64,000 nucleotides of DNA. Source: Ottowia sp. SB7-C50. Its GTDB lineage: Bacteria > Pseudomonadota > Gammaproteobacteria > Burkholderiales > Burkholderiaceae_C. Both the position numbers and the translations under genes were made by a program. The notes under the pieces are model-generated. The model was not told the origin of the DNA and made no database searches. It was given only the letters and a program-made list of their open reading frames with translations. Below are positions 1 through 64,000 of this stretch, piece by piece (the stretch's first letter is position 1; every line of letters begins with the position of its first letter). Where the stretch lies: NCBI RefSeq assembly GCF_033110285.1, contig NZ_CP136995.1, positions 1,612,001 through 1,676,000 on the forward strand. The letters are read 5' to 3'.

Positions 1-491
1 ATCTTGAACAGCCAGCCCGGCGCGGCGCCGTTGGCGGTGTGCATCGTCACGGCCCGACCGGCCTTGTAGTTCAGGCCCAGCCGGTCGGCCTCGCTCTGGC
101 CGATGGCGACCACCGACGCGCCGGTGTCGACCATGAACTGCACCGGCCGCTGGTTGATGCTGCCCTGCGTGATGAAATGCCCGCGCCCGTCGGCGGTCAG
201 CGAAATGCGGTCACCGCCCGCAGGCGCCGCCGCGCCCACGCTGGCCGGCGCTTCGCCCACGCGCAGCGTGACGCGCTGGCCCGCGACCAGCACCACCGCC
301 TGATCGCCGCTGGTCGAAAGCACCTTCACGCCCTGCAGCGTCTCGCCCGGCGCCACTGCACGCGGCGCGCCGCCACCCACCATCAGCAGCGCCTTGCTGC
401 CCAGCATGCCCTGCAGCGCAACCGTCTGCGCTGCAGCGCCCAGCGACAGCGCAGCCAAGCCCGCGGCGATCAGCGAGGCGTGCAGGCGCAT
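1..491 (-). CDS. Retropepsin-like aspartic protease, 3' end outside window
   Basis: Probably a secreted, single-domain clan AA aspartic protease. Only the first 163 codons are in the window. A signal peptide is visible (hydrophobic run at residues 6-20, AAA-Q type cleavage near residue 22). A small beta-rich segment follows, then VDTGAS at about residues 121-126, the catalytic Asp-Thr-Gly motif of retropepsin-like enzymes. The family (TIGR02281 type) works as a dimer with one DTG per chain; that is family knowledge. The ATG at 489-491 was chosen because it immediately precedes the signal peptide. The function in this organism is unknown. Confidence 0.7.
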   Translation of the reverse strand, partial: MRLHASLIAAGLAALSLGAAAQTVALQGMLGSKALLMVGGGAPRAVAPGETLQGVKVLSTSGDQAVVLVAGQRVTLRVGEAPASVGAAAPAGGDRISLTADGRGHFITQGSINQRPVQFMVDTGASVVAIGQSEADRLGLNYKAGRAVTMHTANGAAPGWLFK

Positions 492-535
492 GCTATCGAT
501 CCGAGCAACATCACTGAGTCGTGGGCCTGTTTCCT

Positions 536-610
536 CGTCATTCCCGCGAAGGCGGGAATCCACAGACGCTGCCTGTGCCAGCATGGATTCCCGCCTTCGC
601 GGGAATGACG
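536..610. repeat. Inverted TTCCCGC palindromic repeat pair
   Basis: Two perfect 27-bp arms, 536-562 and 584-610, are inverted around a 21-base loop; the core is TTCCCGCGAAGGCGGGAA. Each arm is itself a palindrome, so RNA from either strand can fold into a long hairpin. This is a common dispersed intergenic repeat type in proteobacteria and probably also ends transcription of the protease or yajQ side. A decayed copy lies at 48310-48386. Confidence 0.85.
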
Positions 611-660
611 GGTTTGAAGGTTGTTTGAGACTTCCACAAAATCAACGAGTGGCTGAACGA

Positions 661-755
661 AGGCGCCGCAAGCCGGGATGTGCGTGGCCGGGGTCCCCCC
701 CGGCCGCCGCACATGTCCCCTTGAGGGGAAGGCGCGCAGCGCCACAGGGGTGGGC
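661..755 (-). repeat. GC-rich ~100-bp dispersed repeat, copy 1
   Basis: This copy carries the hallmarks of the family: a GGTCCCCCCGGCC core flanked by CCCCTTGAGGGG and GGCGCGCAGCGCC half-palindromes. Related copies are at 11971-12073, 16673-16790, 34501-34597, 44421-44520 and 53914-54015. It abuts the stop codon of yajQ, so its hairpins may act as a terminator. Confidence 0.7.
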
Positions 756-758
756 CAG

Positions 759-1244
759 TCAATCCCTGAAGTTGTCGAACGACAGCGGCAGATCCGCCAT
801 GTCCTTGCGCAGCAGCGCCATCACGGCCTGCAGGTCGTCGCGCTTGGCGCCGGTGACGCGCACCGCGTCGCCCTGGATGGCGGCCTGCACCTTCAGCTTG
901 CTGTCCTTGATCAGCTTCTGGATCTTCTTGCCGTCTTCGGTGGCGATGCCGCTCTTGACCTTGACGACCTGCTTGACCTTGTCGCCGCCCACCTTCTGCA
1001 CGGCGCCCTTGTCCAGAAAGCGCACGTCCACGTTGCGCTTGGTCAGCTTGTTGCGCAGGATGTCCTCGACCTGCTGCAGCTGGAACTCGGCATCGCCCAG
1101 CAGGGTGATTTCCTTGTCCTTCAGCTCGATGGCGGCGCTGGTGCCCTTGAAGTCAAAGCGCGTGCCGATTTCCTTGGCGGCGTTCTCCACCGCGTTCTTC
1201 ACTTCCACCATGTCGGGGTCGCAAACCGTGTCGAATGAGGGCAT
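759..1244 (-). CDS. yajQ: YajQ family nucleotide-binding protein
   Basis: A 161-residue cytoplasmic protein of the YajQ (UPF0234) family. The sequence opens with [10 protein letters not shown], contains RFDFKGT at about residues 38-44, and ends with the family-typical [10 protein letters not shown]. Family members bind nucleotides, and a Xanthomonas homologue binds cyclic di-GMP; the role here is inferred only from family. The start at 1244 is supported by a strong AAGGAGG about 9 bases upstream. It is divergent from murB with only 43 bp between the two start codons, so their promoters must overlap. Confidence 0.93.
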
Positions 1245-1287
1245 CAGGCGTTCCTCCTTAAGCAAAGCCGAATGCGACAATTGTCCC

Positions 1288-2340
1288 ATGATCGTGGAGC
1301 GCAACGTCCCCCTGCAACCCTTGAACAGCTTCGGCATTGCCGCGCGCGCGGCCGTGCTGGTGCGCGTGCGCGGCGAGGCCGATGTGCGCGCCGTGCGGGC
1401 CGACGCCGAACTGGGCGCTCAGCCGACCTTCGTGCTGGGCGGCGGCAGCAACATCGTGCTGACCGGCGACGTGAAGCCGGTGGTGCTGAAGGTCGAGGTG
1501 CCCGGCCGCCGCGTGGTGCGCGACACGGCGCGCCACGTCATCGTCGAAGCCGGCGCGGGCGAGAACTGGCACGACTTCGTCACCTGGACGCTCGACCAGG
1601 GCCTGCCGGGGCTGGAAAACCTGGCGCTAATTCCCGGCACCGTGGGCGCGTCGCCGGTGCAGAACATCGGCGCCTACGGCGTCGAGCTGCAGGACCGGTT
1701 TCACGAGCTGGATGCCATCGACCTGCTGACCGGCGAAGTCTTCACGCTGGGCGCGGCGCAGTGCGGCTTCGGCTATCGCGACTCGGTGTTCAAGCACGCC
1801 GCCGCCGCGCCGGGCGACCTGGGGCTGGCCGGCCGCGCGCTGATCCTGCGCGTGCGCTTTGCGCTGCCGAAGGACTGGCAGCCGGTGCTGGGCTACCTCG
1901 ACATCGAGCGGCGCATGCAGGAAGAGGGCGTGGCCCACCCCAGCGCGCGCCAGCTGTACGACTGGATCGTCGCCATTCGCCGCGCCAAGCTGCCCGACCC
2001 GGCCGTCATCGGCAATGCCGGCAGCTTCTTCAAGAACCCCACCGTCACGCCCGAGCAGTGCCAGGACATCATCGGCCGCGACCCGAAGGTAGTGCATTAC
2101 CCCATGCCCGACGGCAGCGTGAAGCTGGCCGCGGGCTGGCTGATCGACGCCTGCGGCTGGAAGGGCAAGAGCGTCGGAAACGCCGCCGTCTACGAAAAGC
2201 AGGCCCTGGTGCTGGTCAACCGCGGCGGCGCGGCGCACCCGGCCACGGGCGGCGAAGTGATGACGCTGGCCAAGGCCATCCAGACCAGCGTGTACGAGCG
2301 CTTCGGCATCCGGCTGGAGCCCGAGCCCGTGGTGGTGTGA
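1288..2340 (+). CDS. murB: UDP-N-acetylenolpyruvoylglucosamine reductase
   Basis: MurB carries out the second committed step of peptidoglycan precursor synthesis: NADPH-dependent, FAD-bound reduction of UDP-GlcNAc-enolpyruvate to UDP-MurNAc in the cytoplasm. The 350-residue protein shows the FAD site GGGSN at residues 51-55, the GYRDS motif near 162-166 typical of type I MurB, and [10 protein letters not shown] at 242-251 containing the catalytic serine (about Ser246). A glutamate near the C-terminus (LEPEP) fits the third catalytic residue. The ATG at 1288 starts the family-typical N-terminus. It overlaps the next frame by 4 bases. Confidence 0.96.
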
Positions 2341-2828
2341 CCGCCACCATCGAACTGTTTCACCTGCGCCGCGTGCGCGACAAGCCGCAGGCCGTGGCGC
2401 TGCTCGCGCAGCACGCCCGGTTGACGCCCGACGCCGCGCTGGCCGTGGTGCACCAGGCGGTGGGCGGCGGCAAGCCGCAGGTCAGCGTGCCCGGCGACGC
2501 CGGGGCGGGCGAGGGCGCGGACGCAGCGGCGCGGCGGCTCATCGTGGCGCTGGCCGACACGGGCTTCATTGCCCGTCGCGGGACGGGCGCGGGGTTTGAC
2601 CCGGCCCGGCATGCCACGCAGGCCGTTGCGGCCGCGCTGCCGCGCTGCCCGCCTGAACTGGCCGCGGCCGTGGGCGCGCTGCTGCTGCGCGACGACTGGG
2701 CCGAAGCGCTGGCGCTGGCGCTGCAACACCTGCAACGGCACCGCCCGCCGCCCGATGCCGACCGCCAGTCGCTGGAACACGCCGCCATCGACTGCGGCCT
2801 GGTGCGCGGCGTGCCGGGGCGGGTATAA
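2337..2828 (+). CDS. Hypothetical protein coupled to murB
   Basis: A 163-residue Ala/Arg-rich protein that I do not recognise. The proposed GTG start at 2337 overlaps the murB stop in a GTGA tetranucleotide, which suggests translational coupling. The N-terminal part (FHLRRVRDKPQAVALL) looks helical, and a long amphipathic helical region covers roughly residues 90-150. No signal peptide or membrane segment is visible. Third-position GC is as high as in neighbouring genes, which supports coding. Confidence 0.6.
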   Translation: MTATIELFHLRRVRDKPQAVALLAQHARLTPDAALAVVHQAVGGGKPQVSVPGDAGAGEGADAAARRLIVALADTGFIARRGTGAGFDPARHATQAVAAALPRCPPELAAAVGALLLRDDWAEALALALQHLQRHRPPPDADRQSLEHAAIDCGLVRGVPGRV

Positions 2829-2883
2829 GCGCGCGGCCACGCCTTACCATGCCCACAGTCAAAAGAGCGAAAGGAAGGGCGAC

Positions 2884-3081
2884 ATGCGCTGGTCCAACGT
2901 GATGGGTGTGCTGCTGGCGGGCGCGGTGCTGTACTTCATCATGGCCGTGATCCGCGCCATCGCGGTCGGACGCATGGAAGGCATGCAGGACGAGGCGCTT
3001 GCCTATCGCCGCAAGGCCGTGCGTGCGGCCGTTTTCAGCGTGGTGATGCTGGTGTTGGTGGTGCTCAGCGGCGGGTGGTAG
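2884..3081 (+). CDS. Small two-helix membrane protein
   Basis: A 65-residue protein with two hydrophobic stretches, about residues 6-26 and 47-62, separated by a charged linker (GRMEGMQDEALAYRRKAVR). The ATG at 2884 is preceded by a GGAAGGG ribosome site. It looks like a small inner-membrane protein with its charged linker on the cytoplasmic side. No function is recognised. It follows the murB-linked gene on the same strand with a 55-bp gap. Confidence 0.65.
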   Translation: MRWSNVMGVLLAGAVLYFIMAVIRAIAVGRMEGMQDEALAYRRKAVRAAVFSVVMLVLVVLSGGW

Positions 3082-3103
3082 CGGTCCCAGGCGGTCAAGA
3101 CAG

Positions 3104-3213
3104 CCGGACGCGAAGGACGCGAAGATTCCGCAAAGGACGCAAAAAATCCAAAGAAAAACTCCTGGCTGTTTCTTTCGCGTCCTTCGCGAGTCCTTTGCGT
3201 CCTTCGCGTCCGG
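3104..3213. repeat. Inverted GGACGC repeat element, copy 1
   Basis: A 110-bp element framed by CCGGACGCGAAGGACGC on the left and its inverse GCGTCCTTCGCGTCCGG on the right; internal GGACGC units recur on both arms. The second copy, at 25310-25413, has the same architecture (104 bp). It occupies most of the space between the small membrane protein and the convergent MFS gene. Confidence 0.75.
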
Positions 3214-3246
3214 TATTCGATATCCAGAGAAATAAAAACGGCCCCT

Positions 3247-3291
3247 GCGCTCGCCAATCAAGCGCCGGAAGCTATCAAAAAAGAAGCAATT
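3247..3291 (-). repeat. Short GATAGCT/AGCGCTT palindromic repeat
   Basis: Shows AAGCGCCGGAAGCTATCAAAA in the minus orientation, matching the short dispersed family. It ends directly at the stop codon of the MFS gene. Confidence 0.6.
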
Positions 3292-4548
3292 TCAGCCCGC
3301 CATCCAACGCCCCGTCGGCCCGTGCGTGCGCCAGAACAGCCAGCCGGCGATGCTCAGGTTGAGCAGGTTCCAGCCGATGCCGTTGAGGAACGCCGCGCGG
3401 TAGCTGCCGGTCATGTCGAATACCCAGCCGCTCATCCAGCCGCCCAGCGCCATGCCGATCAGCGTGGCCATGATGACGGCGCCGGTGCGGGCGCCGGCTT
3501 CGCGCGCCGGAAAGTGCTCGCGCACGATGATGGCGTACGACGGCACGATGCCGCCCTGAAACAGCCCGAACAGCGCCGACACCACGTACAGCGGCACCAG
3601 CCCATTCACCGGCAGAAACAGCAGCAGCGCCACGCCCTGCAGCGCCGAGCCCAGCAGCAGCGTGCGGATGCCGCCGATGTGGTCGCAGATCCAGCCCGAC
3701 ACCAGCCGGCTGATGATGCCGGAAAACAGCATCAGCGACAGCATCTCGGCCCCGCGCGCGGCGCCGAAGCCCAGGTCGGTGCAGTAGGCCACGATGTGCA
3801 CCTGCGGCATCGACATCGCCACGCAGCAGGCCACGCCGGCCAGGCACAGCAGCCACTGCGCCTGCGCGGGCGCCAGCCCAAAGGGCCGGCTGGGCGGCCA
3901 GGGTGTGGCGCGCGGCGCGGCGGGGCTGCCGGCGGCCGGCAAGGCCAGCGCGGGCGGCGGCTGCCGCATCAAGAACGCCAGCAGCGCCATGCCCGCGCCG
4001 CAGAACAGGCCCAGCGCGATGTAGGTCGGTCGCCAGCCGTAATGGCTGATGCCCCACTGCGCCAGCGGCGGCCACAGCGTGCCGGCGATGTAGTTGCCGC
4101 TGGCGCACACCGCCATGGCGATGCCGCGCCGGCGGTTCCACCACAGGCCGGTGTCGGCCATCAGCGGCGCAAACGTGGCCGCGCCGCCCAGCAGGCCCAG
4201 CAGCCCATGCGCCAGGCCGAACATCCACACGTTGCCCGACAGCGCCGCCAGCACGTAGCCCGCGCCCACCGCGGCCGAGCCCATCCACAACACCCGCGCA
4301 ATGCCCCAGCGGTCGGCCCACAGGCCCGTCCACAGGCCGCCCAGGCCCAGGCAGACCATCATGAAGGTGTAGGGCAGCGATGCACTGCCGCGACCGATGC
4401 CGAATTCGGCCTGCACCGCCGGCAGCACCACCGACACCACGTACATCGCGCTGTTGCCGAGCGTGACCAGCAGCACCGTCACCAGCAGGCGCCAGGCGGC
4501 GGTGCGCGAATCGATCAGGCTGGCGTCGGCGGGCGCGGGGCGTGGCAT
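3292..4548 (-). CDS. MFS transporter
   Basis: A 418-residue major facilitator superfamily permease. About twelve hydrophobic segments are visible, in two halves joined by a Pro/Ala-rich loop near residues 200-225. The motif-A-like loop GLWADRWGIARV lies between the second and third helices, with a related WICDHIGGIRTLL in the second half. The best match by eye is to oxalate/formate- or monocarboxylate-type MFS proteins, but the substrate cannot be assigned. The ATG at 4548 gives a short cytoplasmic leader ahead of the first helix. Confidence 0.85.
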   Translation of the reverse strand: MPRPAPADASLIDSRTAAWRLLVTVLLVTLGNSAMYVVSVVLPAVQAEFGIGRGSASLPYTFMMVCLGLGGLWTGLWADRWGIARVLWMGSAAVGAGYVLAALSGNVWMFGLAHGLLGLLGGAATFAPLMADTGLWWNRRRGIAMAVCASGNYIAGTLWPPLAQWGISHYGWRPTYIALGLFCGAGMALLAFLMRQPPPALALPAAGSPAAPRATPWPPSRPFGLAPAQAQWLLCLAGVACCVAMSMPQVHIVAYCTDLGFGAARGAEMLSLMLFSGIISRLVSGWICDHIGGIRTLLLGSALQGVALLLFLPVNGLVPLYVVSALFGLFQGGIVPSYAIIVREHFPAREAGARTGAVIMATLIGMALGGWMSGWVFDMTGSYRAAFLNGIGWNLLNLSIAGWLFWRTHGPTGRWMAG

Positions 4549-4585
4549 GCGGGGCAGGGTAGCACGGGCGTCGGCACGGCGTATG

Positions 4586-5632
4586 TCACGCGCGTGGCGG
4601 CAGCGCCGGCCCGGCGGGCGGGCGCGTAGCCAGCCACAGCCCGGCGGCGATGCAGGCCAGCGCCGCCCAGCCCCAGCCGTCGACCCGCTCGCCCAGCAGC
4701 GCCCAGCCCAGCAGCGACGCCGTCACCGGGTTGAGCGCCAGAAACACCGTCACCCGGGTCGGGCTTTCGTGCTTCAGCGCATACAGCCACGCCAGGTAGC
4801 CCCCGCCGCTGGACACGCCGATGAACACGACCGGCCACCATGCCGCCGCGGACAGCGCCGGCACGCGCTGCGGCCACTGCTCCGCCAGCGCGGCCACCGC
4901 CAGAAACACCACCGACGCCGCCATCGCCAGCGCCGACACCGGCAGCGTCGGGTAGCGCTGCAGATACGGCCGATAGGCCACGCTGCACGCCGCGCCCAGC
5001 AGTGCGCTGGCCAGCACGGCGGCTTCGGCGCTCCAGGCGTGGGCAGCGCCGGCTTCCTGCATCAGGCGCGGCACCAGCGACAGGCCGACGCCAGTGATGG
5101 ACACCGTCACGCCCAGCGCCGTGGCGGCGCGAAAGCGCTCGCGCCCCACGGCCACCGCCAGCAGCATGGCCAGCAGCGGAAACAAGCTGAAGATCAGCGC
5201 CGCGCGCGCCGCGCCCATGTGCTGCAGCCCGTAGTTCAGCAGCGCAATCAGCACCCCGAACTGGCCGATGCCCAGCGCAGCCATGGCCGCCAGGTCGCGC
5301 GCGGGCGGCCAGCGCACGCCGTGGCCGCGTGCGGCGCGCAGCGCGGCGGGCACAAAGGGCAGCAGGCACAGCACGCCGATGGCGTAGCGTAGCAGCGCCA
5401 GCGTGAGCGGCGGCACCTCGGCCACCACGTAGCGCGACGCCACGATGGCCGCACCGACCTGCACGCCGGTGGCCGCGGCGGCCAGCAGCGCTAGTGTCCT
5501 GGTTTGCAAGTTCGTTGAAGCAATGAATCTGTCGACATCGGCGCCAGGCAAGGCGCGAAATGCAGCGATACCCGGCTGTATCGCGAGGCTTAGCACCGTC
5601 GCCTGACGGTGATTGTCGGCGGATTCATTCAA
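4586..5632 (-). CDS. EamA/DMT family permease with repeat-derived 5' end
   Basis: A ten-helix drug/metabolite transporter with two EamA repeats. Helices begin at about residue 47 (TLALLAAAATGVQVGAA), and the typical conserved end of EamA repeats, SLLGWALLGE, is near the C-terminus. The 348-residue frame starts at 5632, but its first ~46 codons lie entirely within the inverted-repeat element at 5494-5653. They show no resemblance to a transporter N-terminus. The native start was therefore probably displaced by that element. A TTG near 5510 or another internal start is possible. The substrate is unknown. Confidence 0.8.
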   Translation of the reverse strand: MNESADNHRQATVLSLAIQPGIAAFRALPGADVDRFIASTNLQTRTLALLAAAATGVQVGAAIVASRYVVAEVPPLTLALLRYAIGVLCLLPFVPAALRAARGHGVRWPPARDLAAMAALGIGQFGVLIALLNYGLQHMGAARAALIFSLFPLLAMLLAVAVGRERFRAATALGVTVSITGVGLSLVPRLMQEAGAAHAWSAEAAVLASALLGAACSVAYRPYLQRYPTLPVSALAMAASVVFLAVAALAEQWPQRVPALSAAAWWPVVFIGVSSGGGYLAWLYALKHESPTRVTVFLALNPVTASLLGWALLGERVDGWGWAALACIAAGLWLATRPPAGPALPPRA

Positions 5633-5653
5633 CGAACTTGCAATTCAGGACAC
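5494..5653. mobile_element. 160-bp MITE-like element with 26-bp terminal inverted repeats
   Basis: The left arm, GTGTCCTGGTTTGCAAGTTC and on to 5519, and the right arm, 5628-5653, are inverted repeats matching at 24 of 26 positions. The ~108-bp interior has no transposase. The element sits exactly between the EamA permease and the GNAT gene, and supplies an in-frame but non-native start to the permease. No clear target duplication is visible. The size and ends fit a non-autonomous element mobilised in trans; that mechanism is inferred. Confidence 0.7.
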
Positions 5654-5658
5654 GGTGT

Positions 5659-6186
5659 TCAAAGGTCCAGCTCCCAGTGCTCGCCGACCAGGTCGACGCC
5701 GAAGCTGTGGTGCGGCTCGCTTGCTATCAATTTGAAACCACGCCGCGCATAGATGGCGCGCGCCGCCAGCAGATTGGCGTTGGTCCACAGCACCAGCCTG
5801 GCGTAGCCCTTCGCGCGGGCGAAGGCGATGCACTCGTCCGTCAGCAGCCCGCCCAGGCCCAGGCCACGCGCGGCGGGCGTCAGGATCAGCAGGCGCAGCT
5901 GTGCCTCGGTGGCGCTCTTGCGCACCACGAACACGGCGCCCACGCGCTCGCCATCCAGTTCGGCGATCCAGCCGCGCTCCCAGGCCGGGTCGTGCGTGCG
6001 GATCATCTGAGCCGCGATCTCGGCCACCAGCGCCTCGAATTCGCGGTTCCAGCCGAATTCGTCCCAGTACAGCGCGCCGTGCTGCTGCACCACCCAGCCC
6101 ATGTCGCCGGGGCGCGGGTCGCGAAAGAAAATATTGTGGTCACCGAGGACGAGCGCACGCGTGGAATCCATGTCCAATTCATTCAT
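5659..6186 (-). CDS. GNAT family N-acetyltransferase
   Basis: A 175-residue acetyltransferase. The acetyl-CoA loop appears as ARGLGLGG at about residues 105-112, and the C-terminal beta-bulge region reads ARAIYARRGF. The N-terminal part (RPGDMGWVVQQHGALY) resembles the catalytic half of MarR-GNAT fusion proteins, but no MarR domain is attached here. The ATG at 6184-6186 lies 3 bases from the IS duplication. Before the insertion this ATG overlapped the stop codon of the upstream gene in an ATGA. The gene has therefore lost its coupled leader and may now depend on an IS-borne promoter. Confidence 0.85.
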   Translation of the reverse strand: MNELDMDSTRALVLGDHNIFFRDPRPGDMGWVVQQHGALYWDEFGWNREFEALVAEIAAQMIRTHDPAWERGWIAELDGERVGAVFVVRKSATEAQLRLLILTPAARGLGLGGLLTDECIAFARAKGYARLVLWTNANLLAARAIYARRGFKLIASEPHHSFGVDLVGEHWELDL

Positions 6187-6193
6187 TCGCTAG

Positions 6194-7355
6194 GGAAGGT
6201 CTGCGCAATGCACATTGAGATGCGCTGATGGCGCCCCAATCGATCTGAGATGCTGCTTCGAGCCGCTGCGCAGTGACATCGTTGCCTTCGCGGGCCGGTT
6301 TTGAGGCCTTTCGGCCACCTGCAGGCGGACTCATGCCTGCAGGCCCATCAAGGCTTTGCGCGCCATCCACAGATTGGACAGCGCAAACAGCGTGTGCAGT
6401 TGCGCCGTGTTCTTGGCCAGGCCCCGATAGCGCACCTTCACATAGCCGAACTGGCGTTTGATCACCCGAAACGGGTGTTCGACCTTGGCCCGGATGCTGG
6501 CCTTGATGCGTTCGAGTTGCTCGGTCAACTCGTCTTTCAGGCGGCCGTGATCCAGCAATTTGCGCTTGCCCGGGCGCATGGCGATGTTCCAGCGCACGCC
6601 GGCCTTGGCATCGGGCCGTTTGTCGGCGCCCAGGTAGCCGGCATCACCCCAGGCTTGCACTTCCTCGCCGTGCAGCAAGGTGTTGGCCTCAACCACATCA
6701 TTGACGCTGCCCGCCGTGCCGCGCACGGTGTGCACAAGGCCTGAGTCGGCGTCCACACCGATGTGGGCCTTCATGCCGAAATACCACTGGTTGCCCTTCT
6801 TGCTTTGCTTCATCTGCGGGTCGCGCTGGCCCGAGGCGTTCTTGGTCGAACTCGGGGCGGCGATCAGCGTGGCGTCCACCACGGTGCCGGCGCGCAGCAG
6901 CAGGCCCTTGGCGCCCAGCAGTTCATTGACCAGCGCCAGGATCTGGGCGCTGAGCTTGTGGTCTTCGAGCAGGCGGCGGAATCGAAGGATCGTGGTTTCG
7001 TCGGGTACGGCCGTATCCCAGTTCAGGCCCGCGAACTCGCGAAACAGCGGCACGTCGTGCAGCGCTTCTTCCATGGCTGGATCACTCAAGCCGAACCATT
7101 GCTGCATGAAGTGAATGCGCAGCATCGTCTGCACGGCAAAGGGCGGGCGACCCCGTCTGCCTTCAGGTGCGTAGGGCGCGATCAGTTCCACCAACGCCGC
7201 CCACGGCACCACGCGTTCCATCTGCGCCAGGAACTCGCGCTTGCGCGTGCGCTTGGTGGTCAGGTTCAGACCCAGCTCGGCTTGCTTCATGGCGGCGATT
7301 GTGGCTCGAAATCGCAACGCTCAGCACATCGCAGGACGAATTACGCAGACCTTCC
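6194..7355 (-). mobile_element. IS5-family insertion sequence, 1162 bp
   Basis: A complete IS with perfect 12-bp terminal inverted repeats (GGAAGGTCTGCG at 6194-6205, CGCAGACCTTCC at 7344-7355). It is flanked by a 4-bp duplication CTAG at 6190-6193 and 7356-7359. It carries one DDE transposase gene. CTAG/YTAR duplications are usual for the IS5 group. Intact ends and duplications suggest a recent insertion. It splits an operon-like pair (see the genes at 5659 and 7163). Confidence 0.95.
6331..7290 (-). CDS. IS5-type DDE transposase
   Basis: A 319-residue transposase taken from the ATG at 7290 (the frame stays open to a TTG at 7317). An N-terminal DUF772-like domain, residues ~30-105, is recognisable in RRGRPPFAVQTMLRIHFMQQ. 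The catalytic triad is visible as D139 (VVDATLI), D216 (GDAGYLG) and E271 (VEHPFRVIKRQFG, the IS5/IS4 Y-1 signature context). The product cuts and rejoins the ends of its own IS. The reading frame is intact, so the element may be active. Confidence 0.95.
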   Translation of the reverse strand: MKQAELGLNLTTKRTRKREFLAQMERVVPWAALVELIAPYAPEGRRGRPPFAVQTMLRIHFMQQWFGLSDPAMEEALHDVPLFREFAGLNWDTAVPDETTILRFRRLLEDHKLSAQILALVNELLGAKGLLLRAGTVVDATLIAAPSSTKNASGQRDPQMKQSKKGNQWYFGMKAHIGVDADSGLVHTVRGTAGSVNDVVEANTLLHGEEVQAWGDAGYLGADKRPDAKAGVRWNIAMRPGKRKLLDHGRLKDELTEQLERIKASIRAKVEHPFRVIKRQFGYVKVRYRGLAKNTAQLHTLFALSNLWMARKALMGLQA

Positions 7356-7957
7356 CTAGCTTTCGCTGATTTTCCTTCCCATATCCACGAAGGCGGAGGA
7401 GATACGGTACTTCTGGTTGGGATATGACAATATTTGATGGCTCGAATAATTTCTTCAGGAAATGATTCTGGAGTCAATTCATCATCAAAAACCCATTCAA
7501 AATACTTCATCAAAATATTGCATAACGCTCGAACGCTGAAGTACCAGAACTCATCAACTGTGACGCCCGGCATCCGATCCATAAAGAAAAATTGATACCA
7601 ACCGACTTCATGTCCAGAGTGGACGGTCTCGACCTGTCGTAATTTCGCGGAATTTTCCTTTAGTTGAAAATGCTTGCTGCCGTTGGCGATATCTCTGGCG
7701 ACGCACAACACCCGCTGCATCTCAATCGGGAGTTGTGCTATATCCCGTTTTCCCCGTGAAACTGAGAAATCGGGATCACTCTTTGGCCAATCATTCGGAT
7801 TAACTAAATGCCATGCTGTGATTAGAAAATTAGTTGCATCGTACGGATGCCAAGAGGCCCGTAGGCGTTGCGCCTCAAACGTAAGCTTGTTGTAGACGTC
7901 GAGGCTGTTTTCCAATCCAAAGGTTGGACCGTCGCGTCCGGAAATGGTCTTGCTCAC
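7163..7957 (-). CDS. Low-GC hypothetical protein, 3' end altered by IS insertion
   Basis: The native part runs from the ATG at 7957 to 7356 (about 200 residues) and is strikingly AT-rich compared with everything around it. The IS entered its last codons, so the frame now runs on into IS sequence to a stop at 7163. Joining the flanks at one CTAG gives ...AAA-GCT-AGC-GAA-TGA: the original protein ended two codons later, and its stop overlapped the GNAT start. The sequence looks globular and helical, rich in Trp/Phe/Tyr, with a central ARDIANGSKHF segment. I do not recognise the family. Composition suggests horizontal acquisition. Confidence 0.6.
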   Translation of the reverse strand: MSKTISGRDGPTFGLENSLDVYNKLTFEAQRLRASWHPYDATNFLITAWHLVNPNDWPKSDPDFSVSRGKRDIAQLPIEMQRVLCVARDIANGSKHFQLKENSAKLRQVETVHSGHEVGWYQFFFMDRMPGVTVDEFWYFSVRALCNILMKYFEWVFDDELTPESFPEEIIRAIKYCHIPTRSTVSPPPSWIWEGKSAKAREGLRNSSCDVLSVAISSHNRRHEASRAGSEPDHQAHAQARVPGADGTRGAVGGVGGTDRALRT

Positions 7958-7981
7958 AGCAGGTCGGGAGCCCAGTACAAG

Positions 7982-8299
7982 TCAGCCGAAGTGGCAGATG
8001 TAGTGGTAAGGCTCGGTCACGCGGATGTCGAACGACGAATTGGCCGGGATGCTGAACTTTTCGCCGGGGCCGGATTTCTTCCATTCGTCGCTGCCGGCCA
8101 GCCTGTATTCGCAGCTGCCGCCGACGCATTCCATGATTTCGGCGGCGCCGGTGTTGAAGGTCAGCGTGGCGGGCAGCACCACGCCCACGCTCTTTTGGGT
8201 GCCGTCGGCCAGCGTGAAGCCGTGGGACACGCATTTGCCGTCGAAATAGACGTTGGCCTGGGTGGTGAGGGTGACGTTGGGCAGGGTCGTGGTGGTCAT
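7982..8299 (-). CDS. ppnP: Pyrimidine/purine nucleoside phosphorylase PpnP
   Basis: A 105-residue single-domain cupin of the PpnP/YaiE (DUF1255, UPF0345) family. E. coli PpnP cleaves several nucleosides phosphorolytically to base plus ribose-1-phosphate. Recognisable family features are NVYFDGKCVSH at about residues 16-26, TFNTGAAEIMEC at 47-58, FSIPANSSF near 82-90 and the ending YHYICHFG. The ATG at 8299 was chosen because it places NVYFDGK at the usual distance from the N-terminus. It is divergent from trmJ across 101 bp. Confidence 0.93.
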   Translation of the reverse strand: MTTTTLPNVTLTTQANVYFDGKCVSHGFTLADGTQKSVGVVLPATLTFNTGAAEIMECVGGSCEYRLAGSDEWKKSGPGEKFSIPANSSFDIRVTEPYHYICHFG

Positions 8300-8400
8300 G
8301 TTGCGGAGCGAAGGTTGAGACAAACCGGCAATGTTACGCGGCCGTGGGCCCATCATCGCGCGTCGTGCCCGTTCGGCGGCAGGCGGCGACAATCGACGGC

Positions 8401-9204
8401 ATGGCCGTTCTCCGCACCCGCTTCGTCCTGATCGAAACCAGCCACGCCGGCAACGTGGGCGCGGTGGCGCGCGCGATGAAGGTGATGGGGTTCGACGATC
8501 TGGTGCTGGTCAACCCGCGCTGGCCCGACGTGCTGACGCGCCCCGAAGCCATCGAGCGCGCCAGCGGCGCCACCGACGTGCTGCAGCGCGCCCGCACCGT
8601 GCCCACCTTGGACGAGGCGCTGCACGGCATGACCCACCTGTGCGCCACCGCGATGACGCCGCGCGACTTCGGACCGCCCACCCGCGCGCCGCGCGCCCAT
8701 TTCGATTTGCTATTAAATAAAGAGCTGCTTGCGCTGGATGGGCAAGCGCCAGAGCCCGATTTGGCTCAAAACGCCGAACAAGGCGTGGCTTTTCTCTTCG
8801 GCAGCGAGCGCTACGGCATGAAGAACGAAGACGTGTACCGCTGCCACGTCGCGCTCAGCATTCCCACGCACCCGGGCTATGGCTCGCTCAATATCGCCGC
8901 CGCCGTGCAACTGATCGCGTACGACTGGCGCATGGCGCTGGGCGGCTTTGGCGTCGCACCCGCCCCCGCCGCGCCGGTGCACGCCGACGCCGCGCAGGTG
9001 GCCGGCATGCTGGCCCATTGGCAGCAGGCGCTCATCGACATTGATTTTCTCGACCCGGCCGCGCCCAAGAAGCTCATGCCGCGCCTGCAGCAACTCTTCA
9101 ACCGCGCGCAGCCCACGCCGGAAGAAATCCACATCCTGCGCGGCATCGCCAAGGCCATGCAGGGCACCAAAGCGGGCGCCACGGCAGGCGCGGACAAGCG
9201 CTAG
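8401..9204 (+). CDS. trmJ: tRNA (cytidine/uridine-32-2'-O)-methyltransferase TrmJ
   Basis: A SPOUT-class methyltransferase that 2'-O-methylates position 32 of certain tRNAs using S-adenosylmethionine. The 267-residue protein has ETSHAGNVGAVARAMK at residues 13-28 (family motif 1 with the catalytic Arg), FLFGSERYGM around 131-140 and SLNIAAAVQLIAYDWR around 162-177, which forms the trefoil knot. The C-terminal extension (~195-267) is typical of TrmJ. A short dispersed repeat (8706-8765) lies in frame, encoding about 20 residues before the SAM-binding half. The stop codon lies in the CTAG end of the element at 9201-9363. Confidence 0.92.
   Translation: MAVLRTRFVLIETSHAGNVGAVARAMKVMGFDDLVLVNPRWPDVLTRPEAIERASGATDVLQRARTVPTLDEALHGMTHLCATAMTPRDFGPPTRAPRAHFDLLLNKELLALDGQAPEPDLAQNAEQGVAFLFGSERYGMKNEDVYRCHVALSIPTHPGYGSLNIAAAVQLIAYDWRMALGGFGVAPAPAAPVHADAAQVAGMLAHWQQALIDIDFLDPAAPKKLMPRLQQLFNRAQPTPEEIHILRGIAKAMQGTKAGATAGADKR
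8706..8765 (+). repeat. Short palindromic repeat inside trmJ
   Basis: A copy of the GATAGCT/AGCGCTT family: TGCTATTAAATAAAGAGCTG, then TTGCGCT...AAGCGCCAGAGCCC. It lies within the trmJ reading frame and encodes LLLNKELLALDGQAPEP, a surface-loop-like stretch between conserved blocks. Confidence 0.75.
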
Positions 9205-9363
9205 CCCGGATATTTCATCGTGGCGGCGTCCAGCGCGCCCGCCGCCGGGATGCGCTGGGCGTCGAGTGTTTTTGCAGGGGACAATCTGGACTCCACCATC
9301 TCATCAGCGTTTCACCCGGACACGCCTGGCAAAAACACGGCCACGGTGAAATATCCGGGCTAG
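9201..9363. mobile_element. 163-bp MITE-like element with CTAG ends
   Basis: The terminal inverted repeats at 9201-9223 and 9341-9363 (CTAGCCCGGATATTTCA...) match at 22 of 23 positions and begin and end with CTAG. The interior has no transposase. It fills the gap between trmJ and cysE and provides the trmJ stop codon (TAG at 9202-9204). CTAG on both sides may be a duplicated target, as for IS5-type elements; that reading is inferred. Confidence 0.7.
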
Positions 9364-9377
9364 ACTCGGCCCCCACC

Positions 9378-10148
9378 ATGTTGCAGCGCATTCGTTCGTA
9401 CACCCAGGCCATCCTAGAGCGCGATCCGGCCGCGCGTTCGGTGTGGGACGTGGTGTTTTCCTACCCCGGCTTTCACGCGCTGGTGCTGCACCGCATCGCG
9501 CACGCGTTGTGGCTGCGTGGCTGGCACTGGCTGGCGCGCTGGATCTCGCACTGGGGGCGCTTCCTGACCGGCATCGAGATTCACCCCGGCGCCACCATTG
9601 GCGAACGGGTCTTCATCGACCACGGCATGGGCGTGGTGATCGGTGAAACCGCCGAAATCGGCGACGACTGCACCATCTACCAGGGCGTGACGTTGGGCGG
9701 CACGTCGCTGGGCAAGGGCACCAAGCGCCACCCCACCTTGGGCAAGGGCGTGGTCGTCGGCGCCAGCAGCCAAGTGCTGGGCGGTTTCACGGTGGGCGAC
9801 GGCGCCAAGATCGGCTCATCGGCGGTCGTGACCAAGCCGGTACCGCCCGGCGCCACCGCCGTGGGCAACCCGGCGCGCATCATCCTGGCCGAAAGCGATG
9901 CCAAGCGCGAGGAAGTCGCGGCGAAGATGGGGTTTTCAGCGTACGGCGTGACGCAGAACGACGACCCCGTCAGCCAGGCACTGCGCGGCCTGATCGACGG
10001 CACCGCCAGCCAGGAACATCAGATCATGTTGCTGTGGCAGGCGGTCGAAAAACTCTCGTGCCAGATCGACCCGGATTGCGTGCCCAAAGAGGCGACCCGC
10101 GAAGAGAGCTTTGAGGCGGATCGCCTCAATGAACTGATCGGCAAATAG
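9378..10148 (+). CDS. cysE: Serine O-acetyltransferase
   Basis: CysE acetylates L-serine with acetyl-CoA, the entry step of cysteine synthesis in the cytoplasm. The 256-residue protein has a helical N-terminal part (1-60). A left-handed beta-helix of hexapeptide repeats follows from about residue 68 (IEIHPGATIGERVFIDHGMG, with catalytic D81-H82) to ~165 (AVGNPARII). The C-terminal tail is longer than in the short plant/epsilon forms. Start at 9378, just downstream of the inverted-repeat element. No SD is obvious, so translation may be inefficient or coupled to something in the element. Confidence 0.94.
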   Translation: MLQRIRSYTQAILERDPAARSVWDVVFSYPGFHALVLHRIAHALWLRGWHWLARWISHWGRFLTGIEIHPGATIGERVFIDHGMGVVIGETAEIGDDCTIYQGVTLGGTSLGKGTKRHPTLGKGVVVGASSQVLGGFTVGDGAKIGSSAVVTKPVPPGATAVGNPARIILAESDAKREEVAAKMGFSAYGVTQNDDPVSQALRGLIDGTASQEHQIMLLWQAVEKLSCQIDPDCVPKEATREESFEADRLNELIGK

Positions 10149-10176
10149 CCCGCCATTGCAGGCCGGGCTGCCCGCA

Positions 10177-10395
10177 TCAACGCTGCTTCTTGCCGACTTC
10201 GTTGCCGATCAGCGCGCCGGCTGCGGCACCACCCACGGTGCCCAGCGTGCTGCCAAACAGCACGTTGCCGGCCACACCGCCGGCCACGGCACCGACGCCG
10301 GTGCCGATCTGGGCGTCGGTGGGCGAAGTGGAGCAACCTGCGAAGGCCAGCGTGCTGGCGACGAGTGCGGCGAGGCTGAATTGACGCAATTTCAT
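10177..10395 (-). CDS. Small glycine-zipper outer-membrane lipoprotein
   Basis: A 72-residue lipoprotein. A signal peptide ends in a clear lipobox, LAFAGC (cysteine at residue 20). After STSPTDAQIG comes a glycine-zipper region (GTGVGAVAGGVAGNVL... AAAGALIGNEVG) of the Rick-17kDa/SlyB-like type and a basic end, KKQR. Such proteins insert into or attach to the outer membrane and affect envelope integrity; that is family knowledge. The ATG at 10395 gives the canonical KLRQF signal start. It is convergent with cysE. Confidence 0.8.
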   Translation of the reverse strand: MKLRQFSLAALVASTLAFAGCSTSPTDAQIGTGVGAVAGGVAGNVLFGSTLGTVGGAAAGALIGNEVGKKQR

Positions 10396-10572
10396 GGCAT
10401 GACTCCTTGAACAAGCTGCCGCGGCGTCAGGCCGCAGCGCGTGCCTTGAATATGCCCCAGCCGAAAGCCGCGCCAGGTCGGCGTTGTATCCAGGTGCTTG
10501 TCGGACACGGCCTTGCTTGCGGCCGGTGACACTTCTTGCCAAAGGCCCGCGCCCTTTCAGGCGCGCCCACGT

Positions 10573-11166
10573 TCAAGCGCTTGGCGGCCGCACGGCGCTT
10601 TTGGGCCGGAACGCGGTGCAGACGGCGTCGTGCGTTTCCAGGTAGGGCCCGCCGATCAGGTCGATGCAGTAGGGCACGGCGGCAAAGATGCCGTGCACGC
10701 GCGGCTTGCCTTCGGCGTCTTTCAGGCCTTCCAGCGTCTCGGCGATGGCCTTGGGCTGGCCGGGCAGGTTGATGATGAGGCTCTGCCCGCGAATCACCGC
10801 CACCTGGCGCGACAGGATCGCCGTGGGCACGAAGGCCAGGCTGATCTGGCGCATCTGTTCGCCAAAGCCGGGCATTTCCTTGTCGGCCACGGCCAGCGTG
10901 GCCTCGGGTGTGACGTCGCGCGGCGCCGGGCCGGTGCCGCCGGTGGTCAGCACCAGCGCGCAGCCGGCGTCGACCAGTTCAACCAGGGTCTGGCTGATGC
11001 CGGCCTGCTCGTCGGGGATGAGGCGCGGCTCGAAGGTGATGGGGTTCTTCAGCGCGCGCGTCAGCCAGTCCTGCAGCGCGGGCAGGCCCTTGTCCTCATA
11101 CGCGCCGCTGGAGGCGCGGTCGCTGATGGAGACGATGCCGATGGTGACGGGGTCGTGGATGCTCAT
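10573..11166 (-). CDS. mogA: Molybdopterin adenylyltransferase MogA
   Basis: MogA adenylylates molybdopterin so that molybdate can be inserted to form molybdenum cofactor. The 197-residue protein begins with PVTIGIVSISDRASSG. It carries the MoaB/Mog signature TTGGTGPAPRDVTPEAT at about residues 74-90 and a second motif, INLPGQPKAI, near 131-140. The ending GGPYLETHDAVCTAFRP is family-typical. It is followed downstream by a lipoprotein gene on the same strand after 177 bp in which I see nothing distinctive. Confidence 0.93.
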   Translation of the reverse strand: MSIHDPVTIGIVSISDRASSGAYEDKGLPALQDWLTRALKNPITFEPRLIPDEQAGISQTLVELVDAGCALVLTTGGTGPAPRDVTPEATLAVADKEMPGFGEQMRQISLAFVPTAILSRQVAVIRGQSLIINLPGQPKAIAETLEGLKDAEGKPRVHGIFAAVPYCIDLIGGPYLETHDAVCTAFRPKSAVRPPSA

Positions 11167-11177
11167 GGGTAACTACT

Positions 11178-11236
11178 ATAAAAACAATAGCTGCCTGCGC
11201 TTGTAAGACAAGCGCTGGGGGCTTAAAACACTTGAA
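11178..11236 (+). repeat. Short palindromic repeat between darP and mogA
   Basis: A near-consensus copy: AATAGCTGCCTGCGCTTGTA followed by AGACAAGCGCTGGGGGCTTA. It fills the 77-bp gap between darP and mogA, and could form a hairpin in their common transcript. Confidence 0.75.
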
Positions 11237-11243
11237 ACGGCCA

Positions 11244-11936
11244 TCAACCGGCGCGGGCGTCGTCGATGTAGCCCACGTCCTCGGCGTCGATGGGTTGCAC
11301 CTCGGGCGGGTGCGCCTCGGCCTGTGCCAGCGCGGCGTTGACCAGCTGGAACAGCTCTCGGTAGGCGCGGCCCTGGCGCTGCCCCTGGCCCTTGGCTTCG
11401 GCGGCTTGCGCCTCGGCGGGCGAGGGCGCGTCCTTGCGTGCCTGGCGCACCAGGGCGCGCAACTGCTGCACGTCGGTGTCGGGAAACTGCGTGACCCAGG
11501 CGTTGACCGCCGCGTCCTCGGCGATCAGCCGCTCGCGCCAGCGTTCAGCGGCGTGCAGGCGCATCGTCTCGGCGGCGGGGCCCTTGCGTTGTTCTTCCAG
11601 CGCGTGCTTGACGGCGGCCAGTTGCTCTTCGTCCAGCTGGCGCATCAACTTGCCGACGTACTGGCTCTGGCGGCGCTTGCCTTCAAAGTTGGCGATGCGC
11701 TTCAACTCGTCCAGCGCGTCGACCAGCTTGGTGGGCAGATCCAGCGGCTCGAACAGGTCGCGCCGCAGCGTCAGCAGCGCTTCGCCCAGCGCCTGCAATT
11801 CGGCGCTCTGCGCCTTCAATTCGGTCTTGCTGGGGCCGTCGCCGCGCAGCTCGGCCTTCAGTTGTTCGTCCAGTTCGCTGCCTTCGGCGACGAATTGGCC
11901 GCGCACGAAGTAGCCTTTCTTGGGTTTGCGGGACAT
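11244..11936 (-). CDS. darP: Ribosome biogenesis factor DarP (YjgA, DUF615)
   Basis: A 230-residue highly charged, mostly helical protein of the YjgA/DarP family, which in E. coli associates with late 50S ribosome precursors. Family marks are an N-terminus rich in Lys (SRKPKKGYFVRG) and the central conserved segments DLPTKLVDAL and GKRRQSQYVGKLMRQLD at about residues 90-125. The C-terminal extension ending in DDARAG is acidic. It is divergent from pmbA, the same pairing seen in enterobacteria (yjgA-pmbA), which supports both assignments. Confidence 0.9.
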   Translation of the reverse strand: MSRKPKKGYFVRGQFVAEGSELDEQLKAELRGDGPSKTELKAQSAELQALGEALLTLRRDLFEPLDLPTKLVDALDELKRIANFEGKRRQSQYVGKLMRQLDEEQLAAVKHALEEQRKGPAAETMRLHAAERWRERLIAEDAAVNAWVTQFPDTDVQQLRALVRQARKDAPSPAEAQAAEAKGQGQRQGRAYRELFQLVNAALAQAEAHPPEVQPIDAEDVGYIDDARAG

Positions 11937-11970
11937 CCTTGATCCAGTGACTGACGGTGGTCATCAACAA

Positions 11971-12073
11971 GTGGCCGCGGAGCAGGCCACGGGCGAGCGC
12001 CGTGGCCGGGGTTCGCCCGGCCAACCGCGGGGTCCCCTTCAGGGGGAAGGCGCCGGAGGCGACTGAAGGGGAG
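11971..12073 (-). repeat. GC-rich ~100-bp dispersed repeat, copy 2
   Basis: GGCCGCGGAGCAGGCCACGG, then GGCCGGGGTTCGCCCGGCC and CCTTCAGGGGGAAGGCGCC, as in the other copies. It occupies nearly all of the divergent darP-pmbA intergenic region, so both promoters must lie in or around it. Confidence 0.75.
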
Positions 12074-12088
12074 CATTATCATCCCTGC

Positions 12089-13463
12089 ATGCAAGACCAC
12101 TCCCAGCCCCTGGCGGGCTTTTCGTATTCGCGCGCGTTCTTTGAAGGGCTGGTGGACACCGCGCTGGCCCACGCCAGGAAGCTGGGCGCCACCAATGCCG
12201 GTGCCGAAGCGTCCGAAGGCTCGGGCCTGAGCGTCAGCGTGCGCAAGGGCGAACTGGAAACCGTGGAGCGCAACCGCGACAAGTCGCTCGGCGTGACGGT
12301 GTACCTGGGCCAGCGGCGAGGCAACGCCAGCACGTCGGACTTTTCGCGCGCTGCCATCGAAAGCACCGTGCAGGCGGCCTACGACATTGCCCGCTTCACC
12401 GCCGAAGACCCGGTCGCGGGCCTGCCGGACGAGGCCGACATCACCCCGCCGGCCGAGCAGCGCGATCTGGACCTGTTTCACCCCTGGTCCATCACCAGCG
12501 AGCAGGCGGCCGAGATGGCGCTGGCCTGCGAAGCGGCGGCGTTCGCTGTCGACAAGCGCATCACCAACAGCGAAGGCGCGGGCGTGTCGGCGCAGCAAAG
12601 CCATTTCTTCAGCGCGCACACGCACGGTTTTCGCGGCGGCTATGCGTCGTCGCGCCACAGCCTGTCGGTGGCGCCCATCGCCGGCAAGGGCGACGGCATG
12701 CAGCGCGATTACTGGTACAGCTCGGAACGCAATGCGTGCGACCTGGCCGCGCCGGAGGCGGTGGGCCGCTACGCCGCCGAACGTGCACTGAGCCGGCTGA
12801 AAAGCCGCAAGATCAGCACCCGCGAATGCCCGGTGCTGTTCGAGTCGCCGCTGGCCGCGGGGCTGCTGGGCAGCTTCACGCAGGCGGTGAGCGGCGGGGC
12901 GCTGTACCGCAAGACGTCGTTCCTGGTCGATTCACTGGGCAAGGATGTGTTTCCCGACCACATCGACATCGTCGAAGACCCCTGGATCGTCGGCGGCAAG
13001 GGCTCGTCGCCGTTCGACGACGAGGGGGGTGCGCGTCAAGGCGCGCCAGGTGGTCGACGCAGGGCGCGTGCAGGGGTATTTCCTCAGCACCTATTCGGCG
13101 CGCAAGTTGGGGCTAAAGACGACCGGCAACGCGGGCGGCTCGCACAACCTGACGCTGTCGTCACGCCTGACGCGCGCGGGCGACGACCTCGACGCCATGC
13201 TGCGCAAGCTGGGCACGGGCCTGTTCGTCATCGAGCTGATGGGGCAGGGCGTGAACTACGTCACCGGCGACTATTCGCGCGGCGCCAGCGGTTTCTGGGT
13301 CGAAAACGGCCGCATCGCCTACCCGGTGCAGGAGATCACCATTGCCGGCAACCTGCGCCAGATGTTCATGGGTATCCAGGCGGTGGGCGCCGATGCGTAC
13401 ACCTATGGCGCCAAGACCGTGGGGTCGGTGCTGGTCGACCGCATGACGGTGGCGGGCAACTGA
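12089..13463 (+). CDS. pmbA: PmbA/TldE metalloprotease-family protein, frameshifted
   Basis: PmbA (TldE) is the non-catalytic partner of the TldD metallopeptidase, which in E. coli matures microcin and degrades CcdA. The start at 12089 (MQDHSQPLAGFSYS) is the usual length for the family. The first part reads well to SPFDDEG (about residue 312). The frame is then lost at a run of six G (13024-13029) and resumes in another frame at VRVKARQVVDAGR, reading to MTVAGN and the stop at 13463. Five G would restore one 457-residue protein. The total length (1375 nt) is exactly one base over a multiple of three. Probably a sequencing error. tldD is not in the window. Confidence 0.9.
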
Positions 13464-13604
13464 CGCGCGACGGCGCTGGATGGGCCGTCCATGTTCGACG
13501 CGGGGCAGGCGTCTTCGGTTTCGGCCAAATTGCCTGGATAACCCCCCCAACGCGCGGGCTGTTAACCGCTGGGATGGCGGCAAGCCCGGCCTAGCAGTCA
13601 CTGG

Positions 13605-13655
13605 GTCGCCCCCACCCCAACCCTCCCCCAGCGGGGGAGGGAGCGGCTCGCCTCA
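13605..13655. repeat. CCCTCCCCC/GGGGGAGGG intergenic hairpin repeat
   Basis: CCTCCCCCAGCGGGGGAGG at 13622-13640 is a perfect 8-bp stem with a 3-base loop, preceded by CCCCCACCCCAACC. It is a common intergenic repeat type. It lies downstream of both pmbA and the convergent DUF6600-like gene, so it may act as a bidirectional terminator, although no T-tract follows. Confidence 0.5.
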
Positions 13656-13686
13656 CCCGTTGCGGTTGAGCGATCTGTCCTATGGG

Positions 13687-15565
13687 TCAGCGGCCCGTCA
13701 AGCCCGTCGCCGGGTTGAGTTGCGGCTCGCGCATCGGCGCCCGGCCTTCGCCGCCACGGCGCTCCGGCTGCGGCATGGCGGGGCGGTCGATCTGGCGCGG
13801 TGGGTGATCGAACGAGGGTCGGGGCGCTGCTGCGGCCGGCGGCGCCATCATGGGCGCCTGGGGCATGGGCTGCATGCGCGGCGGCTCGCGCATCACCGGG
13901 GGCTGCGGCTGGGGCTGCGTCTGCCACGGGCGAGCACCCGGCTGGTCCGGCGCGGCAGGACGGGGTGCTGGCGGCGGAAACGGGCGAGCGCCGTCGCGAT
14001 CCAACCGATCCATGCGTTCCACACGGTCGCCGCGATGGCGCGGAGAACGGTCGCCGTCGCGCGAGCCAAAGTCGGGCGCGGGCTGTGTCACGGACGGCGG
14101 TGGCGTGGCCACGCCGGGCGCTGGGCGCGGGCCGTCGCTGCCGCCGAACCGCGGCGGCATGACGCCCGGTGCGGGCAGCACGCCGCGATCGGCGCCGATG
14201 CGGGTGTCGCGCGGGTCGCGCATGCCATAGCGGTCGGGGCGTGGCATCGGCGCGGGGTGTTGGCCGCGCTCACCCGGCGTCCAGGCGCGCGGCGGCGGCG
14301 CCACGACGCGGCTGTCGCCGAGGGCGCCTGGGGGCAGTCGGCTGCCGTCGCCGAATCGCGGGCGCCGGCCGGTCGTCGCCGCCACCCAGCTGGTGGACGG
14401 GCGCCACCGTGATCGCGCCAGGCCGGCGCTGGAAGTAAAAGCCGTCCATCGGCGGACGCGGGCGGTCGCGCCCATCGCCCCAGTTCAGGCCACGGCGGTA
14501 GCGGTCGCTGGCGTGGTAGTGCGGCGTCCAGTGTTCGCCGGGGGCCAGCGGAAACCAGGCCGCGCCCGGCAAGCCGCCGCTCAGCGCCACGCTGCCGCCC
14601 GCGCCGCCCATGAAGGCCACCAGCGCCGGCGCGTAGACCGGGCGCGTGCCGAAGCGGCCCGGCACCCAGGCCCAGCGCGGGCCGATCTGCGTCCAGCGCC
14701 CATAGTGCGACGGCGCAAAACCCCAGGGGGCGTCGTCCACCCAGGTCCAGCCCCAGGGCTCGACCCAGGTCCAGCGGCCGTAGCGGTAGGGCGCCCAGTC
14801 GGCCACGGTGACGGAGGGGTACCACACGGCGCCATAGGTCGGGTCCTGCGACCACTGGCCATAGGCGTCGAGCTGCTGGTAGCCCGGCAGATCGCGCGGC
14901 ACGTACTGGGCCGACAGCGAGCGGTCTTCCAGCGCGTCGCGGCCGGCCGCCCATTGGTCAAAGCCGTCGCGGTAGGCCGCGCCCGACTGGGTGAGGGCCA
15001 GCGCCCGTCCGCTGAACTGCGCCTGCTGGCCGGCGCCCATCTGCGACGACTGGCCGGCCTCGCCATAGACCAGCGCCTGGCCCGTGTGCACGGTCAGCCG
15101 CGTGGCGTTGGCGCGCGGGTCCACGTCCACGCGGTATTCGCCCGGCTGCGTGGCCACCATGGCCAGCTGCGGGGTGTCGATCTCGACGCGGTCGCCCGGC
15201 TGCAGCTGGCGCACGCGCAGCGACAGCGTGCCGTTCATCAGCGCCAGTTGCGTGGTGGTGTCGTCCAGCAGGGTGACGTCCAGGTCGGCGGCGTTGGTCA
15301 TGCGCACGGCGGTCCAGCCGCTGTGCAGCTCCACGCGCGCGCCGGGGTCGGCGACGATGCGCGTGCCGCTGGTCACCGGCCAGTTGATCGACGCCGGGGC
15401 AAAGCTGCGGCCGTCGGTGGCGATCTGGGCCGGGCCGCCCTCCAGCGCGCTGATGGCGGCCACGCGCGCGGGCGGGTCGGCCTGGGCCCAGCCGAGCAGC
15501 GGTGCGGCCAGCAGCAGTGCGCCGCCCAGCCAGCGGCGCCATGAAAAGGGAGTGGTGTGCGTCAT
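13687..15565 (-). CDS. FecR-domain/DUF6600-like secreted protein, frameshifted
   Basis: A large exported protein of unknown function. A signal peptide ends near LGWAQA (residues 10-28). A FecR-like beta domain (about 30-210; RVEIDTPQ..., GEYRVDVDP) is followed by aromatic repeats of the YGRWTWVEPWGWTWVDD kind (about 255-330), typical of DUF6600 proteins. The tail from ~400 on is rich in Pro, Arg and Met. The frame that starts at 15565 is lost between about 14375 and 14330, and the sensible Pro-rich tail (RFGDGSRLPPGALGDSRVV) is read one frame over to the stop at 13687. Total length is one base over a multiple of three (626 codons if corrected). Confidence 0.75.
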
Positions 15566-15739
15566 GGTGTCTGAACGGGGCGCGAAGAGTGGAGGGCTCG
15601 CGCACCCAATGTCATAACGCGCGGCGGCCGCGTTCGGTTTGCCCCCACCAGCCGCGCCGTGCAAAGCTGCGGCAGAGTTTGCAAGCAGATGTAGGGTTGG
15701 ACTACCGTTGTCCACCCACCGGTTTAGGCAGAAAAATCC

Positions 15740-15786
15740 GGCCCTGGCGCTGATCTATCAAGCCCGGGTAGCTATCAATTCAGGAG
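15740..15786 (-). repeat. Short palindromic repeat upstream of the DUF6600-like gene
   Basis: CCTGGCGCTGATCTATCAAG then GGGTAGCTATCAATTCAGGA, a diverged copy of the short family. The rest of the 15566-15802 gap shows no gene. Confidence 0.55.
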
Positions 15787-15802
15787 TGAAAGCCGCTGAC
15801 CT

Positions 15803-16249
15803 TCACCCGGCCAGGGCGGCCTTCACCGCCGCGCTGACGGTGCCCATGTCCGCCTTGCCGGCCAGCCGCTGCTTGACGGCGCCCATCACCTTGCCCATGT
15901 CGCCCGGCCCGCTGGCGCCCAGCTCGGCCACGATGGCCTTGACCTCGGCGGCCACCTCGTCGGCCGACAGGCGGGCGGGCAGGTAGGCCTGCAGCACGGT
16001 CATTTCGGCGGCCTCGATGTCGACCAGGTCTTGCCGGCCGGCCTTGGTGAAGGCTTCGATGCTGTCCTTGCGCTGCTTGATCAGCTTGTCGACGATGGCG
16101 ATGATGGCGGTGTCGTCCAGCGTCACGCGCTCGTCCACCTCTTTTTGCTTCATCGCCGCCTGCAGCAGGCGGATGGTGCCCAGGCGCCCGGTGTCCTTGG
16201 CGCGCATGGCGGTCTTCATGTCTTCGGTGATCTGGTCTTTCAGGCTCAT
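15803..16249 (-). CDS. yqeY: GatB/YqeY domain protein
   Basis: A 148-residue cytoplasmic helical protein of the YqeY family, related to the tRNA-binding tail domain of GatB amidotransferase. Conserved stretches are MRAKDTGRLGTIRLLQAAMKQ at the N-terminus, YLPARLSADEV near 89-99 and GDMGKVMGAVKQRLAGKAD near 115-133. The gene lies 77 bp downstream of rpsU on the same strand, the common rpsU-yqeY arrangement. Its precise role is not known. Confidence 0.9.
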   Translation of the reverse strand: MSLKDQITEDMKTAMRAKDTGRLGTIRLLQAAMKQKEVDERVTLDDTAIIAIVDKLIKQRKDSIEAFTKAGRQDLVDIEAAEMTVLQAYLPARLSADEVAAEVKAIVAELGASGPGDMGKVMGAVKQRLAGKADMGTVSAAVKAALAG

Positions 16250-16263
16250 GGGGTAAGTCCTCG

Positions 16264-16304
16264 CAAAAACGACAAAGGCTCGCTGAGCGTCCCCGGCGAG
16301 CCTT
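16264..16304 (-). terminator. Hairpin plus T-tract between rpsU and yqeY
   Basis: On the minus strand AAGGCTCGC...GCGAGCCTT forms a 9-bp stem with a 12-base loop, followed by TGTCGTTTTTG. It has the form of an intrinsic terminator, placed after rpsU and before yqeY. It may attenuate rather than stop transcription, leaving yqeY expressed at a lower level than the ribosomal protein. Confidence 0.75.
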
Positions 16305-16326
16305 CGTGAAGGTGAAGCGACTGGAA

Positions 16327-16539
16327 TCAGTACAGCTTCTTGGGCAGCTGCTGGCTGCGCACGCGCTTGTAGTGGCGCTTGACCGCGGCCGCCTTCTTGC
16401 GCTTGCGCTCGGCGGTGGGCTTTTCGTAGAACTCGCGGGCGCGCAGGTCGGTCAGCAGGCCCAGTTTCTCAATGGTGCGCTTGAAGCGGCGCAGGGCAAC
16501 GTCAAACGGCTCGTTTTCTTTGACTCGGATGGTGGTCAT
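16327..16539 (-). CDS. rpsU: 30S ribosomal protein S21
   Basis: A 70-residue ribosomal protein of the small subunit, near the mRNA-exit side of the platform, needed for initiation. The sequence [20 protein letters not shown], the [15 protein letters not shown] block and the C-terminus PKKLY are characteristic of S21. The upstream 312 bp to the next gene contain a ~100-bp dispersed repeat and no other gene. Confidence 0.97.
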
Positions 16540-16672
16540 TCAATTTTCAGAGGATTGCGCGGCCAGCGGGTGCGAAGTAGATCAGGCTTCGCGCCATTCG
16601 CCGCAAGTCTTGCCCCGCCTGTTAACTAGTATGCGGCCGGCGGGAGCTTTTGCCAGCAAAACAAGAGATTAT

Positions 16673-16790
16673 ACCCCCCTGAGGCGCTGGCGCGCCATCC
16701 CCCCGAGGGGGCCAACGCTGGTGGCCGGCGCAGGTCCGGCCACGGCGTTCCCGGATGGCCTGCGCCGCGGCCTTTGGGAGGGCCTGCTGC
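16673..16790 (+). repeat. GC-rich ~100-bp dispersed repeat, copy 3
   Basis: CCCCCCTGAGGCGCTGGCGC, then CCCCCCGAGGGGGCCAACGC and CCGGCCACGGCGTTCCCGG, with a partly duplicated GCCTGC.GCGCGGCC end. It makes up most of the 16540-16851 gap between rpsU and the flavoprotein gene; nothing else is seen there apart from a possible rpsU promoter region next to 16560-16670. Confidence 0.75.
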
Positions 16791-16851
16791 GCGGCCCCCC
16801 AGGGGTGGCGCTGGTTCCGGCGCGACGCCGCTATTTCGCCGCCGGCGCGTT

Positions 16852-18117
16852 CTATCGGTGCAGCGGCAGCGCCTCGGCGCAGGCGTGGGCGCTGGCCCAG
16901 GCCCACTGAAAGTTGTAGCCGCCCAGCCAGCCGGTGACGTCGACCACTTCGCCGATGAAGTACAGGCCGGGCTGGCGGCGGGCTTCGAGGGTCTGGGACG
17001 ACAACTCGCGCGTGTCGACGCCGCCGACGGTGACTTCGGCCTTCTTGTAGCCTTCGGTGCCGGTGGGGGTGAGCGACCAGCGCTGGATGCGTTCGGCCAG
17101 CGCGTGCAGGGCCTTGTCGCTGGCCTCGTTGATGGGGCGCTGCCAGGCGGCGTCCTGCGCGGCCCAGGCGTCGGCCAGGCGTTGCGGCAGCCATGCGGCC
17201 AGTTCTTTGGTGATGAGCTTGCGCGATCCGCGCGCCTTGGCGCCCGCCAGTTCGCCCAGCAGATCGACGCCTGGCGTCAGGTCGATCTCCATCGGCGTGC
17301 GCGGCTGCCAGTAGCTTGAAATCTGCAGCACCGCCGGCCCCGAGAGGCCGCGGTGGGTGAACAACAGGTCTTCATGAAACGTGGTGCGCTGCTTTTTCAC
17401 CCCGGTGCTGATCGCCACCGGCAGCGACAGGCCCGCCAGCTGCGCGTAGGGCGCCCATGCGGTGCCGTCGAACGTCAGCGGGACCAGGCCCGGGCGCGTG
17501 TCGGTCACCTTCAGGCCAAACTGGCGCGCCAGATCGAAGCCGAAACCGCTGGCGCCGATCTTGGGGATCGACAGCCCGCCCGTGGCGACCACCAGCGACG
17601 GCGCGCTGACCGGGCCGCGATCGCTATCAATCAAATAGCTGTGCGCGCTTTCTGCATCAGCGCTGGGCGGCGATTTGTCTTGAAATTCGACGCGCCGCAC
17701 CTGGCACGGTTGCCAGCGGGTGACTTCTCCACCGTGGTCGCGTGCAGCGGCGCACTCGTCCAGCAGCAGCTGGATCAGGTCTTCGGCCGACCGGTCACAG
17801 AACAACTGGCCCTTGTGCTTTTCATGCCAGGGCACGCCGTGGCGGTCCAGCAGGTCGATGAAGTCGCGCGGCGTGTAGCGCGCCAGTGCCGAGCGGCAGA
17901 AATGCGGGTTGGCACTGAGAAAGTGCCGGTGCGGCGCGGCCGGGTCGAGGTCGCGGTTGGTGAAGTTGGCCCGCCCGCCGCCCGAGATGCGCACCTTTTC
18001 GGCCACGCGCTCGCTGTGGTCGATCAGCACCACGCGCGCGCCGCGCCGGGCGGCCTGCGCGGCACAGAACAGGCCGGCAGCGCCTGCGCCGAGGATGACG
18101 ACATCGCAATGAAGCAT
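16852..18117 (-). CDS. HI0933/YhiN-family flavoprotein
   Basis: A 421-residue FAD-binding, BaiN-type protein. It starts with the dinucleotide fold CDVVILGAGAAGLFCA (GxGxxG at about residues 10-15). RISGGGRANFTN near 44-55 and LVVATGGLSIPKIGASG near 180-196 are the HI0933 signatures. The C-terminal VTVGGVDTRELSSQTLEA and FIGEVVDVTGWLGGYNFQWAWASG-like block closes the FAD site. Relatives reduce unsaturated substrates; the substrate is unknown here. Codons for about residues 150-172 (FQDKSPPSADAESAHSYLID) come from an inserted short repeat that keeps the frame. Confidence 0.88.
   Translation of the reverse strand: MLHCDVVILGAGAAGLFCAAQAARRGARVVLIDHSERVAEKVRISGGGRANFTNRDLDPAAPHRHFLSANPHFCRSALARYTPRDFIDLLDRHGVPWHEKHKGQLFCDRSAEDLIQLLLDECAAARDHGGEVTRWQPCQVRRVEFQDKSPPSADAESAHSYLIDSDRGPVSAPSLVVATGGLSIPKIGASGFGFDLARQFGLKVTDTRPGLVPLTFDGTAWAPYAQLAGLSLPVAISTGVKKQRTTFHEDLLFTHRGLSGPAVLQISSYWQPRTPMEIDLTPGVDLLGELAGAKARGSRKLITKELAAWLPQRLADAWAAQDAAWQRPINEASDKALHALAERIQRWSLTPTGTEGYKKAEVTVGGVDTRELSSQTLEARRQPGLYFIGEVVDVTGWLGGYNFQWAWASAHACAEALPLHR
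17622..17686 (+). repeat. Short palindromic repeat inside the flavoprotein gene
   Basis: AATCAAATAGCTGTGCGCGC, then TTTCTGCATCAGCGCTGGGC, a recognisable copy in the plus orientation. It is read in frame by the minus-strand flavoprotein gene as a ~20-residue loop between conserved blocks. Confidence 0.65.
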
Positions 18118-18221
18118 GGCGCGAGTGTAGGTTCGCGTGGGTGGGGCTTTCGCGATTCATGCCGCGCCGCGGGCCCGCGCGCGCTGCCTTGAGCGAGGGA
18201 AATGACGCGCTGATGCGGCGA

Positions 18222-19004
18222 TCAGGCCGCCAGCGTCGCTGCTTGCTGCAGGGCGGCGCGCACGCCGCGCACCACGTCGCCCACCACCATCACGGCGGGG
18301 CTGCCCAGGCCGGTGGCGGACAACTGGTCGACCAGGCCGCCCAGCGTGGTGATGCACTGACGTTGCGACGGCAGGCTGGCGCGCTCGATCACGGCCACCG
18401 GCGTGTCGGGCGGCAGCGCGGACAGCAGGCCGGCCTGGATGCGCGCCGCGCTGCTGATGCCCATGTAGATCACCAGCGTCAGGTGCAGGTCGCGCGCCGA
18501 TTCGCCCAGGCGCGCCCAGTTCAGGCCGGGGCCGTCCTTTTGCGGGTGGCCGGTGACGAACACCACGCCGTGGGCGCGGTCGCGGTGCGTCAGCGGCGCG
18601 CCCAGGCCGGTCATGGCCGCCAGCCCGGCGGTGACGCCGTTGACGACGACCGGCTCGATGCCCGCGCGGCGCAGGCTTTCCACCTCTTCGCCGCCGCGGC
18701 CAAAGATGAACGGGTCGCCGCCTTTCAGGCGCACCACGTTTTCGCCGGCGTGCGCGGCGTCCAGCATCAGCTGCTCGATGGTGGCCTGCGGCGTGCTCTT
18801 GCAGCCGCCCCGCTTGCCGACGTAGGTGATGCGCGCATCCGGCCGCGCGTGGGCCAGCACACCATCGCCCACCAGGTCATCGACCAGGATCACGCTGGCC
18901 GACTGGATGGCCTTGACGGCCTTGAGCGTCAGCAGCTCGGGGTCGCCCGGGCCGGCGCCGACCAGGGTGACACGGCCAAGGGGAATGGCGGAAGAGGCGC
19001 TCAT
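18222..19004 (-). CDS. cobA: Uroporphyrinogen-III C-methyltransferase
   Basis: This SAM-dependent enzyme methylates uroporphyrinogen III at C2 and C7 to precorrin-2, the branch point to siroheme and cobalamin. The 260-residue protein shows the family signatures VGAGPGDPELLTLKA at residues 14-28, the motif YVGKRGG near 61-67, GENVVRLKGGDPFIFGRGGEE near 86-106 and VVVNGVTAGLAA near 118-129. No siroheme synthase or CbiX domains are fused to it. The start overlaps the end of the upstream ybiB-like gene in an ATGA, so the two are translationally coupled. Confidence 0.94.
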   Translation of the reverse strand: MSASSAIPLGRVTLVGAGPGDPELLTLKAVKAIQSASVILVDDLVGDGVLAHARPDARITYVGKRGGCKSTPQATIEQLMLDAAHAGENVVRLKGGDPFIFGRGGEEVESLRRAGIEPVVVNGVTAGLAAMTGLGAPLTHRDRAHGVVFVTGHPQKDGPGLNWARLGESARDLHLTLVIYMGISSAARIQAGLLSALPPDTPVAVIERASLPSQRQCITTLGGLVDQLSATGLGSPAVMVVGDVVRGVRAALQQAATLAA

Positions 19005-19949
19005 GCGGCAACGGTGGGTGGAAGGGACGAAGCGCCCGCCGCCGGGATGGCCCGGCAGGCCTGCACGATGTGATCGACCTGGCGGACGATGGGCTCGGGC
19101 GGTGCCACCGCGCCTTGCAGCACGGCGCGGATGTAGTCGGCCGTGGCGGCGGCGTCGGTGGTGGGCGGCAGCGCGGGCAGGGTGGCCAGTGCGCCCGGCT
19201 GGGCGGGCTGCACTTCACGCATGTCGCCGCCCAGCAGCAACTGCATGCGCGGCGTGCGGCGGGCGTCGGCCACGGGTTCGCCTTCGGTGCCGCGCAGCAG
19301 CAGGGCGGGCGTGCCGGTCAGCCGCAGCGTGGCGGCCATGGATTCGGCGTATTCGGGGTGGGTGTAGCTGCTGACCACCAGCGCCGGGCCGGCGACCGGA
19401 TTCATCAGCTTCACCAGCGCGTGCGCGCTGTTGCGCAGGCCGATGGCGCGGCGCACGTCCAGCAGGCGCTGCAGGCCAGCGTGCAGCGCGCCGGTGGGGA
19501 CGAGGTGGACGCTGCCGCGGGCGATGCGCTCCGTCGGCAGGCGGGGCCCGATGTTTAGCGCGGCCAGCACGGCGGCGCTGGGCACGCGGCTGTCCTCGGT
19601 GGGCGTGCCGTGCACCAGCACGGGCAGGCCCTGGCGCGCCAGCAGCAGCGCCAGCAGGGGGGGTCAGTACCGGCAGCTTGCGCGCGCCGTTGTAGCTGGG
19701 CAGCACGACCACCGGCGAGTCGCTGGCGGGCAGGCGGGCCAGGCGGGCTTCGGTGGCGTCCAGAAAGCCGGCCATTTCGTCGGGCGTTTCGCCCTTGATG
19801 CGCATGGCCACGCAGAAGGCGCCGACTTCCAGGTCGGTGCACTGGCCGTCCAGCACCTGGCCCAGCAGGTCGGCCGCCTGTTCGCGCGACAGCGCCCGCG
19901 CGCCCTGCGCGCCGCGGCCGATTTCCTTGAGGTAGGGGCTGATTCCCAT
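19001..19949 (-). CDS. ybiB: YbiB/TrpD2-family DNA-binding protein, frameshifted
   Basis: Related to anthranilate phosphoribosyltransferase fold (TrpD2) proteins; E. coli YbiB binds nucleic acid rather than anthranilate. The start is the ATG at 19949 (MGISPYLKEIGRG). Helical N-terminal region (ALSREQAADLLGQVLDG), then SPVVVLPSYNGARKLPVLTP. Here the frame is lost at a run of seven C/G (19657-19663) and continues as LLALLLARQGLPVLVHG... EDSRVPSA... TPRMQLLLGGD to the stop at 19001. Six bases in the run restore a 315-residue protein; the span is one base over a multiple of three. Likely a sequencing error. Confidence 0.85.
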
Positions 19950-20029
19950 GGTGGCATTGTGGGCCGGCACCTTCACCGGCTCAATTGACCCGAGTCAAGG
20001 ATAAAACAGTTGCTCGCGGGCCGCGCGCG

Positions 20030-20365
20030 TCACAGCCCCAGGCTGTGCAGCAGCCGCGCGATCTGCCCCGGCTGCGGCAGCACCGGGCCGGCAAAGCGCA
20101 CGGCGCCGTCGCGCCCGCCCACCAGCAGGGTGGGAAAGGTTTCGATGTCGACGTCGCCCAGCGCGTCGGCTTCTTCCTCGATGTCGACCCAGCGGAACGC
20201 CACCCGCGGGTGCGCGGCCGCGGCTTGCCAAAAGCCGGCCTCGAAGTCGCGGCAGGTGCCGCACCAGGCGGCGCACAGGCAGATGACGGCGCCATCGGCG
20301 GCGCCGTCGGCCAGGGTGCCGGCCAGCAGGGCGCGCAGGTCGGGGTCGGTCAGGGAAAGGCTCAT
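20030..20365 (-). CDS. Thioredoxin-like protein
   Basis: A 111-residue single thioredoxin fold without a signal peptide. The redox-active pair is visible as AAWCGTCRDFEAGF (Cys-Gly-Thr-Cys, about residues 35-38). The cis-proline loop is IETFPTLLVGG near 73-83. WCGTC differs from the WCGPC of classical thioredoxin, which usually changes redox potential. Presumably a cytoplasmic thiol oxidoreductase. It lies between the ybiB-like gene and the catabolic cluster, without an obvious link to either. Confidence 0.8.
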   Translation of the reverse strand: MSLSLTDPDLRALLAGTLADGAADGAVICLCAAWCGTCRDFEAGFWQAAAAHPRVAFRWVDIEEEADALGDVDIETFPTLLVGGRDGAVRFAGPVLPQPGQIARLLHSLGL

Positions 20366-20443
20366 CGCACGGGCGCCGGCGACGGCGAAGGTCGCTGCAG
20401 CGGGTGCGGCGATTGTCCTCCGATTGGCGGGCGCTGGCCCGCG

Positions 20444-21364
20444 TTAGCCCGCGACGCCCTTGGCCACCCGCCGCCCGGGCACCGCCATGCGCGCCATCAG
20501 CACGTTGCCGTGGGTCGAATCGGTGCAGTACACGACGTGCCGGTCGGCACCGAACGCCAGGTTGGTGATCGACGCGCCGCGCGGGCCCTGCAGCACGACT
20601 TCGGGTTCGGCCAGCCGATTCAGCACCCACACGCAGCCCAGGCCGGGGTTGGCGACCAGCAGGCGGCCGTCTTCGTCCACGGCCAGCCCATCGGGGCCGC
20701 TGGGGCCGTAGGAGGTGAAGAACTGACCCACCTTGGACACGCTGCCGTCGGGCAGCAGCGGCATGCGCCACACGCAGTTGCCGCGCGTGACGGCCACGAA
20801 CAGAAAGCGCTCGTCGTCCGACAGCACGATGCCGTTGGGGCTGGACACGTTGGTCAGCAGCAGGTCGAGCCGGCCGTCACGGCCCAGGCGGTACACCCGG
20901 CCGGTGGGGTCGTGCAGGCCGGTCTGGCCCTGGTCGGTGAAGTACAGGTTGCCCGCGGCGTCGAAAGTCAGGTCGTTGACGCCCTTGAAGCTTTCGCTGT
21001 TGCGGCGCTGCAGGTAGGGCGTGACGGCGCCGGTGGCTATGTCGAGCCGCATCAGGCCGTTCTTGTAGTCGGTGATGAGCAGCGTGCCGGCGTCCAGGAA
21101 CTTCATGCCGTTCGGCTCGCCGTCGTATTCGGCCACCAGCGTCCACGCGCCCTGCGGGTCGATGCGGAAGACGCGGCCCCAGGGGATGTCGGTCAGGTAC
21201 AGGTTGCCGGCTTCATCGACGACCGGGCCTTCCAGGAAAGAATCGGTGATGACGCCGCCGCGGTTGGCATCGGCCCATGCGCTGCGCTCGGCGCGCCGGA
21301 AGGCGGCGGGCATGGTGGTGAACACATCGAGGTCCCGGACCTCAGGGGCTTGCAGCAAAAACAT
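20444..21364 (-). CDS. SMP-30/gluconolactonase family protein
   Basis: A six-bladed beta-propeller hydrolase of the SMP-30/LRE family, 306 residues from the ATG at 21364 (the frame stays open to 21421). Repeats such as EGPVVDEAGNLYLTDIPWGRVFRI near residues 43-66, VNDLTFDAAGNLYFTD and SPNGIVLSDDERFLFVAV mark blades and the divalent-metal site (Glu, Asn, Asp). Members hydrolyse sugar or other lactones; the substrate here is unknown. Last gene of a minus-strand run with an amidohydrolase and three Bug receptors, so it may open a ring intermediate of the same pathway. Confidence 0.85.
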   Translation of the reverse strand: MFLLQAPEVRDLDVFTTMPAAFRRAERSAWADANRGGVITDSFLEGPVVDEAGNLYLTDIPWGRVFRIDPQGAWTLVAEYDGEPNGMKFLDAGTLLITDYKNGLMRLDIATGAVTPYLQRRNSESFKGVNDLTFDAAGNLYFTDQGQTGLHDPTGRVYRLGRDGRLDLLLTNVSSPNGIVLSDDERFLFVAVTRGNCVWRMPLLPDGSVSKVGQFFTSYGPSGPDGLAVDEDGRLLVANPGLGCVWVLNRLAEPEVVLQGPRGASITNLAFGADRHVVYCTDSTHGNVLMARMAVPGRRVAKGVAG

Positions 21365-21398
21365 GGCGGAGGCTTTCGGATCGTTCAGTGAGGGTCGC

Positions 21399-22283
21399 TC
21401 AGGCAGCGGAATCAAAACCATACAGCCGCGCCGGGTTGTCGACCAGGATGCGGTCCATGGCCGCGTCGCTGGCAGACCAGGCCTGCAGCAGGTCCACCAG
21501 ATCGGCGTCGTTCACGGTGCCGGGTGTCTCGGTGGTGTGCGGCCAGTCGCTGCCCCACACCAGGCGGTCGGGCGCGGCCTGCACCAGAGCTTGGCCCAGC
21601 GGCAGGGTATCTGCATAACTGGGGCCATGCACGGTTGATCGCATGTAGGCGCCCGAGAGCTTGACCCAGGTGTTGCCACCATCCAGCAGCCTCCGCACCA
21701 CGCCATAGGCCTGCGCAGCTGGGCCTTGGGCCGGATCAATGCGGCCCAGATGGTCGATGACCAACGGCACGGGCAGGGTTTGCAGCTGGGGCACCAGTTC
21801 GATGAGTTGCTCGGGGTGCACAAAGATCTGGATGTGCCAGCCCGCACAGGCCGGGTGCTCGGCCACCTTGCGCGCCAGCGTGGCGAGCATGTCGGGCGTG
21901 GTCTCGCCCCACGACTGCGGCGACACGAAATTGACGCGCAGCCCGCGCACGCGCCGCGCCGCCAGGCGGGCCAGTTCGGCATCGGTCACGTCCTGCGCCA
22001 CCACGGCCACGCCGCGCGCGCTGTCGCCCAGCTGGTCCAGCGCATCCAGCGTGCAGGCGTTGTCGGTGCCATAGGTCGACGGCGTCACCACCACCGCGCG
22101 CGACGTGCCCAGGCGCTGCTGCAGCAGGCGGTAGGCGGCCACGGGCGCGTCGGGCGGCGTGCGCGGCCAGTGCGGCGACGGCGCAAAGCGCGGGTCAAAG
22201 ATGTGCATGTGGCTGTCGCACGCGCCGGGCGGCAACTGGCGCTGCGGGCGGTTCAGGCCCACCGAGTGGGGCACCGGGGTCAT
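21399..22283 (-). CDS. Amidohydrolase (2-pyrone-4,6-dicarboxylate lactonase-like)
   Basis: A 294-residue TIM-barrel hydrolase of the amidohydrolase-2 / LigI-like type. The first metal motif reads CDSHMHIFD at residues 22-30. VVVTPSTYGTDN follows near 64-75, then LVIDHLGRIDPAQ near 172-184 and the final strand DRLVWGSDWPHT near 236-247 (catalytic Asp). LigI hydrolyses 2-pyrone-4,6-dicarboxylate, but the substrate here is not proved. Its ATG overlaps the stop of the Bug gene upstream in an ATGA. A second paralogue lies at 28175-29071. Confidence 0.85.
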   Translation of the reverse strand: MTPVPHSVGLNRPQRQLPPGACDSHMHIFDPRFAPSPHWPRTPPDAPVAAYRLLQQRLGTSRAVVVTPSTYGTDNACTLDALDQLGDSARGVAVVAQDVTDAELARLAARRVRGLRVNFVSPQSWGETTPDMLATLARKVAEHPACAGWHIQIFVHPEQLIELVPQLQTLPVPLVIDHLGRIDPAQGPAAQAYGVVRRLLDGGNTWVKLSGAYMRSTVHGPSYADTLPLGQALVQAAPDRLVWGSDWPHTTETPGTVNDADLVDLLQAWSASDAAMDRILVDNPARLYGFDSAA

Positions 22284-23251
22284 TGCTTTTCAATACCCAC
22301 TTTGACTGCCACCGACTCCCACAACTGGGCATCTGCCTTCAGCTTGTCTGCAAAGGCGGTTCCACTGAGCACGCTGGGCACGGCACCGAGGTCTGTGGCA
22401 AAGGTCTGAACATCCGCGCTGGCCATGGCTTTTGTGATTTCCTGGCGCAGCTTGTTCAGTACGGCTTCTGGAGTGCCTTTGGGCGCCCACAGGCCGGTGA
22501 AATTGACCACTTTGTAGCCCGGCGCCCCCGCCTGGGCAAACGTGGGCACATTGGGTACGGCCTTGAGCCGCTGCTCGCCGCTCACTGCCAGCAGGCGCAC
22601 TTTGTCGGCACGCACTTGCCCCATCACACCAGGAGTGGATGCGATCTGGAAATCGATGGTCCCGCCCAGCAACGCCAAGGTGGCTTCACCAGCGCCTTTG
22701 AAGGGCACGTGGGTGGCCTTGAGGCCGCTGGCAACTTGCAGTGCTTCGGTTGCGAAGTGGGGCATGGTGCCCGCTCCGCCGGTGCCGTAGTTGAGCTTGC
22801 CCGGGTTGGCTTGGGAATATGCCACCAAGTCGCCCAGCGTTTTGAATGGGGAGTTGGCGGCTACCACCAAGGAGGTCGGGGCGAAGTTGAAACCAGCCAC
22901 AGGCACCAGGTCGTTGGCGTAGTCCCAAGGCAGCTTCTTGAACACCTGGGGAAGGATGGAGTAGGTGGTGTCGTTGGCCAAGAGCGTGTAGCCATCACTT
23001 GGCGAACGCGCCACCTGGTTGGCACCGATGGTGCCCGTGCCACCCGCCTTGTTTTCGACAAAGAAGCTCTGGCCGGTTTGCTCTGTGAGCTTTTGGGCTA
23101 TGCGTCGGGTTACCTGATCGACCGCACCGCCGGGCGGGTAGGGCACCACGATCTTGACGGCTTTGTCCGGGTAGCCGGTTTGTGCCATGGCATGGGCCAT
23201 GGCGAAAGTCAGCGCGAGGGCTGCGCTCAGTGAGGTGTGAATGCGTTGCAT
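22280..23251 (-). CDS. Bug/TctC-family periplasmic receptor (1)
   Basis: A 323-residue tripartite tricarboxylate transporter substrate-binding protein. The signal peptide ends AMAHAMAQ (about residue 24). The mature part has the two family loops: PYPPGGAVDQVTR near 37-49, which binds carboxylates through backbone amides, and DGYTLLANDTTYSI near 85-98. APTSLVVAANSPFKT and THVPFKGAGEA are also conserved. It captures an unknown carboxylate for uptake. Codon choice is visibly less GC-rich than in the neighbouring Bug genes, which may indicate a separate origin. Coupled by ATGA to the amidohydrolase. Confidence 0.92.
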   Translation of the reverse strand: MQRIHTSLSAALALTFAMAHAMAQTGYPDKAVKIVVPYPPGGAVDQVTRRIAQKLTEQTGQSFFVENKAGGTGTIGANQVARSPSDGYTLLANDTTYSILPQVFKKLPWDYANDLVPVAGFNFAPTSLVVAANSPFKTLGDLVAYSQANPGKLNYGTGGAGTMPHFATEALQVASGLKATHVPFKGAGEATLALLGGTIDFQIASTPGVMGQVRADKVRLLAVSGEQRLKAVPNVPTFAQAGAPGYKVVNFTGLWAPKGTPEAVLNKLRQEITKAMASADVQTFATDLGAVPSVLSGTAFADKLKADAQLWESVAVKVGIEKQ

Positions 23252-23272
23252 GAGCGTCTCCTTGTCTGTAGT

Positions 23273-24259
23273 TCAATCAGCTTTGAGGTCGAGTGCCTTG
23301 GCGATCTGGCCATAAGTGGTCGCCTCGCGGGCCACGCGGCTGGCAAAGGCATTGCCGCAGACCGATTCAGCGTCCAGCCCCAGGCCGCGCAGCTTGTCGA
23401 CGGCCGATGCGCTCTTGGCAAAGTCGGCAGCCGTGCGCTCCAGCGCCTGGGCAATGGGCTCGGGCAGGCCTGCGGGGGCCAGCAGGCCGTACCAGGCGTC
23501 GGCCGAATAGTTGCCGCCGCCAGACTCGGCAAACGTCGGCACGTCGGGCAGCAGCGTCGACCGCTTGGGCGACGCCACGGCCAGCGCCGCCAGCTTGCCG
23601 CTGCGAATCTGCGGAAGCACCGAGCCCAGCGTGGCGAACGAGCTGTCGAGCTGGCCGCCCATCAGGTCCGTCACCACGGGTGCAGCGCCCTTGTAGGGCA
23701 CATGATTGAGCTGAAGCCCCTGGGCGCGGGCAAACATCTCGGTGGCAAAATGGCCTGAACTGCCCACACCGGCCGTGCCTGCGGTCACGCGGCCGGGTTC
23801 GGCACGGGCCTTGGCTTGGTAGTCGGCCAGGGTCTTCACCGGCAGGCTGGGGGCCACCACCAGCACCGTGGGGCTGCTGGCCACCGTGCACAGGGGGCGG
23901 AAGGACTTCACCGCATCAAACTTGACGCGTCCGCTGTACAGGGCGGGAATCATGGTGTGGTTGGTGGCGCCAAACAGCAGCGTGTAGCCATCGGCCGGTG
24001 CGCCGGCCACCGCCTGCGCGGCCAGGATGGTGTTGGCGCCGGGCTTGTTGTCGACCACGAAGGGCTGGCCCAGCACGCGGCTGGCGTGTTCGGCAAAGGC
24101 GCGCGCCACCACGTCGGTGGGGCCGCCCGCCGCAAAGCCCACCACCAGCTTGACGGGCTTGGCGGGATACGCGCCGGCTTGCGCAAGGCAGACGCCGGAT
24201 GCTATGGATAACGTAGCTGCCAGCGCTTTGGCCATAAGCGCTGCAGGCCGTTTTGGCAT
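23273..24259 (-). CDS. Bug/TctC-family periplasmic receptor (2)
   Basis: A 328-residue Bug receptor, starting at the ATG at 24259 (MPKRPAALMAKALAATLS). The signal peptide, cleaved near CLAQA, is encoded by a copy of the short dispersed repeat. Mature-domain marks: VGFAAGGPTDVVARA near 39-53, DNKPGANTILAAQAV, DGYTLLFGATNH and NHVPYKGAAPVVTDLMGG. The first ligand loop has GFAAGG instead of PYPPGG, so ligand preference may differ from the other five. The gap to the next Bug gene downstream is only 21 bp, consistent with one transcript. Confidence 0.92.
   Translation of the reverse strand: MPKRPAALMAKALAATLSIASGVCLAQAGAYPAKPVKLVVGFAAGGPTDVVARAFAEHASRVLGQPFVVDNKPGANTILAAQAVAGAPADGYTLLFGATNHTMIPALYSGRVKFDAVKSFRPLCTVASSPTVLVVAPSLPVKTLADYQAKARAEPGRVTAGTAGVGSSGHFATEMFARAQGLQLNHVPYKGAAPVVTDLMGGQLDSSFATLGSVLPQIRSGKLAALAVASPKRSTLLPDVPTFAESGGGNYSADAWYGLLAPAGLPEPIAQALERTAADFAKSASAVDKLRGLGLDAESVCGNAFASRVAREATTYGQIAKALDLKAD
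24195..24256 (+). repeat. Short palindromic repeat encoding a signal peptide (Bug 2)
   Basis: GTAGCTGCCAGCGCTTTGGC then CATAAGCGCTGCAGGCCGTT, a near-consensus copy. On the minus strand its sequence forms the first ~20 codons of the Bug receptor at 23273-24259. Confidence 0.85.
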
Positions 24260-24296
24260 GATATTCACGGTGTGTGTCCTGAACAGGGGCGCGGCC

Positions 24297-25289
24297 TCAG
24301 TCCGTGCGGATGCCGCTCTGGCGGATCACGCGCGCCCATTTCGTGGTCTCAGATTGCAGGAACGCGCGGAAGTCCTGCGCGCTGGAGCCGACGCCGCTCA
24401 CGCCCAGCTCGGCGAAGCGCTTTTTCACGTCGGGGCTGGCGACGATGGCGCGGGTTTCGGCTTCGAGCCGCTGCAGCACGGGCTGCGGCGTGCCGGCGGG
24501 TGCGAACAAGCCGTTCCACTCGCTGACCTGAAAGCCCGGCAGGCCGGATTCGGCCACCGTCGGCACCTGTTCCCAGCCCTCGACCCGCTTGGGCGACGTC
24601 ACCGCCAACGCACGCAGCTTGCCGCCCTTGACGAACGGGCCGCTGGCCGTGGTGGCGCTGAACATCAGGTCCACCTGGCCGCCGATCAGGTCGGTCAGCG
24701 CCGGCGCTCCGCCGCGGTACGGGATGTGGGTGATCGACACCCGCGCGCCCTGCTTGAACAGCTCGCCCGCCAGATGCTGCGCACCGCCATTGCCGGCCGA
24801 CGCGTAGGTCAGGTGGCCGGGCTTGGCGCGCGCCGCCTGGGTCAGGTCGGCCACCGACTTCAGCGGCGACGCGGTCGGCACCACCAGCAGCAGCGGCGCC
24901 TGCATCACCAGCGAAATCGGCGCGAAGTCCTTGGCCGCGTCGAAGGGCATCTTGGGCAGCAGGCTGGGGTTGACGGTGAAGGCCGTCGCGTCCAGCAGCA
25001 GCGTGTAGCCGTCGGGCGCCGCCTTGGCCACCGCCGCCGCGCCGATGGTGCCGCTGCCGCCGGGCCGGTTGTCCACCACCACCTGCTGGCCCAGCCGGCT
25101 GGACAGCTGCGTGGCCAGCAGGCGCGCGGTGTTGTCGGCGTTGCCGCCCGCGGGGTAGGGCACGATCAGCTTGAGCGGTCGGTCGGGCCAGGCCGCCTGT
25201 GCGTAGGTGGGCTGCGGGCTGGCCGCGCCAACTGCAAAAGTGATAGCTGCCAGCGCTTTCGTAGCAAGCGCTGCAGGCCATTTTGGCAT
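24297..25289 (-). CDS. Bug/TctC-family periplasmic receptor (3)
   Basis: A 330-residue Bug receptor starting at the ATG at 25289 (MPKWPAALATKALAAITF). The signal peptide again derives from a copy of the short repeat and is nearly the same as in the neighbouring receptor, although the mature proteins differ. The leader is cleaved near PTYAQA. Ligand loops read VPYPAGGNADNTARL near 43-57 and DGYTLLLDATAFTVNP; THIPYRGGAPALTDLIGGQ is conserved. First gene of a likely minus-strand transcript of three receptors, an amidohydrolase and a lactonase. Confidence 0.92.
   Translation of the reverse strand: MPKWPAALATKALAAITFAVGAASPQPTYAQAAWPDRPLKLIVPYPAGGNADNTARLLATQLSSRLGQQVVVDNRPGGSGTIGAAAVAKAAPDGYTLLLDATAFTVNPSLLPKMPFDAAKDFAPISLVMQAPLLLVVPTASPLKSVADLTQAARAKPGHLTYASAGNGGAQHLAGELFKQGARVSITHIPYRGGAPALTDLIGGQVDLMFSATTASGPFVKGGKLRALAVTSPKRVEGWEQVPTVAESGLPGFQVSEWNGLFAPAGTPQPVLQRLEAETRAIVASPDVKKRFAELGVSGVGSSAQDFRAFLQSETTKWARVIRQSGIRTD
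25240..25289 (+). repeat. Short palindromic repeat encoding a signal peptide (Bug 3)
   Basis: GATAGCTGCCAGCGCTTTCG then TAGCAAGCGCTGCAGGCCAT, essentially the consensus. The minus-strand reading gives the start codon region and the first 16 or so residues of the Bug receptor at 24297-25289. Confidence 0.88.
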
Positions 25290-25309
25290 GTTCAAATCCT
25301 TGAAAACAG

Positions 25310-25413
25310 CCGGACGCAGAGGACGCAGAGATTCCGCAGAGGACGCAGAAAAAATCTTCATGTGGCTGTTCCTTTCGCGTCTTTCGCGAGCCTTTTGCGT
25401 CCTTCGCGTCCGG
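25310..25413. repeat. Inverted GGACGC repeat element, copy 2
   Basis: CCGGACGCAGAGGACGCAGA at the left and GCGTCCTTCGCGTCCGG at the right, with the same internal layout as 3104-3213. It separates two minus-strand gene runs of the Bug cluster (25290-25513 is otherwise empty) and lies where a promoter or terminator would be expected. Confidence 0.75.
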
Positions 25414-25513
25414 TTTTCGGGATGGGGCGCCAACGCACATCCGCGCGTCAGTGATCGTTTCAAGCTTTCGTGCATGGTGTCTTCGTCCGAGTGGCAAAGG
25501 GCCAAGGCCACGC

Positions 25514-26452
25514 TCAGGCCGCGGCAGCCGGTGTGCTTTCCAGCACCGCCAGCACGTTGCGCGCCGCGCCCACGCCCATGTTGATGTAGGCGTCGCTCGT
25601 CACGCCGCCAATGTGCGGGCTGAGGACGAAGTTCGGCTCGCCCTGGAACGGGTGGCCGGCGGTCATCGGCTCAACCGCAAAGCTGTCCAGCCCCGCCACA
25701 GCCACCTGGCCCGAACGCACGGCCTGCAGCAGCGCGTCTTCATCGATCAGGCCGCCGCGTGCCGTGTTGACCAGCAGCACGCCGCGCTTGCAGGCGGCCA
25801 GCGTCTGCGCGTTGAGCAGGTTGGCGTTGTCGGCCGTCAGCGGGCAGTGCAGCGAAATGGCGTCGGATTCGCGCCAGATCGTGTCCAGGTCCACGGGGCG
25901 GATGTACGGCGGCAGGTCCTTGGCAAACGGGTCGTGCCCCAGCACCGTCATGCCCATGGCATCGCACATGCGCGCGAAGCGCTGGCCGATGGCGCCCAGG
26001 CCGACCAGGCCAATGGTGCGCCCGCCCAGTTCCACGCTCTTGTGCGTGGCCTTGTCCCAGTGGCCGGCATGCATGCGCGCGTTGAGCGGCACCACCGACT
26101 TGGCGCAGGCCAGCAGCAGCGCCAGCGCCTGCTCGGCCACGGCGGCGGCGTTGGCGCCCACGGCGGCGCGCACTTCGATGCCACGCGCCTTGGCGGCGTC
26201 CTTGTCGATGGTGTCGGTGCCGCTGCCGTGCTTGGAGATCACGCGCAGCGAAGGCGCGGCGTCCATCACGGCCGCGCCGACCTTGCCGTAGCGCACGATC
26301 ATCGCCACCGGGTCGTGCTGGCGGCACAGGGCCACCAGATCCGGCTCGGTGGGCGTCTTGCCGGCGTAAACGATCTCGAAATCGCGCAGGATGTCGAGTG
26401 CCTGCGATGCCAGGTCGGCACCGGTGACGATGAGGGCGGGGCGTGTGCTCAC
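25514..26452 (-). CDS. D-2-hydroxyacid dehydrogenase family protein
   Basis: A 312-residue NAD(P)-dependent dehydrogenase. Rossmann motif GLVGLGAIGQRFARM near residues 147-161; catalytic Arg in NTARGGLIDEDA near 227-238; Glu in the SFAVEPMTAGHP block; His in LSPHIGGVTSDA near 281-292. It would interconvert a 2-hydroxy acid and a 2-keto acid in the cytoplasm, substrate unknown. The GTG start at 26452 was chosen because it overlaps the upstream stop in a GTGA; the open frame continues to 26506 but reads as low-complexity Arg. Confidence 0.85.
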   Translation of the reverse strand: MSTRPALIVTGADLASQALDILRDFEIVYAGKTPTEPDLVALCRQHDPVAMIVRYGKVGAAVMDAAPSLRVISKHGSGTDTIDKDAAKARGIEVRAAVGANAAAVAEQALALLLACAKSVVPLNARMHAGHWDKATHKSVELGGRTIGLVGLGAIGQRFARMCDAMGMTVLGHDPFAKDLPPYIRPVDLDTIWRESDAISLHCPLTADNANLLNAQTLAACKRGVLLVNTARGGLIDEDALLQAVRSGQVAVAGLDSFAVEPMTAGHPFQGEPNFVLSPHIGGVTSDAYINMGVGAARNVLAVLESTPAAAA

Positions 26453-27135
26453 AGCTGTTCTCCTTCTTTCAGTACGCCGGCGGCGCGCAGGGCAGCGGGC
26501 AGCCACTTCGATGCGGTGTCGCCGCGCGAAATCGCGTCCAGCCGCGCGGCCTCATCGGCCACCTTCTTCACGGCCAGCGCCAGCATGGCGGGCGCCTTGG
26601 CGCGCTCGATCACCACCACGCCGTCGGCATCGCCGACCACCAGATCACCCGGGTTCACCACCGCGCCGCCGACGCTGATGGGGTGGTTGATGCGTCCCGG
26701 CACGAACTTGGTCGGCCCGGCGGGGTTGAAGCCCGCGCTGAACACCGGAAAGCCCAGTTCCAGCAGTTCCAGCCGGTCGCGGATCGCGCCATCGACCACC
26801 ACGCCGGCCAGGCCGAGCTTCTTGCAGGCGCTGAGCATCAGCGTGCCCATCAGCGCGGCCGTCTGGTCGCCCTTGCCGTCGATCACCAGCACATCGCCCG
26901 GCTTGGCCAGCGCGATGGCGGCGTGGATCATCAGGTTGTCGCCCGGCCGCACCTCGACCGTGAAGGCCGGCCCGGCCACGGCCATGGTGTGGTGCACCGG
27001 CGCCACGCGCGCATGCATGGTGCCGCGACGGCCGGCCACGTCGGACAGGATGGCGGCCTGGTACTGGGCGGCCTGGGCCACCACGTCGGCGGGAACGCGC
27101 TCGATGTCGCGGATGATTTCGGGGAGTTGGCTCAT
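26449..27135 (-). CDS. RraA / 4-carboxy-4-hydroxy-2-oxoadipate aldolase-like protein
   Basis: A 228-residue RraA-fold protein of the HMG/CHA aldolase type. Features: AGPAFTVEVRPGDNLMIHAA near 54-73, PGDVLVIDGKGDQTAALMG near 78-96 and GVVVDGAIRDRLELLELGFPVF near 110-131, the region with the conserved Gly-x-x-Arg-Asp that holds metal and pyruvate. NPGDLVVGDADGVVVI near 172-187 closes it. Such enzymes cleave 4-hydroxy-2-oxo acids to pyruvate and an oxo acid. Its position beside a dehydrogenase and LigI-like hydrolases fits aromatic or polycarboxylate breakdown; the substrate is not established. Confidence 0.85.
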   Translation of the reverse strand: MSQLPEIIRDIERVPADVVAQAAQYQAAILSDVAGRRGTMHARVAPVHHTMAVAGPAFTVEVRPGDNLMIHAAIALAKPGDVLVIDGKGDQTAALMGTLMLSACKKLGLAGVVVDGAIRDRLELLELGFPVFSAGFNPAGPTKFVPGRINHPISVGGAVVNPGDLVVGDADGVVVIERAKAPAMLALAVKKVADEAARLDAISRGDTASKWLPAALRAAGVLKEGEQL

Positions 27136-27175
27136 GGGATGTTGTTTTGGAAGTGGTTGAGTGGATGGGGGAGCG

Positions 27176-28165
27176 TCAGTCGGCCTTGATGTTTCCCTTG
27201 CGGATCACCTCGGCCCACTTGGCGGAGTCGGACTTCTGCAGGTCGCCCAGTTGCTGCGGCGTGCCGCCGACCAGCGTGACGCCCAGCTTGTCGGCCAGCG
27301 CCACGATGGACGGCTCTTTCAGCGCGGCGTTGATCTCGCGGTTCAGGCGATCCACCACGGCGGCGGGCGTGGCCTTGGGCGCGAACACCGCCTGCCATTG
27401 CTCGACCACGAAGTCCTTGAGGCCGGCTTCGGCCATCGTCGGCACGTTGGGCAATGCCGGCAGGCGCGCCGACGACGTCACGGCCAGCGCGCGCAGGTTG
27501 CCGGCGCGCACATGCGGCAGCGCGGCGGCGGCCGGCGCGAACATGAAGTTGACCTGCTCACTCAGCGTGTCCTGCAGCGCCGGCGTGTCACCCTTGTAGG
27601 GAATGTGGGTGAACTGGGTGCCGGTCTTTTGCTTCAGCAACTCGCCCTGCATCTGCAGGATGGTGCCGTTGCCGCCCGAGGCGAAGGCCAGCTTGCCCGG
27701 CTGCGCCTTGGCGGCTGCAATCAGGTCGGCCACGGTTTGGAACGGCTGCTTGGCGCCGACCACCAGGATGTGCGGGATGGTGCCGAGGGTGACCACGGGC
27801 GCAAAGCTCTGGATCGGGTCGTAGGGCAGCTTGCCCATCAGGTGCGGTGCAATGGCCTGCGGCCCGATGGACGTGCCCAGCAGCGTGTACCCGTCGGGCG
27901 CGGCCTTGGCGACATAGGCGGCGCCAATGGTGCCGGCGGCGCCGGCCTTGTTGTCCACGATGACGTTCGTGCCCAAGGCCTGCGCCACGCGCTGCGCCAG
28001 GTTGCGGCCCAGTACGTCGGTGCTGCCGCCGGGCGGATACGGCACCACCCAGGTAATGGTGCGGCCCGTGGGCCAGGTCTGGGCGTGGGCGGCGGATGCG
28101 AGCAGCGCCAGGCTGCCGACCAGCAGCGCACGCCGGCGCTTGGAGAGCGTGAGAACAGGGGGCAT
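27176..28165 (-). CDS. Bug/TctC-family periplasmic receptor (4)
   Basis: A 329-residue Bug receptor. The signal peptide is basic (LSKRRRALLVGSLALLA) and cleaved near AHAQ. Ligand loops: VVPYPPGGSTDVLGRN near 38-53 and DGYTLLGTSIGPQAI; central THIPYKGDTPALQDTLSEQ. It lies 9 bp downstream of the amidohydrolase start-to-stop junction and 40 bp upstream of the RraA-type gene, in a five-gene minus-strand run with Bug 5, the second amidohydrolase, RraA and the dehydrogenase. Most likely captures the substrate those enzymes process. Confidence 0.92.
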   Translation of the reverse strand: MPPVLTLSKRRRALLVGSLALLASAAHAQTWPTGRTITWVVPYPPGGSTDVLGRNLAQRVAQALGTNVIVDNKAGAAGTIGAAYVAKAAPDGYTLLGTSIGPQAIAPHLMGKLPYDPIQSFAPVVTLGTIPHILVVGAKQPFQTVADLIAAAKAQPGKLAFASGGNGTILQMQGELLKQKTGTQFTHIPYKGDTPALQDTLSEQVNFMFAPAAAALPHVRAGNLRALAVTSSARLPALPNVPTMAEAGLKDFVVEQWQAVFAPKATPAAVVDRLNREINAALKEPSIVALADKLGVTLVGGTPQQLGDLQKSDSAKWAEVIRKGNIKAD

Positions 28166-28174
28166 GACGGTCCT

Positions 28175-29071
28175 TCAGTGAGACGTGGGCGCCGATGGAA
28201 AGTCGTACAGGCGCTGGGGGTTGTGAACGAGAATTTGCGCGAGCGCCGCGGCGTCGCCTGCCCAGCGCGCCAGATGGTCGAGCTGGCGCGCGTCGTCGGG
28301 CAGCGGCTGCAGGCCGGCCGATGCCGTGGCGTGCGGCCAGTCGCTGCCCCACAGCACCCGGTCGGGCGCGACGTCGAGGTAGCTGCGGGCCAGCGCGTGC
28401 AGGCCGGGGTCGTCCACCGAGCCGCTGGCGCTGACGATGTAGCCGCCCGACAGCTTGATCCAGGCACGGCCTTCCGCCAGCAATTGAAGCAGCAGCAGGT
28501 GGGCGGGCCGGTGCGCGTCGGCGCCGGGCTGGATGCGGCCGAAATGGTCGAACACCAGCGGCACGGGCGACTGGCGCAGCACGTTGCCGAGCGTGGCCAG
28601 CACTTCCGGCGCCATCAGCAACTGCAGGTGCCAGCCTAGGTCGGCCAAGCGGCGCGACAGCGGGACGATGGCGTCCACGCTGCCCGACACGCCCAGCGAC
28701 AGGTTGAGCCGCGCGCCACGCACGCCGGCGTCGTGCAGGCGTTGCAGTTCGGCATCGCTTTCGCTGCCGTCGATGACGGCGATGCCGCGCGCCTGCGGCC
28801 CCAACCGATGCAGCGCGTCCAGCAGGCTGCGGTTGTCGGTGCCGTAGGTCGATGGCGTGACGACCACGGTGCGCGCCGTGCCCAGTCGCCGCTGCAGCAG
28901 TCGATAGTCATCGACCGATGCGTCGGGCGGCCGCAGGCGCGCACCGGCGACGGCGGGGTAGGCGCTGTCGTAGACGTGCATGTGGCAGTCGCAGGCCAGG
29001 GGCGGCGGCACGAAACCTGGCGGCTGCGTGCCCGCCGAAAACGGCACGGCGGTGCGAGCGGTAGCCATCAT
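28175..29071 (-). CDS. Amidohydrolase (LigI-like), paralogue 2
   Basis: A 298-residue TIM-barrel hydrolase, paralogue of the one at 21399-22283. Metal-binding CDCHMHVYD near residues 28-36, VVVTPSTYGTDNRSLLDAL near 70-88, LVFDHFGRIQPGAD near 176-189 and VLWGSDWPHATAS near 243-255. Two adjacent ATGs (29071 and 29068) are possible starts. It has a longer N-terminus than its paralogue. Presumably hydrolyses a pyrone-like or lactone dicarboxylate; which one is unknown. Confidence 0.85.
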   Translation of the reverse strand: MMATARTAVPFSAGTQPPGFVPPPLACDCHMHVYDSAYPAVAGARLRPPDASVDDYRLLQRRLGTARTVVVTPSTYGTDNRSLLDALHRLGPQARGIAVIDGSESDAELQRLHDAGVRGARLNLSLGVSGSVDAIVPLSRRLADLGWHLQLLMAPEVLATLGNVLRQSPVPLVFDHFGRIQPGADAHRPAHLLLLQLLAEGRAWIKLSGGYIVSASGSVDDPGLHALARSYLDVAPDRVLWGSDWPHATASAGLQPLPDDARQLDHLARWAGDAAALAQILVHNPQRLYDFPSAPTSH

Positions 29072-29099
29072 GGCCTGCCAGCGGGCTGCGCGGTGGGAA

Positions 29100-30065
29100 T
29101 CAGTCGACCTTGGCGCCCGATTCCTTGACGATGCGTCCCCAGCGGACGATGTCGTCGCGGATCAGCTTGCCGAACTGGTCGGCGCTGCTGCCGGCCACGT
29201 CCGCGCCCTGGTCGCCGAGCTTCTTCTGCAACTGGGCGTCGGCCAGCGCCTTCTGGATGTCGGCGTTGAACTTGGCGACCACGTCCTTGGGCAGGTTGGC
29301 CGGGCCGAGGATGCCGAACCACGTGACGGCCTCGAAGCCCTTGTAGCCCGATTCGGCCACCGTGGGCACCTGCGGCAGGTCGTCGGCGCGCTTGGCGGAC
29401 GTGACGGCCAGCGGGCGCATCTTGCCGTTCTTGATGTGGCCGATCAGCGTGGGGATGGACGACACGTACATGTGCACCTGGCCGCTGATCACGTCGGTGG
29501 CACCCTGGGCCGCACCCTTGTAGGGGATGTGCACCAGCTTGATGCCGGCTTCCTTTTGCAGCGATTCGGCCGCCAGGTGGGCCACCGTGCCGTTGCCCGA
29601 CGTCGCGTAGTTGATGGTGCCCGGCTTGGCCTTGGCGGCGGCCACCACCTCGGCCAGCGTCTTGTAGGGCGAATTGGCGCCCACCACCAGCGCCAGCGGC
29701 GCGCTGGCGACCAGGCTGACGGGGGTCAGGTCCTTCACCGGGTCGTAGGGCAGCTTGCTGTACAGCGTGGGGTTGATGGCTAGGTTGCTGGTCTGGCCGA
29801 TGACGAAGGTGTAGCCGTCGGGCTGCGACTTGGCCACGGCGTCGACGCCCAGGTTGCCGCCCGAGCCGGGCTTGTTCTCGACCACGAAGGTGTAGCCCGA
29901 CGTGGCCAGCTTGTTCGTCACTTCGCGCGCAATGGCGTCGGTGCCGCCGCCGGCCGGGAAGGGCACGATCAGGCGCACGGGCTTGGCGGGCCACGCCTGG
30001 GCTTGGGCGGCGCAGGCCAGGGCGAGAAGGGCGGCGCCGAATGTGGCGCGGCGGAATGTCGTCAT
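29100..30065 (-). CDS. Bug/TctC-family periplasmic receptor (5)
   Basis: A 321-residue Bug receptor from the ATG at 30065, signal peptide cleaved near ACAAQAQA. Ligand loops: VPFPAGGGTDAIARE near 37-51 and DGYTFVIGQTSNLAINP; VHIPYKGAAQGATDVISGQ near 180-198. First gene of the minus-strand run that continues with amidohydrolase 2, Bug 4, RraA and the dehydrogenase. It starts 112 bp from the divergent IclR gene, so the whole run is the likely regulatory target of that protein. Confidence 0.92.
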   Translation of the reverse strand: MTTFRRATFGAALLALACAAQAQAWPAKPVRLIVPFPAGGGTDAIAREVTNKLATSGYTFVVENKPGSGGNLGVDAVAKSQPDGYTFVIGQTSNLAINPTLYSKLPYDPVKDLTPVSLVASAPLALVVGANSPYKTLAEVVAAAKAKPGTINYATSGNGTVAHLAAESLQKEAGIKLVHIPYKGAAQGATDVISGQVHMYVSSIPTLIGHIKNGKMRPLAVTSAKRADDLPQVPTVAESGYKGFEAVTWFGILGPANLPKDVVAKFNADIQKALADAQLQKKLGDQGADVAGSSADQFGKLIRDDIVRWGRIVKESGAKVD

Positions 30066-30117
30066 GGGTCTTGTCTCCAGAAAGGGCGCCGCACCAAGGT
30101 GGCGTCGCTTGCGGCGT

Positions 30118-30146
30118 ATCGTAGGCAGGCGTTGCGATAGGTACAA
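30118..30146 (-). promoter_or_regulatory. Candidate sigma-70 promoter for the Bug 5 operon
   Basis: On the minus strand TTGTAC (30146-30141), 17 bases, then TACGAT (30123-30118): a plausible -35/-10 pair with ideal spacing, about 50 bases upstream of the Bug 5 start. A perfect 8-bp palindrome GGTGCACC (30170-30177) sits against the iclR start codon and could be part of an operator. Neither has been tested. Confidence 0.4.
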
Positions 30147-30177
30147 TAGCGGTGCGTCTAGTGAAACGGGGTGCACC

Positions 30178-30936
30178 ATGGGAAACGAATCCGGCGCGGC
30201 GTTGGCCGCACCAGAAGGCGGCGGCGTGACCGCTGTGACGCGCGCGCTGTCGCTGATGGAGGCGTACGAGGTGGGTGAATCGGCCCTGTCGCTGGCCGAG
30301 TTGAGCCGCCGCACGGCGATGCACAAGACCACTGTGCTGCGGCTGGCGCGCACGCTGGCGGCGTCGCACTACATGGTGCAGACCGACTCAGGCCAGTGGC
30401 GGCTGGGCCCGGCGGCGGGCTGGCTGGGCACGCGCTACCAGGCGGGCTTCGACGTCAACAACGTGGTCGAGCCGACGCTGCGCGCGCTGGTGGCCGAAAC
30501 GGGCGAGAGCGCGTCGTTCTATGTGCGCGAGGGCGACATCCGTGCCTGCGTGTCGCGCGTGGAAGGCCCGCAGTCGGTGCGCCACCACGTGCGCATCGGC
30601 GAGCGCCTGCCGCTGGACCAGGGCGCGCCGGGCCGGGTGATCCTGGCGTTCAGCGGCGCACGCGGCGAGCCGTACGAATCGATCCGCCAGTGCGGCTACC
30701 ACCTGTCGATGGGCGAGCGCGAGCCCGAGGTGTCGAGCGTGGCGGCGCCGGTGTTCGCGCTCAACTGGAAGCTGCTGGGCTCGATGTGCATCTCGGGCCC
30801 GACGGCGCGGCTGACGCGCGCCAGGCTCGATCAACACGCCCAGACGGTGATGACGGCGGCCAACCAGCTGTCGTACGCGCTGGCCGGCAGCCGCTCGGCC
30901 GCCACGCCGGTGGCGGTGTCGCGCTGGCACCCGTGA
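30178..30936 (+). CDS. IclR-family transcriptional regulator
   Basis: A 252-residue regulator. The N-terminal winged helix-turn-helix is at about residues 15-75 (AVTRALSLMEAYEVGES, LSLAELSRRTAMHKTTVLRLARTL, with the recognition helix MHKTTVLRLART). A C-terminal effector-binding IclR domain (about 85-245; VRIGERLPLDQGAPGRVILAF and SVAAPVF) follows. Family members sense small aromatic or carboxylic acids and repress or activate adjacent catabolic genes. Divergent from the Bug 5 operon and convergent with Bug 6, so it most likely controls the 25514-30065 run in response to a pathway metabolite. Confidence 0.9.
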   Translation: MGNESGAALAAPEGGGVTAVTRALSLMEAYEVGESALSLAELSRRTAMHKTTVLRLARTLAASHYMVQTDSGQWRLGPAAGWLGTRYQAGFDVNNVVEPTLRALVAETGESASFYVREGDIRACVSRVEGPQSVRHHVRIGERLPLDQGAPGRVILAFSGARGEPYESIRQCGYHLSMGEREPEVSSVAAPVFALNWKLLGSMCISGPTARLTRARLDQHAQTVMTAANQLSYALAGSRSAATPVAVSRWHP

Positions 30937-30949
30937 AGGGCGCAGACTC

Positions 30950-31930
30950 CTAATCCAGCGTCACCCCGGCGGCCTTCACCACCTGGCCCAGGCGCACCGC
31001 TTCCTTGCGGATCAGATCGCCAAACTGCTGCGGCGTGCCGCCCACCACGGGCGTGCCGATGGCTTCCCATTTCTTGCGGAACTCGGGCTCGTTGAAGATC
31101 GCGTTCAGCGTGCCGTTGAGTTTGGCGACGATGGGCGCCGGCGTGCCCGCGCGCACGGCAATGCCGTGCCAGCCGGTGACTTCGTAGCCGTCGATGCCAG
31201 CTTCATGCAGCGTCGGCACCTGCGGCAGTTGCGGGCTGCGGCGCGCCGACGTCACGGCCAGCGGCACCAGCTTGCCGGCCTGGATGTGCGGCAGCGAACT
31301 GCCCAGCACGTCGAACATCACCTGCACCTGCCCGCCCAGCAGGTCGTTCAGCGCCGGGCCGGCACCCTTGTAGGGGATGTGCGGCATCTTGGTGCCGACC
31401 TGCGTGTTGAAGATTTCGCCCGCCAGGTGCTGCGGCGTGCCGTTGCCGGCCGACGCGAAGGCCAGCCGGCTGTCGGGCTTCTTCACCGCGGCGATCAGGC
31501 CCTTCACGTCCTTGATGCCGGTGGACGGATGCACTTCCAGCACCAGCGGGAAGGCCGAGATCTGGATGACGGGCGCCAGGTCCTTCTGCGGGTCGAAGGG
31601 CATGCTCTTGTACAGCGACGGGTTCACCGCCATCGGCCCGCTGGCGGCCAGCAGCAGCGTGTGCCCGTCGGCCGGCGCCTGCCGGGCGACCTCGGCGCTG
31701 CCGACGTTGCCGCCCGCGCCAGCCTTGTTCTCGATCACCACGGTGGCGCCCAGGCGCGACTGCAGTTCGGGCTGCAGCGCGCGTGCCATCAGGTCCGTCG
31801 GGCCGCCCGGCGGGTAGGGCACGACGAAGCGGATCACCTTGCTGGGCCAGCCGTCCTGCGCGGCGGCCGCGCCAGCGGCGACCAGCAAGGCGGCCGTGAG
31901 GGCGGCCTTGGCCCGTGTCTTGATGTGCAT
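30950..31930 (-). CDS. Bug/TctC-family periplasmic receptor (6)
   Basis: A 326-residue Bug receptor with a signal peptide cleaved near GAAAAQ. Ligand loops: VPYPPGGPTDLMARA near 38-52 and DGHTLLLAASGPMAVNP; PHIPYKGAGPALNDLLGGQ near 181-199. It stops 14 bp beyond the convergent iclR stop. It is preceded by the ModA-like gene on the same strand (36 bp gap), so the two are probably co-transcribed, separately from the rest of the cluster. Confidence 0.92.
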   Translation of the reverse strand: MHIKTRAKAALTAALLVAAGAAAAQDGWPSKVIRFVVPYPPGGPTDLMARALQPELQSRLGATVVIENKAGAGGNVGSAEVARQAPADGHTLLLAASGPMAVNPSLYKSMPFDPQKDLAPVIQISAFPLVLEVHPSTGIKDVKGLIAAVKKPDSRLAFASAGNGTPQHLAGEIFNTQVGTKMPHIPYKGAGPALNDLLGGQVQVMFDVLGSSLPHIQAGKLVPLAVTSARRSPQLPQVPTLHEAGIDGYEVTGWHGIAVRAGTPAPIVAKLNGTLNAIFNEPEFRKKWEAIGTPVVGGTPQQFGDLIRKEAVRLGQVVKAAGVTLD

Positions 31931-31966
31931 GCGTGTCTCCTGTGTGAATTTGTGGGTGAACGAGGC

Positions 31967-32650
31967 TCAGGCGGCGTCCATGCCGTGCGCGCGCTTGGTG
32001 GCCGCCGTGCCGGGCGACGCCAGATGCACCAGCAGCGCCCGCACTGCGTCGGGTTGGTGGGACGTGGCCGCCACGCCGCCTGAAAAAATGGTGGTGATCT
32101 GGATCGCGTCCGGCAGCGGGCCGAGCACGTCGATGCCCGGCAGATGCATCAGCTCACTCAGCTGCTGAAAGCCCAGTTCCACCTCGCCCGTGGCAACCAG
32201 CGCGCCCACCGGCGTGCCAGGCGGCGGCGTCACCAACTTGGCGTTGACGGCGTCGGCAATCCCCCATCGCTCGAACAGGTGCGCCAGCGCCACGCCGCTC
32301 GGCCCGGTGGAATAGCCCAGCGTGCGCGCGGCCAGCACGGCAGCCTTGACGCCGTCTTCGCTGGCAATGTCGGGCCGGGCGGCGCCCGCGCGCACGGCCA
32401 CCGCCACGCCGGAGCGCACCACGTCGACGCGGCTGCCCGCCAGCACGTGGCCGCCGGCAATCAGCTTGTCGATGGCGTCCGAGCCCAGCAACACGGCGTC
32501 GAACGCCTCGCCGGCCGCCACACGCTTCGCCGCGTCCACGCCGCCGACCGATTCGAGCGCCACCGTGGCGTCGGCGTAGCTGGCCAGCAGGTCTGACAGC
32601 AGCAGCCGGGTGGCCATGGACGAGATCAGGCGAAGCGTGGGTGGGGTCAT
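31967..32650 (-). CDS. ModA-like extracellular-type binding protein without signal peptide
   Basis: A 227-residue type-2 periplasmic-binding fold related to molybdate-binding proteins (LRLISSMATRLLLSDLLASY at the N-terminus, then FDAVLLGSDAIDKLIAGGHV near 51-70). The C-terminal half contains TGEVELGFQQLSELMHLPGIDVLGPLP. The start at 32650 gives the mature-type N-terminus directly, and I find no hydrophobic leader upstream in frame. It may act in the cytoplasm, or the annotated start may be missing a leader. Ligand unknown. Confidence 0.75.
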   Translation of the reverse strand: MTPPTLRLISSMATRLLLSDLLASYADATVALESVGGVDAAKRVAAGEAFDAVLLGSDAIDKLIAGGHVLAGSRVDVVRSGVAVAVRAGAARPDIASEDGVKAAVLAARTLGYSTGPSGVALAHLFERWGIADAVNAKLVTPPPGTPVGALVATGEVELGFQQLSELMHLPGIDVLGPLPDAIQITTIFSGGVAATSHQPDAVRALLVHLASPGTAATKRAHGMDAA

Positions 32651-32673
32651 GATGGTTTGGTGGTAAAAAAGGG

Positions 32674-32719
32674 CTGCAGCGCCTTCTGGTATTGCGCAGG
32701 AAGCTATCAAATAAAGAGT
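32674..32719 (-). repeat. Short palindromic repeat before the ModA-like gene
   Basis: TGCAGCGCCTTCTGGTATTG then CGCAGGAAGCTATCAAATAA, a clear copy in the minus orientation. The remainder of the 32651-32896 gap shows no gene. Confidence 0.7.
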
Positions 32720-32896
32720 GAATCAGCAGGCGGGCAAGACCCCATTGTGCCCAGTCATGGCGCCGCTGCGAATGGGCTGCCGCGGGTGGGGTGGCCTTTG
32801 CGCCGCAGTTCTGGCACCATGCTTTCCGTCGGCAGGCCCCGCGTTGGGGGGGCCAGCCGCGCAAGCACCAAAAAACCATTTCTGGAGGTGATCACG

Positions 32897-33337
32897 ATGC
32901 CCACCGTCGCCGATATCCTGTACGACCGCAAGGACGCACCGCTGGCTGCGCTGCCCCCCACCGCCACGGTGCGCGAGGCACTGCAGATGATGGCCGACCG
33001 CGACATCGGCTCGGTGCTCATCATCCAGGGCGATTCGCTGCTGGGCCTGTTCACCGAGCGCGACTACGCGCGCAAGATCGCGCTCAAGGGCCTGTCGTCC
33101 AACGACGCGCTGCTGATGAACGTGATGAGCGCCAAGCTCTACGTCGTCAGCCCGCGCCAGACCGCCGAAGAGTGCATGGGCATCATGACCCACGGGCGCA
33201 CGCGGCACCTGCCGGTGGTCGATGGCGGCCAGCTGCTCGGCCTGGTGTCGATCGGCGACCTGGTCAACGCCATGATGAACAAGCAGCGCTTCCTCATCTC
33301 GCAGCTCGAAAGCTACATCGCCGGCGACCTGGCCTGA
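32897..33337 (+). CDS. CBS-domain pair protein
   Basis: A 146-residue cytoplasmic protein with two CBS domains in tandem (about residues 10-65: ATVREALQMMADRDIGSVLII and 75-130: QTAEECMGIMTHGRTRHLPVVDGGQLLGLVSIGDLV). CBS pairs bind adenine nucleotides and regulate partner proteins. No other domain is attached. ATG at 32897 with GGAGG about 10 bases upstream. No partner can be inferred from the neighbours. Confidence 0.9.
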   Translation: MPTVADILYDRKDAPLAALPPTATVREALQMMADRDIGSVLIIQGDSLLGLFTERDYARKIALKGLSSNDALLMNVMSAKLYVVSPRQTAEECMGIMTHGRTRHLPVVDGGQLLGLVSIGDLVNAMMNKQRFLISQLESYIAGDLA

Positions 33338-33376
33338 CCGCGGCAGGGTGATGCGCCGGCGCCGATAATCCGGCGC

Positions 33377-34492
33377 ATGGTTTCCGCGTCGCGCCACACC
33401 CCTGCAGCCGCTGCCGCCAGCGCACCCGACGCGGGCGGGGTGCTGGTGCTCGGTATCGAATCGTCGTGCGACGAAACCGGCGTGGCGCTGGTGCGCACGC
33501 GCGCCAGCGGCGTGCCCGAATTGCTGGCCCATGCGCTGCACACGCAGGTGGCGATGCACGCCGACTACGGTGGCGTGGTGCCCGAACTGGCCAGCCGCGA
33601 CCACATCCGCCGCGTCATTCCATTGGCAAATTCGGTGCTGGCGCAGGCAGGGCAATCGCTGTCAGCTATTGATATGGTAGCGTTCACGCGCGGGCCCGGC
33701 CTGGCCGGCGCGCTGCTGGTGGGCGCGGGCGTGGCCTGCGCGCTGGCGGCGGCGCTGGGCAAGCCTGTGCTGGGCGTGCACCACCTCGAAGGGCATCTGC
33801 TGTCGCCCTTTCTCAGCGCCGACCCGCCCGAATTTCCGTTCATCGCGCTGCTGGTCAGCGGCGGGCATACGCAGCTGATGCGCGTCGACGGCGTGGGCCG
33901 CTACGCCTTGCTGGGCGAAACCATCGACGACGCCGCGGGCGAAGCCTTCGACAAGTCCGCCAAGCTGCTGGGCCTGGGCTACCCCGGCGGCCCGGCGCTG
34001 GCGCGGCTGGCCGAATTTGGCGACGACAGCGCGTACAAGCTGCCGCGCCCGCTGCTGCACAGCGGCAACCTGGACTTTTCGTTTGCCGGGCTGAAGACCG
34101 CGGTGTTGACGCAGGCGCGCAAGTTCGAGGGCTCGCCCTGCGAGCAGCAGCGCGCCGACCTGGCGGCCAGCACGCAGGCGGCCATCGTCGAGGTGCTGGT
34201 GAAGAAGTCGCTGACCGCGCTGCGGGCCACGGGGCTGAAACGCATGGTGGTGGCCGGCGGTGTGGGCGCCAACCAGCGCCTGCGCGCGGCGTTGAACGCC
34301 GCCTGCGCCCAGTTGGGCGTGCGCGTGCACTACCCCGAGTTGTCGCTGTGCACCGACAACGGCGCCATGATTGCCATGGCCGCGGCGATGCGGGTGCAGG
34401 CCGGCGTCGAGGCGCCGCAGCGGCAGTACGCCTTCGACGTCAAGCCGCGCTGGCCGCTGGATCAACTGGCGAGCGCAGCGCAGGGCACGTGA
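33377..34492 (+). CDS. tsaD: tRNA N6-threonylcarbamoyladenosine transferase TsaD
   Basis: TsaD, with TsaB/TsaE, transfers the threonylcarbamoyl group to A37 of ANN-decoding tRNAs. The 371-residue protein has the ASKHA signature [16 protein letters not shown] near residues 24-39, the metal-binding pair in GVHHLEGH (H136 and H140), SGGHTQL near 160, and [16 protein letters not shown]. The C-terminal [13 protein letters not shown] and CTDNGAMIA complete the ATP-like site. The N-terminus is about 20 residues longer than usual; a start nearer GVLVLG cannot be excluded. Confidence 0.95.
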
Positions 34493-34500
34493 TTCAGACG

Positions 34501-34597
34501 GCCGCGGAGCAGGCCACGCGCGAACGCTGGCGGCCGGGGTCCCCCCGGCCGCCAGCGTTGTCCCCTGGGGGGAAGGCGCGTCAGCGCCTCAGGGGGG
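34501..34597 (-). repeat. GC-rich ~100-bp dispersed repeat, copy 4
   Basis: GGCCGCGGAGCAGGCCACGC, then GGCCGGGGTCCCCCCGGCC and CTGGGGGGAAGGCGCG. It fills the convergent tsaD-hsp20 gap, a position suited to a bidirectional terminator. Confidence 0.75.
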
Positions 34598-34598
34598 A

Positions 34599-34979
34599 TC
34601 AATTGATTTCCAGCGTGGTCGCCTTGCTTTCCGGCAAGCGCTTGACCAGCGTCAGCGTCAGCACGCCGTTTTCCAGCCTGGCGCTGCTGGCGGCGGCGTC
34701 GATGTCCTGGTTGAACTCGTAGGCCTTGGCGTACTTGCGCGGTGCGCCTTCGACGGTGTCGATCTTCACTTGCTGCCCTTCGATGGCGATGGTCAGCTGC
34801 TCGCGGCTGACGCCGGGCAGGTCGACGCTGAGCGACCAGTGCTTGTCCTCGTCCTTGAACTGCGTGCCGGCGCTGCGCGCCGCGCTGAGTGCGTCGTTCA
34901 GAAAGCGGTCCAGCGACCGCAGCGCCGGTGCATAGACCGAGCGGCTGACGACGGGGGCAGAAGCGGTGGTGATGAACAT
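34599..34979 (-). CDS. Hsp20/alpha-crystallin family small heat-shock protein
   Basis: A 126-residue small heat-shock protein. The alpha-crystallin domain covers about residues 42-126, with WSLSVDLPGVSREQLTIAIEGQQVKI near 48-73 and the conserved AXXXNGVLTLTL-like motif ARLENGVLTLTLVKR near 101-115. The short N-terminal arm (VYAPALRSLDRFLNDAL) is typical. It forms oligomers that hold unfolding proteins. The C-terminal IXI motif is reduced to TTLEIN. Confidence 0.9.
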   Translation of the reverse strand: MFITTASAPVVSRSVYAPALRSLDRFLNDALSAARSAGTQFKDEDKHWSLSVDLPGVSREQLTIAIEGQQVKIDTVEGAPRKYAKAYEFNQDIDAAASSARLENGVLTLTLVKRLPESKATTLEIN

Positions 34980-35195
34980 GGGCAATTTCCTTTCAAGGGT
35001 GGTGGGCCGGTGCGGCCCTTCTGCCACCCAAGCTGCGACCACCGCGCGCCATTTCAAGCACCCGGCAAGCACAAAAATGTGAGCGCCGGGCCCTTGAAAA
35101 ACGCGGGTGCGGGCCTCAGGGGGCGGCCGCACCTGTCATGGCGGTGTCGCCGTCAGGCGTTACCATTCGCCCTTGTCTGAAGTTTGTTGTACCGG

Positions 35196-35774
35196 ATGTC
35201 TCTTTCTGCCACGCCGCGCCGCCTGCTGATGGCGCTGGGGCCGCTGGGGCTGGTGGCCTGCACGGGCCTGTCGCCGCAGCCCACGGCCCTGCTGGACTAT
35301 CAACCCGAAACCTTTGACGGCAGTGCCTACGTGCACCACTTTGCCGCGGCGCCGTCGCGCACCTGCGAGGCCGCGCGCCGCGCGCTGCTGAGCCAGGGCT
35401 ACGTCGTCCACCCCGCGCAGGCCGACCAGGTGTCCGGCCGCAAGTACTTCCAGCCCAGCGCGGCGCACCATGTGCAGCTCGAATTTCGCGTCGTGTGCGC
35501 CGCCGAAGCGGGTGCAGCCACCGGCACGGTTGCCTTCGTCAGCGGCCTGCAGGATCAGTACGTGGTGCGCAAGGTCAAGGAGTCGGCGTCGCTGGGCGTG
35601 GGCGGCATCGGGTCGCTGTCGCTGCCGGTCGAAGGCAGCATGGATTCGATGGTCAAGATCGCCAGCGAAACCGTGACCGACAAGGTGCTGTACCAGCGCT
35701 TCTTCGACCTGGTCGACGACTACCTGGCGCGCGCGTCGGTGCCCGAGTCGGCCGCTTCATCACCCACCACCTGA
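35196..35774 (+). CDS. DUF2242-like lipoprotein
   Basis: A 192-residue exported protein. Signal sequence RRLLMALGPLGLVAC with lipobox LVAC (cysteine near residue 22), then a compact domain with FAAAPSRTCEAARRALLSQGYVV near 49-71, VSGRKYFQP and EFRVVCAAEA, ending SETVTDKVLYQRFFDLVDDYL. Resembles DUF2242 proteins, which are of unknown function. ATG at 35196. No operon partner. Confidence 0.75.
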   Translation: MSLSATPRRLLMALGPLGLVACTGLSPQPTALLDYQPETFDGSAYVHHFAAAPSRTCEAARRALLSQGYVVHPAQADQVSGRKYFQPSAAHHVQLEFRVVCAAEAGAATGTVAFVSGLQDQYVVRKVKESASLGVGGIGSLSLPVEGSMDSMVKIASETVTDKVLYQRFFDLVDDYLARASVPESAASSPTT

Positions 35775-35858
35775 CGGCCGTCGCGCTGCTTGCGCGTGCA
35801 GCGACCTTATTCATAGCGTCCTGGGCGCTGTTCCTGCTTTTTACTTTCCCACCTGACC

Positions 35859-37136
35859 ATGCCACACCTGAACCGTCGCCACGCCGTGCTGGGCGCATCA
35901 TTCGCCCTGATGGGCGCAGGCCTACCCCTCGCCGCGCACGCGCAGGCCGGCCAGCCCATCAAGCTGGCGCTGATCGAATCGTTGAGCGGCCCGTTTGCCA
36001 ACACGGGCGAGGCGGTGTGGCGCAACATCGCGTGGGCCATCGAGCGCGTCAACGCGCGCGGCGGCGTGCCCACGCGGCAGGGGCGCCGGCCGCTGCAGTT
36101 GCAGCGCTTCGACAACAAGGGCCAGGCCGAGGAATCGCTGGCCATGCTGCGGGCGGCCATCGACGGTGGCGCGCAGTTCGTGCTGCAGGGCAACTCGTCC
36201 GCCGTGGCGGCGGCGCTGATCGACGCCATCCACAAGCACAACGAGCGCGATCCCAACCGGCGCGTGCTGTTCCTCAACTATTCGGCGGTCGATCCGATCC
36301 TGACCAACGAACTCTGCAGCTTCTGGCACTTCCGCTTCGACGCGCACGCCGACATGCGCATGACGGCGTTGATGCAGGTGATCCGCGACGACGCGCAGCT
36401 CAAGGGCATCTACCTGATCGGCCAGGACTACAGCTTTGGCCAGGCGGTGCTGCGCGAGGCGCGGCGCCAGATCACGGCGCAGCGGCCCGACGTGGCCATC
36501 GTGGGCGAAGAACTGCACCCGATTGGCCGCGTGAAGGACTTCCTGCCTTACGCCAGCAAGATCAAGTCATCAGGCGCGCAGGCGGTGCTGACCGGCAACT
36601 GGGGCAACGACCTGACGCTGCTGGTCAAGGCCGCGCGCGAGGCCGGCTTTGAAGGGCGCTTCTACACCTTCTACGGCAACGCCCTGGGCGCGCCGGCGGC
36701 CATCGGCGAGGCCGGCATCGGCAAGGTGGTGGCGGTGGCCGACTGGCTGCCCAACGCGCCCACGGCCGAAGGCGCGGCGTTCTACAAGGCGTTCCGCGAG
36801 CGCTTTCCGAAGGCGCCGGAAGACTACGTGCACGTGCGCATGCAGCTCATGGTCGAGGCGCTGGCGCAGGCCGTCGAGCGTGCCGGCGGCACCGACCCGC
36901 TGGCCGTGGCGCGCGCGCTGGAGTCGGCCGACGTCTCGCTGGCTGGCCAGCGCGGGCGCATGCGGGCGGCCGACCACCAGTTTCAGCAAGGGCTGATGGT
37001 GGGCATCATGGACCGCCAGGGCGCGCCCGGCGTGCCGTTCGACGTGGAAGGCTCGGGCTACGGCTTTCGCGTGGTGCGCCAGCTGGACGCCGAGCGCGCC
37101 GCGATGCCGCACACGTGCAGGATGGCGCGGCCCTGA
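35859..37136 (+). CDS. Branched-chain amino-acid-type ABC substrate-binding protein
   Basis: A 425-residue periplasmic binding protein of the LivK/peripla_BP_6 type. The signal has Tat-like RRHAVLGASFALMGAG and cleavage near AAHAQA. Type-1 fold marks: LIESLSGPFANTGEAVWRN near 37-55, GNSSAVAAALIDAIHKHN near 108-125 and GQDYSFGQAVLREARRQI near 188-205. No permease or ATPase genes of an ABC system flank it, so it works with components encoded elsewhere. Ligand unknown; such proteins also bind amides, urea or aromatic acids. Confidence 0.85.
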   Translation: MPHLNRRHAVLGASFALMGAGLPLAAHAQAGQPIKLALIESLSGPFANTGEAVWRNIAWAIERVNARGGVPTRQGRRPLQLQRFDNKGQAEESLAMLRAAIDGGAQFVLQGNSSAVAAALIDAIHKHNERDPNRRVLFLNYSAVDPILTNELCSFWHFRFDAHADMRMTALMQVIRDDAQLKGIYLIGQDYSFGQAVLREARRQITAQRPDVAIVGEELHPIGRVKDFLPYASKIKSSGAQAVLTGNWGNDLTLLVKAAREAGFEGRFYTFYGNALGAPAAIGEAGIGKVVAVADWLPNAPTAEGAAFYKAFRERFPKAPEDYVHVRMQLMVEALAQAVERAGGTDPLAVARALESADVSLAGQRGRMRAADHQFQQGLMVGIMDRQGAPGVPFDVEGSGYGFRVVRQLDAERAAMPHTCRMARP

Positions 37137-37152
37137 ATCCGTTGGTGCTCTT

Positions 37153-37198
37153 GAATCGATAGCTGCGCGCCCTGGATAGATCAGCGCCAGCAGGTTGT
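37153..37198 (+). repeat. Short palindromic repeat between convergent genes
   Basis: CGATAGCTGCGCGCCCTGGA then TAGATCAGCGCCAGCAGGTT, a copy of the short family filling the convergent gap between the binding-protein gene and mrpG. Confidence 0.65.
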
Positions 37199-37202
37199 TT
37201 GA

Positions 37203-37583
37203 CTACGAATCGCGAGCCGGCGGCGGCGCCGACTTGGGCTGCAGCGCGGGTGGCAGGTCCGGGTCGCCCGCCTGGCGACCGCGGAAAAGCGCGGCGCGGG
37301 CCAGCAGCACGGTGGTGATCGGCACCGTGATCGACAGCAGGATGATGATCAGCCACACGTGCAGTTCGGGCCCCTGCGCCAGCGCCGAGAAGTAGACGAT
37401 GGAGGCCAGCGTGACGCACCACGACGCCCCCACGAACACCAGCGCCGGCGGGTGCAGGCGCTGGAAGAACGACTTCAGCCGCACCATGCCCCAGGCCGCG
37501 GCCAGCACGAACACGGCGCTGCCCAGCAGCAGCACGGCGACGAGGGCTTCGATCCAGAGGGGCAAGGATTCGGACGTCATCAC
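37203..37583 (-). CDS. mrpG: Mrp cation/proton antiporter subunit G
   Basis: A 126-residue membrane subunit of the Mrp complex with three hydrophobic segments (about residues 10-30, 45-65, 72-92) and the MrpG-typical GMVRLKSFFQRLHPPAL near 33-49. A Pro-rich cytoplasmic tail follows. Unlike the other mrp genes, which overlap, it is separated from mrpF by 109 bp that include a CCCCGCTGCGCGGGG hairpin (37665-37679), so its level may be set independently. Confidence 0.9.
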   Translation of the reverse strand: MMTSESLPLWIEALVAVLLLGSAVFVLAAAWGMVRLKSFFQRLHPPALVFVGASWCVTLASIVYFSALAQGPELHVWLIIILLSITVPITTVLLARAALFRGRQAGDPDLPPALQPKSAPPPARDS

Positions 37584-37692
37584 TTGCTCCGCGGCCTCCG
37601 CAAGGCCTTGGCAGGGTTAATGGCTTGGGTGGTCGGCCGCTCGATCGAATTCGCGGCCCGATCCCCGCTGCGCGGGGCCCCTCGTGCTTCGC

Positions 37693-37971
37693 TCATTCGA
37701 TCACCTCCCCGCGCAACAAAAACTTCGCCATCGCCGCCGAGCTGACGAAGCCGAACAGGGCGATCAGCAGCGCGGCTTCAAAGTACATGCTGCTGGTGTA
37801 GCGGATGCCGACCACCAGCGCGATCAGCATGCCGACGACGTAGATGACGTCGAGCGCCATCACCCGGTCCTGCGCCGAGGGGCCGCGCAGCAGGCGCCAC
37901 GTCATCATCAGGATGGCCAGGCCGTACACCGTGAGGGTGACGGTGATGGCGCCGGACAGCAGCGGGCTCAT
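37693..37971 (-). CDS. mrpF: Mrp cation/proton antiporter subunit F
   Basis: A 92-residue subunit with three helices. The conserved MrpF block RLLRGPSAQDRVMALDVIYVVGM (about residues 27-49) contains the Arg/Asp pair essential in homologues. It overlaps mrpE by 4 bases. Confidence 0.92.
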   Translation of the reverse strand: MSPLLSGAITVTLTVYGLAILMMTWRLLRGPSAQDRVMALDVIYVVGMLIALVVGIRYTSSMYFEAALLIALFGFVSSAAMAKFLLRGEVIE

Positions 37972-38462
37972 GACTGAAAGATCTCCATCAGCGGCCTTTC
38001 GTAGGTGCGCTTGTAATGGTCGATGAAGGCGGCCTCGTCGGGTGCGTGCCACACATGCAGCAGCAGCGCGCTGTGGTCGCGCGCCAGTTCGCACCACACG
38101 GTGCCCGGCACCACGGTGGTGATCATGGCAAGCGACGCCAGCGCGCTCGGGTCGCGCAGATCGAGCGGAATGTGGACGAAGCGGCTGTGCACCGGCTCGC
38201 TGCGGTTGCGCAGCAGGGTCCAGAACACTTCCATGCTGGACTTGATCACGTCGCGCCCGACCACCCCGATCAGCCGCAGCAGCACCCACGGCCGGCGGAT
38301 GCGCGGGCGCGCCGGCCGCAGCGGCGCCAGCAGCGCTGGCGCGGCCACGCCAAACAGCACGGCCAGGATGATCTGGCCGGCGCTGACCGAGCGGTTCAGC
38401 ACCAGCCACATCACGATGAGCGCGGCCGTCAGCAGCGGCGCGGGCAGCAGGCGTCTTCTCAT
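37968..38462 (-). CDS. mrpE: Mrp cation/proton antiporter subunit E
   Basis: A 164-residue subunit. Two N-terminal helices (about 7-25, 28-45), then the conserved LLRLIGVVGRDVIKSSMEVFW near 61-81 and a cytoplasmic domain (ALASLAMITTVVPGTVWCELARD) typical of MrpE. Translational overlaps on both sides (TGA/ATG) support co-assembly. Confidence 0.92.
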   Translation of the reverse strand: MRRRLLPAPLLTAALIVMWLVLNRSVSAGQIILAVLFGVAAPALLAPLRPARPRIRRPWVLLRLIGVVGRDVIKSSMEVFWTLLRNRSEPVHSRFVHIPLDLRDPSALASLAMITTVVPGTVWCELARDHSALLLHVWHAPDEAAFIDHYKRTYERPLMEIFQS

Positions 38463-40165
38463 CGGCGCAATCCTCCTTCGCCGGTGGCGTGGGGCGAGGG
38501 CAGCGGCCGGGTGGACACCACCGTGCCGATGTATTCCTTGGGGTCGTGCAGCGCGCGCGCGGTGGCATTGGCGTAGCGCAGCACGGCGTCGGCCTGCCAC
38601 ACCAGTACGCCGACCAGCCCCAGCAGTAGGGCGATGGGCAGCGTCTCGATGATGCGCAGGCGCGGGGTGGGGCGGTCGTGCGTGGCCCAGAAATAGCGCA
38701 CGCCGGCGCGCGACATGGCGATGGTGGTCAGCAGCCCGCCCACCACCAGCAGCGCCAGCAGCACCCACGCCGCCATCGACACCGGCGCCTGCTCGCCAAA
38801 GCCGGCCGGGTTGAGCAGCGCCGACAGCACCACCACCTTGCCGACAAAGCCGGCCATGGGCGGCAGCCCGGCAATGGTCAGCGCGCAGACGATGAAGGCC
38901 AGGCCCAGAAAGGCCATGGCGGCGGGAATGGCACGGCCGAACAGCGCCTGCTCGTCGTCGTCCAGGTTGACGTCGCGCGTGGGCACCAGGTCGACCGGAT
39001 AGGCGAAGGCGTCCTCGGGCTCGACTTCGCTGACGTACAGCGGGTGTTCTTCGACCTCGCGCGTGCGGTCGATCAGCTCGACCAGCAGGAAGAAGGCGGC
39101 GACTGCCAGCGTGGAGCCCAGCGTGTAGTACAGCGCGCCGCCCGTCACCGCCGGCTGGCCGAAACCCAGCGCCGCCAGCAGCGTGCCCGACGACACGATG
39201 GCGCAGAACGCCGCCATGCGCCCCAGGTGTTGCGTGGCGATGACGCCGACGACGCCAAACGCCAGCGTGACCAGCCCCAGCCCCACCAGCACCGGCCCGC
39301 CGAACAGCGCCGACACGCCCGCGTCGGCTGGAAACAGCAGCGTCCACAGCCGCAGCACGGCGTACACGCCCAGCTTGGTCATGATGGCGAACAGCGCCGC
39401 CACCGGCGCCGACGCGCTCGAATACGCCATCGGCAACCAGAAGTTGAGCGGCCATGCAGCGGCCTTGACCAGGAACGCGATGGCCAGGATGGCCGCGCCC
39501 GCGTGCAGCAGGCCGCGGTCGTTTTCGGCGATGGCGGGCACCATGATGGCCATGTCGGCAAAGTTGAGCGTGCCGGTTACGCCGTACAGGATGGCCACGC
39601 CAATCAGGAACATGCACGACGCCATCAGGTTCATGGCGATGTAGTGCAGGCCCGAACGCACGCGCGCCCAGCCCGAGCCATGCAGCAGCAGCCCGTACGA
39701 CGCCGTCAGCATGATCTCGAACGAGACGAACAGGTTGAACAGATCGGCCGTGAGAAAGGCGCCGTACAGCCCCATCAGCTGCAGCTGGAACAGCGGGTGA
39801 AAGTGCACCCCCGCCTTGTGCCAGCGCGCCGACGCGTACAGCACCCCGGCCAGTCCCAGCACGCTGGACAGCAGCACCATCATGGCCGACAGCCGGTCGA
39901 CCACCAGCACGATGCCGTAGGGCACCGGCCAGTTGCCCGGCAGGTACACGCCCACGGCCTGCGGGCCGCCCAGCTGCTGCACCCAGTACACCAGCGCGAT
40001 GGCGATGCCCACGCCCAGCACGCACGACATCACATTGATGACCGCCTTCAGCGGCCGGCGCGCATCGCCCAGCAGCAGCATGACGGCCGCGGTGACCATC
40101 GGCAGCAGGATGGGCGCCACGATCAGGTGCGGCATGGCAGCGTCGAGCAGGTGGGCCAGCGTCAT
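38459..40165 (-). CDS. mrpD: Mrp cation/proton antiporter subunit D
   Basis: A 568-residue complex-I-like antiporter subunit with about 14 membrane helices. LLPMVTAAVMLLLGDARRP starts the protein, FEIMLTASYGLLLHG near 154-168 and KAAAWPLNFWLPMAYSSASAPVAALFAIMTKLGVYAV near 245-281 carry the conserved glutamate and lysine of the proton path. A charged loop (about residues 380-420) is an unusual insertion. It overlaps mrpC and mrpE by 4 bases each. Confidence 0.94.
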   Translation of the reverse strand: MTLAHLLDAAMPHLIVAPILLPMVTAAVMLLLGDARRPLKAVINVMSCVLGVGIAIALVYWVQQLGGPQAVGVYLPGNWPVPYGIVLVVDRLSAMMVLLSSVLGLAGVLYASARWHKAGVHFHPLFQLQLMGLYGAFLTADLFNLFVSFEIMLTASYGLLLHGSGWARVRSGLHYIAMNLMASCMFLIGVAILYGVTGTLNFADMAIMVPAIAENDRGLLHAGAAILAIAFLVKAAAWPLNFWLPMAYSSASAPVAALFAIMTKLGVYAVLRLWTLLFPADAGVSALFGGPVLVGLGLVTLAFGVVGVIATQHLGRMAAFCAIVSSGTLLAALGFGQPAVTGGALYYTLGSTLAVAAFFLLVELIDRTREVEEHPLYVSEVEPEDAFAYPVDLVPTRDVNLDDDEQALFGRAIPAAMAFLGLAFIVCALTIAGLPPMAGFVGKVVVLSALLNPAGFGEQAPVSMAAWVLLALLVVGGLLTTIAMSRAGVRYFWATHDRPTPRLRIIETLPIALLLGLVGVLVWQADAVLRYANATARALHDPKEYIGTVVSTRPLPSPHATGEGGLRR

Positions 40166-40578
40166 GAGCGTCGGCCCTCGTCTGCTTCGCCCGGCGGCGA
40201 GGCCGCGGCGCTGGCAATCGACACATGCGCCGTGCCGTCGTCCGGCTCTTCACCGTCCACATGGTCGGTGTCCGACAGGCCCCGCGAGGCCAGCAGCACC
40301 ACCAGGAACATGGCCGAGGTGGCAAAGCCGATCACGATGGCCGTCAGCACCAGCGCCTGCGGCAGCGGGTCGGTGTAATTTTCCAGGTTGGGCACCAGGC
40401 CGGTCTGCACGATGGGCTCGCGGTCGTGGAACAGGCTGCCCATGGCAAAGATGAACAGGTTGACCGCGTAGGCCAGCAGCGACAGCCCCATCAGCACCTG
40501 GAACGTGCGCGGCCGCAGCACCAGCCACACGCCGGAGCCGCCCAGCACGCCGATGGCGATGGCGATGATGACCTCCAT
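40162..40578 (-). CDS. mrpC: Mrp cation/proton antiporter subunit C
   Basis: A 138-residue NuoK-like subunit: three helices at about 2-22, 28-50 and 72-98, with the conserved VLMGLSLLAYAVNLFIFAMG near 28-47 and PLPQALVLTAIVIGFATSAM near 71-90. The C-terminal ~35 residues are acidic and not conserved. It overlaps mrpAB by one base and mrpD by four. Confidence 0.92.
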   Translation of the reverse strand: MEVIIAIAIGVLGGSGVWLVLRPRTFQVLMGLSLLAYAVNLFIFAMGSLFHDREPIVQTGLVPNLENYTDPLPQALVLTAIVIGFATSAMFLVVLLASRGLSDTDHVDGEEPDDGTAHVSIASAAASPPGEADEGRRS

Positions 40579-43499
40579 CAGTCGATCTCCCTCGGCCCGG
40601 TGGTGGCGGTCACGGTTTTCTCGGGCAGCCGGCGGTGGCCGCGCACCGACTGGTGGGCCAGCGCCGTCAGGATCAGCAGCGTGGAGCCGACCACCACCGC
40701 GAACACGCCCAGGTCGAAGAACATGGCGCTGGCCAGGTGGATCTCGCCCAGCACCGGCAGCGTGAGGTGCGCCGTGTGCGAGGTCAGGAATGGGTAGCCA
40801 AACCACAGCGAACCCAGCCCGGTGGCCACGGCGATCAGCAGCCCCCACGCAATCCAGCGCACCACCTTGAGCTGCAGGTGTGCCTCGACCCAGTGCGTGC
40901 CGGCCACGATGTACTGCGTGAGGAAGGCGATGGACACGCACAGCCCCGCCACGAAGCCGCCGCCCGGCAGGTTGTGCCCGCGCATGAAGAAGTACATGGC
41001 GATGACCGCCGCCACCGGCAGCAGCACGCGCACCAGCACCGCCGGCACCATGGCGTAGCCCAGCGCGGTGTCCTGCGCGGTGCGCGGGTTGATCAGGTCG
41101 CTCACCAGGTCGGGCGGCACGGCGCGTTGTTGCGGCGGCAGCTTGGCCATTTCGCGCGGCGGGCGGAAGCGCCGCAGCAGCGCGTACACCGTCAGGCCAA
41201 CGATGCCCAGCACGGTGATCTCGCCCATGGTGTCGAAGGCGCGGAAGTCGACCAGCATGACGTTGACCACGTTGGTGCCGCCGCCTTCGGGCACCGCGCG
41301 GTCCAGGAAGAAGGGCGAAATGCTTTGCGGCGCCGGCCGCGTCATCATGGCGTAGGCCAGCACGGCCATGCCGCCGCCCGCCACCACCGACACCAGCAGG
41401 TCGCGCCCGCGGCGCAGCCGCACGCGCGCGGCCAGCCGTGCGGATTCGGACGGCAGGCGCTTGGGCAGCCAGCGCAGGCCCAGCAGGAACAGCACCGTGG
41501 TCACCACCTCCACTGTCAGCTGCGTCAGCGCCAGGTCGGGCGCCGAGAACCACAGGAAGGTCAGGCTCACCACCAGCCCCACCGCGCCCAGCAGAATGAG
41601 CGCCACCAGCCGGTGGAACTTGGCCTGGTTGGCCAGCGCCAGGGCGCAGATGCAGCCAAACACCCACAGCAGGGCGAATTCCAGATTGGCGGGTACGCGT
41701 TCGCGAGGGCCCCAGCTGACGCCGCCCGGCCACAGCGCCGCCGTGGCCACGGCAATGGCCGCCACCACCATCAGCAGCATCTGCGGCTGCAGCCGGTGGG
41801 TCGACAGCGCGCCCAGCGCCCAGCGGCTGGCGCGGTCCAGGCCGTACAGCGCGCTCTGGAACATGCGCTGCCCGTCCAGCCGGTACAGCAGCGGCACGCG
41901 GCGGATGCGCCCGCTTTCCAGCCCGCCGCGCAGCAGCATGAACAGCGCAATGCCGCCGACCAGCGCGATCGTGCTCATGATCAGCGGCTTGTTGAAGCCA
42001 TGCCAGATCGCCAGGCTGAACCGCGGCATCGGCCCGCCCACCACGGGGCGCGCCGCCAGATCGAGCGCCGGGCCGATGGACCATTGGGGAAAGATGCCGA
42101 CGATCAGGCACAGCAGCACCAGCACCTCGATCGGCACGCGCATCCAGCGCACCGGCTCGTGCGGCTCGATCGGCAGGTCGCGCGCCGGTGGCCCCAAAAA
42201 CACGTCGACCGCAAAGCGCAGCGAATACACCACCGCAAAGATGCCCGCCACCGTGGCCGCCACCGGCAGGCCAAAGTCCAGCCAAGGCATGGCGCTCAGG
42301 TCCACGGTTTCGGCGAAGAACATCTCCTTCGACAGAAAGCCGTTGAGCAGCGGCACGCCGGCCATGGCCGCGCTGGCGACGAAGGCCAGCGTGCCGGTGA
42401 TCGGCATGGCGCGCCACAGGCCCGACAGCCGCCGCAGATCGCGCGTGCCGGTTTCGTGGTCGATGATGCCGGCGGCCATGAACAGCGACGCCTTGAAGGT
42501 CGCGTGGTTCATGATGTGGAACACCGCCGCCACCGCCGCCAGGTCGCGGTTCAGCCCCAGCAGCAGCGTGATCAGGCCCAGGTGGCTGATGGTCGAATAC
42601 GCCAGCAGCCCCTTCAGGTCGGTCTGGAACATGGCGATGTACGCCCCCAGCACCAGGGTGATGACGCCCGCGCCACCGACCAGCCAGAACCACTGTTCAG
42701 TGCCCGACAGCGCCGGCCACAGCCGCGCCAGCAGAAACACGCCGGCCTTCACCATGGTGGCCGAATGCAGGTAGGCCGACACCGGCGTGGGCGCCGCCAT
42801 GGCGCGCGGCAGCCAGAACTGGAAGGGGAATTGCGCGCTCTTGGTCAGCGCCCCCAGCAGCACCAGCACCAGCATGGGCGTGTACAGCGGGTGGGCGCGG
42901 ATGCGGTCGCCCGCGCCCAGGATCACATCCAGCTGGTAGCTGCCGGCTATGTGCCCCAGCATCAGCATGCCCGCCAGCATGGCCAGGCCGCCGGCGCCGG
43001 TCACCGCCAGCGCCATGCGGGCGCCGCGCCGGGCGTCCTTGCGGTGGTGCCAGTAACCGATGAGCAGAAAGCTGAACAGGCTGGTCAGCTCCCAGAAGAA
43101 GGCCAGCTGCACCACGTTGCCCGACAGCACCACGCCCAGCATGGCGCCCATGAAGGCCAGGAAGAACGAGAAAAAGCGCGGCACCGGGTCGTTCTTGCTC
43201 ATGTAGTAGCGCGCGTACAGCGCCACCAGGGTGCCGATGCCCGTCACCAGCATGGCAAACATCCAGGCAAAGCCGTCCATGCGCACGGCAAAGTTGATGC
43301 CGGCCGACGGAATCCAGCGGTATTCCTCGCGCAGCACCTCGCCCGCCTGCAGGGTGGGGAACAGCAGCGCCACCCACACCAGCGCCACCCCGCTGACCAG
43401 TGCTGCCCAGGCCGCCGCGGCCGTGCGCGCGTGCGTCGGCATCAGGGCGGCGACCAGGCTGCCGGCAAACGGCAGCAGGAGCAGGTAGACAAGATCCAT
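40578..43499 (-). CDS. mrpA: Mrp cation/proton antiporter fused subunits A and B
   Basis: A 973-residue protein: NuoL/MrpA-type antiporter domain (about residues 1-760, with LVTGIGTLVALYARYYMS near 65-82 and FWELTSLFSFLLIGYWHHRKDA near 117-138), joined to an MrpB domain (about 800-940: YFFMRGHNLPGGGFVAGLC). The operon is thus AB-C-D-E-F-G, the arrangement seen in proteobacterial Pha/Mrp systems. It exchanges Na+ or K+ for protons and supports alkali and salt tolerance. I chose the ATG at 43499 (MDLVYLLLLPFAGS), where the first helix starts; the frame is open to 43529. Confidence 0.93.
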   Translation of the reverse strand: MDLVYLLLLPFAGSLVAALMPTHARTAAAAWAALVSGVALVWVALLFPTLQAGEVLREEYRWIPSAGINFAVRMDGFAWMFAMLVTGIGTLVALYARYYMSKNDPVPRFFSFFLAFMGAMLGVVLSGNVVQLAFFWELTSLFSFLLIGYWHHRKDARRGARMALAVTGAGGLAMLAGMLMLGHIAGSYQLDVILGAGDRIRAHPLYTPMLVLVLLGALTKSAQFPFQFWLPRAMAAPTPVSAYLHSATMVKAGVFLLARLWPALSGTEQWFWLVGGAGVITLVLGAYIAMFQTDLKGLLAYSTISHLGLITLLLGLNRDLAAVAAVFHIMNHATFKASLFMAAGIIDHETGTRDLRRLSGLWRAMPITGTLAFVASAAMAGVPLLNGFLSKEMFFAETVDLSAMPWLDFGLPVAATVAGIFAVVYSLRFAVDVFLGPPARDLPIEPHEPVRWMRVPIEVLVLLCLIVGIFPQWSIGPALDLAARPVVGGPMPRFSLAIWHGFNKPLIMSTIALVGGIALFMLLRGGLESGRIRRVPLLYRLDGQRMFQSALYGLDRASRWALGALSTHRLQPQMLLMVVAAIAVATAALWPGGVSWGPRERVPANLEFALLWVFGCICALALANQAKFHRLVALILLGAVGLVVSLTFLWFSAPDLALTQLTVEVVTTVLFLLGLRWLPKRLPSESARLAARVRLRRGRDLLVSVVAGGGMAVLAYAMMTRPAPQSISPFFLDRAVPEGGGTNVVNVMLVDFRAFDTMGEITVLGIVGLTVYALLRRFRPPREMAKLPPQQRAVPPDLVSDLINPRTAQDTALGYAMVPAVLVRVLLPVAAVIAMYFFMRGHNLPGGGFVAGLCVSIAFLTQYIVAGTHWVEAHLQLKVVRWIAWGLLIAVATGLGSLWFGYPFLTSHTAHLTLPVLGEIHLASAMFFDLGVFAVVVGSTLLILTALAHQSVRGHRRLPEKTVTATTGPREID

Positions 43500-43663
43500 C
43501 AAAAAGGGTGAACGGTGGGGCGGCGGCACCCACGCGGCAGCCGGCGGGTGGTCGTCAAGGCGGAATCAGCAAACGGGGGTTGAAAGGCGACGCGGGCAGC
43601 CTGTGAAGGCGCCGCTGACCGCCCGAATATACCAATACCGTCAAAAGCGCGCCGGGCCCGCGC

Positions 43664-43705
43664 CCATGAAGCGCCTGAAGCTATCTAATCGATAGCAAAA
43701 GACGT
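43664..43705 (-). repeat. Short palindromic repeat upstream of mrpAB and the response regulator
   Basis: GAAGCGCCTGAAGCTATCTAATCGATAGC, a shortened copy with an extra GATAGC inverse. It lies in the 261-bp divergent region 43500-43760 that must hold promoters for both mrpAB and the two-component genes. Confidence 0.55.
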
Positions 43706-43760
43706 CGGAATGGAGGCGCCTGACGGCGCATGGGGCCGCCTGCGCGGCACAATGGGGCGC

Positions 43761-44429
43761 ATGCGCATCCTGCTGGTGGAAGACGACACGATGATCGGCG
43801 AAGTGGTGCTGGACGCCCTGCGCGCCGAGCATTACGCCGTCGACTGGGTCAAGGACGGCGCCATGGCCCAGACCGCGCTGGCCACCACGCCCTACGACCT
43901 GATGCTGCTCGACCTGGGCCTGCCGCGGCAGGACGGCCTGTCGGTGCTGCGCTGGCTGCGGGCGCAAAAACAGCGCCTGCCGGTGCTGGTCGCTACCGCG
44001 CGCGACGCCGTGGCCGACCGCGTGGCGGGGCTGGACGCGGGGGCCGACGACTACATCGTCAAGCCCTACGACCTGGATGAGCTGCTGGCGCGCATCCGCG
44101 CGCTGCTGCGGCGCGCCGACGGCCGCGCCGAGCCGGCGTATGAGTGGGGCGACGTGCGCATCGTGCTCGCCACACGAGAAGTCACCCTGAAAGGCGAGCC
44201 GGTGCCCTTGTCGGCGCGCGAATGGGCCGTGCTGGAGCCGCTGCTGGCGCGCCCCGGCCGCGTGCTGTCGCGCCAGCAGCTGGAAGAAAAGCTGTATTCG
44301 TGGCGCGACGACGTCAGCAGCAACGCGGTGGAGGTGTACATCCATGGCGTGCGCAAAAAGCTGGGCGCGGGGCTGATCGAGAACCAGCGTGGTCTGGGTT
44401 ATCGGGTGCCGAACCATGCGCCCCCCTGA
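43761..44429 (+). CDS. OmpR/QseB-type response regulator
   Basis: A 222-residue regulator. Receiver domain with the phosphorylation site Asp51 in DLMLLDLGLPRQDG, acidic pair E7-D8/D9 region (LLVEDD), T79-like and K101 (DDYIVKPYDL). Winged-helix OmpR-type DNA-binding domain from ~125, with LSAREWAVLEPLLARPGRVLSR and VEVYIHGVRKKLG. Resembles QseB/TctD-like regulators. The stop lies inside a copy of the GC-rich repeat. The start at 43761 (MRILLVED) is chosen; the frame also has an upstream ATG at 43752. Confidence 0.92.
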   Translation: MRILLVEDDTMIGEVVLDALRAEHYAVDWVKDGAMAQTALATTPYDLMLLDLGLPRQDGLSVLRWLRAQKQRLPVLVATARDAVADRVAGLDAGADDYIVKPYDLDELLARIRALLRRADGRAEPAYEWGDVRIVLATREVTLKGEPVPLSAREWAVLEPLLARPGRVLSRQQLEEKLYSWRDDVSSNAVEVYIHGVRKKLGAGLIENQRGLGYRVPNHAPP

Positions 44430-44520
44430 GTCGCCTGCGGCGCCTTCCCCCCAGGGGGACAACGCTGGCGCTCGGGGAGACCCCGAGCGCGGCGTTCCCG
44501 TGCGGCCTGCTCCGCGGCCA
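44421..44520 (+). repeat. GC-rich ~100-bp dispersed repeat, copy 5
   Basis: CCCCCCTGAGTCGCCTGCGG, then CGCCTTCCCCCCAGGGGGAC and a GCGGCGTTCCCGTGCGG end. It starts inside the regulator's last codons: its CCCTGA supplies the stop. With the repeats at 44628 and 44741 it accounts for most of the 356-bp gap before the sensor kinase; nothing else is seen there. Confidence 0.75.
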
Positions 44521-44627
44521 TTTGACGACGAGCGGGTCGTGCGGGATGTTGCGCTTGCGTTGGCGTGGCCTGCTTCGCGGCCACGGGATAGCATGCATGA
44601 TGGGCTGTTTTTTGCTCATGAAATGAT

Positions 44628-44678
44628 AGCTGATTGCGCTTATCTGGCAAGCGGTGGAGGGCGAAAACACTTGAAAAA
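44628..44678 (+). repeat. Short palindromic repeat between the two-component genes
   Basis: GATAGCTGATTGCGCTTATC then TGGCAAGCGGTGGAGGGCGA, a copy with a mutated right half, between the regulator and the sensor kinase. Confidence 0.7.
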
Positions 44679-44740
44679 TCCATTCATGGGTACAGCCATG
44701 CCTGGCTTTCGGACCAAGCCACGCCATTTCAACGAAACCG

Positions 44741-44775
44741 CCTCTCCCTCTGGCAGAGGGCAGGGGTGAGGGCCG
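44741..44775. repeat. CTCTCCCTC hairpin repeat
   Basis: CTCTCCCTCTGGCAGAGGGC followed by AGGGGTGAGGG, a short hairpin of a common intergenic repeat class, ending 11 bases before the sensor-kinase start. Confidence 0.5.
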
Positions 44776-44785
44776 ACGGCGCACC

Positions 44786-46153
44786 ATGAACACCGAGCGG
44801 CTGCCATCCCCCGCGCCCTCGCTGCGCCGCCAGCTCACCGGCGCGCTGCTGGCTGCCGTGCTGGCCTTTGCCGCGCTGCAGGCCGCCGTCACCTACCGCA
44901 CCGCGCGCGCCGAGACCGAAGCGCTGTTCGACGCCCAGATGCAGCGCATCGCCCTCACGCTGTCGGGCCGGCTGGGCGAGGGCGGTCTGGGCGACGACGA
45001 CACGCCGGCCGTAGACGAGCCGGCCGCGCGCGAGATGATCATCCAGGTCTGGCGCGCCGACGGCCTGATGCTGTACCGCAGCCCGCACGGCCGGCTGCTG
45101 CAGCCGCAGGCCGTCATCGGCTTCTCTGACGTCAATGCCGGCGGCGAGCGCTACCGCGTCTACGCCCTGCGCACCGCTACCCAGGTGGTGCAGGTGGCGC
45201 AGCAGGCCGCCGCGCGCGGCCGCATGGCGGGCCAGCTGGCGTTGCGCGCCGTGCTGCCCGTGGCGCTGCTGGCGCCGGTGCTGATGCTGATCGTGTGGTG
45301 GGTTATCGGCCGCGCGCTCGGCCCCATTGAGCGCGCCCGCCGCCAGGTGGCCACGCGCCGGCCCGACGACCTGTCGCCCCTGCCCACCGCCGGCCTTCCG
45401 GCCGAGGTGCGGCCGTTGGTCGACGAGATGAACGGCCTGCTGACGCGCCTGTCCGCCGCGTGGGACGCACTGACCCACTTCACCGCCGACGCCGCGCACG
45501 AGTTGCGCTCACCCCTGGCCGCGCTGCGCCTGCAAGTGCAAGGTCTGCAGCGCGCCGACACGCCCGCCGCGCGCCAGACCGCCGAAAGCCGCCTGCTGGC
45601 CGGCATCGACCGCGCCACCCGGCTGGTCGAACAACTGCTGGCCCTGGCCCGCCAGGAAGGCGCCGCGCGCGACGCGCCCCTGATGGACGTCAACCTGGCC
45701 GCGCTGGCCCACGTCGCCGTGGCCGAAGCTGCCTCCGAAGCCGCGCGCCGCGGCATCGACCTGACCGTGGACGCCCCCGCCGCCGCGCGGGTGCCCGGCC
45801 AACCCGAGGCCCTGGCCGTGCTGCTGCGCAACCTGCTCGACAACGCCCTGCGCCACACGCCCAAAGGTGGCCACGTGCGCGTTAACGTCGAACCCGCGCA
45901 GGCGGGGCAGGGCGCGCGCCTATCGGTCGAAGACAGCGGCCCCGGCATCGCCCCCGAAGACCGCGCCCGCGTGCTGGACCGCTTCTACCGCGCTCCGGGG
46001 GCGCCGGGGCACGGCAGCGGGCTGGGGTTGGCCATTGCGCGCGCGGTGGCGGAGAGGCATGGGGCGGTGATTGAAGTGGGGGAGTCGGCGGAGTTGGGTG
46101 GGGCGCGGGTGGCAGTAATGTTTCAAGTCACCCCCCGTCGACAAAAAATGTGA
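44786..46153 (+). CDS. QseC/TctE-type sensor histidine kinase
   Basis: A 455-residue membrane kinase. Two helices (about 17-37 and 150-176) flank a periplasmic sensor region (~40-145, 2CSK_N-like). HAMP-like linker, then the H-box FTADAAHELRSPLAALR (His238), N-box LLRNLLDNALRHTP (Asn353) and ATP sites DSGPGI (383-388) and GHGSGLGL (409-416). It phosphorylates the regulator encoded upstream. The periplasmic stimulus is unknown. The last codons run into a low-GC segment. Confidence 0.92.
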   Translation: MNTERLPSPAPSLRRQLTGALLAAVLAFAALQAAVTYRTARAETEALFDAQMQRIALTLSGRLGEGGLGDDDTPAVDEPAAREMIIQVWRADGLMLYRSPHGRLLQPQAVIGFSDVNAGGERYRVYALRTATQVVQVAQQAAARGRMAGQLALRAVLPVALLAPVLMLIVWWVIGRALGPIERARRQVATRRPDDLSPLPTAGLPAEVRPLVDEMNGLLTRLSAAWDALTHFTADAAHELRSPLAALRLQVQGLQRADTPAARQTAESRLLAGIDRATRLVEQLLALARQEGAARDAPLMDVNLAALAHVAVAEAASEAARRGIDLTVDAPAAARVPGQPEALAVLLRNLLDNALRHTPKGGHVRVNVEPAQAGQGARLSVEDSGPGIAPEDRARVLDRFYRAPGAPGHGSGLGLAIARAVAERHGAVIEVGESAELGGARVAVMFQVTPRRQKM

Positions 46154-46203
46154 TCTGACCCCATTTTTAATCTGACGCCGTTTTATATTATTAAGTAGTT
46201 GAA

Positions 46204-46593
46204 ATGAATATTAAGTCTCTCGTCAAGGGTCTATTGCTGAGGGCGATAGTCAACGAGAAAGGGAATGTCAGGGCCCGGCCGGCAATGATCGTTGCGGTCG
46301 TTGGGTTAGCGATAACAATTTTAAGTATTAATTATATGTTGCCTCATTGGTAGGGGTGGCTTGGGTTTTTATGCGGTCTGACGCTCATGTATTTTTCAGG
46401 GTTTGCTCTTCGATCAGCGTTGCTGGATTTGCGGGTATTTAATAAGGACCCTTTGGGTTGGAGAGCCGCCAAGAAAACGTATGGCGATCCAGCAGAGGAA
46501 AATGAGCAGCGGCAGAATAGCCTGTGGTCAACAATTCGATGCCGCATATACGGGAGCATGGGCTTTCAACGTCAGTCCACGGTCTGGTCCTAA
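46204..46593 (+). pseudogene. Small two-helix membrane protein gene with an in-frame TAG
   Basis: One frame runs MNIKSLVKGLL... to ...MLPHW, then TAG (46351-46353), then continues GWLGFLCGLTLMYFSGF... to VWS and a stop at 46591-46593. The piece before the TAG (49 residues) has one hydrophobic helix (about 28-44) and the piece after has a second (WLGFLCGLTLMYFSGFAL). Together they look like a 128-residue two-helix membrane protein. A single base (TGG to TAG) could explain the stop. The region is markedly AT-rich relative to its surroundings. I do not recognise the family. Confidence 0.5.
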
Positions 46594-46668
46594 GCCCCGC
46601 CTAACTCTCGCCCCCCACATTCTTCCCATACCGCCCCGTTGGGCGGACCAATGGAAAGGATGCGAGAG

Positions 46669-48204
46669 ATGAACACCCCTGTGCAATGGACTTCGAGGAA
46701 GCTGGTGGCGGCGTTGGTGGCCGCTGGCGTGTTGGGCGGCGTGGGTGCGACGGCGGTGCGGCAGGTGCCGTTGACGCATGCGCTGGCGCAGCCGCCTGCG
46801 GTGGTGGCCGCTGCCGCGCCATCGGTGGCGCCTGCGGCGCCCGCGCTGGTCGCGGCGCCGGACTTCAGCGCCATCACCGCCCAGTACGGGCCGGCGGTGG
46901 TCAACATCAGCGTCAGCGGCACGCGCAAGGTGGCGCTGGGGGATGACGATGAGGACGGCGCGTCGGCCGCGCAGCAGGGCGGGGTGCCCGATGCGCAGAT
47001 GCAGGATTTTCTGCGCCGCTTTGGCATGCCGCCCGGGATGTTCGGGCCGGGGCCGGGCCAGCGCGGCGGCGGTGCGCCGCAGATCACGCGCGGGCAGGGG
47101 TCGGGCTTCATCGTCAGCCCCGACGGGTTGATTTTGACCAACGCCCACGTGGTGCGCGGCGCCGATGAGGTGGACGTGCGGCTGACCGACCGGCGCGAGT
47201 TCCGCGCCAAGGTGCTGGGCCGCGACGACAAGACCGACATCGCCGTGCTGAAGATCGCCGCCACCGGCCTGCCCACGCTGCCGCTGGGCAGCAGCCAGGC
47301 GCTGAAGGCGGGTGAATGGGTGCTGGCCATCGGCTCGCCGTTCGGCTTCGAGAACACGGTGACGGCGGGCGTGGTCAGCGCCAAGGGCCGCTCGCTGCCC
47401 GACGACAGCGCCGTGCCCTTCATCCAGACGGACGTGGCGGTGAACCCCGGCAACTCGGGCGGGCCGCTGTTGAACGCGCGCGGCGAGGTGGTGGGCATCA
47501 ACGCGCAGATCTACAGCCGCTCGGGCGGTTACCAGGGCGTGTCGTTCGCTATCCCGATCGAGCTGGCCACGCACATCAAGAACCAGATCGTGGCGCACGG
47601 CAAGGTCGAGCACGCGCGCCTGGGCGTGACGGTGCAGGAGGTGAACCAGGCGTTTGCCGATTCGTTCAAGCTGCCGCGGCCCGCGGGCGCGCTGGTGTCG
47701 AACGTCGAAGACGGCGGTCCCGCCGCGCGCGCCGGCCTGAAGGCGGGCGACGTGGTCACCGCCGTCGACGGCCAGCCCGTGGTGGCCTCGGGCGACCTGC
47801 CGGCCCGACTGGCGCTGGCGCGGCCGGGCGACAGCGTCAAGCTGGAAGTGTGGCGCAGCGGCAAGCCCGAAACCCTGACCGCCCAGCTGGGCGGCACGCC
47901 AGCCAAGGGCGCCCCGGTGGCGGCTGCCGCCGGCGAGCAGGGCAAGCTGGGCCTGGCGCTGCGCCCGCTGCAGCCCGACGAGCGGGCCGATGCCAAGGTC
48001 GACGGCGGGCTGCTGGTGCAGCAGGCCAGCGGCGCCGCGGCGCGCGCAGGCGTGCAGCCGGGCGACGTGATCGTGTCGGTCAACGGCCAGCCGGTGCGCG
48101 ACGTGGCGCAGGTGCGCGGGCTGGTGGCCCAGGCCGACAAGTCGGTGGCGCTGCTGATCCAGCGCCAGGGGCAGCAGCTGTTTGTGCCGGTGCGGGTGGG
48201 CTGA
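46669..48204 (+). CDS. DegP/MucD-type periplasmic serine protease
   Basis: A 511-residue Do-family protease-chaperone. N-terminal signal/anchor (about 11-30) cleaved near ALAQ. Catalytic triad: His160 (LTNAHVV), Asp190 (DDKTDIAVLK) and Ser263 (NPGNSGGPLL). Two PDZ domains, about residues 295-385 and 415-505. It degrades or refolds damaged envelope proteins. The ATG at 46669 with an AAAGGA about 10 bases upstream is preferred over earlier in-frame ATGs. It follows the sensor kinase gene across a low-GC insert; a shared stress role is plausible but inferred. Confidence 0.93.
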   Translation: MNTPVQWTSRKLVAALVAAGVLGGVGATAVRQVPLTHALAQPPAVVAAAAPSVAPAAPALVAAPDFSAITAQYGPAVVNISVSGTRKVALGDDDEDGASAAQQGGVPDAQMQDFLRRFGMPPGMFGPGPGQRGGGAPQITRGQGSGFIVSPDGLILTNAHVVRGADEVDVRLTDRREFRAKVLGRDDKTDIAVLKIAATGLPTLPLGSSQALKAGEWVLAIGSPFGFENTVTAGVVSAKGRSLPDDSAVPFIQTDVAVNPGNSGGPLLNARGEVVGINAQIYSRSGGYQGVSFAIPIELATHIKNQIVAHGKVEHARLGVTVQEVNQAFADSFKLPRPAGALVSNVEDGGPAARAGLKAGDVVTAVDGQPVVASGDLPARLALARPGDSVKLEVWRSGKPETLTAQLGGTPAKGAPVAAAAGEQGKLGLALRPLQPDERADAKVDGGLLVQQASGAAARAGVQPGDVIVSVNGQPVRDVAQVRGLVAQADKSVALLIQRQGQQLFVPVRVG

Positions 48205-48217
48205 CGAACATCAGGGC

Positions 48218-48273
48218 AAAAGATGCTTCCAGCGCAGACGGGTACTGCGTTAAAAGCTATTAAAACGGAAGCA
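48218..48273 (-). repeat. Short palindromic repeat downstream of the protease
   Basis: CTTCCAGCGCAGACGGGTAC then TGCGTTAAAAGCTATTAAAA, a diverged copy of the short family. Confidence 0.6.
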
Positions 48274-48309
48274 AATCGGCCTTATTCCAACTGGCGATCA
48301 AAGCCTTGA

Positions 48310-48386
48310 CCGCCATTGCCGCGTAGTCGGTAATCCAGTGCCGACGTCCCTCGGTGCTCGATTCCCGCCTGCGCGGGAATGACGAC
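48310..48386. repeat. Decayed TTCCCGC palindromic repeat pair
   Basis: The right arm (48359-48386, GATTCCCGCCTGCGCGGGAA then TGACGACG) is well conserved. The left arm, 48310-48338, matches its inverse at about 23 of 28 positions. A worn copy of the pair at 536-610. Confidence 0.55.
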
Positions 48387-48409
48387 GTTTCTTGTGTTTT
48401 GAAATCGAT

Positions 48410-48646
48410 TCAGTTGGCGTAACCCAGGCAGGCGCCTGAATTCGGCCGGCCGCGGCATTCGCGGCGCAGGCGGGCGTCCTCGCTTTTCTGGCGCTGGGCG
48501 CCCGTCTGGCCGTCGGCATAGGTCGACTGCGGGGCCGGTTTCAGGCGCGTGCCGCGCTTGGGCTTGGCGTCGGCGGGCAGGGCGGCGACTGCCAGGCACA
48601 CCGCGCAGGCGGACGCAATAAACCAGCGGGGAAGGGCGGACGGCAT
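48410..48646 (-). CDS. Small secreted basic protein
   Basis: A 78-residue protein with a signal peptide (PRWFIASACAVCLAVAALPADA, cleaved near residue 27). The mature part is short, basic and Arg/Lys-rich (KPKRGTRLKPAPQ...). A Cys in RRECRGRPNSGACLGY suggests one disulphide with the second Cys. Start at 48646 supported by GGAG about 8 bases upstream. Function unknown. Confidence 0.65.
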   Translation of the reverse strand: MPSALPRWFIASACAVCLAVAALPADAKPKRGTRLKPAPQSTYADGQTGAQRQKSEDARLRRECRGRPNSGACLGYAN

Positions 48647-48715
48647 GACGAAGCTCCAGTGCGTGTAGGGGGCGCGGCTCGTCACGGGTTGTGCGATGCT
48701 CGCGGCTGCTATTAG

Positions 48716-49892
48716 ATGAGCCGACATGCCATGCGTCAAGCCGTTCTAGACCTGGAGGAATCCAAAATCCGCGAAGTGGCCAACGCCGGCCTGGGCGTGG
48801 CCGATGTGCTGCCGTTCTGGTTTGGCGAAAGCGACGAAGTCACGCCCGAGGCCATTCGCGCCGCCGGCGTGGCGTCGCTGCAGGCGGGCGAGACCTTTTA
48901 TTCGCACAACCTGGGTCTGCCGGAATTGCGCCAGGCCGTGTCGGCCTACGCCAGCCGGCTGCACGCCGACGTGGCGGTGGACCGCATTGCCATCACCTCG
49001 GGCGGCGTCAACGCGCTGATGGTGGCGATGCAGGCGCTGATTGACGCCGGTGACGACGTGGTGGCCGTCACGCCCGTGTGGCCCAACCTGACGGCGCAGC
49101 CGCGTATTCTGGGGGCGCGCCTGCGCACCGTGGCCTTGTCGGCCGACGCGCAGGGCGCCTGGCAGCTCGACCTGCCGGCGCTGCTGGCGGCCATCACGCC
49201 CGCCACGCGGCTGCTGGTGGTCAATTCGCCCAACAACCCCACCGGCTGGACGCTGTCGCGCGCCGAGCAGCAGGCCATTCTGGATCGCTGCCGCGCCACC
49301 GGCACCTGGATCCTGTCGGACGAGGTGTACGAGCGCCTGTATTACCGCGGCGACACCGCCAGCGGCGCGGCGCCCAGCTTTCTGGACATTGCGCGCCCCG
49401 ACGACCGGCTGGTGGTGGTGCAGAGCTTTTCCAAGGCCTTTCTGATGACCGGCTGGCGCCTGGGTTACCTGGTGATGCCGCCCGACATGACGCCGCAGGT
49501 CGGCAAGCTGCTCGAATTCAACACCTCGTGCGCGCCAGTCTTTGTGCAGCGCGCCGCGCTGGTGGCGCTGGCCGAGACCGAGGCGATCACCCCGCGCATC
49601 GTGGCGCACCTGAAGGGCTGCCGCGACACGCTGGTGCCGCTGCTGCAGGCCGTGCCCGGCGTGCAGGCGGGCAGCGCGCCGGGCGGTATGTACGTTTTTC
49701 TGCGCGTGGCGGGGCAGGGCGATTCGCTGGCGCTGGCCAAGCGGCTGGTGGCCGAGGCCCGCATCGGCCTGGCGCCGGGCATCGCCTTCGCCCCCCGAGG
49801 CCGAAGGCTGGCTGCGCTGGTGCTTTGCGTCGAAGGACGTGAACCGGCTGGCGCAAGGCGTGGAGCGGCTGGCGGCCTGGCTGCGGCGGTAA
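48716..49892 (+). CDS. PLP-dependent aminotransferase class I/II, frameshifted near the 3' end
   Basis: A fold-type I aminotransferase (391 residues when corrected). [21 protein letters not shown] near 93-113, [12 protein letters not shown] near 170-181 and [16 protein letters not shown] near 237-252, with the PLP lysine at about residue 240 and the phosphate-binding Arg after it. Specificity is not clear (alanine, aspartate or branched-chain type). The frame is lost at a run of six C (49791-49796); five C restore [19 protein letters not shown]... ending in LRR and a TAA at 49890-49892. The span is one base over a multiple of three. Confidence 0.85.
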
Positions 49893-50023
49893 GGACGTCG
49901 CGCGGTGCCCAAAACGGGTGGCCGCCTGATACAATCCACAGGTTTTGCATTTCGCAGAACGCACGTGGCATGCAGTTCCGGCGCGCCTCGCAAGTCAAAT
50001 CATATGGAACAAGGAAAATCGAG

Positions 50024-50291
50024 ATGATCTCCAAAGAGAACAAGGCCGCCGTGGTCAAGGACAACGCACGCGGCGCCGCCGACACCGGCAGCCCCGAAGT
50101 GCAGGTCGCCATCCTGACGGCTCGCATCAACGAGCTGACCCCCCCACTTCAAGCAACACGCCAAGGACCACCACGGTCGCCGCGGCCTGTTGCGCATGGT
50201 CAGCCGCCGCCGCAAGCTGCTGGACTACCTGAAGTCCAAGGACGCCGACCGCTACGTGGCCCTGATCCAGAAGCTGGGTCTGCGCAAGTAA
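50024..50291 (+). CDS. rpsO: 30S ribosomal protein S15, frameshifted
   Basis: S15 binds 16S rRNA early in small-subunit assembly. [31 protein letters not shown] and, after the break, [30 protein letters not shown] and LIQKLGLRK are unmistakable. The frame is lost at a run of seven C (50149-50155); six C give [15 protein letters not shown], the normal sequence. The corrected protein has 88 residues. S15 is important for ribosome assembly and growth, and this one is otherwise intact, so the extra base is almost certainly a sequencing error. Confidence 0.95.
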
Positions 50292-50304
50292 GCCCATGCC
50301 GACG

Positions 50305-50350
50305 AAAAACGCCTGAAGCCCTGTGGCGGCTCAGGCGTTTTTGTCTTTTT
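50305..50350 (+). terminator. Rho-independent terminator after rpsO
   Basis: AAAACGCCTGA ... TCAGGCGTTTT stem with a GCCNNNGGC inner stem, followed by TTGTCTTTTT. Partial termination here would separate rpsO from pnp, as in other proteobacteria. Confidence 0.85.
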
Positions 50351-50449
50351 CAACCCCGGAGAAACGCGCGTTCAGAAGCTGAAGCTGTGTCATTCCACAA
50401 CCTCGTGCGGCCCCCGCGGCCGGGTTCTGGAATGGCATCGTGTTCTGAA

Positions 50450-50505
50450 TGAAAAGCGGCTCCAGCGCAATCCAGTATTGCGCAAGCAGCTATCCAAAAA
50501 GGAGC
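50450..50505 (-). repeat. Short palindromic repeat forming the pnp leader
   Basis: GGCTCCAGCGCAATCCAGTA then TTGCGCAAGCAGCTATCCAA, ending in AAAAAGGAGCA. The AGGAG used to start pnp lies at its end, so this repeat copy is part of the translation-initiation region. Confidence 0.7.
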
Positions 50506-50509
50506 AAAC

Positions 50510-52822
50510 ATGAGCATGTTCAACAAGGTCACCAAGTCCTTCCAGTGGGGCGACAAGACGGTCGTCATGGAAACGGGTGAAATCGCCCGCCAGGCCACCG
50601 GCGCCGTGCTGGTCGACATCGACGGCACCGTCATCCTGGCCACCGTGGCCGCCAGCAAGTCGGCCAAGCCGGGGCAGGATTTCTTCCCGCTGACGGTCGA
50701 CTACATCGAGAAGACGTACGCCGCCGGCAAGATTCCCGGCAGCTTCTTCAAGCGCGAAGCCAAGCCGAGCGAACTGGAAACGCTGACCAGCCGCCTGATC
50801 GACCGCCCGATCCGCCCGCTGTTCCCCGATGGCTTCTTCAACGAAGTGCACGTGGTCATCCACACCCTGTCGCTCAACCCCGAGGTCGACGCCGACATCG
50901 CCGCCATGCTGGGCGTGAGCGCGGCGCTGTCGATCAGCGGCATTCCGTTCAACGGCCCCATCGGCGCAGCGCGCGTGGGCTATGTCAACGGCGAATACGT
51001 GCTGAACCCCGGCCCGTCGGCGCGCAAGAACAGCGCGCTTGACCTGGTCGTCGCCGGCACCGAGTCTGCCGTGCTGATGGTCGAATCCGAAGCCCACCAA
51101 CTGACCGAAGACGTGATGCTGGGCGCCGTGGTGTTCGGCCACGACCAGGGCAAGATCGCCATCAACGCCATTCATGAGCTGGTGCGCGAAGCCGGCAAGC
51201 CGCTGTGGGCCGACAACGGTACCTGGGCGCCCGAAGTCAAGGACGAAAGCTTCATTGGCAAGGTCGGCGCGCTGGCCGAACCCAAGCTGCGCGCGGCCTA
51301 TCAAATCCGCAGCAAGCAGGCCCGCACGCAGGCGCTGCGCGAGGCCACCGCCGCCGTCAAGCAGTCGCTGACCGAAGAGGCCGTCGCGTTCGACCCGGTC
51401 AAGCTCGACAACCTGCTGTTCGAGATCGAAGCCCGCATCGTGCGCGGCCAGATCCTGGCCGGCGAGCCGCGCATCGACGGCCGCGACACGCGCACCGTGC
51501 GCCCCATCGAGATCCGCAACAGCGTGCTGCCGCGCACCCACGGCTCGGCGCTGTTCACGCGCGGCGAGACGCAGGCGCTGGTGGTCACCACGCTGGGCAC
51601 CGACCGCGACGCGCAGCGCATCGACGCGCTGGCCGGCGAGTTCGAGGACCACTTCCTGTTCCACTACAACATGCCGCCCTTTGCCACCGGCGAAGTGGGC
51701 CGCATGGGCAGCACCAAGCGCCGCGAAGTCGGCCACGGCCGCCTGGCCAAGCGCGCGCTGATCCCGCTGCTGCCGGGGCGCGACGAGTTCCCGTACACCA
51801 TCCGCGTGGTGTCTGAAATCACCGAATCCAACGGCTCCAGCTCGATGGCCTCGGTCTGCGGCGGCTGCCTGTCGATGATGGACGCCGGCGTGCCGATGAA
51901 GGCGCACGTGGCGGGCATCGCCATGGGCCTGATCAAGGAAGGCAACCGCTTTGCCGTGCTGACCGACATCCTGGGCGACGAAGATCACCTGGGCGACATG
52001 GACTTCAAGGTGGCCGGCACGACCAACGGCATCACCGCGCTGCAGATGGACATCAAGATCCAGGGCATCACCAAGGAAATCATGCAGGTCGCCCTGGCGC
52101 AGGCCAAGGAAGCGCGCCTGCACATCCTGGGCAAGATGCAGGAGGCGATGGGTGAAGCCAAGGCCGAGATCTCGTCGTGGGCGCCCAAGCTCTACACGAT
52201 GAAGATCAACCCCGAGAAGATCCGCGACGTGATCGGCAAGGGCGGCGCCACCATCCGTATGCTGACGGAAGAAACCGGCACCACCATCGACATCGGTGAA
52301 GACGGCACCATCACCATCGCCAGCAACGACGCCGCCAAGGCCGACGACGCCAAGCGCCGCATCGAGGCCATCACGGCCGAAGCCGAGATCGGCAAGGTCT
52401 ACGAAGGCCCGATCACCAAGCTGCTCGAATTTGGCGCGCTGGTCAACATCCTGCCCGGCAAGGACGGGCTGCTGCACATCAGCCAGATCGCGCACGAGCG
52501 CGTCGAAAAAGTCAGCGACTACCTGCAGGAAGGCCAGGTGGTCAAGGTCAAGGTGCTCGAGACCGACGACAAGGGCCGCATCAAGCTGTCGATGAAGGCG
52601 CTGCTGGACCGCCCCGAGGGCATGGAAGACCGCCCGCCGCGTGAATACCGCGAGCGTGGCGACCGTCCGCCGCGCGGCGACCGGGGTGATCGCGGCCCGC
52701 GTGAAGACCGCGGCGACCGCGGTCCACGCGAGGACCGTGGCGACCGCCCGCCGCGCGCCGAGCGCGAAGAGCGCCCCGTGCCGGCCGAAGGCGCCCACGG
52801 TGGCGACCAGCAACAGCAGTAA
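50510..52822 (+). CDS. pnp: Polyribonucleotide nucleotidyltransferase (PNPase)
   Basis: PNPase degrades RNA 3' to 5' phosphorolytically and is a degradosome member. The 770-residue protein has two RNase PH domains (about 1-215 and 305-545), joined by a helical domain. A KH domain near 555-615 ([17 protein letters not shown]) and an S1 domain near 625-695 ([19 protein letters not shown]) follow. The C-terminus (about 705-770) is a disordered tail of RGD and RGDRGPRED repeats, rich in Arg, Gly and Asp, probably for RNA or protein contact. AGGAG 6 bases before ATG. Confidence 0.96.
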
Positions 52823-52833
52823 GGGCAGATTGC

Positions 52834-52882
52834 TTTTATTTTGATAGCTGAATGCGCTTGTCCTGCAAGCGCAAGAGCCTGA
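52834..52882 (+). repeat. Short palindromic repeat between pnp and the oxidoreductase
   Basis: TTTGATAGCTGAATGCGCTT then GTCCTGCAAGCGCAAGAGCC, near consensus; it fills the gap to the next start codon. Confidence 0.8.
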
Positions 52883-52888
52883 TTCGAC

Positions 52889-53902
52889 ATGAAGTGCATC
52901 GAGATCCGTGAATACGGCGCGCCCGAAGTGCTGGTGCCCGCCGAGCGTCCGATTCCCGTGGCCGGCGCGGGCGAAGTGCTCATCCGCGTCAGCGCGTCGG
53001 GTGTCAACCGCCCCGACGTGCTGCAGCGCACCGGCAACTATCCCGTGCCGCCCGGCGCGTCGGACCTGCCGGGGCTGGAAGTCGCGGGCGTCATCGAATC
53101 GGGTGACGCTGCAGCGCTGGCCGCGGCTTCGTTGAAAGTCGGCGACCGTGTGTGTGCGCTGGTGGCGGGCGGCGGCTATGCCGAATACTGCGTGGCCCCG
53201 GTCGCGCAGTGCCTGCCGGTGCCGCGCGGACTGAGCGATGTCGAGGCGGCGTCGCTGCCCGAGACGTTCTTCACCGTGTGGAGCAACGTGTTCGACCGTG
53301 GCCGCCTGCAGCCGGGCGAGACCCTGCTGGTGCAGGGCGGCACCAGCGGCATCGGCGTGACGGCGATCCAGATGGCGCGCGCCGCCGGCGCCACCGTCAT
53401 CGTCACCGCGGGGTCTGACGAAAAATGTGCCGCAGCGCTGGCGCTGGGCGCACATCATGCTATCAATTACAAAGCAACCGACTTTGCCGACGAAGCGCGC
53501 AGGCTGACCGACGGCAAGGGCGTCGACGTCATCCTGGACATGGTGGCGGGCGACTACGTCAAGCGCGAGGTCGAGTGCCTGGCAGAGGACGGCCGCCTGG
53601 TCATCATCGCCGTGCAGGGCGGTGTGCAGTCGGGCTTCAACGCCGGGCTGGTGCTGCGCCGGCGCCTGACCATCACCGGCAGCACGCTGCGGCCGCGTCC
53701 GGTGGCGTTCAAGGGTGCCATCGCGCAGGCGCTGCAGGCGCGGGTGTGGCCGTGGCTCGAGGACGGCACCGTCCGTCCGGTGATCCACAGCGTTTTCGCG
53801 GCTACCGAAGCGGGCGATGGCCTGCCGAGCGGTGCCGCGCGCGCCCATGCGCTGATGCAGAGCAACCAGCACATCGGCAAGATCGTGCTGACGTGGGGTT
53901 GA
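52889..53902 (+). CDS. NAD(P)H quinone oxidoreductase (PIG3/QOR family)
   Basis: A 337-residue zinc-free medium-chain dehydrogenase. GroES-like half (MKCIEIREYGAPEVL; NRPDVLQRTGNYPVPPGASDLPGLEVAG near 47-74) and Rossmann half with LVQGGTSGIGVTAIQMARAAGATVIVT near 146-172. Ending LMQSNQHIGKIVLTW is typical. The segment AATEAGDGLPSGAARAHALMQ seems to carry ~9 extra residues (GDGLPSGAA) not usual in the family. It reduces quinones with NADPH. Follows pnp, precedes tpiA. Confidence 0.9.
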   Translation: MKCIEIREYGAPEVLVPAERPIPVAGAGEVLIRVSASGVNRPDVLQRTGNYPVPPGASDLPGLEVAGVIESGDAAALAAASLKVGDRVCALVAGGGYAEYCVAPVAQCLPVPRGLSDVEAASLPETFFTVWSNVFDRGRLQPGETLLVQGGTSGIGVTAIQMARAAGATVIVTAGSDEKCAAALALGAHHAINYKATDFADEARRLTDGKGVDVILDMVAGDYVKREVECLAEDGRLVIIAVQGGVQSGFNAGLVLRRRLTITGSTLRPRPVAFKGAIAQALQARVWPWLEDGTVRPVIHSVFAATEAGDGLPSGAARAHALMQSNQHIGKIVLTWG

Positions 53903-53913
53903 AGAAGTGAAAC

Positions 53914-54015
53914 ACCCGCTGAGTCGCTTCGCGCCTTCCTCCGCAAGGGGGCAACGCCCGTGCCCGGTACAAGCCCGGCCACGGCGTTCGCTGGGCTGGC
54001 CTGCTTTGCGGCCAT
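53914..54015 (+). repeat. GC-rich ~100-bp dispersed repeat, copy 6
   Basis: CCCGCTGAGTCGCTTCGCGC, then CTTCCTCCGCAAGGGGGCAA and AAGCCCGGCCACGGCGTTCG, a slightly diverged copy between the oxidoreductase and tpiA. Confidence 0.7.
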
Positions 54016-54072
54016 TCGACTCCGTGGGTCTGATGCACTGCGGGCCTTGCGTGGCCCGATGGAGCCATTGAA

Positions 54073-54822
54073 ATGAGCAAGAGAAAACAACTCATCGCCG
54101 GCAACTGGAAGATGAACGGCTCGCTGGCCGCCAACGAGGCGCTGGTGGGCGAATTGCTGGCCGGCGTTGGCCAGCCGGCGTGCGACGTGGTGGTGTGCCC
54201 GCCCGGCGTCTACCTGGGGCAGTTGCAGCGGCTGCTGGCCGGTTCGCCCATCGAGCTGGGCGCGCAAAACGTGTCGACGCACGAGAACGGCGCCTTCACC
54301 GGCGACGTGTCGGCCGACATGCTGAAGGATTTTGGCGTGCGCTACGCCATCGTCGGGCACAGCGAGCGGCGCCAGCACCAGGCCGAAAGCGACGTGCACG
54401 TGGCCATCAAGGCCAAGCGCGCGCTGGCGGCTGGCATCACGCCCATCGTGTGCGTGGGCGAAACGCTGCGCGAGCGCGAGGAGGGCATGACGGACTTCAT
54501 CGTCAAGCGCCAGCTGGCGGCGGTGATCCACCTCAACGGCCATTGCGTGAGCGAGATCGTGGTCGCTTACGAGCCCGTGTGGGCCATCGGCACCGGCAAG
54601 ACGGCGACGCCGGATCAGGCGCAGGCGGTGCATGCTGTGCTGCGCGCGCAGCTCAAGGCCGCCACCGAACACGCCGACCGCGTGCGCATCCTCTACGGCG
54701 GCAGCATGAACGCCGCCAATGCGGCCGAGCTGCTGGCGCAGCCCGACATCGACGGCGGCCTGATCGGCGGCGCCGCGCTCAAGTCGGCGGATTTTCTGAA
54801 GATTGTGTCCGCAGCGCAGTGA
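54073..54822 (+). CDS. tpiA: Triosephosphate isomerase
   Basis: Interconverts dihydroxyacetone phosphate and glyceraldehyde-3-phosphate in glycolysis. The 249-residue TIM barrel has the catalytic Lys13 (AGNWKMNG), His96 (VGHSERR), Glu167 ([13 protein letters not shown]) and the phosphate-binding loops LYGGSMN and GLIGGAALK near the C-terminus. All key residues are present and length is normal. Followed closely by secG, as in many proteobacteria. Confidence 0.97.
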
Positions 54823-54835
54823 TGGCGCGCGGATG

Positions 54836-54860
54836 ATGCTATTGAATCTGGAGTAAAAAG
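54836..54860 (-). repeat. Partial short repeat in the secG leader
   Basis: TGCTATTGAATCTGGAGTAAAAAG, the TATCAA end of the short family; its GGAG serves as the ribosome-binding site of secG. Confidence 0.45.
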
Positions 54861-54861
54861 A

Positions 54862-55311
54862 ATGAATGTCGTCCTGAACCTGGTGCTGGTGGTGCAGATC
54901 CTGTCCGCGCTGGCGATGATTGGCCTGATCCTGGTGCAACACGGCAAGGGCGCCGACATGGGCACCGCGTTCGGCAGCGGCGCGTCGGGCAGCCTGTTCG
55001 GTGCGTCGGGCAGCGCCAACTTCCTGTCGCGCAGCACGGCTGGGCTCGCCACGGTATTTTTCGTCTGCACGCTGGCGCTGGCGTACTTCGGCTTCAGCGT
55101 GCGCAGCGCGCCGGCCTCCGGCGGCAGCGTGCTGGAGCGGGCCGCGGTCACGGCGCCGGCTTCGGCCGCGTCGGCCGCCGTGCCGGCCTCCACGGGTGCT
55201 GCTGGCGCCATCCCGGCCGGGCCTTCGGGCGTGCCTGCGCCGGCGGCTTCGGCTGTGCCGGCGGCGCCTGCGGTGCCGGCTTCTGGTGCGGGCCAGATTC
55301 CGACCAAGTAA
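54862..55311 (+). CDS. secG: Preprotein translocase subunit SecG
   Basis: SecG is the accessory subunit of the SecYEG translocon. Two membrane helices, about residues 2-22 (VVLNLVLVVQILSALAMIGLI) and 55-75 (STAGLATVFFVCTLALAYFGF), enclose the conserved LVQHGKGADMGTAFGSGASGSLFGASGS loop. The C-terminal ~70 residues are an Ala/Pro/Val-rich extension, longer than in E. coli SecG but common in Burkholderiales. Confidence 0.95.
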   Translation: MNVVLNLVLVVQILSALAMIGLILVQHGKGADMGTAFGSGASGSLFGASGSANFLSRSTAGLATVFFVCTLALAYFGFSVRSAPASGGSVLERAAVTAPASAASAAVPASTGAAGAIPAGPSGVPAPAASAVPAAPAVPASGAGQIPTK

Positions 55312-55328
55312 GCGCCTCGTCAGGCCAT

Positions 55329-55370
55329 CCTGAAAACGGTCTTTCCCTCTGTAACGGGCCGTTTTTCAGG
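55329..55370 (+). terminator. Hairpin after secG
   Basis: CCTGAAAACGG ... CCGTTTTTCAGG forms an 11-bp stem with one bulged T; no long T-tract follows on the plus strand. Likely stops or processes the tpiA-secG transcript before the tRNA. Confidence 0.5.
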
Positions 55371-55439
55371 GTAAACTCCTAGTTGTTTCGCGCGCCTGCG
55401 CCGGGTGAGTTCAGCGCCCGGGCAAACGCTCAATTCAAA

Positions 55440-55524
55440 GCCGTCGTGGTGAAATTGGTAGACACGCTATCTTGAGGGGGTAGTGGCGAAAGCTGTGCGA
55501 GTTCGAGTCTCGCCGACGGCACCA
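55440..55524 (+). tRNA. tRNA-Leu (GAG), CCA encoded
   Basis: An 85-nucleotide class II tRNA. The acceptor stem GCCGTCG pairs with CGACGGC before discriminator A and encoded CCA. The anticodon stem CTATC/GGTAG encloses TTGAGGG with anticodon GAG at 55474-55476. The variable arm TGGCGAAAGCTGT and T-loop TTCGAGT are typical of tRNA-Leu. It reads CUC/CUU codons and sits between secG and nuoA. Confidence 0.96.
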
Positions 55525-55580
55525 CAAATACAAGCGCCGGGTGGCCTCTGCCACCACCGGCCACAAGACAAAGACGTTCG

Positions 55581-55940
55581 ATGAACCTTGCTCAGTACCT
55601 TCCCGTTCTGCTCTTCATCCTGGTCGGTCTGGCGGTCGGCGCGGTCTGCCTGGGCATGGGGCAACTGCTCATGCCCCATAAGGCCGACGCGGCCAAGAAC
55701 TCGCCGTATGAATGCGGCTTCGAGGCCTTCGAAGACGCGCGCATGAAGTTCGACGTGCGCTATTACCTCGTGGCGATCCTGTTCATCCTGTTCGACCTCG
55801 AGATCGCTTTTCTCTTTCCGTGGGCCGTCGCGCTCAAGGACGTGGGCGTGGCCGGCTTTGTCGCGGTGCTCATCTTCCTCACCATCCTGGTGGTGGGTTT
55901 CATCTACGAATGGAAGAAGGGTGCGCTGGACTGGGAGTGA
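55581..55940 (+). CDS. nuoA: NADH-quinone oxidoreductase subunit A
   Basis: A 119-residue three-helix subunit of the membrane arm of complex [51 protein letters not shown] block (about 37-82; here KNSPYECGF and [12 protein letters not shown]) is the family hallmark, with the conserved glutamates. First gene of the nuo operon. Confidence 0.96.
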
Positions 55941-55979
55941 TCCCGTCGGCCCCAGCGCCACGCGACAGGAATTTCGCAC

Positions 55980-56459
55980 ATGAACGATCAACTTCAGCAA
56001 AAGGGCTTTCTGCTCACCGGGGTCGACGCCGCGGTGAACTGGGCCAAGACCGGCTCGCTGTGGCCGGTGACTTTCGGGCTGGCCTGCTGTGCCGTCGAGA
56101 TGATGCACGCCGCCGCCGCGCGCTACGACATCGGGCGCTTCGGCGCCGAGGTGTTCCGCGCCAGTCCGCGCCAGTCCGACCTGATGATCGTGGCCGGCAC
56201 GCTGTGCAACAAGATGGCCCCGGCCCTGCGCAAGGTGTATGACCAGATGGCTGAGCCGCGCTGGGTCATTTCGATGGGCTCGTGCGCCAACGGCGGCGGT
56301 TATTACCACTACAGCTATTCGGTGGTGCGCGGCTGCGACCGCATCGTGCCGGTCGACGTCTACGTGCCCGGCTGCCCGCCCACGGCAGAAGCGCTGCTGT
56401 ACGGCATCATCCAGCTGCAGCAGAAGGTGCGGCGCACCAACACCTTTGCGCGGGCTTGA
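55980..56459 (+). CDS. nuoB: NADH-quinone oxidoreductase subunit B
   Basis: A 159-residue peripheral subunit that holds the terminal iron-sulphur cluster N2. The tandem Cys pair is in [11 protein letters not shown] near 34-44; the other two are in [10 protein letters not shown] near 100-109 and [10 protein letters not shown] near 130-139. Start at 55980 follows nuoA by 39 bases. Confidence 0.96.
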
Positions 56460-56461
56460 AT

Positions 56462-57070
56462 ATGGGCGACATTGCAATTTCCGTCGACGTCCTGAAGGAC
56501 ACCCTGGCCGCCGCGCTGGGCGACAAGGCGCAGCACATTTCCGTCGCGCTGGGCGAAGTCACCGTGACCGTGTCGCCAGACCAGTACACGGCCGCCATGC
56601 AACTGCTGCGCGACGCACCGGGCTGCCGCTTCGAGCAACTGATCGACCTGTGCGGCGTCGACTATTCCACCTATGGCGATGGCCGCTGGGAAGGCGCGCG
56701 CTATGCGGTGGTGTCGCACCTGCTGTCGGTCAGCCTCAACCAGCGCGTGCGGGTGCGCGTGTTCTGCGCCGACGACGATTTCCCGGTGGTGGCTTCGGTC
56801 AACCCGATCTGGAATGCCGCCAACTGGTACGAGCGCGAGGCGTTCGACCTGTACGGCATCATGTTCGAAGGCCACGCCGACCTGCGCCGCATCCTGACCG
56901 ACTACGGCTTCATCGGCCACCCGTTCCGCAAGGACTTCCCGCTGTCGGGCCATGTCGAAATGCGCTACGACGCCGAGCGCGCGCGCGTGGTGTACGAGCC
57001 CGTGTCGATCGAGCCGCGCGAAGTCACGCCCCGCGTGATCCGTGAAGACAACTACGGGGGGCTGCACTGA
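56462..57070 (+). CDS. nuoC: NADH-quinone oxidoreductase subunit C
   Basis: A 202-residue subunit of the connecting module. Signatures: [12 protein letters not shown] near 60-71, [40 protein letters not shown] near 121-160. It is a separate gene, not fused to nuoD as in enterobacteria. The ATG lies 2 bases after the nuoB stop. Confidence 0.96.
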
Positions 57071-57100
57071 GCGCGCGTGTGCGTCGTTCATCTTTGACCC

Positions 57101-58354
57101 ATGGCTGAGATCAAGAACTACACCCTGAACTTCGGGCCCCAGCACCCCGCCGCCCACGGCGTGCTGCGTCTGGTGCTCGAACTCGACGGCGAGGTCGTGC
57201 AGCGCGCCGACCCGCACATCGGGCTGCTGCACCGCGCCACCGAGAAGCTGGCCGAGCACAAGACCTTCATCCAGTCGCTGCCCTACATGGACCGTCTCGA
57301 CTACGTGTCCATGATGTGCAACGAGCACGCCTACTGCCTGGCCATCGAAAAGCTGCTGGGCATCGAGGTGCCGATCCGTGCGCAGTACATCCGCGTGATG
57401 TTCTCCGAAATCACGCGGGTGATGAACCACCTGATGTGGCTGGGCTCGCACGGCAACGACTGCGGTTCGTCCACCATCCTGATCTACACCTTCCGCGAGC
57501 GCGAGGACCTGTTCGACATCTACGAAGCGGTGTCGGGCGCGCGCATGCACGCGGCGTACTTCCGTCCGGGCGGCGTCTACCGCGACTTGCCGGACAGCAT
57601 GCCCAAGTACACGGTCAGCAAGATCCGCAACGCCAAGGCGATGGAGCAGCTGAACCAGAACCGGCAGGGCTCGCTGCTCGACTTCATCGAGGACTTCACG
57701 CGGCGCTTCCCCAAGTGCATCGACGAATACGAGACGCTGCTCACCGACAACCGTATCTGGAAGCAGCGCACCGTGGGCATCGGCGTCATCACGCCCGAAC
57801 GTGCGCTGAATCTGGGCCTGACGGGCCCCATGCTGCGCGGCTCCGGCATCGCCTGGGACCTGCGCAAGAAGCAGCCCTACGACGTCTACGACCAGATGGA
57901 TTTCGATATCCCCATCGGCAAGACGGGCGACACCTACGACCGTTACCTGGTGCGGGTGCAGGAGATGCGCGAATCCAACCGCATCATCCAGCAATGCGTG
58001 CAGTGGCTGCGCGCCAACCCCGGCCCGGTCATCACCGACAACCACAAGGTCGCGCCGCCTTCCCGCGAGGCGATGAAGACCAACATGGAAGAGCTGATCC
58101 ACCACTTCAAGCTCTTCACCGAAGGCATGCACGTGCCCGAGGGCGAGGCCTATGCGGCCGTTGAACACCCCAAGGGCGAGTTCGGCATCTACCTTATCAG
58201 CGACGGCGCCAACAAGCCGTATCGCCTGAAGATCCGCGCGCCCGGTTTTGCCCATCTGGCGGCGCTGGACGAAGTGGCCCGGGGCCACATGCTGGCCGAC
58301 GCCGTGGCCATCATCGGCACGCTGGATATCGTGTTTGGAGAGATTGATCGATGA
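57101..58354 (+). CDS. nuoD: NADH-quinone oxidoreductase subunit D
   Basis: A 417-residue 49-kDa-type subunit, forming the quinone cavity. The hallmark [15 protein letters not shown] is at 8-22, [17 protein letters not shown] near 36-52, and it ends [35 protein letters not shown]. It overlaps nuoE in an ATGA. Confidence 0.97.
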
Positions 58355-58869
58355 ACGCAGCCGTTGCATCCGCTGCCGCAGCGCCACTGTCCGACGCGAC
58401 GCGCGCGCGTTTTGCCCGCGAAGTGGCCAAGTACCCGGCCGACCAGAAGCAGTCGGCCGTCATGGCATGCCTGTCGATCGTGCAGCAGGAGCAGGGCTGG
58501 GTCAGCCCCGACAGCGAACTGGCGGTGGCCGAGTACCTGGGCATGCCCGCCATGGCCGTGCACGAGGTCACGACCTTCTACAACATGTACAACCAGAAGC
58601 CGGTGGGTCGCTTCAAGTTGAACGTGTGCACCAACGCGCCGTGCATGTTTGCGGGTGGCCCGCAGGCGCTGGACCATTTGTGCAGCAAGCTGGGGGTCGA
58701 GCCTTACGGCACCACCACCGATGGCCAGTTCACCGTGCAGCCGTCCGAATGCCTTGGCGCATGCGGCGACGCGCCGGTGATGCTGGTGAATGACCGCCAC
58801 ATGTGCAGCTTCATGTCGAACGACAAGCTCGATCAGCTCGTCGACGGCCTGCGCCACGCGGAGGACTGA
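58351..58869 (+). CDS. nuoE: NADH-quinone oxidoreductase subunit E
   Basis: A 172-residue thioredoxin-like subunit with a [2Fe-2S] cluster (N1a). Cysteines in [12 protein letters not shown] near 91-102 and in [12 protein letters not shown] near 132-143. Part of the NADH-input module with NuoF and NuoG. Confidence 0.95.
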
Positions 58870-58873
58870 AGCC

Positions 58874-60220
58874 ATGGCACGTGTGCAAGACATCCTCGCG
58901 CAGTTCCAGGCCAAGGGCGTGGAAACCTGTTTCCACGGCCGTCACATCGACGCGCAGATCTACGCCGGCCTGGACGGCGCCAATTGGGGCCTGAAGGACT
59001 ACGAGGCCCGGGGCGGCTACCAGGCCCTGCGCAAGATCGTGGGTGGCAACGGCGCGCCCGGCATGACGCAGGACGAGGTCATCGCCGAACTCAAGGCGTC
59101 CAGCCTGCGCGGGCGCGGCGGCGCGGGTTTCCCCACCGGCCTGAAGTGGAGCTTCATGCCGCGCAATTTCCCGGGTCAGAAGTACCTGGTCTGCAACTCG
59201 GACGAAGGCGAGCCGGGCACCTTCAAGGACCGTGACATCCTGATGTACAACCCGCACTCGGTGATCGAGGGCATGGCCATCGCGGCCTATGCCATGGGCG
59301 CCAGCGTGGGCTACAACTACATCCACGGCGAGATCTTCCAGGTGTATGAACGCTTCGAAGCCGCGCTGGAGCAGGCGCGCGAGGCGGGCTACCTGGGCGA
59401 CAGCGTGATGGGCAGCGCGTTCAAGTTCCAGCTGCACGCGCACCATGGCTTCGGCGCCTACATCTGCGGCGAAGAAACGGCACTGCTCGAATCGCTGGAA
59501 GGCAAGAAGGGCCAGCCGCGCTTCAAGCCGCCTTTCCCGGCCAGCTTCGGCCTCTACGGCAAGCCGACGACGATCAACAACACCGAAACGTTCGCGGCCA
59601 CGCCGTGGATCATCCGGCACGGCGGCCAGGCGTACCTGGAATGCGGCAAGCCCAACAACGGCGGCACCAAGATCTTCTCAATTCAGGGTGACGTGGAGCG
59701 CCCGGGCAACTACGAAATCCCCATGGGCACGCCCTTCGCCAAGCTGCTTGAGCTGGCCGGCGGCGTGCGTGGCGGCCGGCCGCTGAAGGCGGTGATTCCG
59801 GGCGGATCGTCTTCGCCCGTCCTGCCGGCCGACATCATCATGCAATGCACGATGGATTACGACTCCATCGCCAAGGCTGGCTCCATGCTGGGTTCGGGCG
59901 CGGTCATGGTGATGGACGATTCACGCGACATGGTCGAGGTGCTGCTGCGCCTGTCCTATTTCTACATGCACGAATCGTGCGGCCAGTGCACGCCGTGCCG
60001 CGAAGGCACCGGCTGGCTGTGGCGCATGGTGGACCGCATCGAACACGGCAAGGGCCGTCCTGAAGATCTGGCGCAACTTGACAACGTGGCTGAGAACATC
60101 ATGGGGCGCACCATCTGCGCGCTGGGCGATGCCGCAGCGATGCCGGTGCGCGCGATGCTCAAGCATTTCCGTCATGAGTTCGCAGCCAAGATCGAGGCCG
60201 CTCAGAAGCAGGCGGCCTGA
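58874..60220 (+). CDS. nuoF: NADH-quinone oxidoreductase subunit F
   Basis: A 448-residue NADH-binding, FMN-holding subunit. [15 protein letters not shown] near 81-95 binds [20 protein letters not shown] near 195-210 FMN, and [16 protein letters not shown] near 367-382 with a fourth Cys further on holds cluster N3. ATG at 58874, 4 bases after nuoE. Confidence 0.96.
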
Positions 60221-60247
60221 TGGCGCACGAATGGAACGAGTTAGCCC

Positions 60248-62362
60248 ATGGTTGAACTAGAAATCGACGGCAAGAAGGTGGAGGTGCCCGAGGGCAGCAT
60301 GGTGATGCATGCGGCCGAAAAGGCGGGCACCTACATTCCGCACTTCTGCTATCACAAGAAGCTGTCCATTGCCGCCAACTGCCGCATGTGCCTGGTGGAC
60401 GTGGAGAAGGCACCCAAGGCGGTGCCGGCCTGCGCCACCCCCGTGACGCAGGGCATGATCGTGCGCACCAAGAGCGACAAGGCGATCAAGGCCCAGCAGT
60501 CGGTGATGGAGTTCCTGCTCATCAACCACCCGCTGGACTGCCCGATCTGCGATCAGGGCGGCGAGTGCCAGCTGCAGGATCTGGCCGTCGGCTACGGCGC
60601 TTCGGGCTCTCGCTACGAAGAAGAAAAGCGCGTGGTGTTCCACAAGGACGTCGGCCCGCTGATCTCGATGGAGGAGATGAGCCGCTGCATCCATTGCACG
60701 CGCTGCGTCCGCTTCGGCCAGGAAATCGCCGGCGCGATGGAACTGGGGATGTCCCATCGCGGCGAGCATGCCGAAATCGAGACTTTCGTTGGCCAGTCGG
60801 TCGATTCCGAGCTGTCGGGCAACATGATCGACGTGTGCCCGGTCGGTGCGCTGACCAGCAAGCCTTTCCGCTACAGCGCCCGCACGTGGGAGCTGTCGCG
60901 CCGCAAGAGCGTCAGCCCGCACGATTCGACAGGTGCGAACCTCATCGTCCAGGTCAAGAACAACCGCGTCATGCGCGTGGTGCCCTTCGAAAACGAGGCG
61001 GTCAACGAATGCTGGCTGGCCGACCGGGACCGCTTCTCGTACGAAGCGCTCAACAGTGACCAGCGCCTGACCCAGCCCATGCTGAAGCAGGGCGGTCAGT
61101 GGCAGTCGGTCGATTGGGCGACCGCGCTGGAATACGTGGCGAACGGCTTGAACCAGGCCAAGTCGCAGCATGGCGCAGCTTCCATCGGTGCCCTGGTCAG
61201 CCCACACAGCACGCTTGAAGAGCTGTACCTGGCCGGTACGCTGGTGCGCGGCCTGGGCAGCGAAAACATCGACCACCGCCTGCGCCACACCGACTTCACG
61301 GCCGCCGAAGGCGCGCGCTGGCTCGGCACTTCGATCGCATCGCTCTCTGATCTGCAGTCGGTGCTGATCGTCGGCTCCAACGTGCGCAAGGACCATCCGC
61401 TGTTTGCACAGCGCATTCGCCAGGCAGCCCGCCGTGGCTGCGCGGTGGGTGCTATCACTTCTGAAGCGTTGCTGAAGAACGCGGACGCTTGGGCCATGCC
61501 GCTGCGCGCCAGCGACGTGGTCGACGCAGGCCAGTGGGGCAAGAGCCTGGCTAACCTCGCCGCGGCGGTGGCGGCCGAAAAGGGCGTGTCTGCCCCCGTG
61601 GCAGGCGAGGCCACCGATGCAGCCAAGGCGCTGGTGCAGGCACTGCTGTCCGGTGAGCGCAAGGCCATCCTGCTGGGCAACGCGGCCGCTCATCATCCCG
61701 ATGCCACAGGCCTGCTGGCCCTGTGCCAGTGGATTGGCGGCCAGACGGGCGCCAGCGTGGGCTTCCTGACGGAAGCGGCCAACACGGTTGGTGCGCAGGT
61801 CGTCAAGGCGCAGCCCGGTGCCAACGGCATGCATGCGGGCCAGATGCTGCAGGGCGGCCTGGGCGCGATGCTGCTGCTCAATTGCGAGCCGGGCCTCGAT
61901 TCCGGCCCATCGCAATTGCAGGGTTGCGACATGGTCGTGACGCTCAGCCCGTTCAAGGCCAACATGGACGTCAGCGACGTGCTGCTGCCCATCGCACCCT
62001 TCACCGAGACATCGGGCACCTTCATCAACGCCGAGGGCAGGGTGCAGAGCTTCCACGCCGTGGTCAAGCCGCAGGGCGATGCCCGTCCGGGCTGGAAGGT
62101 GCTGCGCGTGCTGGCCGACATGCTGGGCGTGGTGCAGCCACCCTACGAGAGTTCGCAGGAAGTGCTGGCGCAGGCGCTCGGCGGCGCGGGCGTGGGTCAG
62201 GTGCCCCCGTCCAGGCTGTCCAATGGCACGTCGGCGGCACCGCGCGTGCAAACCCAGTCGGTCGACCTGCCGATGGTGGGGATCTACCAACTCGACGGCA
62301 TTGTCCGGCGCGCCCCGTCGCTGCAGCAGACCGCCGACGCGCGTGAAGGAGCGGTCGCATGA
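60248..62362 (+). CDS. nuoG: NADH-quinone oxidoreductase subunit G
   Basis: A 704-residue subunit holding three clusters: [2Fe-2S] N1b ([17 protein letters not shown] and CATPV near 35-62), His-Cys3 N5 ([18 protein letters not shown] near 96-113) and [4Fe-4S] N4 ([10 protein letters not shown] and [12 protein letters not shown] near 145-210). The additional N7 cysteines of E. coli NuoG are absent (here SPHDSTGAN), as expected for the mitochondrial-like form. A molybdopterin-type fold without cofactor fills the rest. Overlaps nuoH in an ATGA. Confidence 0.96.
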
Positions 62363-63435
62363 TCGACGCTTTGTACAACGGTGGGTTGCACCTGTTCGCG
62401 GGCACGTGGTGGACAGGCGCCACCTGGCCCGTCGTCTGGATCCTCATCAAGATTGTCGTGCTGCTGCTGCCCCTGATGGGTGCCGTGGCCTACCTGACAC
62501 TGTGGGAACGCAAGCTGCTCGGCTTCATGCAGGTGCGGCACGGGCCGAACCGCACCGGGCCGTGGGGTCTGCTGCAACCCATCGCCGACGCGGTCAAACT
62601 GCTGACCAAGGAAATCATCCGCCCGACCGCCGCCAACAAGCCGCTGTTCTTCCTGGGTCCGTTGATGGCGATCATGCCGGCGCTGGCGGCCTGGGTTGTC
62701 ATTCCCTTCGGGCCGGAAACCGCCTTGTCCAACGTCAACGCGGGGCTGCTGCTGGTCATGGCCATCACCTCGATCGAGGTCTATGGCGTGATCATCGCGG
62801 GCTGGGCTTCCAACTCCAAGTACGCGTTTCTGGGTGCCCTGCGCGCGTCGGCGCAGATGGTCAGCTACGAGATCGCGATGGGCTTCTGCTTCCTGGTCGT
62901 GCTGATGGTGTCCGCCAGCATGAACATGACGGACATCGTGCTGGGCCAGGCCAAGGGCATGTTCGCCGACAAGGGCTTGAACTTCCTGTCGTGGAACTGG
63001 TTGCCGCTGCTGCCGATCTTCGTGGTCTACCTCATCTCGGGCGTCGCCGAAACCAACCGCCACCCGTTCGACGTGGTCGAGGGCGAGGCCGAAATCGTTG
63101 CCGGCCACATGGTCGAATATTCGGGCATGGGTTTTGCCACCTTCTTCCTGGCCGAATATGCCAGCATGTGGCTGGTGTCCATCCTGGGCGTCACCATGTT
63201 CCTGGGCGGCTGGCTGCCGCCGTTCGCTGCGCTGGATTTCATTCCTGGCTGGATATGGCTCGGCATCAAGACCTTCGTGGTGGTGTCGATGTTCATCTGG
63301 ATCCGCGCCACGTTCCCGCGCTTCCGTTATGACCAGATCATGCGTCTGGGCTGGAAGATTTTCATTCCGGTGACTCTGGTCTGGCTGATTCTGGTGGGGT
63401 TCTGGCTCATCAGCCCCTGGAACATCTGGCACTGA
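62359..63435 (+). CDS. nuoH: NADH-quinone oxidoreductase subunit H
   Basis: A 358-residue membrane subunit with about eight helices next to the quinone channel. [33 protein letters not shown] near 50-82 and [28 protein letters not shown] near 230-257 are invariant blocks. Confidence 0.97.
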
Positions 63436-63450
63436 TCGGCAGGGTTTGTC

Positions 63451-63960
63451 ATGGCTTCCGTCGCTGCATCACCTTTTTCCATTCGAGATTTCTTCAAGAG
63501 CTTCATGCTCGTGGAGTTGTTCAAGGGCATGGCTCTCACGGGCCGGTATGCCTTCGCCCGCAAGGTTACGGTTCAATTCCCCGAAGAAAAGACGCCCTTG
63601 TCGCCGCGCTTCCGCGGCCTGCACGCGCTGCGCCGCTATGAAAACGGTGAAGAACGCTGCATCGCCTGCAAGCTGTGCGAAGCCGTGTGCCCGGCCGTGG
63701 CTATCACCATCGAAGCCGGCGAGCGCGAAGACGGCTCGCGCCGCACGACGCGCTATGACATCGATCTGACCAAGTGCATCTTCTGCGGCTTCTGCGAAGA
63801 GAGCTGCCCGGTCGACTCGATCGTCGAGACGCACATCTTCGAATACCACGGCGAAAAGCGCGGTGACCTGTACTTCACCAAGGACATGCTGTTGGCCGTC
63901 GGTGACCGCTACGAACCCGAAATCGCGGCGGCGAAGGCGGCCGACGCCAAGTACCGCTGA
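63451..63960 (+). CDS. nuoI: NADH-quinone oxidoreductase subunit I
   Basis: A 169-residue subunit with two [4Fe-4S] clusters (N6a, N6b): [16 protein letters not shown] near 70-85 and [16 protein letters not shown] near 109-124. It passes electrons from NuoG to NuoB. An N-terminal amphipathic helix ([17 protein letters not shown]) anchors it to the membrane. Confidence 0.96.
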
Positions 63961-63994
63961 AACCGGCTGGCAGATTCACCAACAGAACAAACCC

Positions 63995-64000
63995 ATGGAC
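63995..64000 (+). CDS. nuoJ: Start of the next nuo gene, probably nuoJ (cut by window)
   Basis: Only ATG GAC is visible, 34 bases after nuoI. The position in the operon predicts nuoJ; the sequence is too short to show it. Confidence 0.4.

Follow-up and report, generated by a model that had tools for sequence, protein, structure and literature searches.

Three consecutive genes for Bug/TctC receptors (P3, P2 and P1) lie on the minus strand of the 64,000-nt stretch of Ottowia sp. SB7-C50 DNA analysed here (the window). The first two begin with leaders that look like translations of a short palindromic repeat, which raises the question of whether a dispersed repeat has been recruited as an export signal, and how often. 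The genes and the spacer in front of them are arranged as follows.

24297..25289, minus strand: P3, Bug/TctC receptor whose N-terminus is a repeat copy (Pfam TctC, 2.5e-79; sequence)
23273..24268, minus strand: P2, Bug/TctC receptor whose N-terminus is a repeat copy (Pfam TctC, 1.1e-64)
22280..23251, minus strand: P1, Bug receptor with an ordinary leader in the window (Pfam; comparison with relatives)
25290..25513, minus strand: spacer 5' of P3, 224 nt, containing a second kind of repeat; 16 nt long in the related genome G311

P2 and P3 match Bug/TctC (PF03401) with 219 and 267 bits against a curated cut-off of 27, and their mature parts share 40% identity over 299 aligned residues. The preliminary description had held the mature domains to be clearly different, and this is borne out; a recent duplication of the receptors is excluded by the 40% identity together with separate orthologues in the syntenic G311. 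Its coordinates for P3, read from the ATG, stand. P2 had been placed at 23273-24259, but translation probably starts at an in-frame GTG at 24268 (VNIMPKRP...) rather than at the ATG at 24259, because a CAGGA motif and its spacing to this start match those of the G311 orthologue. The second kind of dispersed repeat occurs at 3163-3219 and, within the spacer before P3, at 25363-25419 (91% identity over 57 nt). An Rfam search of 23000-26000 returned nothing relevant, with one match at chance level.

The leader peptides of P3 and P2 are MPKWPAALATKALAA and MPKRPAALMAKALAA, respectively. We built a covariance model of the repeat (R1) from 12 copies, five in the window and seven elsewhere in the genome, with both leaders left out. 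R1 detects the P3 leader with 37.2 bits (E 1.1e-6) and the P2 leader with 28.8 bits (E 1e-4), the latter over model positions 11-54 only. The earlier proposal that both leaders are translated repeat copies is thus confirmed with a model that had not seen them. They are not the near-consensus copies they were taken for, as neither is among the 150 matches listed in this genome (33 to 63 bits). With element limits taken from the information profile of the repeat copies, the relevant features are these.

25229..25294, minus strand: 66-bp copy of the element, supplying the n-region and hydrophobic core of P3 (R1 match 25234-25287, 37.2 bits)
24199..24264, minus strand: 66-bp copy of the element, supplying the n-region and hydrophobic core of P2 (R1 match 24214-24257, 28.8 bits)
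25194..25289, minus strand: putative 32-codon signal peptide of P3, with cleavage placed by eye after AQA (sequence inference)
24176..24268, minus strand: putative 31-codon signal peptide of P2, with cleavage placed by eye after AQA (sequence inference)

The two leaders are identical at 41 of 47 nt, and identity in the flanking 10 to 60 nt on each side is only 0.1 to 0.45. Judged by sequence and hydropathy, both peptides have a basic n-region and an uncharged hydrophobic core near the N-terminus, and a lysine is present within the core of each (KALAA). The start ATG of P3 occupies a site that reads AAG in several other copies. The leaders more closely resemble copies from elsewhere in the Comamonadaceae, and some of these encode K-P-K-W-P-P-A-L-I-Q-Q-A-L-A-A in the leader frame. 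Concerted evolution of the P2 and P3 leaders within this genome is unsupported: they share an identity of 0.82, the same value as between P2 and its orthologue in Acidovorax sp. MR-S7. A homologue search with P3 residues 1-40 gave 57 candidates, none with E <= 10. A stringent pattern for the leader DNA occurs at 31 places in 13 of 299 genomes; among the 30 places read, only at the two in this genome does the frame continue into a recognisable exported protein, and four others have open frames of 301 to 514 aa, judged by eye.

The element itself spans 66 bp, or 22 codons, according to the information profile of 130 copies. Its dispersal and inverted symmetry are those of a MITE or REP-like palindrome. 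This genome holds at least 150 copies, scoring 33 to 63 bits among the matches listed. Those read lie around the 150 listed, in 30 loci, 80 stretches and the window, with the weakest listed ones left out; here 162 model matches reduce to 141 distinct copies, of which 130 to 133 are full length when the two leaders are excluded (132 in the frame control described below). From other genomes, 98 of 115 matches were used. Core stem pairs are retained in 93-100% of this genome's copies, and the GC content of individual matched copies ranges from 35 to 67%. The window contains 14 distinct R1 copies at E < 0.001, including the P2 and P3 leaders; as a rough extrapolation, this density corresponds to about 730 copies genome-wide. 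Repeat-rich Comamonadaceae genomes probably contain hundreds. The remaining copies in the window are listed here with their R1 scores.

3231..3284, minus strand: repeat copy, 53.4 bits
8712..8765, plus strand: repeat copy, in frame within a TrmJ-like gene, 38.9 bits
11178..11231, plus strand: repeat copy, 57.3 bits
15731..15784, minus strand: repeat copy, 36.0 bits
17626..17679, plus strand: repeat copy, in frame within a TIGR00275 flavoprotein gene, 45.8 bits
32663..32716, minus strand: repeat copy, 31.5 bits
33625..33678, minus strand: repeat copy, 24.7 bits
37150..37203, plus strand: repeat copy, 28.1 bits
44617..44670, plus strand: repeat copy, 47.1 bits
48216..48269, minus strand: repeat copy, 28.6 bits
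50449..50502, minus strand: repeat copy, 33.4 bits
52835..52888, plus strand: repeat copy, 58.0 bits

Most copies lie outside genes; the genes around them were called with a simple script that uses codon scores and had the window as its training set. In this genome, 95 of the 141 copies are intergenic and 14 are contained entirely within called genes, whereas 25 reach a 3' end (one of them a 5' end too) and a further seven reach a 5' end only. The 98 copies in other genomes include 60 that are intergenic and 11 inside genes, and none overlaps a 5' end by at least 20 nt. Over all 239 copies, such an overlap occurs three times in any frame: twice at the P2 and P3 leaders, and once in another frame (L020). 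The copies thus show no preference for gene starts, and recruitment as a leader is rare per copy. Uniform scatter of about 730 copies would place about five in frame at gene starts, and the number of leaders is therefore no evidence by itself. What is non-random about the leaders is their conservation, the kind of protein that carries them and their residues.

Copies also lie in frame inside unrelated protein genes, the arrangement described for Rickettsia elements. Eight of the 14 proteins with internal copies could be matched to named families, several of them below curated cut-offs. Such genes, in the window and at L152, L168, L027, L134, L164 and L175, match TrmJ, the TIGR00275 flavoprotein, DapE and PurL, and the same set of loci includes TlyA, a DEXH helicase, an acyl-CoA ligase and a threonine-efflux type transporter. 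Several of these proteins exceed the family profile by 12 to 42 residues over the matched part, and the 66-bp length preserves the reading frame in six frames. The copy in the TIGR00275-type flavoprotein gene (17626-17679) is found at apparently the same place in another genus (L410, G085). Elsewhere in this genome, a weak copy (20.0 bits) abuts the start of another Bug gene (L100, 118911-119909) in the opposite orientation and is untranslated; its counterpart in G313 (L101) likewise has a weak, untranslated copy abutting the start in the opposite orientation (15.8 bits). Y1_Tnp genes occur in all of the eight repeat-rich genomes searched, with 20 matches in G015 and a single RAYT-like gene in the present genome (L486, 711999-712325). 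Around nine Y1_Tnp genes (29.8 kb), five distinct copies at E < 0.001 were found, a density not above that of the window.

The history of the leaders can be read from orthologues. G311, a genome of the same genus, is syntenic at this locus, with four neighbouring genes 73 to 93% identical, P3 73% and P2 66% identical; both of its receptors have ordinary leaders, and R1 finds no match at either. R1 matches are likewise absent at the P3 orthologues of Ramlibacter (L198), Comamonadaceae ALPHA2B (L199) and A87 (L200). The repeat leader is present on the P3 orthologues of Diaphorobacter nitroreducens, Acidovorax sp. MR-S7 and A. kalamii (38-55 bits) and on the P2 orthologues of MR-S7 and A. kalamii (37-53 bits). 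In a P3 tree of 15 rows, with three distant rows as outgroup (two of them, L201 and L202, without R1 scores), eight repeat-bearing genes, one scoring 21 bits, fall together on a branch with support of 97/94, apart from four without the repeat. Those four, one of them from the same genus, have ordinary signal peptides, different from the repeat leader. The simplest reading of this pattern is a single recruitment in an ancestor of the clade followed by inheritance, an ancestor that the sequence comparison suggests was shared with the Acidovorax and Diaphorobacter relatives. Recruitment at P3 would then be old. The P2 recruitment was probably also ancestral and inherited, the tree having covered P3 only. 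The distance from the start to the mature part of P2 and P3 is about equal with and without the repeat.

D. nitroreducens has no P2 in the stretch read, and a repeat leader of the P2 type stands on its P1. Beyond residue 38 this protein is identical to the P1 of the window at 260 of 282 positions, but the leader agrees at 19 of 30 positions with that of the MR-S7 P2 and at 8 of 27 with that of the window's own P1. G003 contains the same chimera, suggesting that leaders can transfer between genes. In G295 (L277), a P2-type repeat leader meets a stop after about 40 residues, and the P2 gene there therefore looks broken.

Leaders of this type are found on other protein families. Matches at E <= 0.05 to a protein profile built from eight leaders occur in 119 of the 299 family genomes, and they include non-coding copies. 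Of 76 profile matches in 70 selected loci, codon scores place 42 at the N-terminus of a coding-like frame, a number that includes several orthologues of the same genes and comes from a profile itself biased to signal peptides; 30 look non-coding, two are internal and two C-terminal. Most leaders beyond P2 and P3 were found by this leader-derived profile. A family was counted if R1 scored at least 24 bits at the leader and the same protein had a Pfam match. Eight Pfam families in the Comamonadaceae qualify: TctC, DUF2147, GSDH, TPM_phosphatase, Peptidase_M48, PBP_like_2, SBP_bac_5 and Amidohydro_2. Members of these families are normally exported. The Peptidase_M48 leaders are the weakest (24.1 and 26.4 bits), and the Amidohydro_2 Pfam match is marginal (27.7 against a cut-off of 26.4). 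A second PBP_like_2 protein (L322) lacks DNA support, with an R1 score of only 14.8 bits, and a second SBP_bac_5 protein (L308) has no R1 match at its leader. L337 combines a repeat leader of 47.2 bits with no Pfam match. A TonB receptor (L292, L320) and a further Bug type (L304, L324) were left uncounted for weak DNA support (15-17 bits).

Besides TctC, two of these families could be followed through relatives. A DUF2147 protein at 674588 of this genome has a repeat leader (40.5 bits) and, together with P2 and P3, therefore brings the number of repeat-derived leaders here to at least three, on two unrelated families. Among 21 DUF2147 proteins (20 from the genus and one from another), eight have leaders of at least 24 bits, five have remnants of 12-24 bits and eight score less. 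Most of the DUF2147 genes displayed, with or without the repeat, have a start that overlaps the upstream stop and a leader of 28 to 30 residues. A repeat leader of long standing that has decayed in part of the lineages would explain these data at least as well as repeated insertion; the tree has low resolution, with 10 of 17 inner branches open. In TPM, a repeat leader of at least 24 bits is found in 8 of 34 proteins, all in one half of the tree, and five of these leaders are near the repeat consensus (48-58 bits) despite widely differing mature proteins. Such consensus-like leaders would be expected if selection acted on the DNA or RNA, or if dispersed copies converted them. As a frame control, copies were compared with profiles from non-leader copies in three frames; by codon score, the strongest in each frame are non-coding in 30 of 31, 32 of 33 and 24 of 28 cases, and the control is therefore low in power.

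The residues of the leaders distinguish them from ordinary copies. We compared 19 leaders found by orthology with 47 stop-free copies in the same frame from other genomes; four of the leaders score below 24 bits with R1, two of them under 19. The 19 come from three families and are therefore not independent. Codon 14 is hydrophobic in 17 of the 19 leaders versus 15 of the 47 copies, and codon 18 in 18 versus 15. A charge within codons 13-21 is found in 2 of 19 leaders versus 34 of 47 copies, and mean core hydropathy is 2.07 versus 0.73. These differences are consistent with selection for export.

On this evidence, we think it likely that several unrelated genes encoding exported-type proteins have acquired the palindromic repeat at their 5' ends. 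The element, about 66 bp long, would stand at the start of a gene where, in one strand and frame, it codes roughly for F-K-x-N-R-P-x-A-L-x-x-Q-A-x-A-A-I-x-L-x-A. Its translation would supply a basic n-region followed by an Ala/Leu-rich stretch, which could become a hydrophobic core after change at two polar positions. Ribosome binding and cleavage would depend on sequences of the host gene, which would often provide the start codon as well; in P2 the old start is probably the GTG at 24268. We infer that the resulting leaders direct Sec export and are cleaved. The observations behind this scheme are at the level of sequence, namely DNA identity with the repeat, frame, synteny, conservation in orthologues and residue changes. 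Leader length is nearly constant with or without the repeat, and no clean insertion is therefore visible; the element may have replaced an older signal peptide of about equal length, either by insertion with loss of the old core or by conversion. The receptors are not recent duplicates, and a different leader is found in relatives without the repeat; the recurrent recruitment suggested in the preliminary description therefore holds at this level, with repeat leaders in seven further Pfam families and residues that fit export selection. Its proposal of a route to new secreted proteins is not supported. In P2/P3, DUF2147 and TPM, the three families with orthologues read, relatives have ordinary-looking signal peptides without the repeat, and the repeat therefore appears to have replaced an existing signal.

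How leaders spread among genes is less certain. Tentatively, the repeat may serve as a reusable export module, with the signal-peptide cores of unrelated genes replaced or refreshed time and again from dispersed copies. It is equally tentative that this proceeds, perhaps by gene conversion, so that leaders stay consensus-like and palindromic, like the TPM leaders of 48-58 bits in several genera, and move between genes as the mature proteins diverge. One or a few recruitments followed by leader swapping through inter-gene recombination, instead of repeated recruitment from dispersed copies, would explain the P2-type leader on P1 in D. nitroreducens and G003. That swap involved adjacent homologous genes, however, and the other families are unrelated to TctC, with the repeat itself the sole sequence in common for recombination; we regard this account as rather unlikely for the leaders overall. 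Maintenance of the element for a role in DNA or RNA, such as a hairpin or mRNA control, with translation incidental, is considerably less probable still. Palindrome pairing in 28 leaders (0.80) is near that of other copies (0.81 and 0.86), and the TPM leaders that hold a high score on divergent mature proteins also speak for it, but the core residues of leaders shift from the repeat consensus toward hydrophobic ones, and the start regions of P2 and P3 fold no better than shuffled sequences (z -0.74 and -0.53).

Two further explanations concern the likeness itself, and we give both very little credence. The Ala/Leu-rich signal peptides of a GC-rich genome could mimic the translated repeat by chance, and the protein profile does match leaders with weak DNA support, such as those of the TonB receptor and the further Bug type. 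DNA scores of 29-58 bits with a model untrained on leaders, together with the sharp edges of the conserved block, argue against mimicry. Derivation of the repeat family from signal-peptide coding sequence, the reverse of the proposed direction, seems just as improbable: one frame of the element does yield a basic start and an Ala/Leu core along its whole length, but only 68 of 133 copies in this genome and 47 of 98 in others are stop-free in the leader frame, and ordinary copies are often charged or polar there, with K or N common at codon 18.

Related cases are known. In Yersinia, the mobile RU-2 element (YPAL) contributes to the predicted signal peptide of YPO1552, a putative exported protein (Delihas 2007, PMC2759123), and repeat fusions were proposed by Delihas as building blocks for new proteins (PMC2759123; review PMC2229807). 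RU-2 is there described as 168 bp long, enterobacterial and found in one or a few putative proteins (PMC2759123), whereas the present element is 66 bp long, belongs to the Comamonadaceae and is found in eight Pfam families with cross-genus conservation and selection-like residue changes. Rickettsia palindromic elements are short palindromes found both between genes and in frame within conserved protein genes; they are reported as 105-150 bp long and inside proteins (PMC10969869, PMC2229807). Going by these descriptions rather than by sequences, the present element differs in its length of 22 codons and in its partial use in signal peptides. The betaproteobacterial repeat element BRE is dispersed in Bordetella and Comamonadaceae, sometimes within coding sequences (PMC3110155). 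It is about 90 bp long, averages 69% GC in Bordetella, reaches at most 29 copies per genome at the authors' threshold and is often tandem (PMC3110155), and it is set apart by this description from a 66-bp element with 35-67% GC and at least 150 copies in this genome. As we interpret it, the present case unites a signal use of the YPO1552 type with an in-frame coding palindrome of the Rickettsia type. The signal-peptide use is here recurrent, in known families, and conserved across genera. A literature search that included the repeat's own letters, and covered mostly papers outside subscription, found no report of the element or of its signal-peptide use.

Signal peptides are quick to diverge and can rarely be traced to a source. 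In the present case the DNA source of signal peptides appears to be visible and common to unrelated exported-type proteins in one bacterial family, as are the substitutions that distinguish a working-looking signal from an ordinary repeat copy. Some annotated N-termini of Comamonadaceae proteins fall in repeats and call for caution, and the question of how a repeat becomes part of a protein becomes directly testable.
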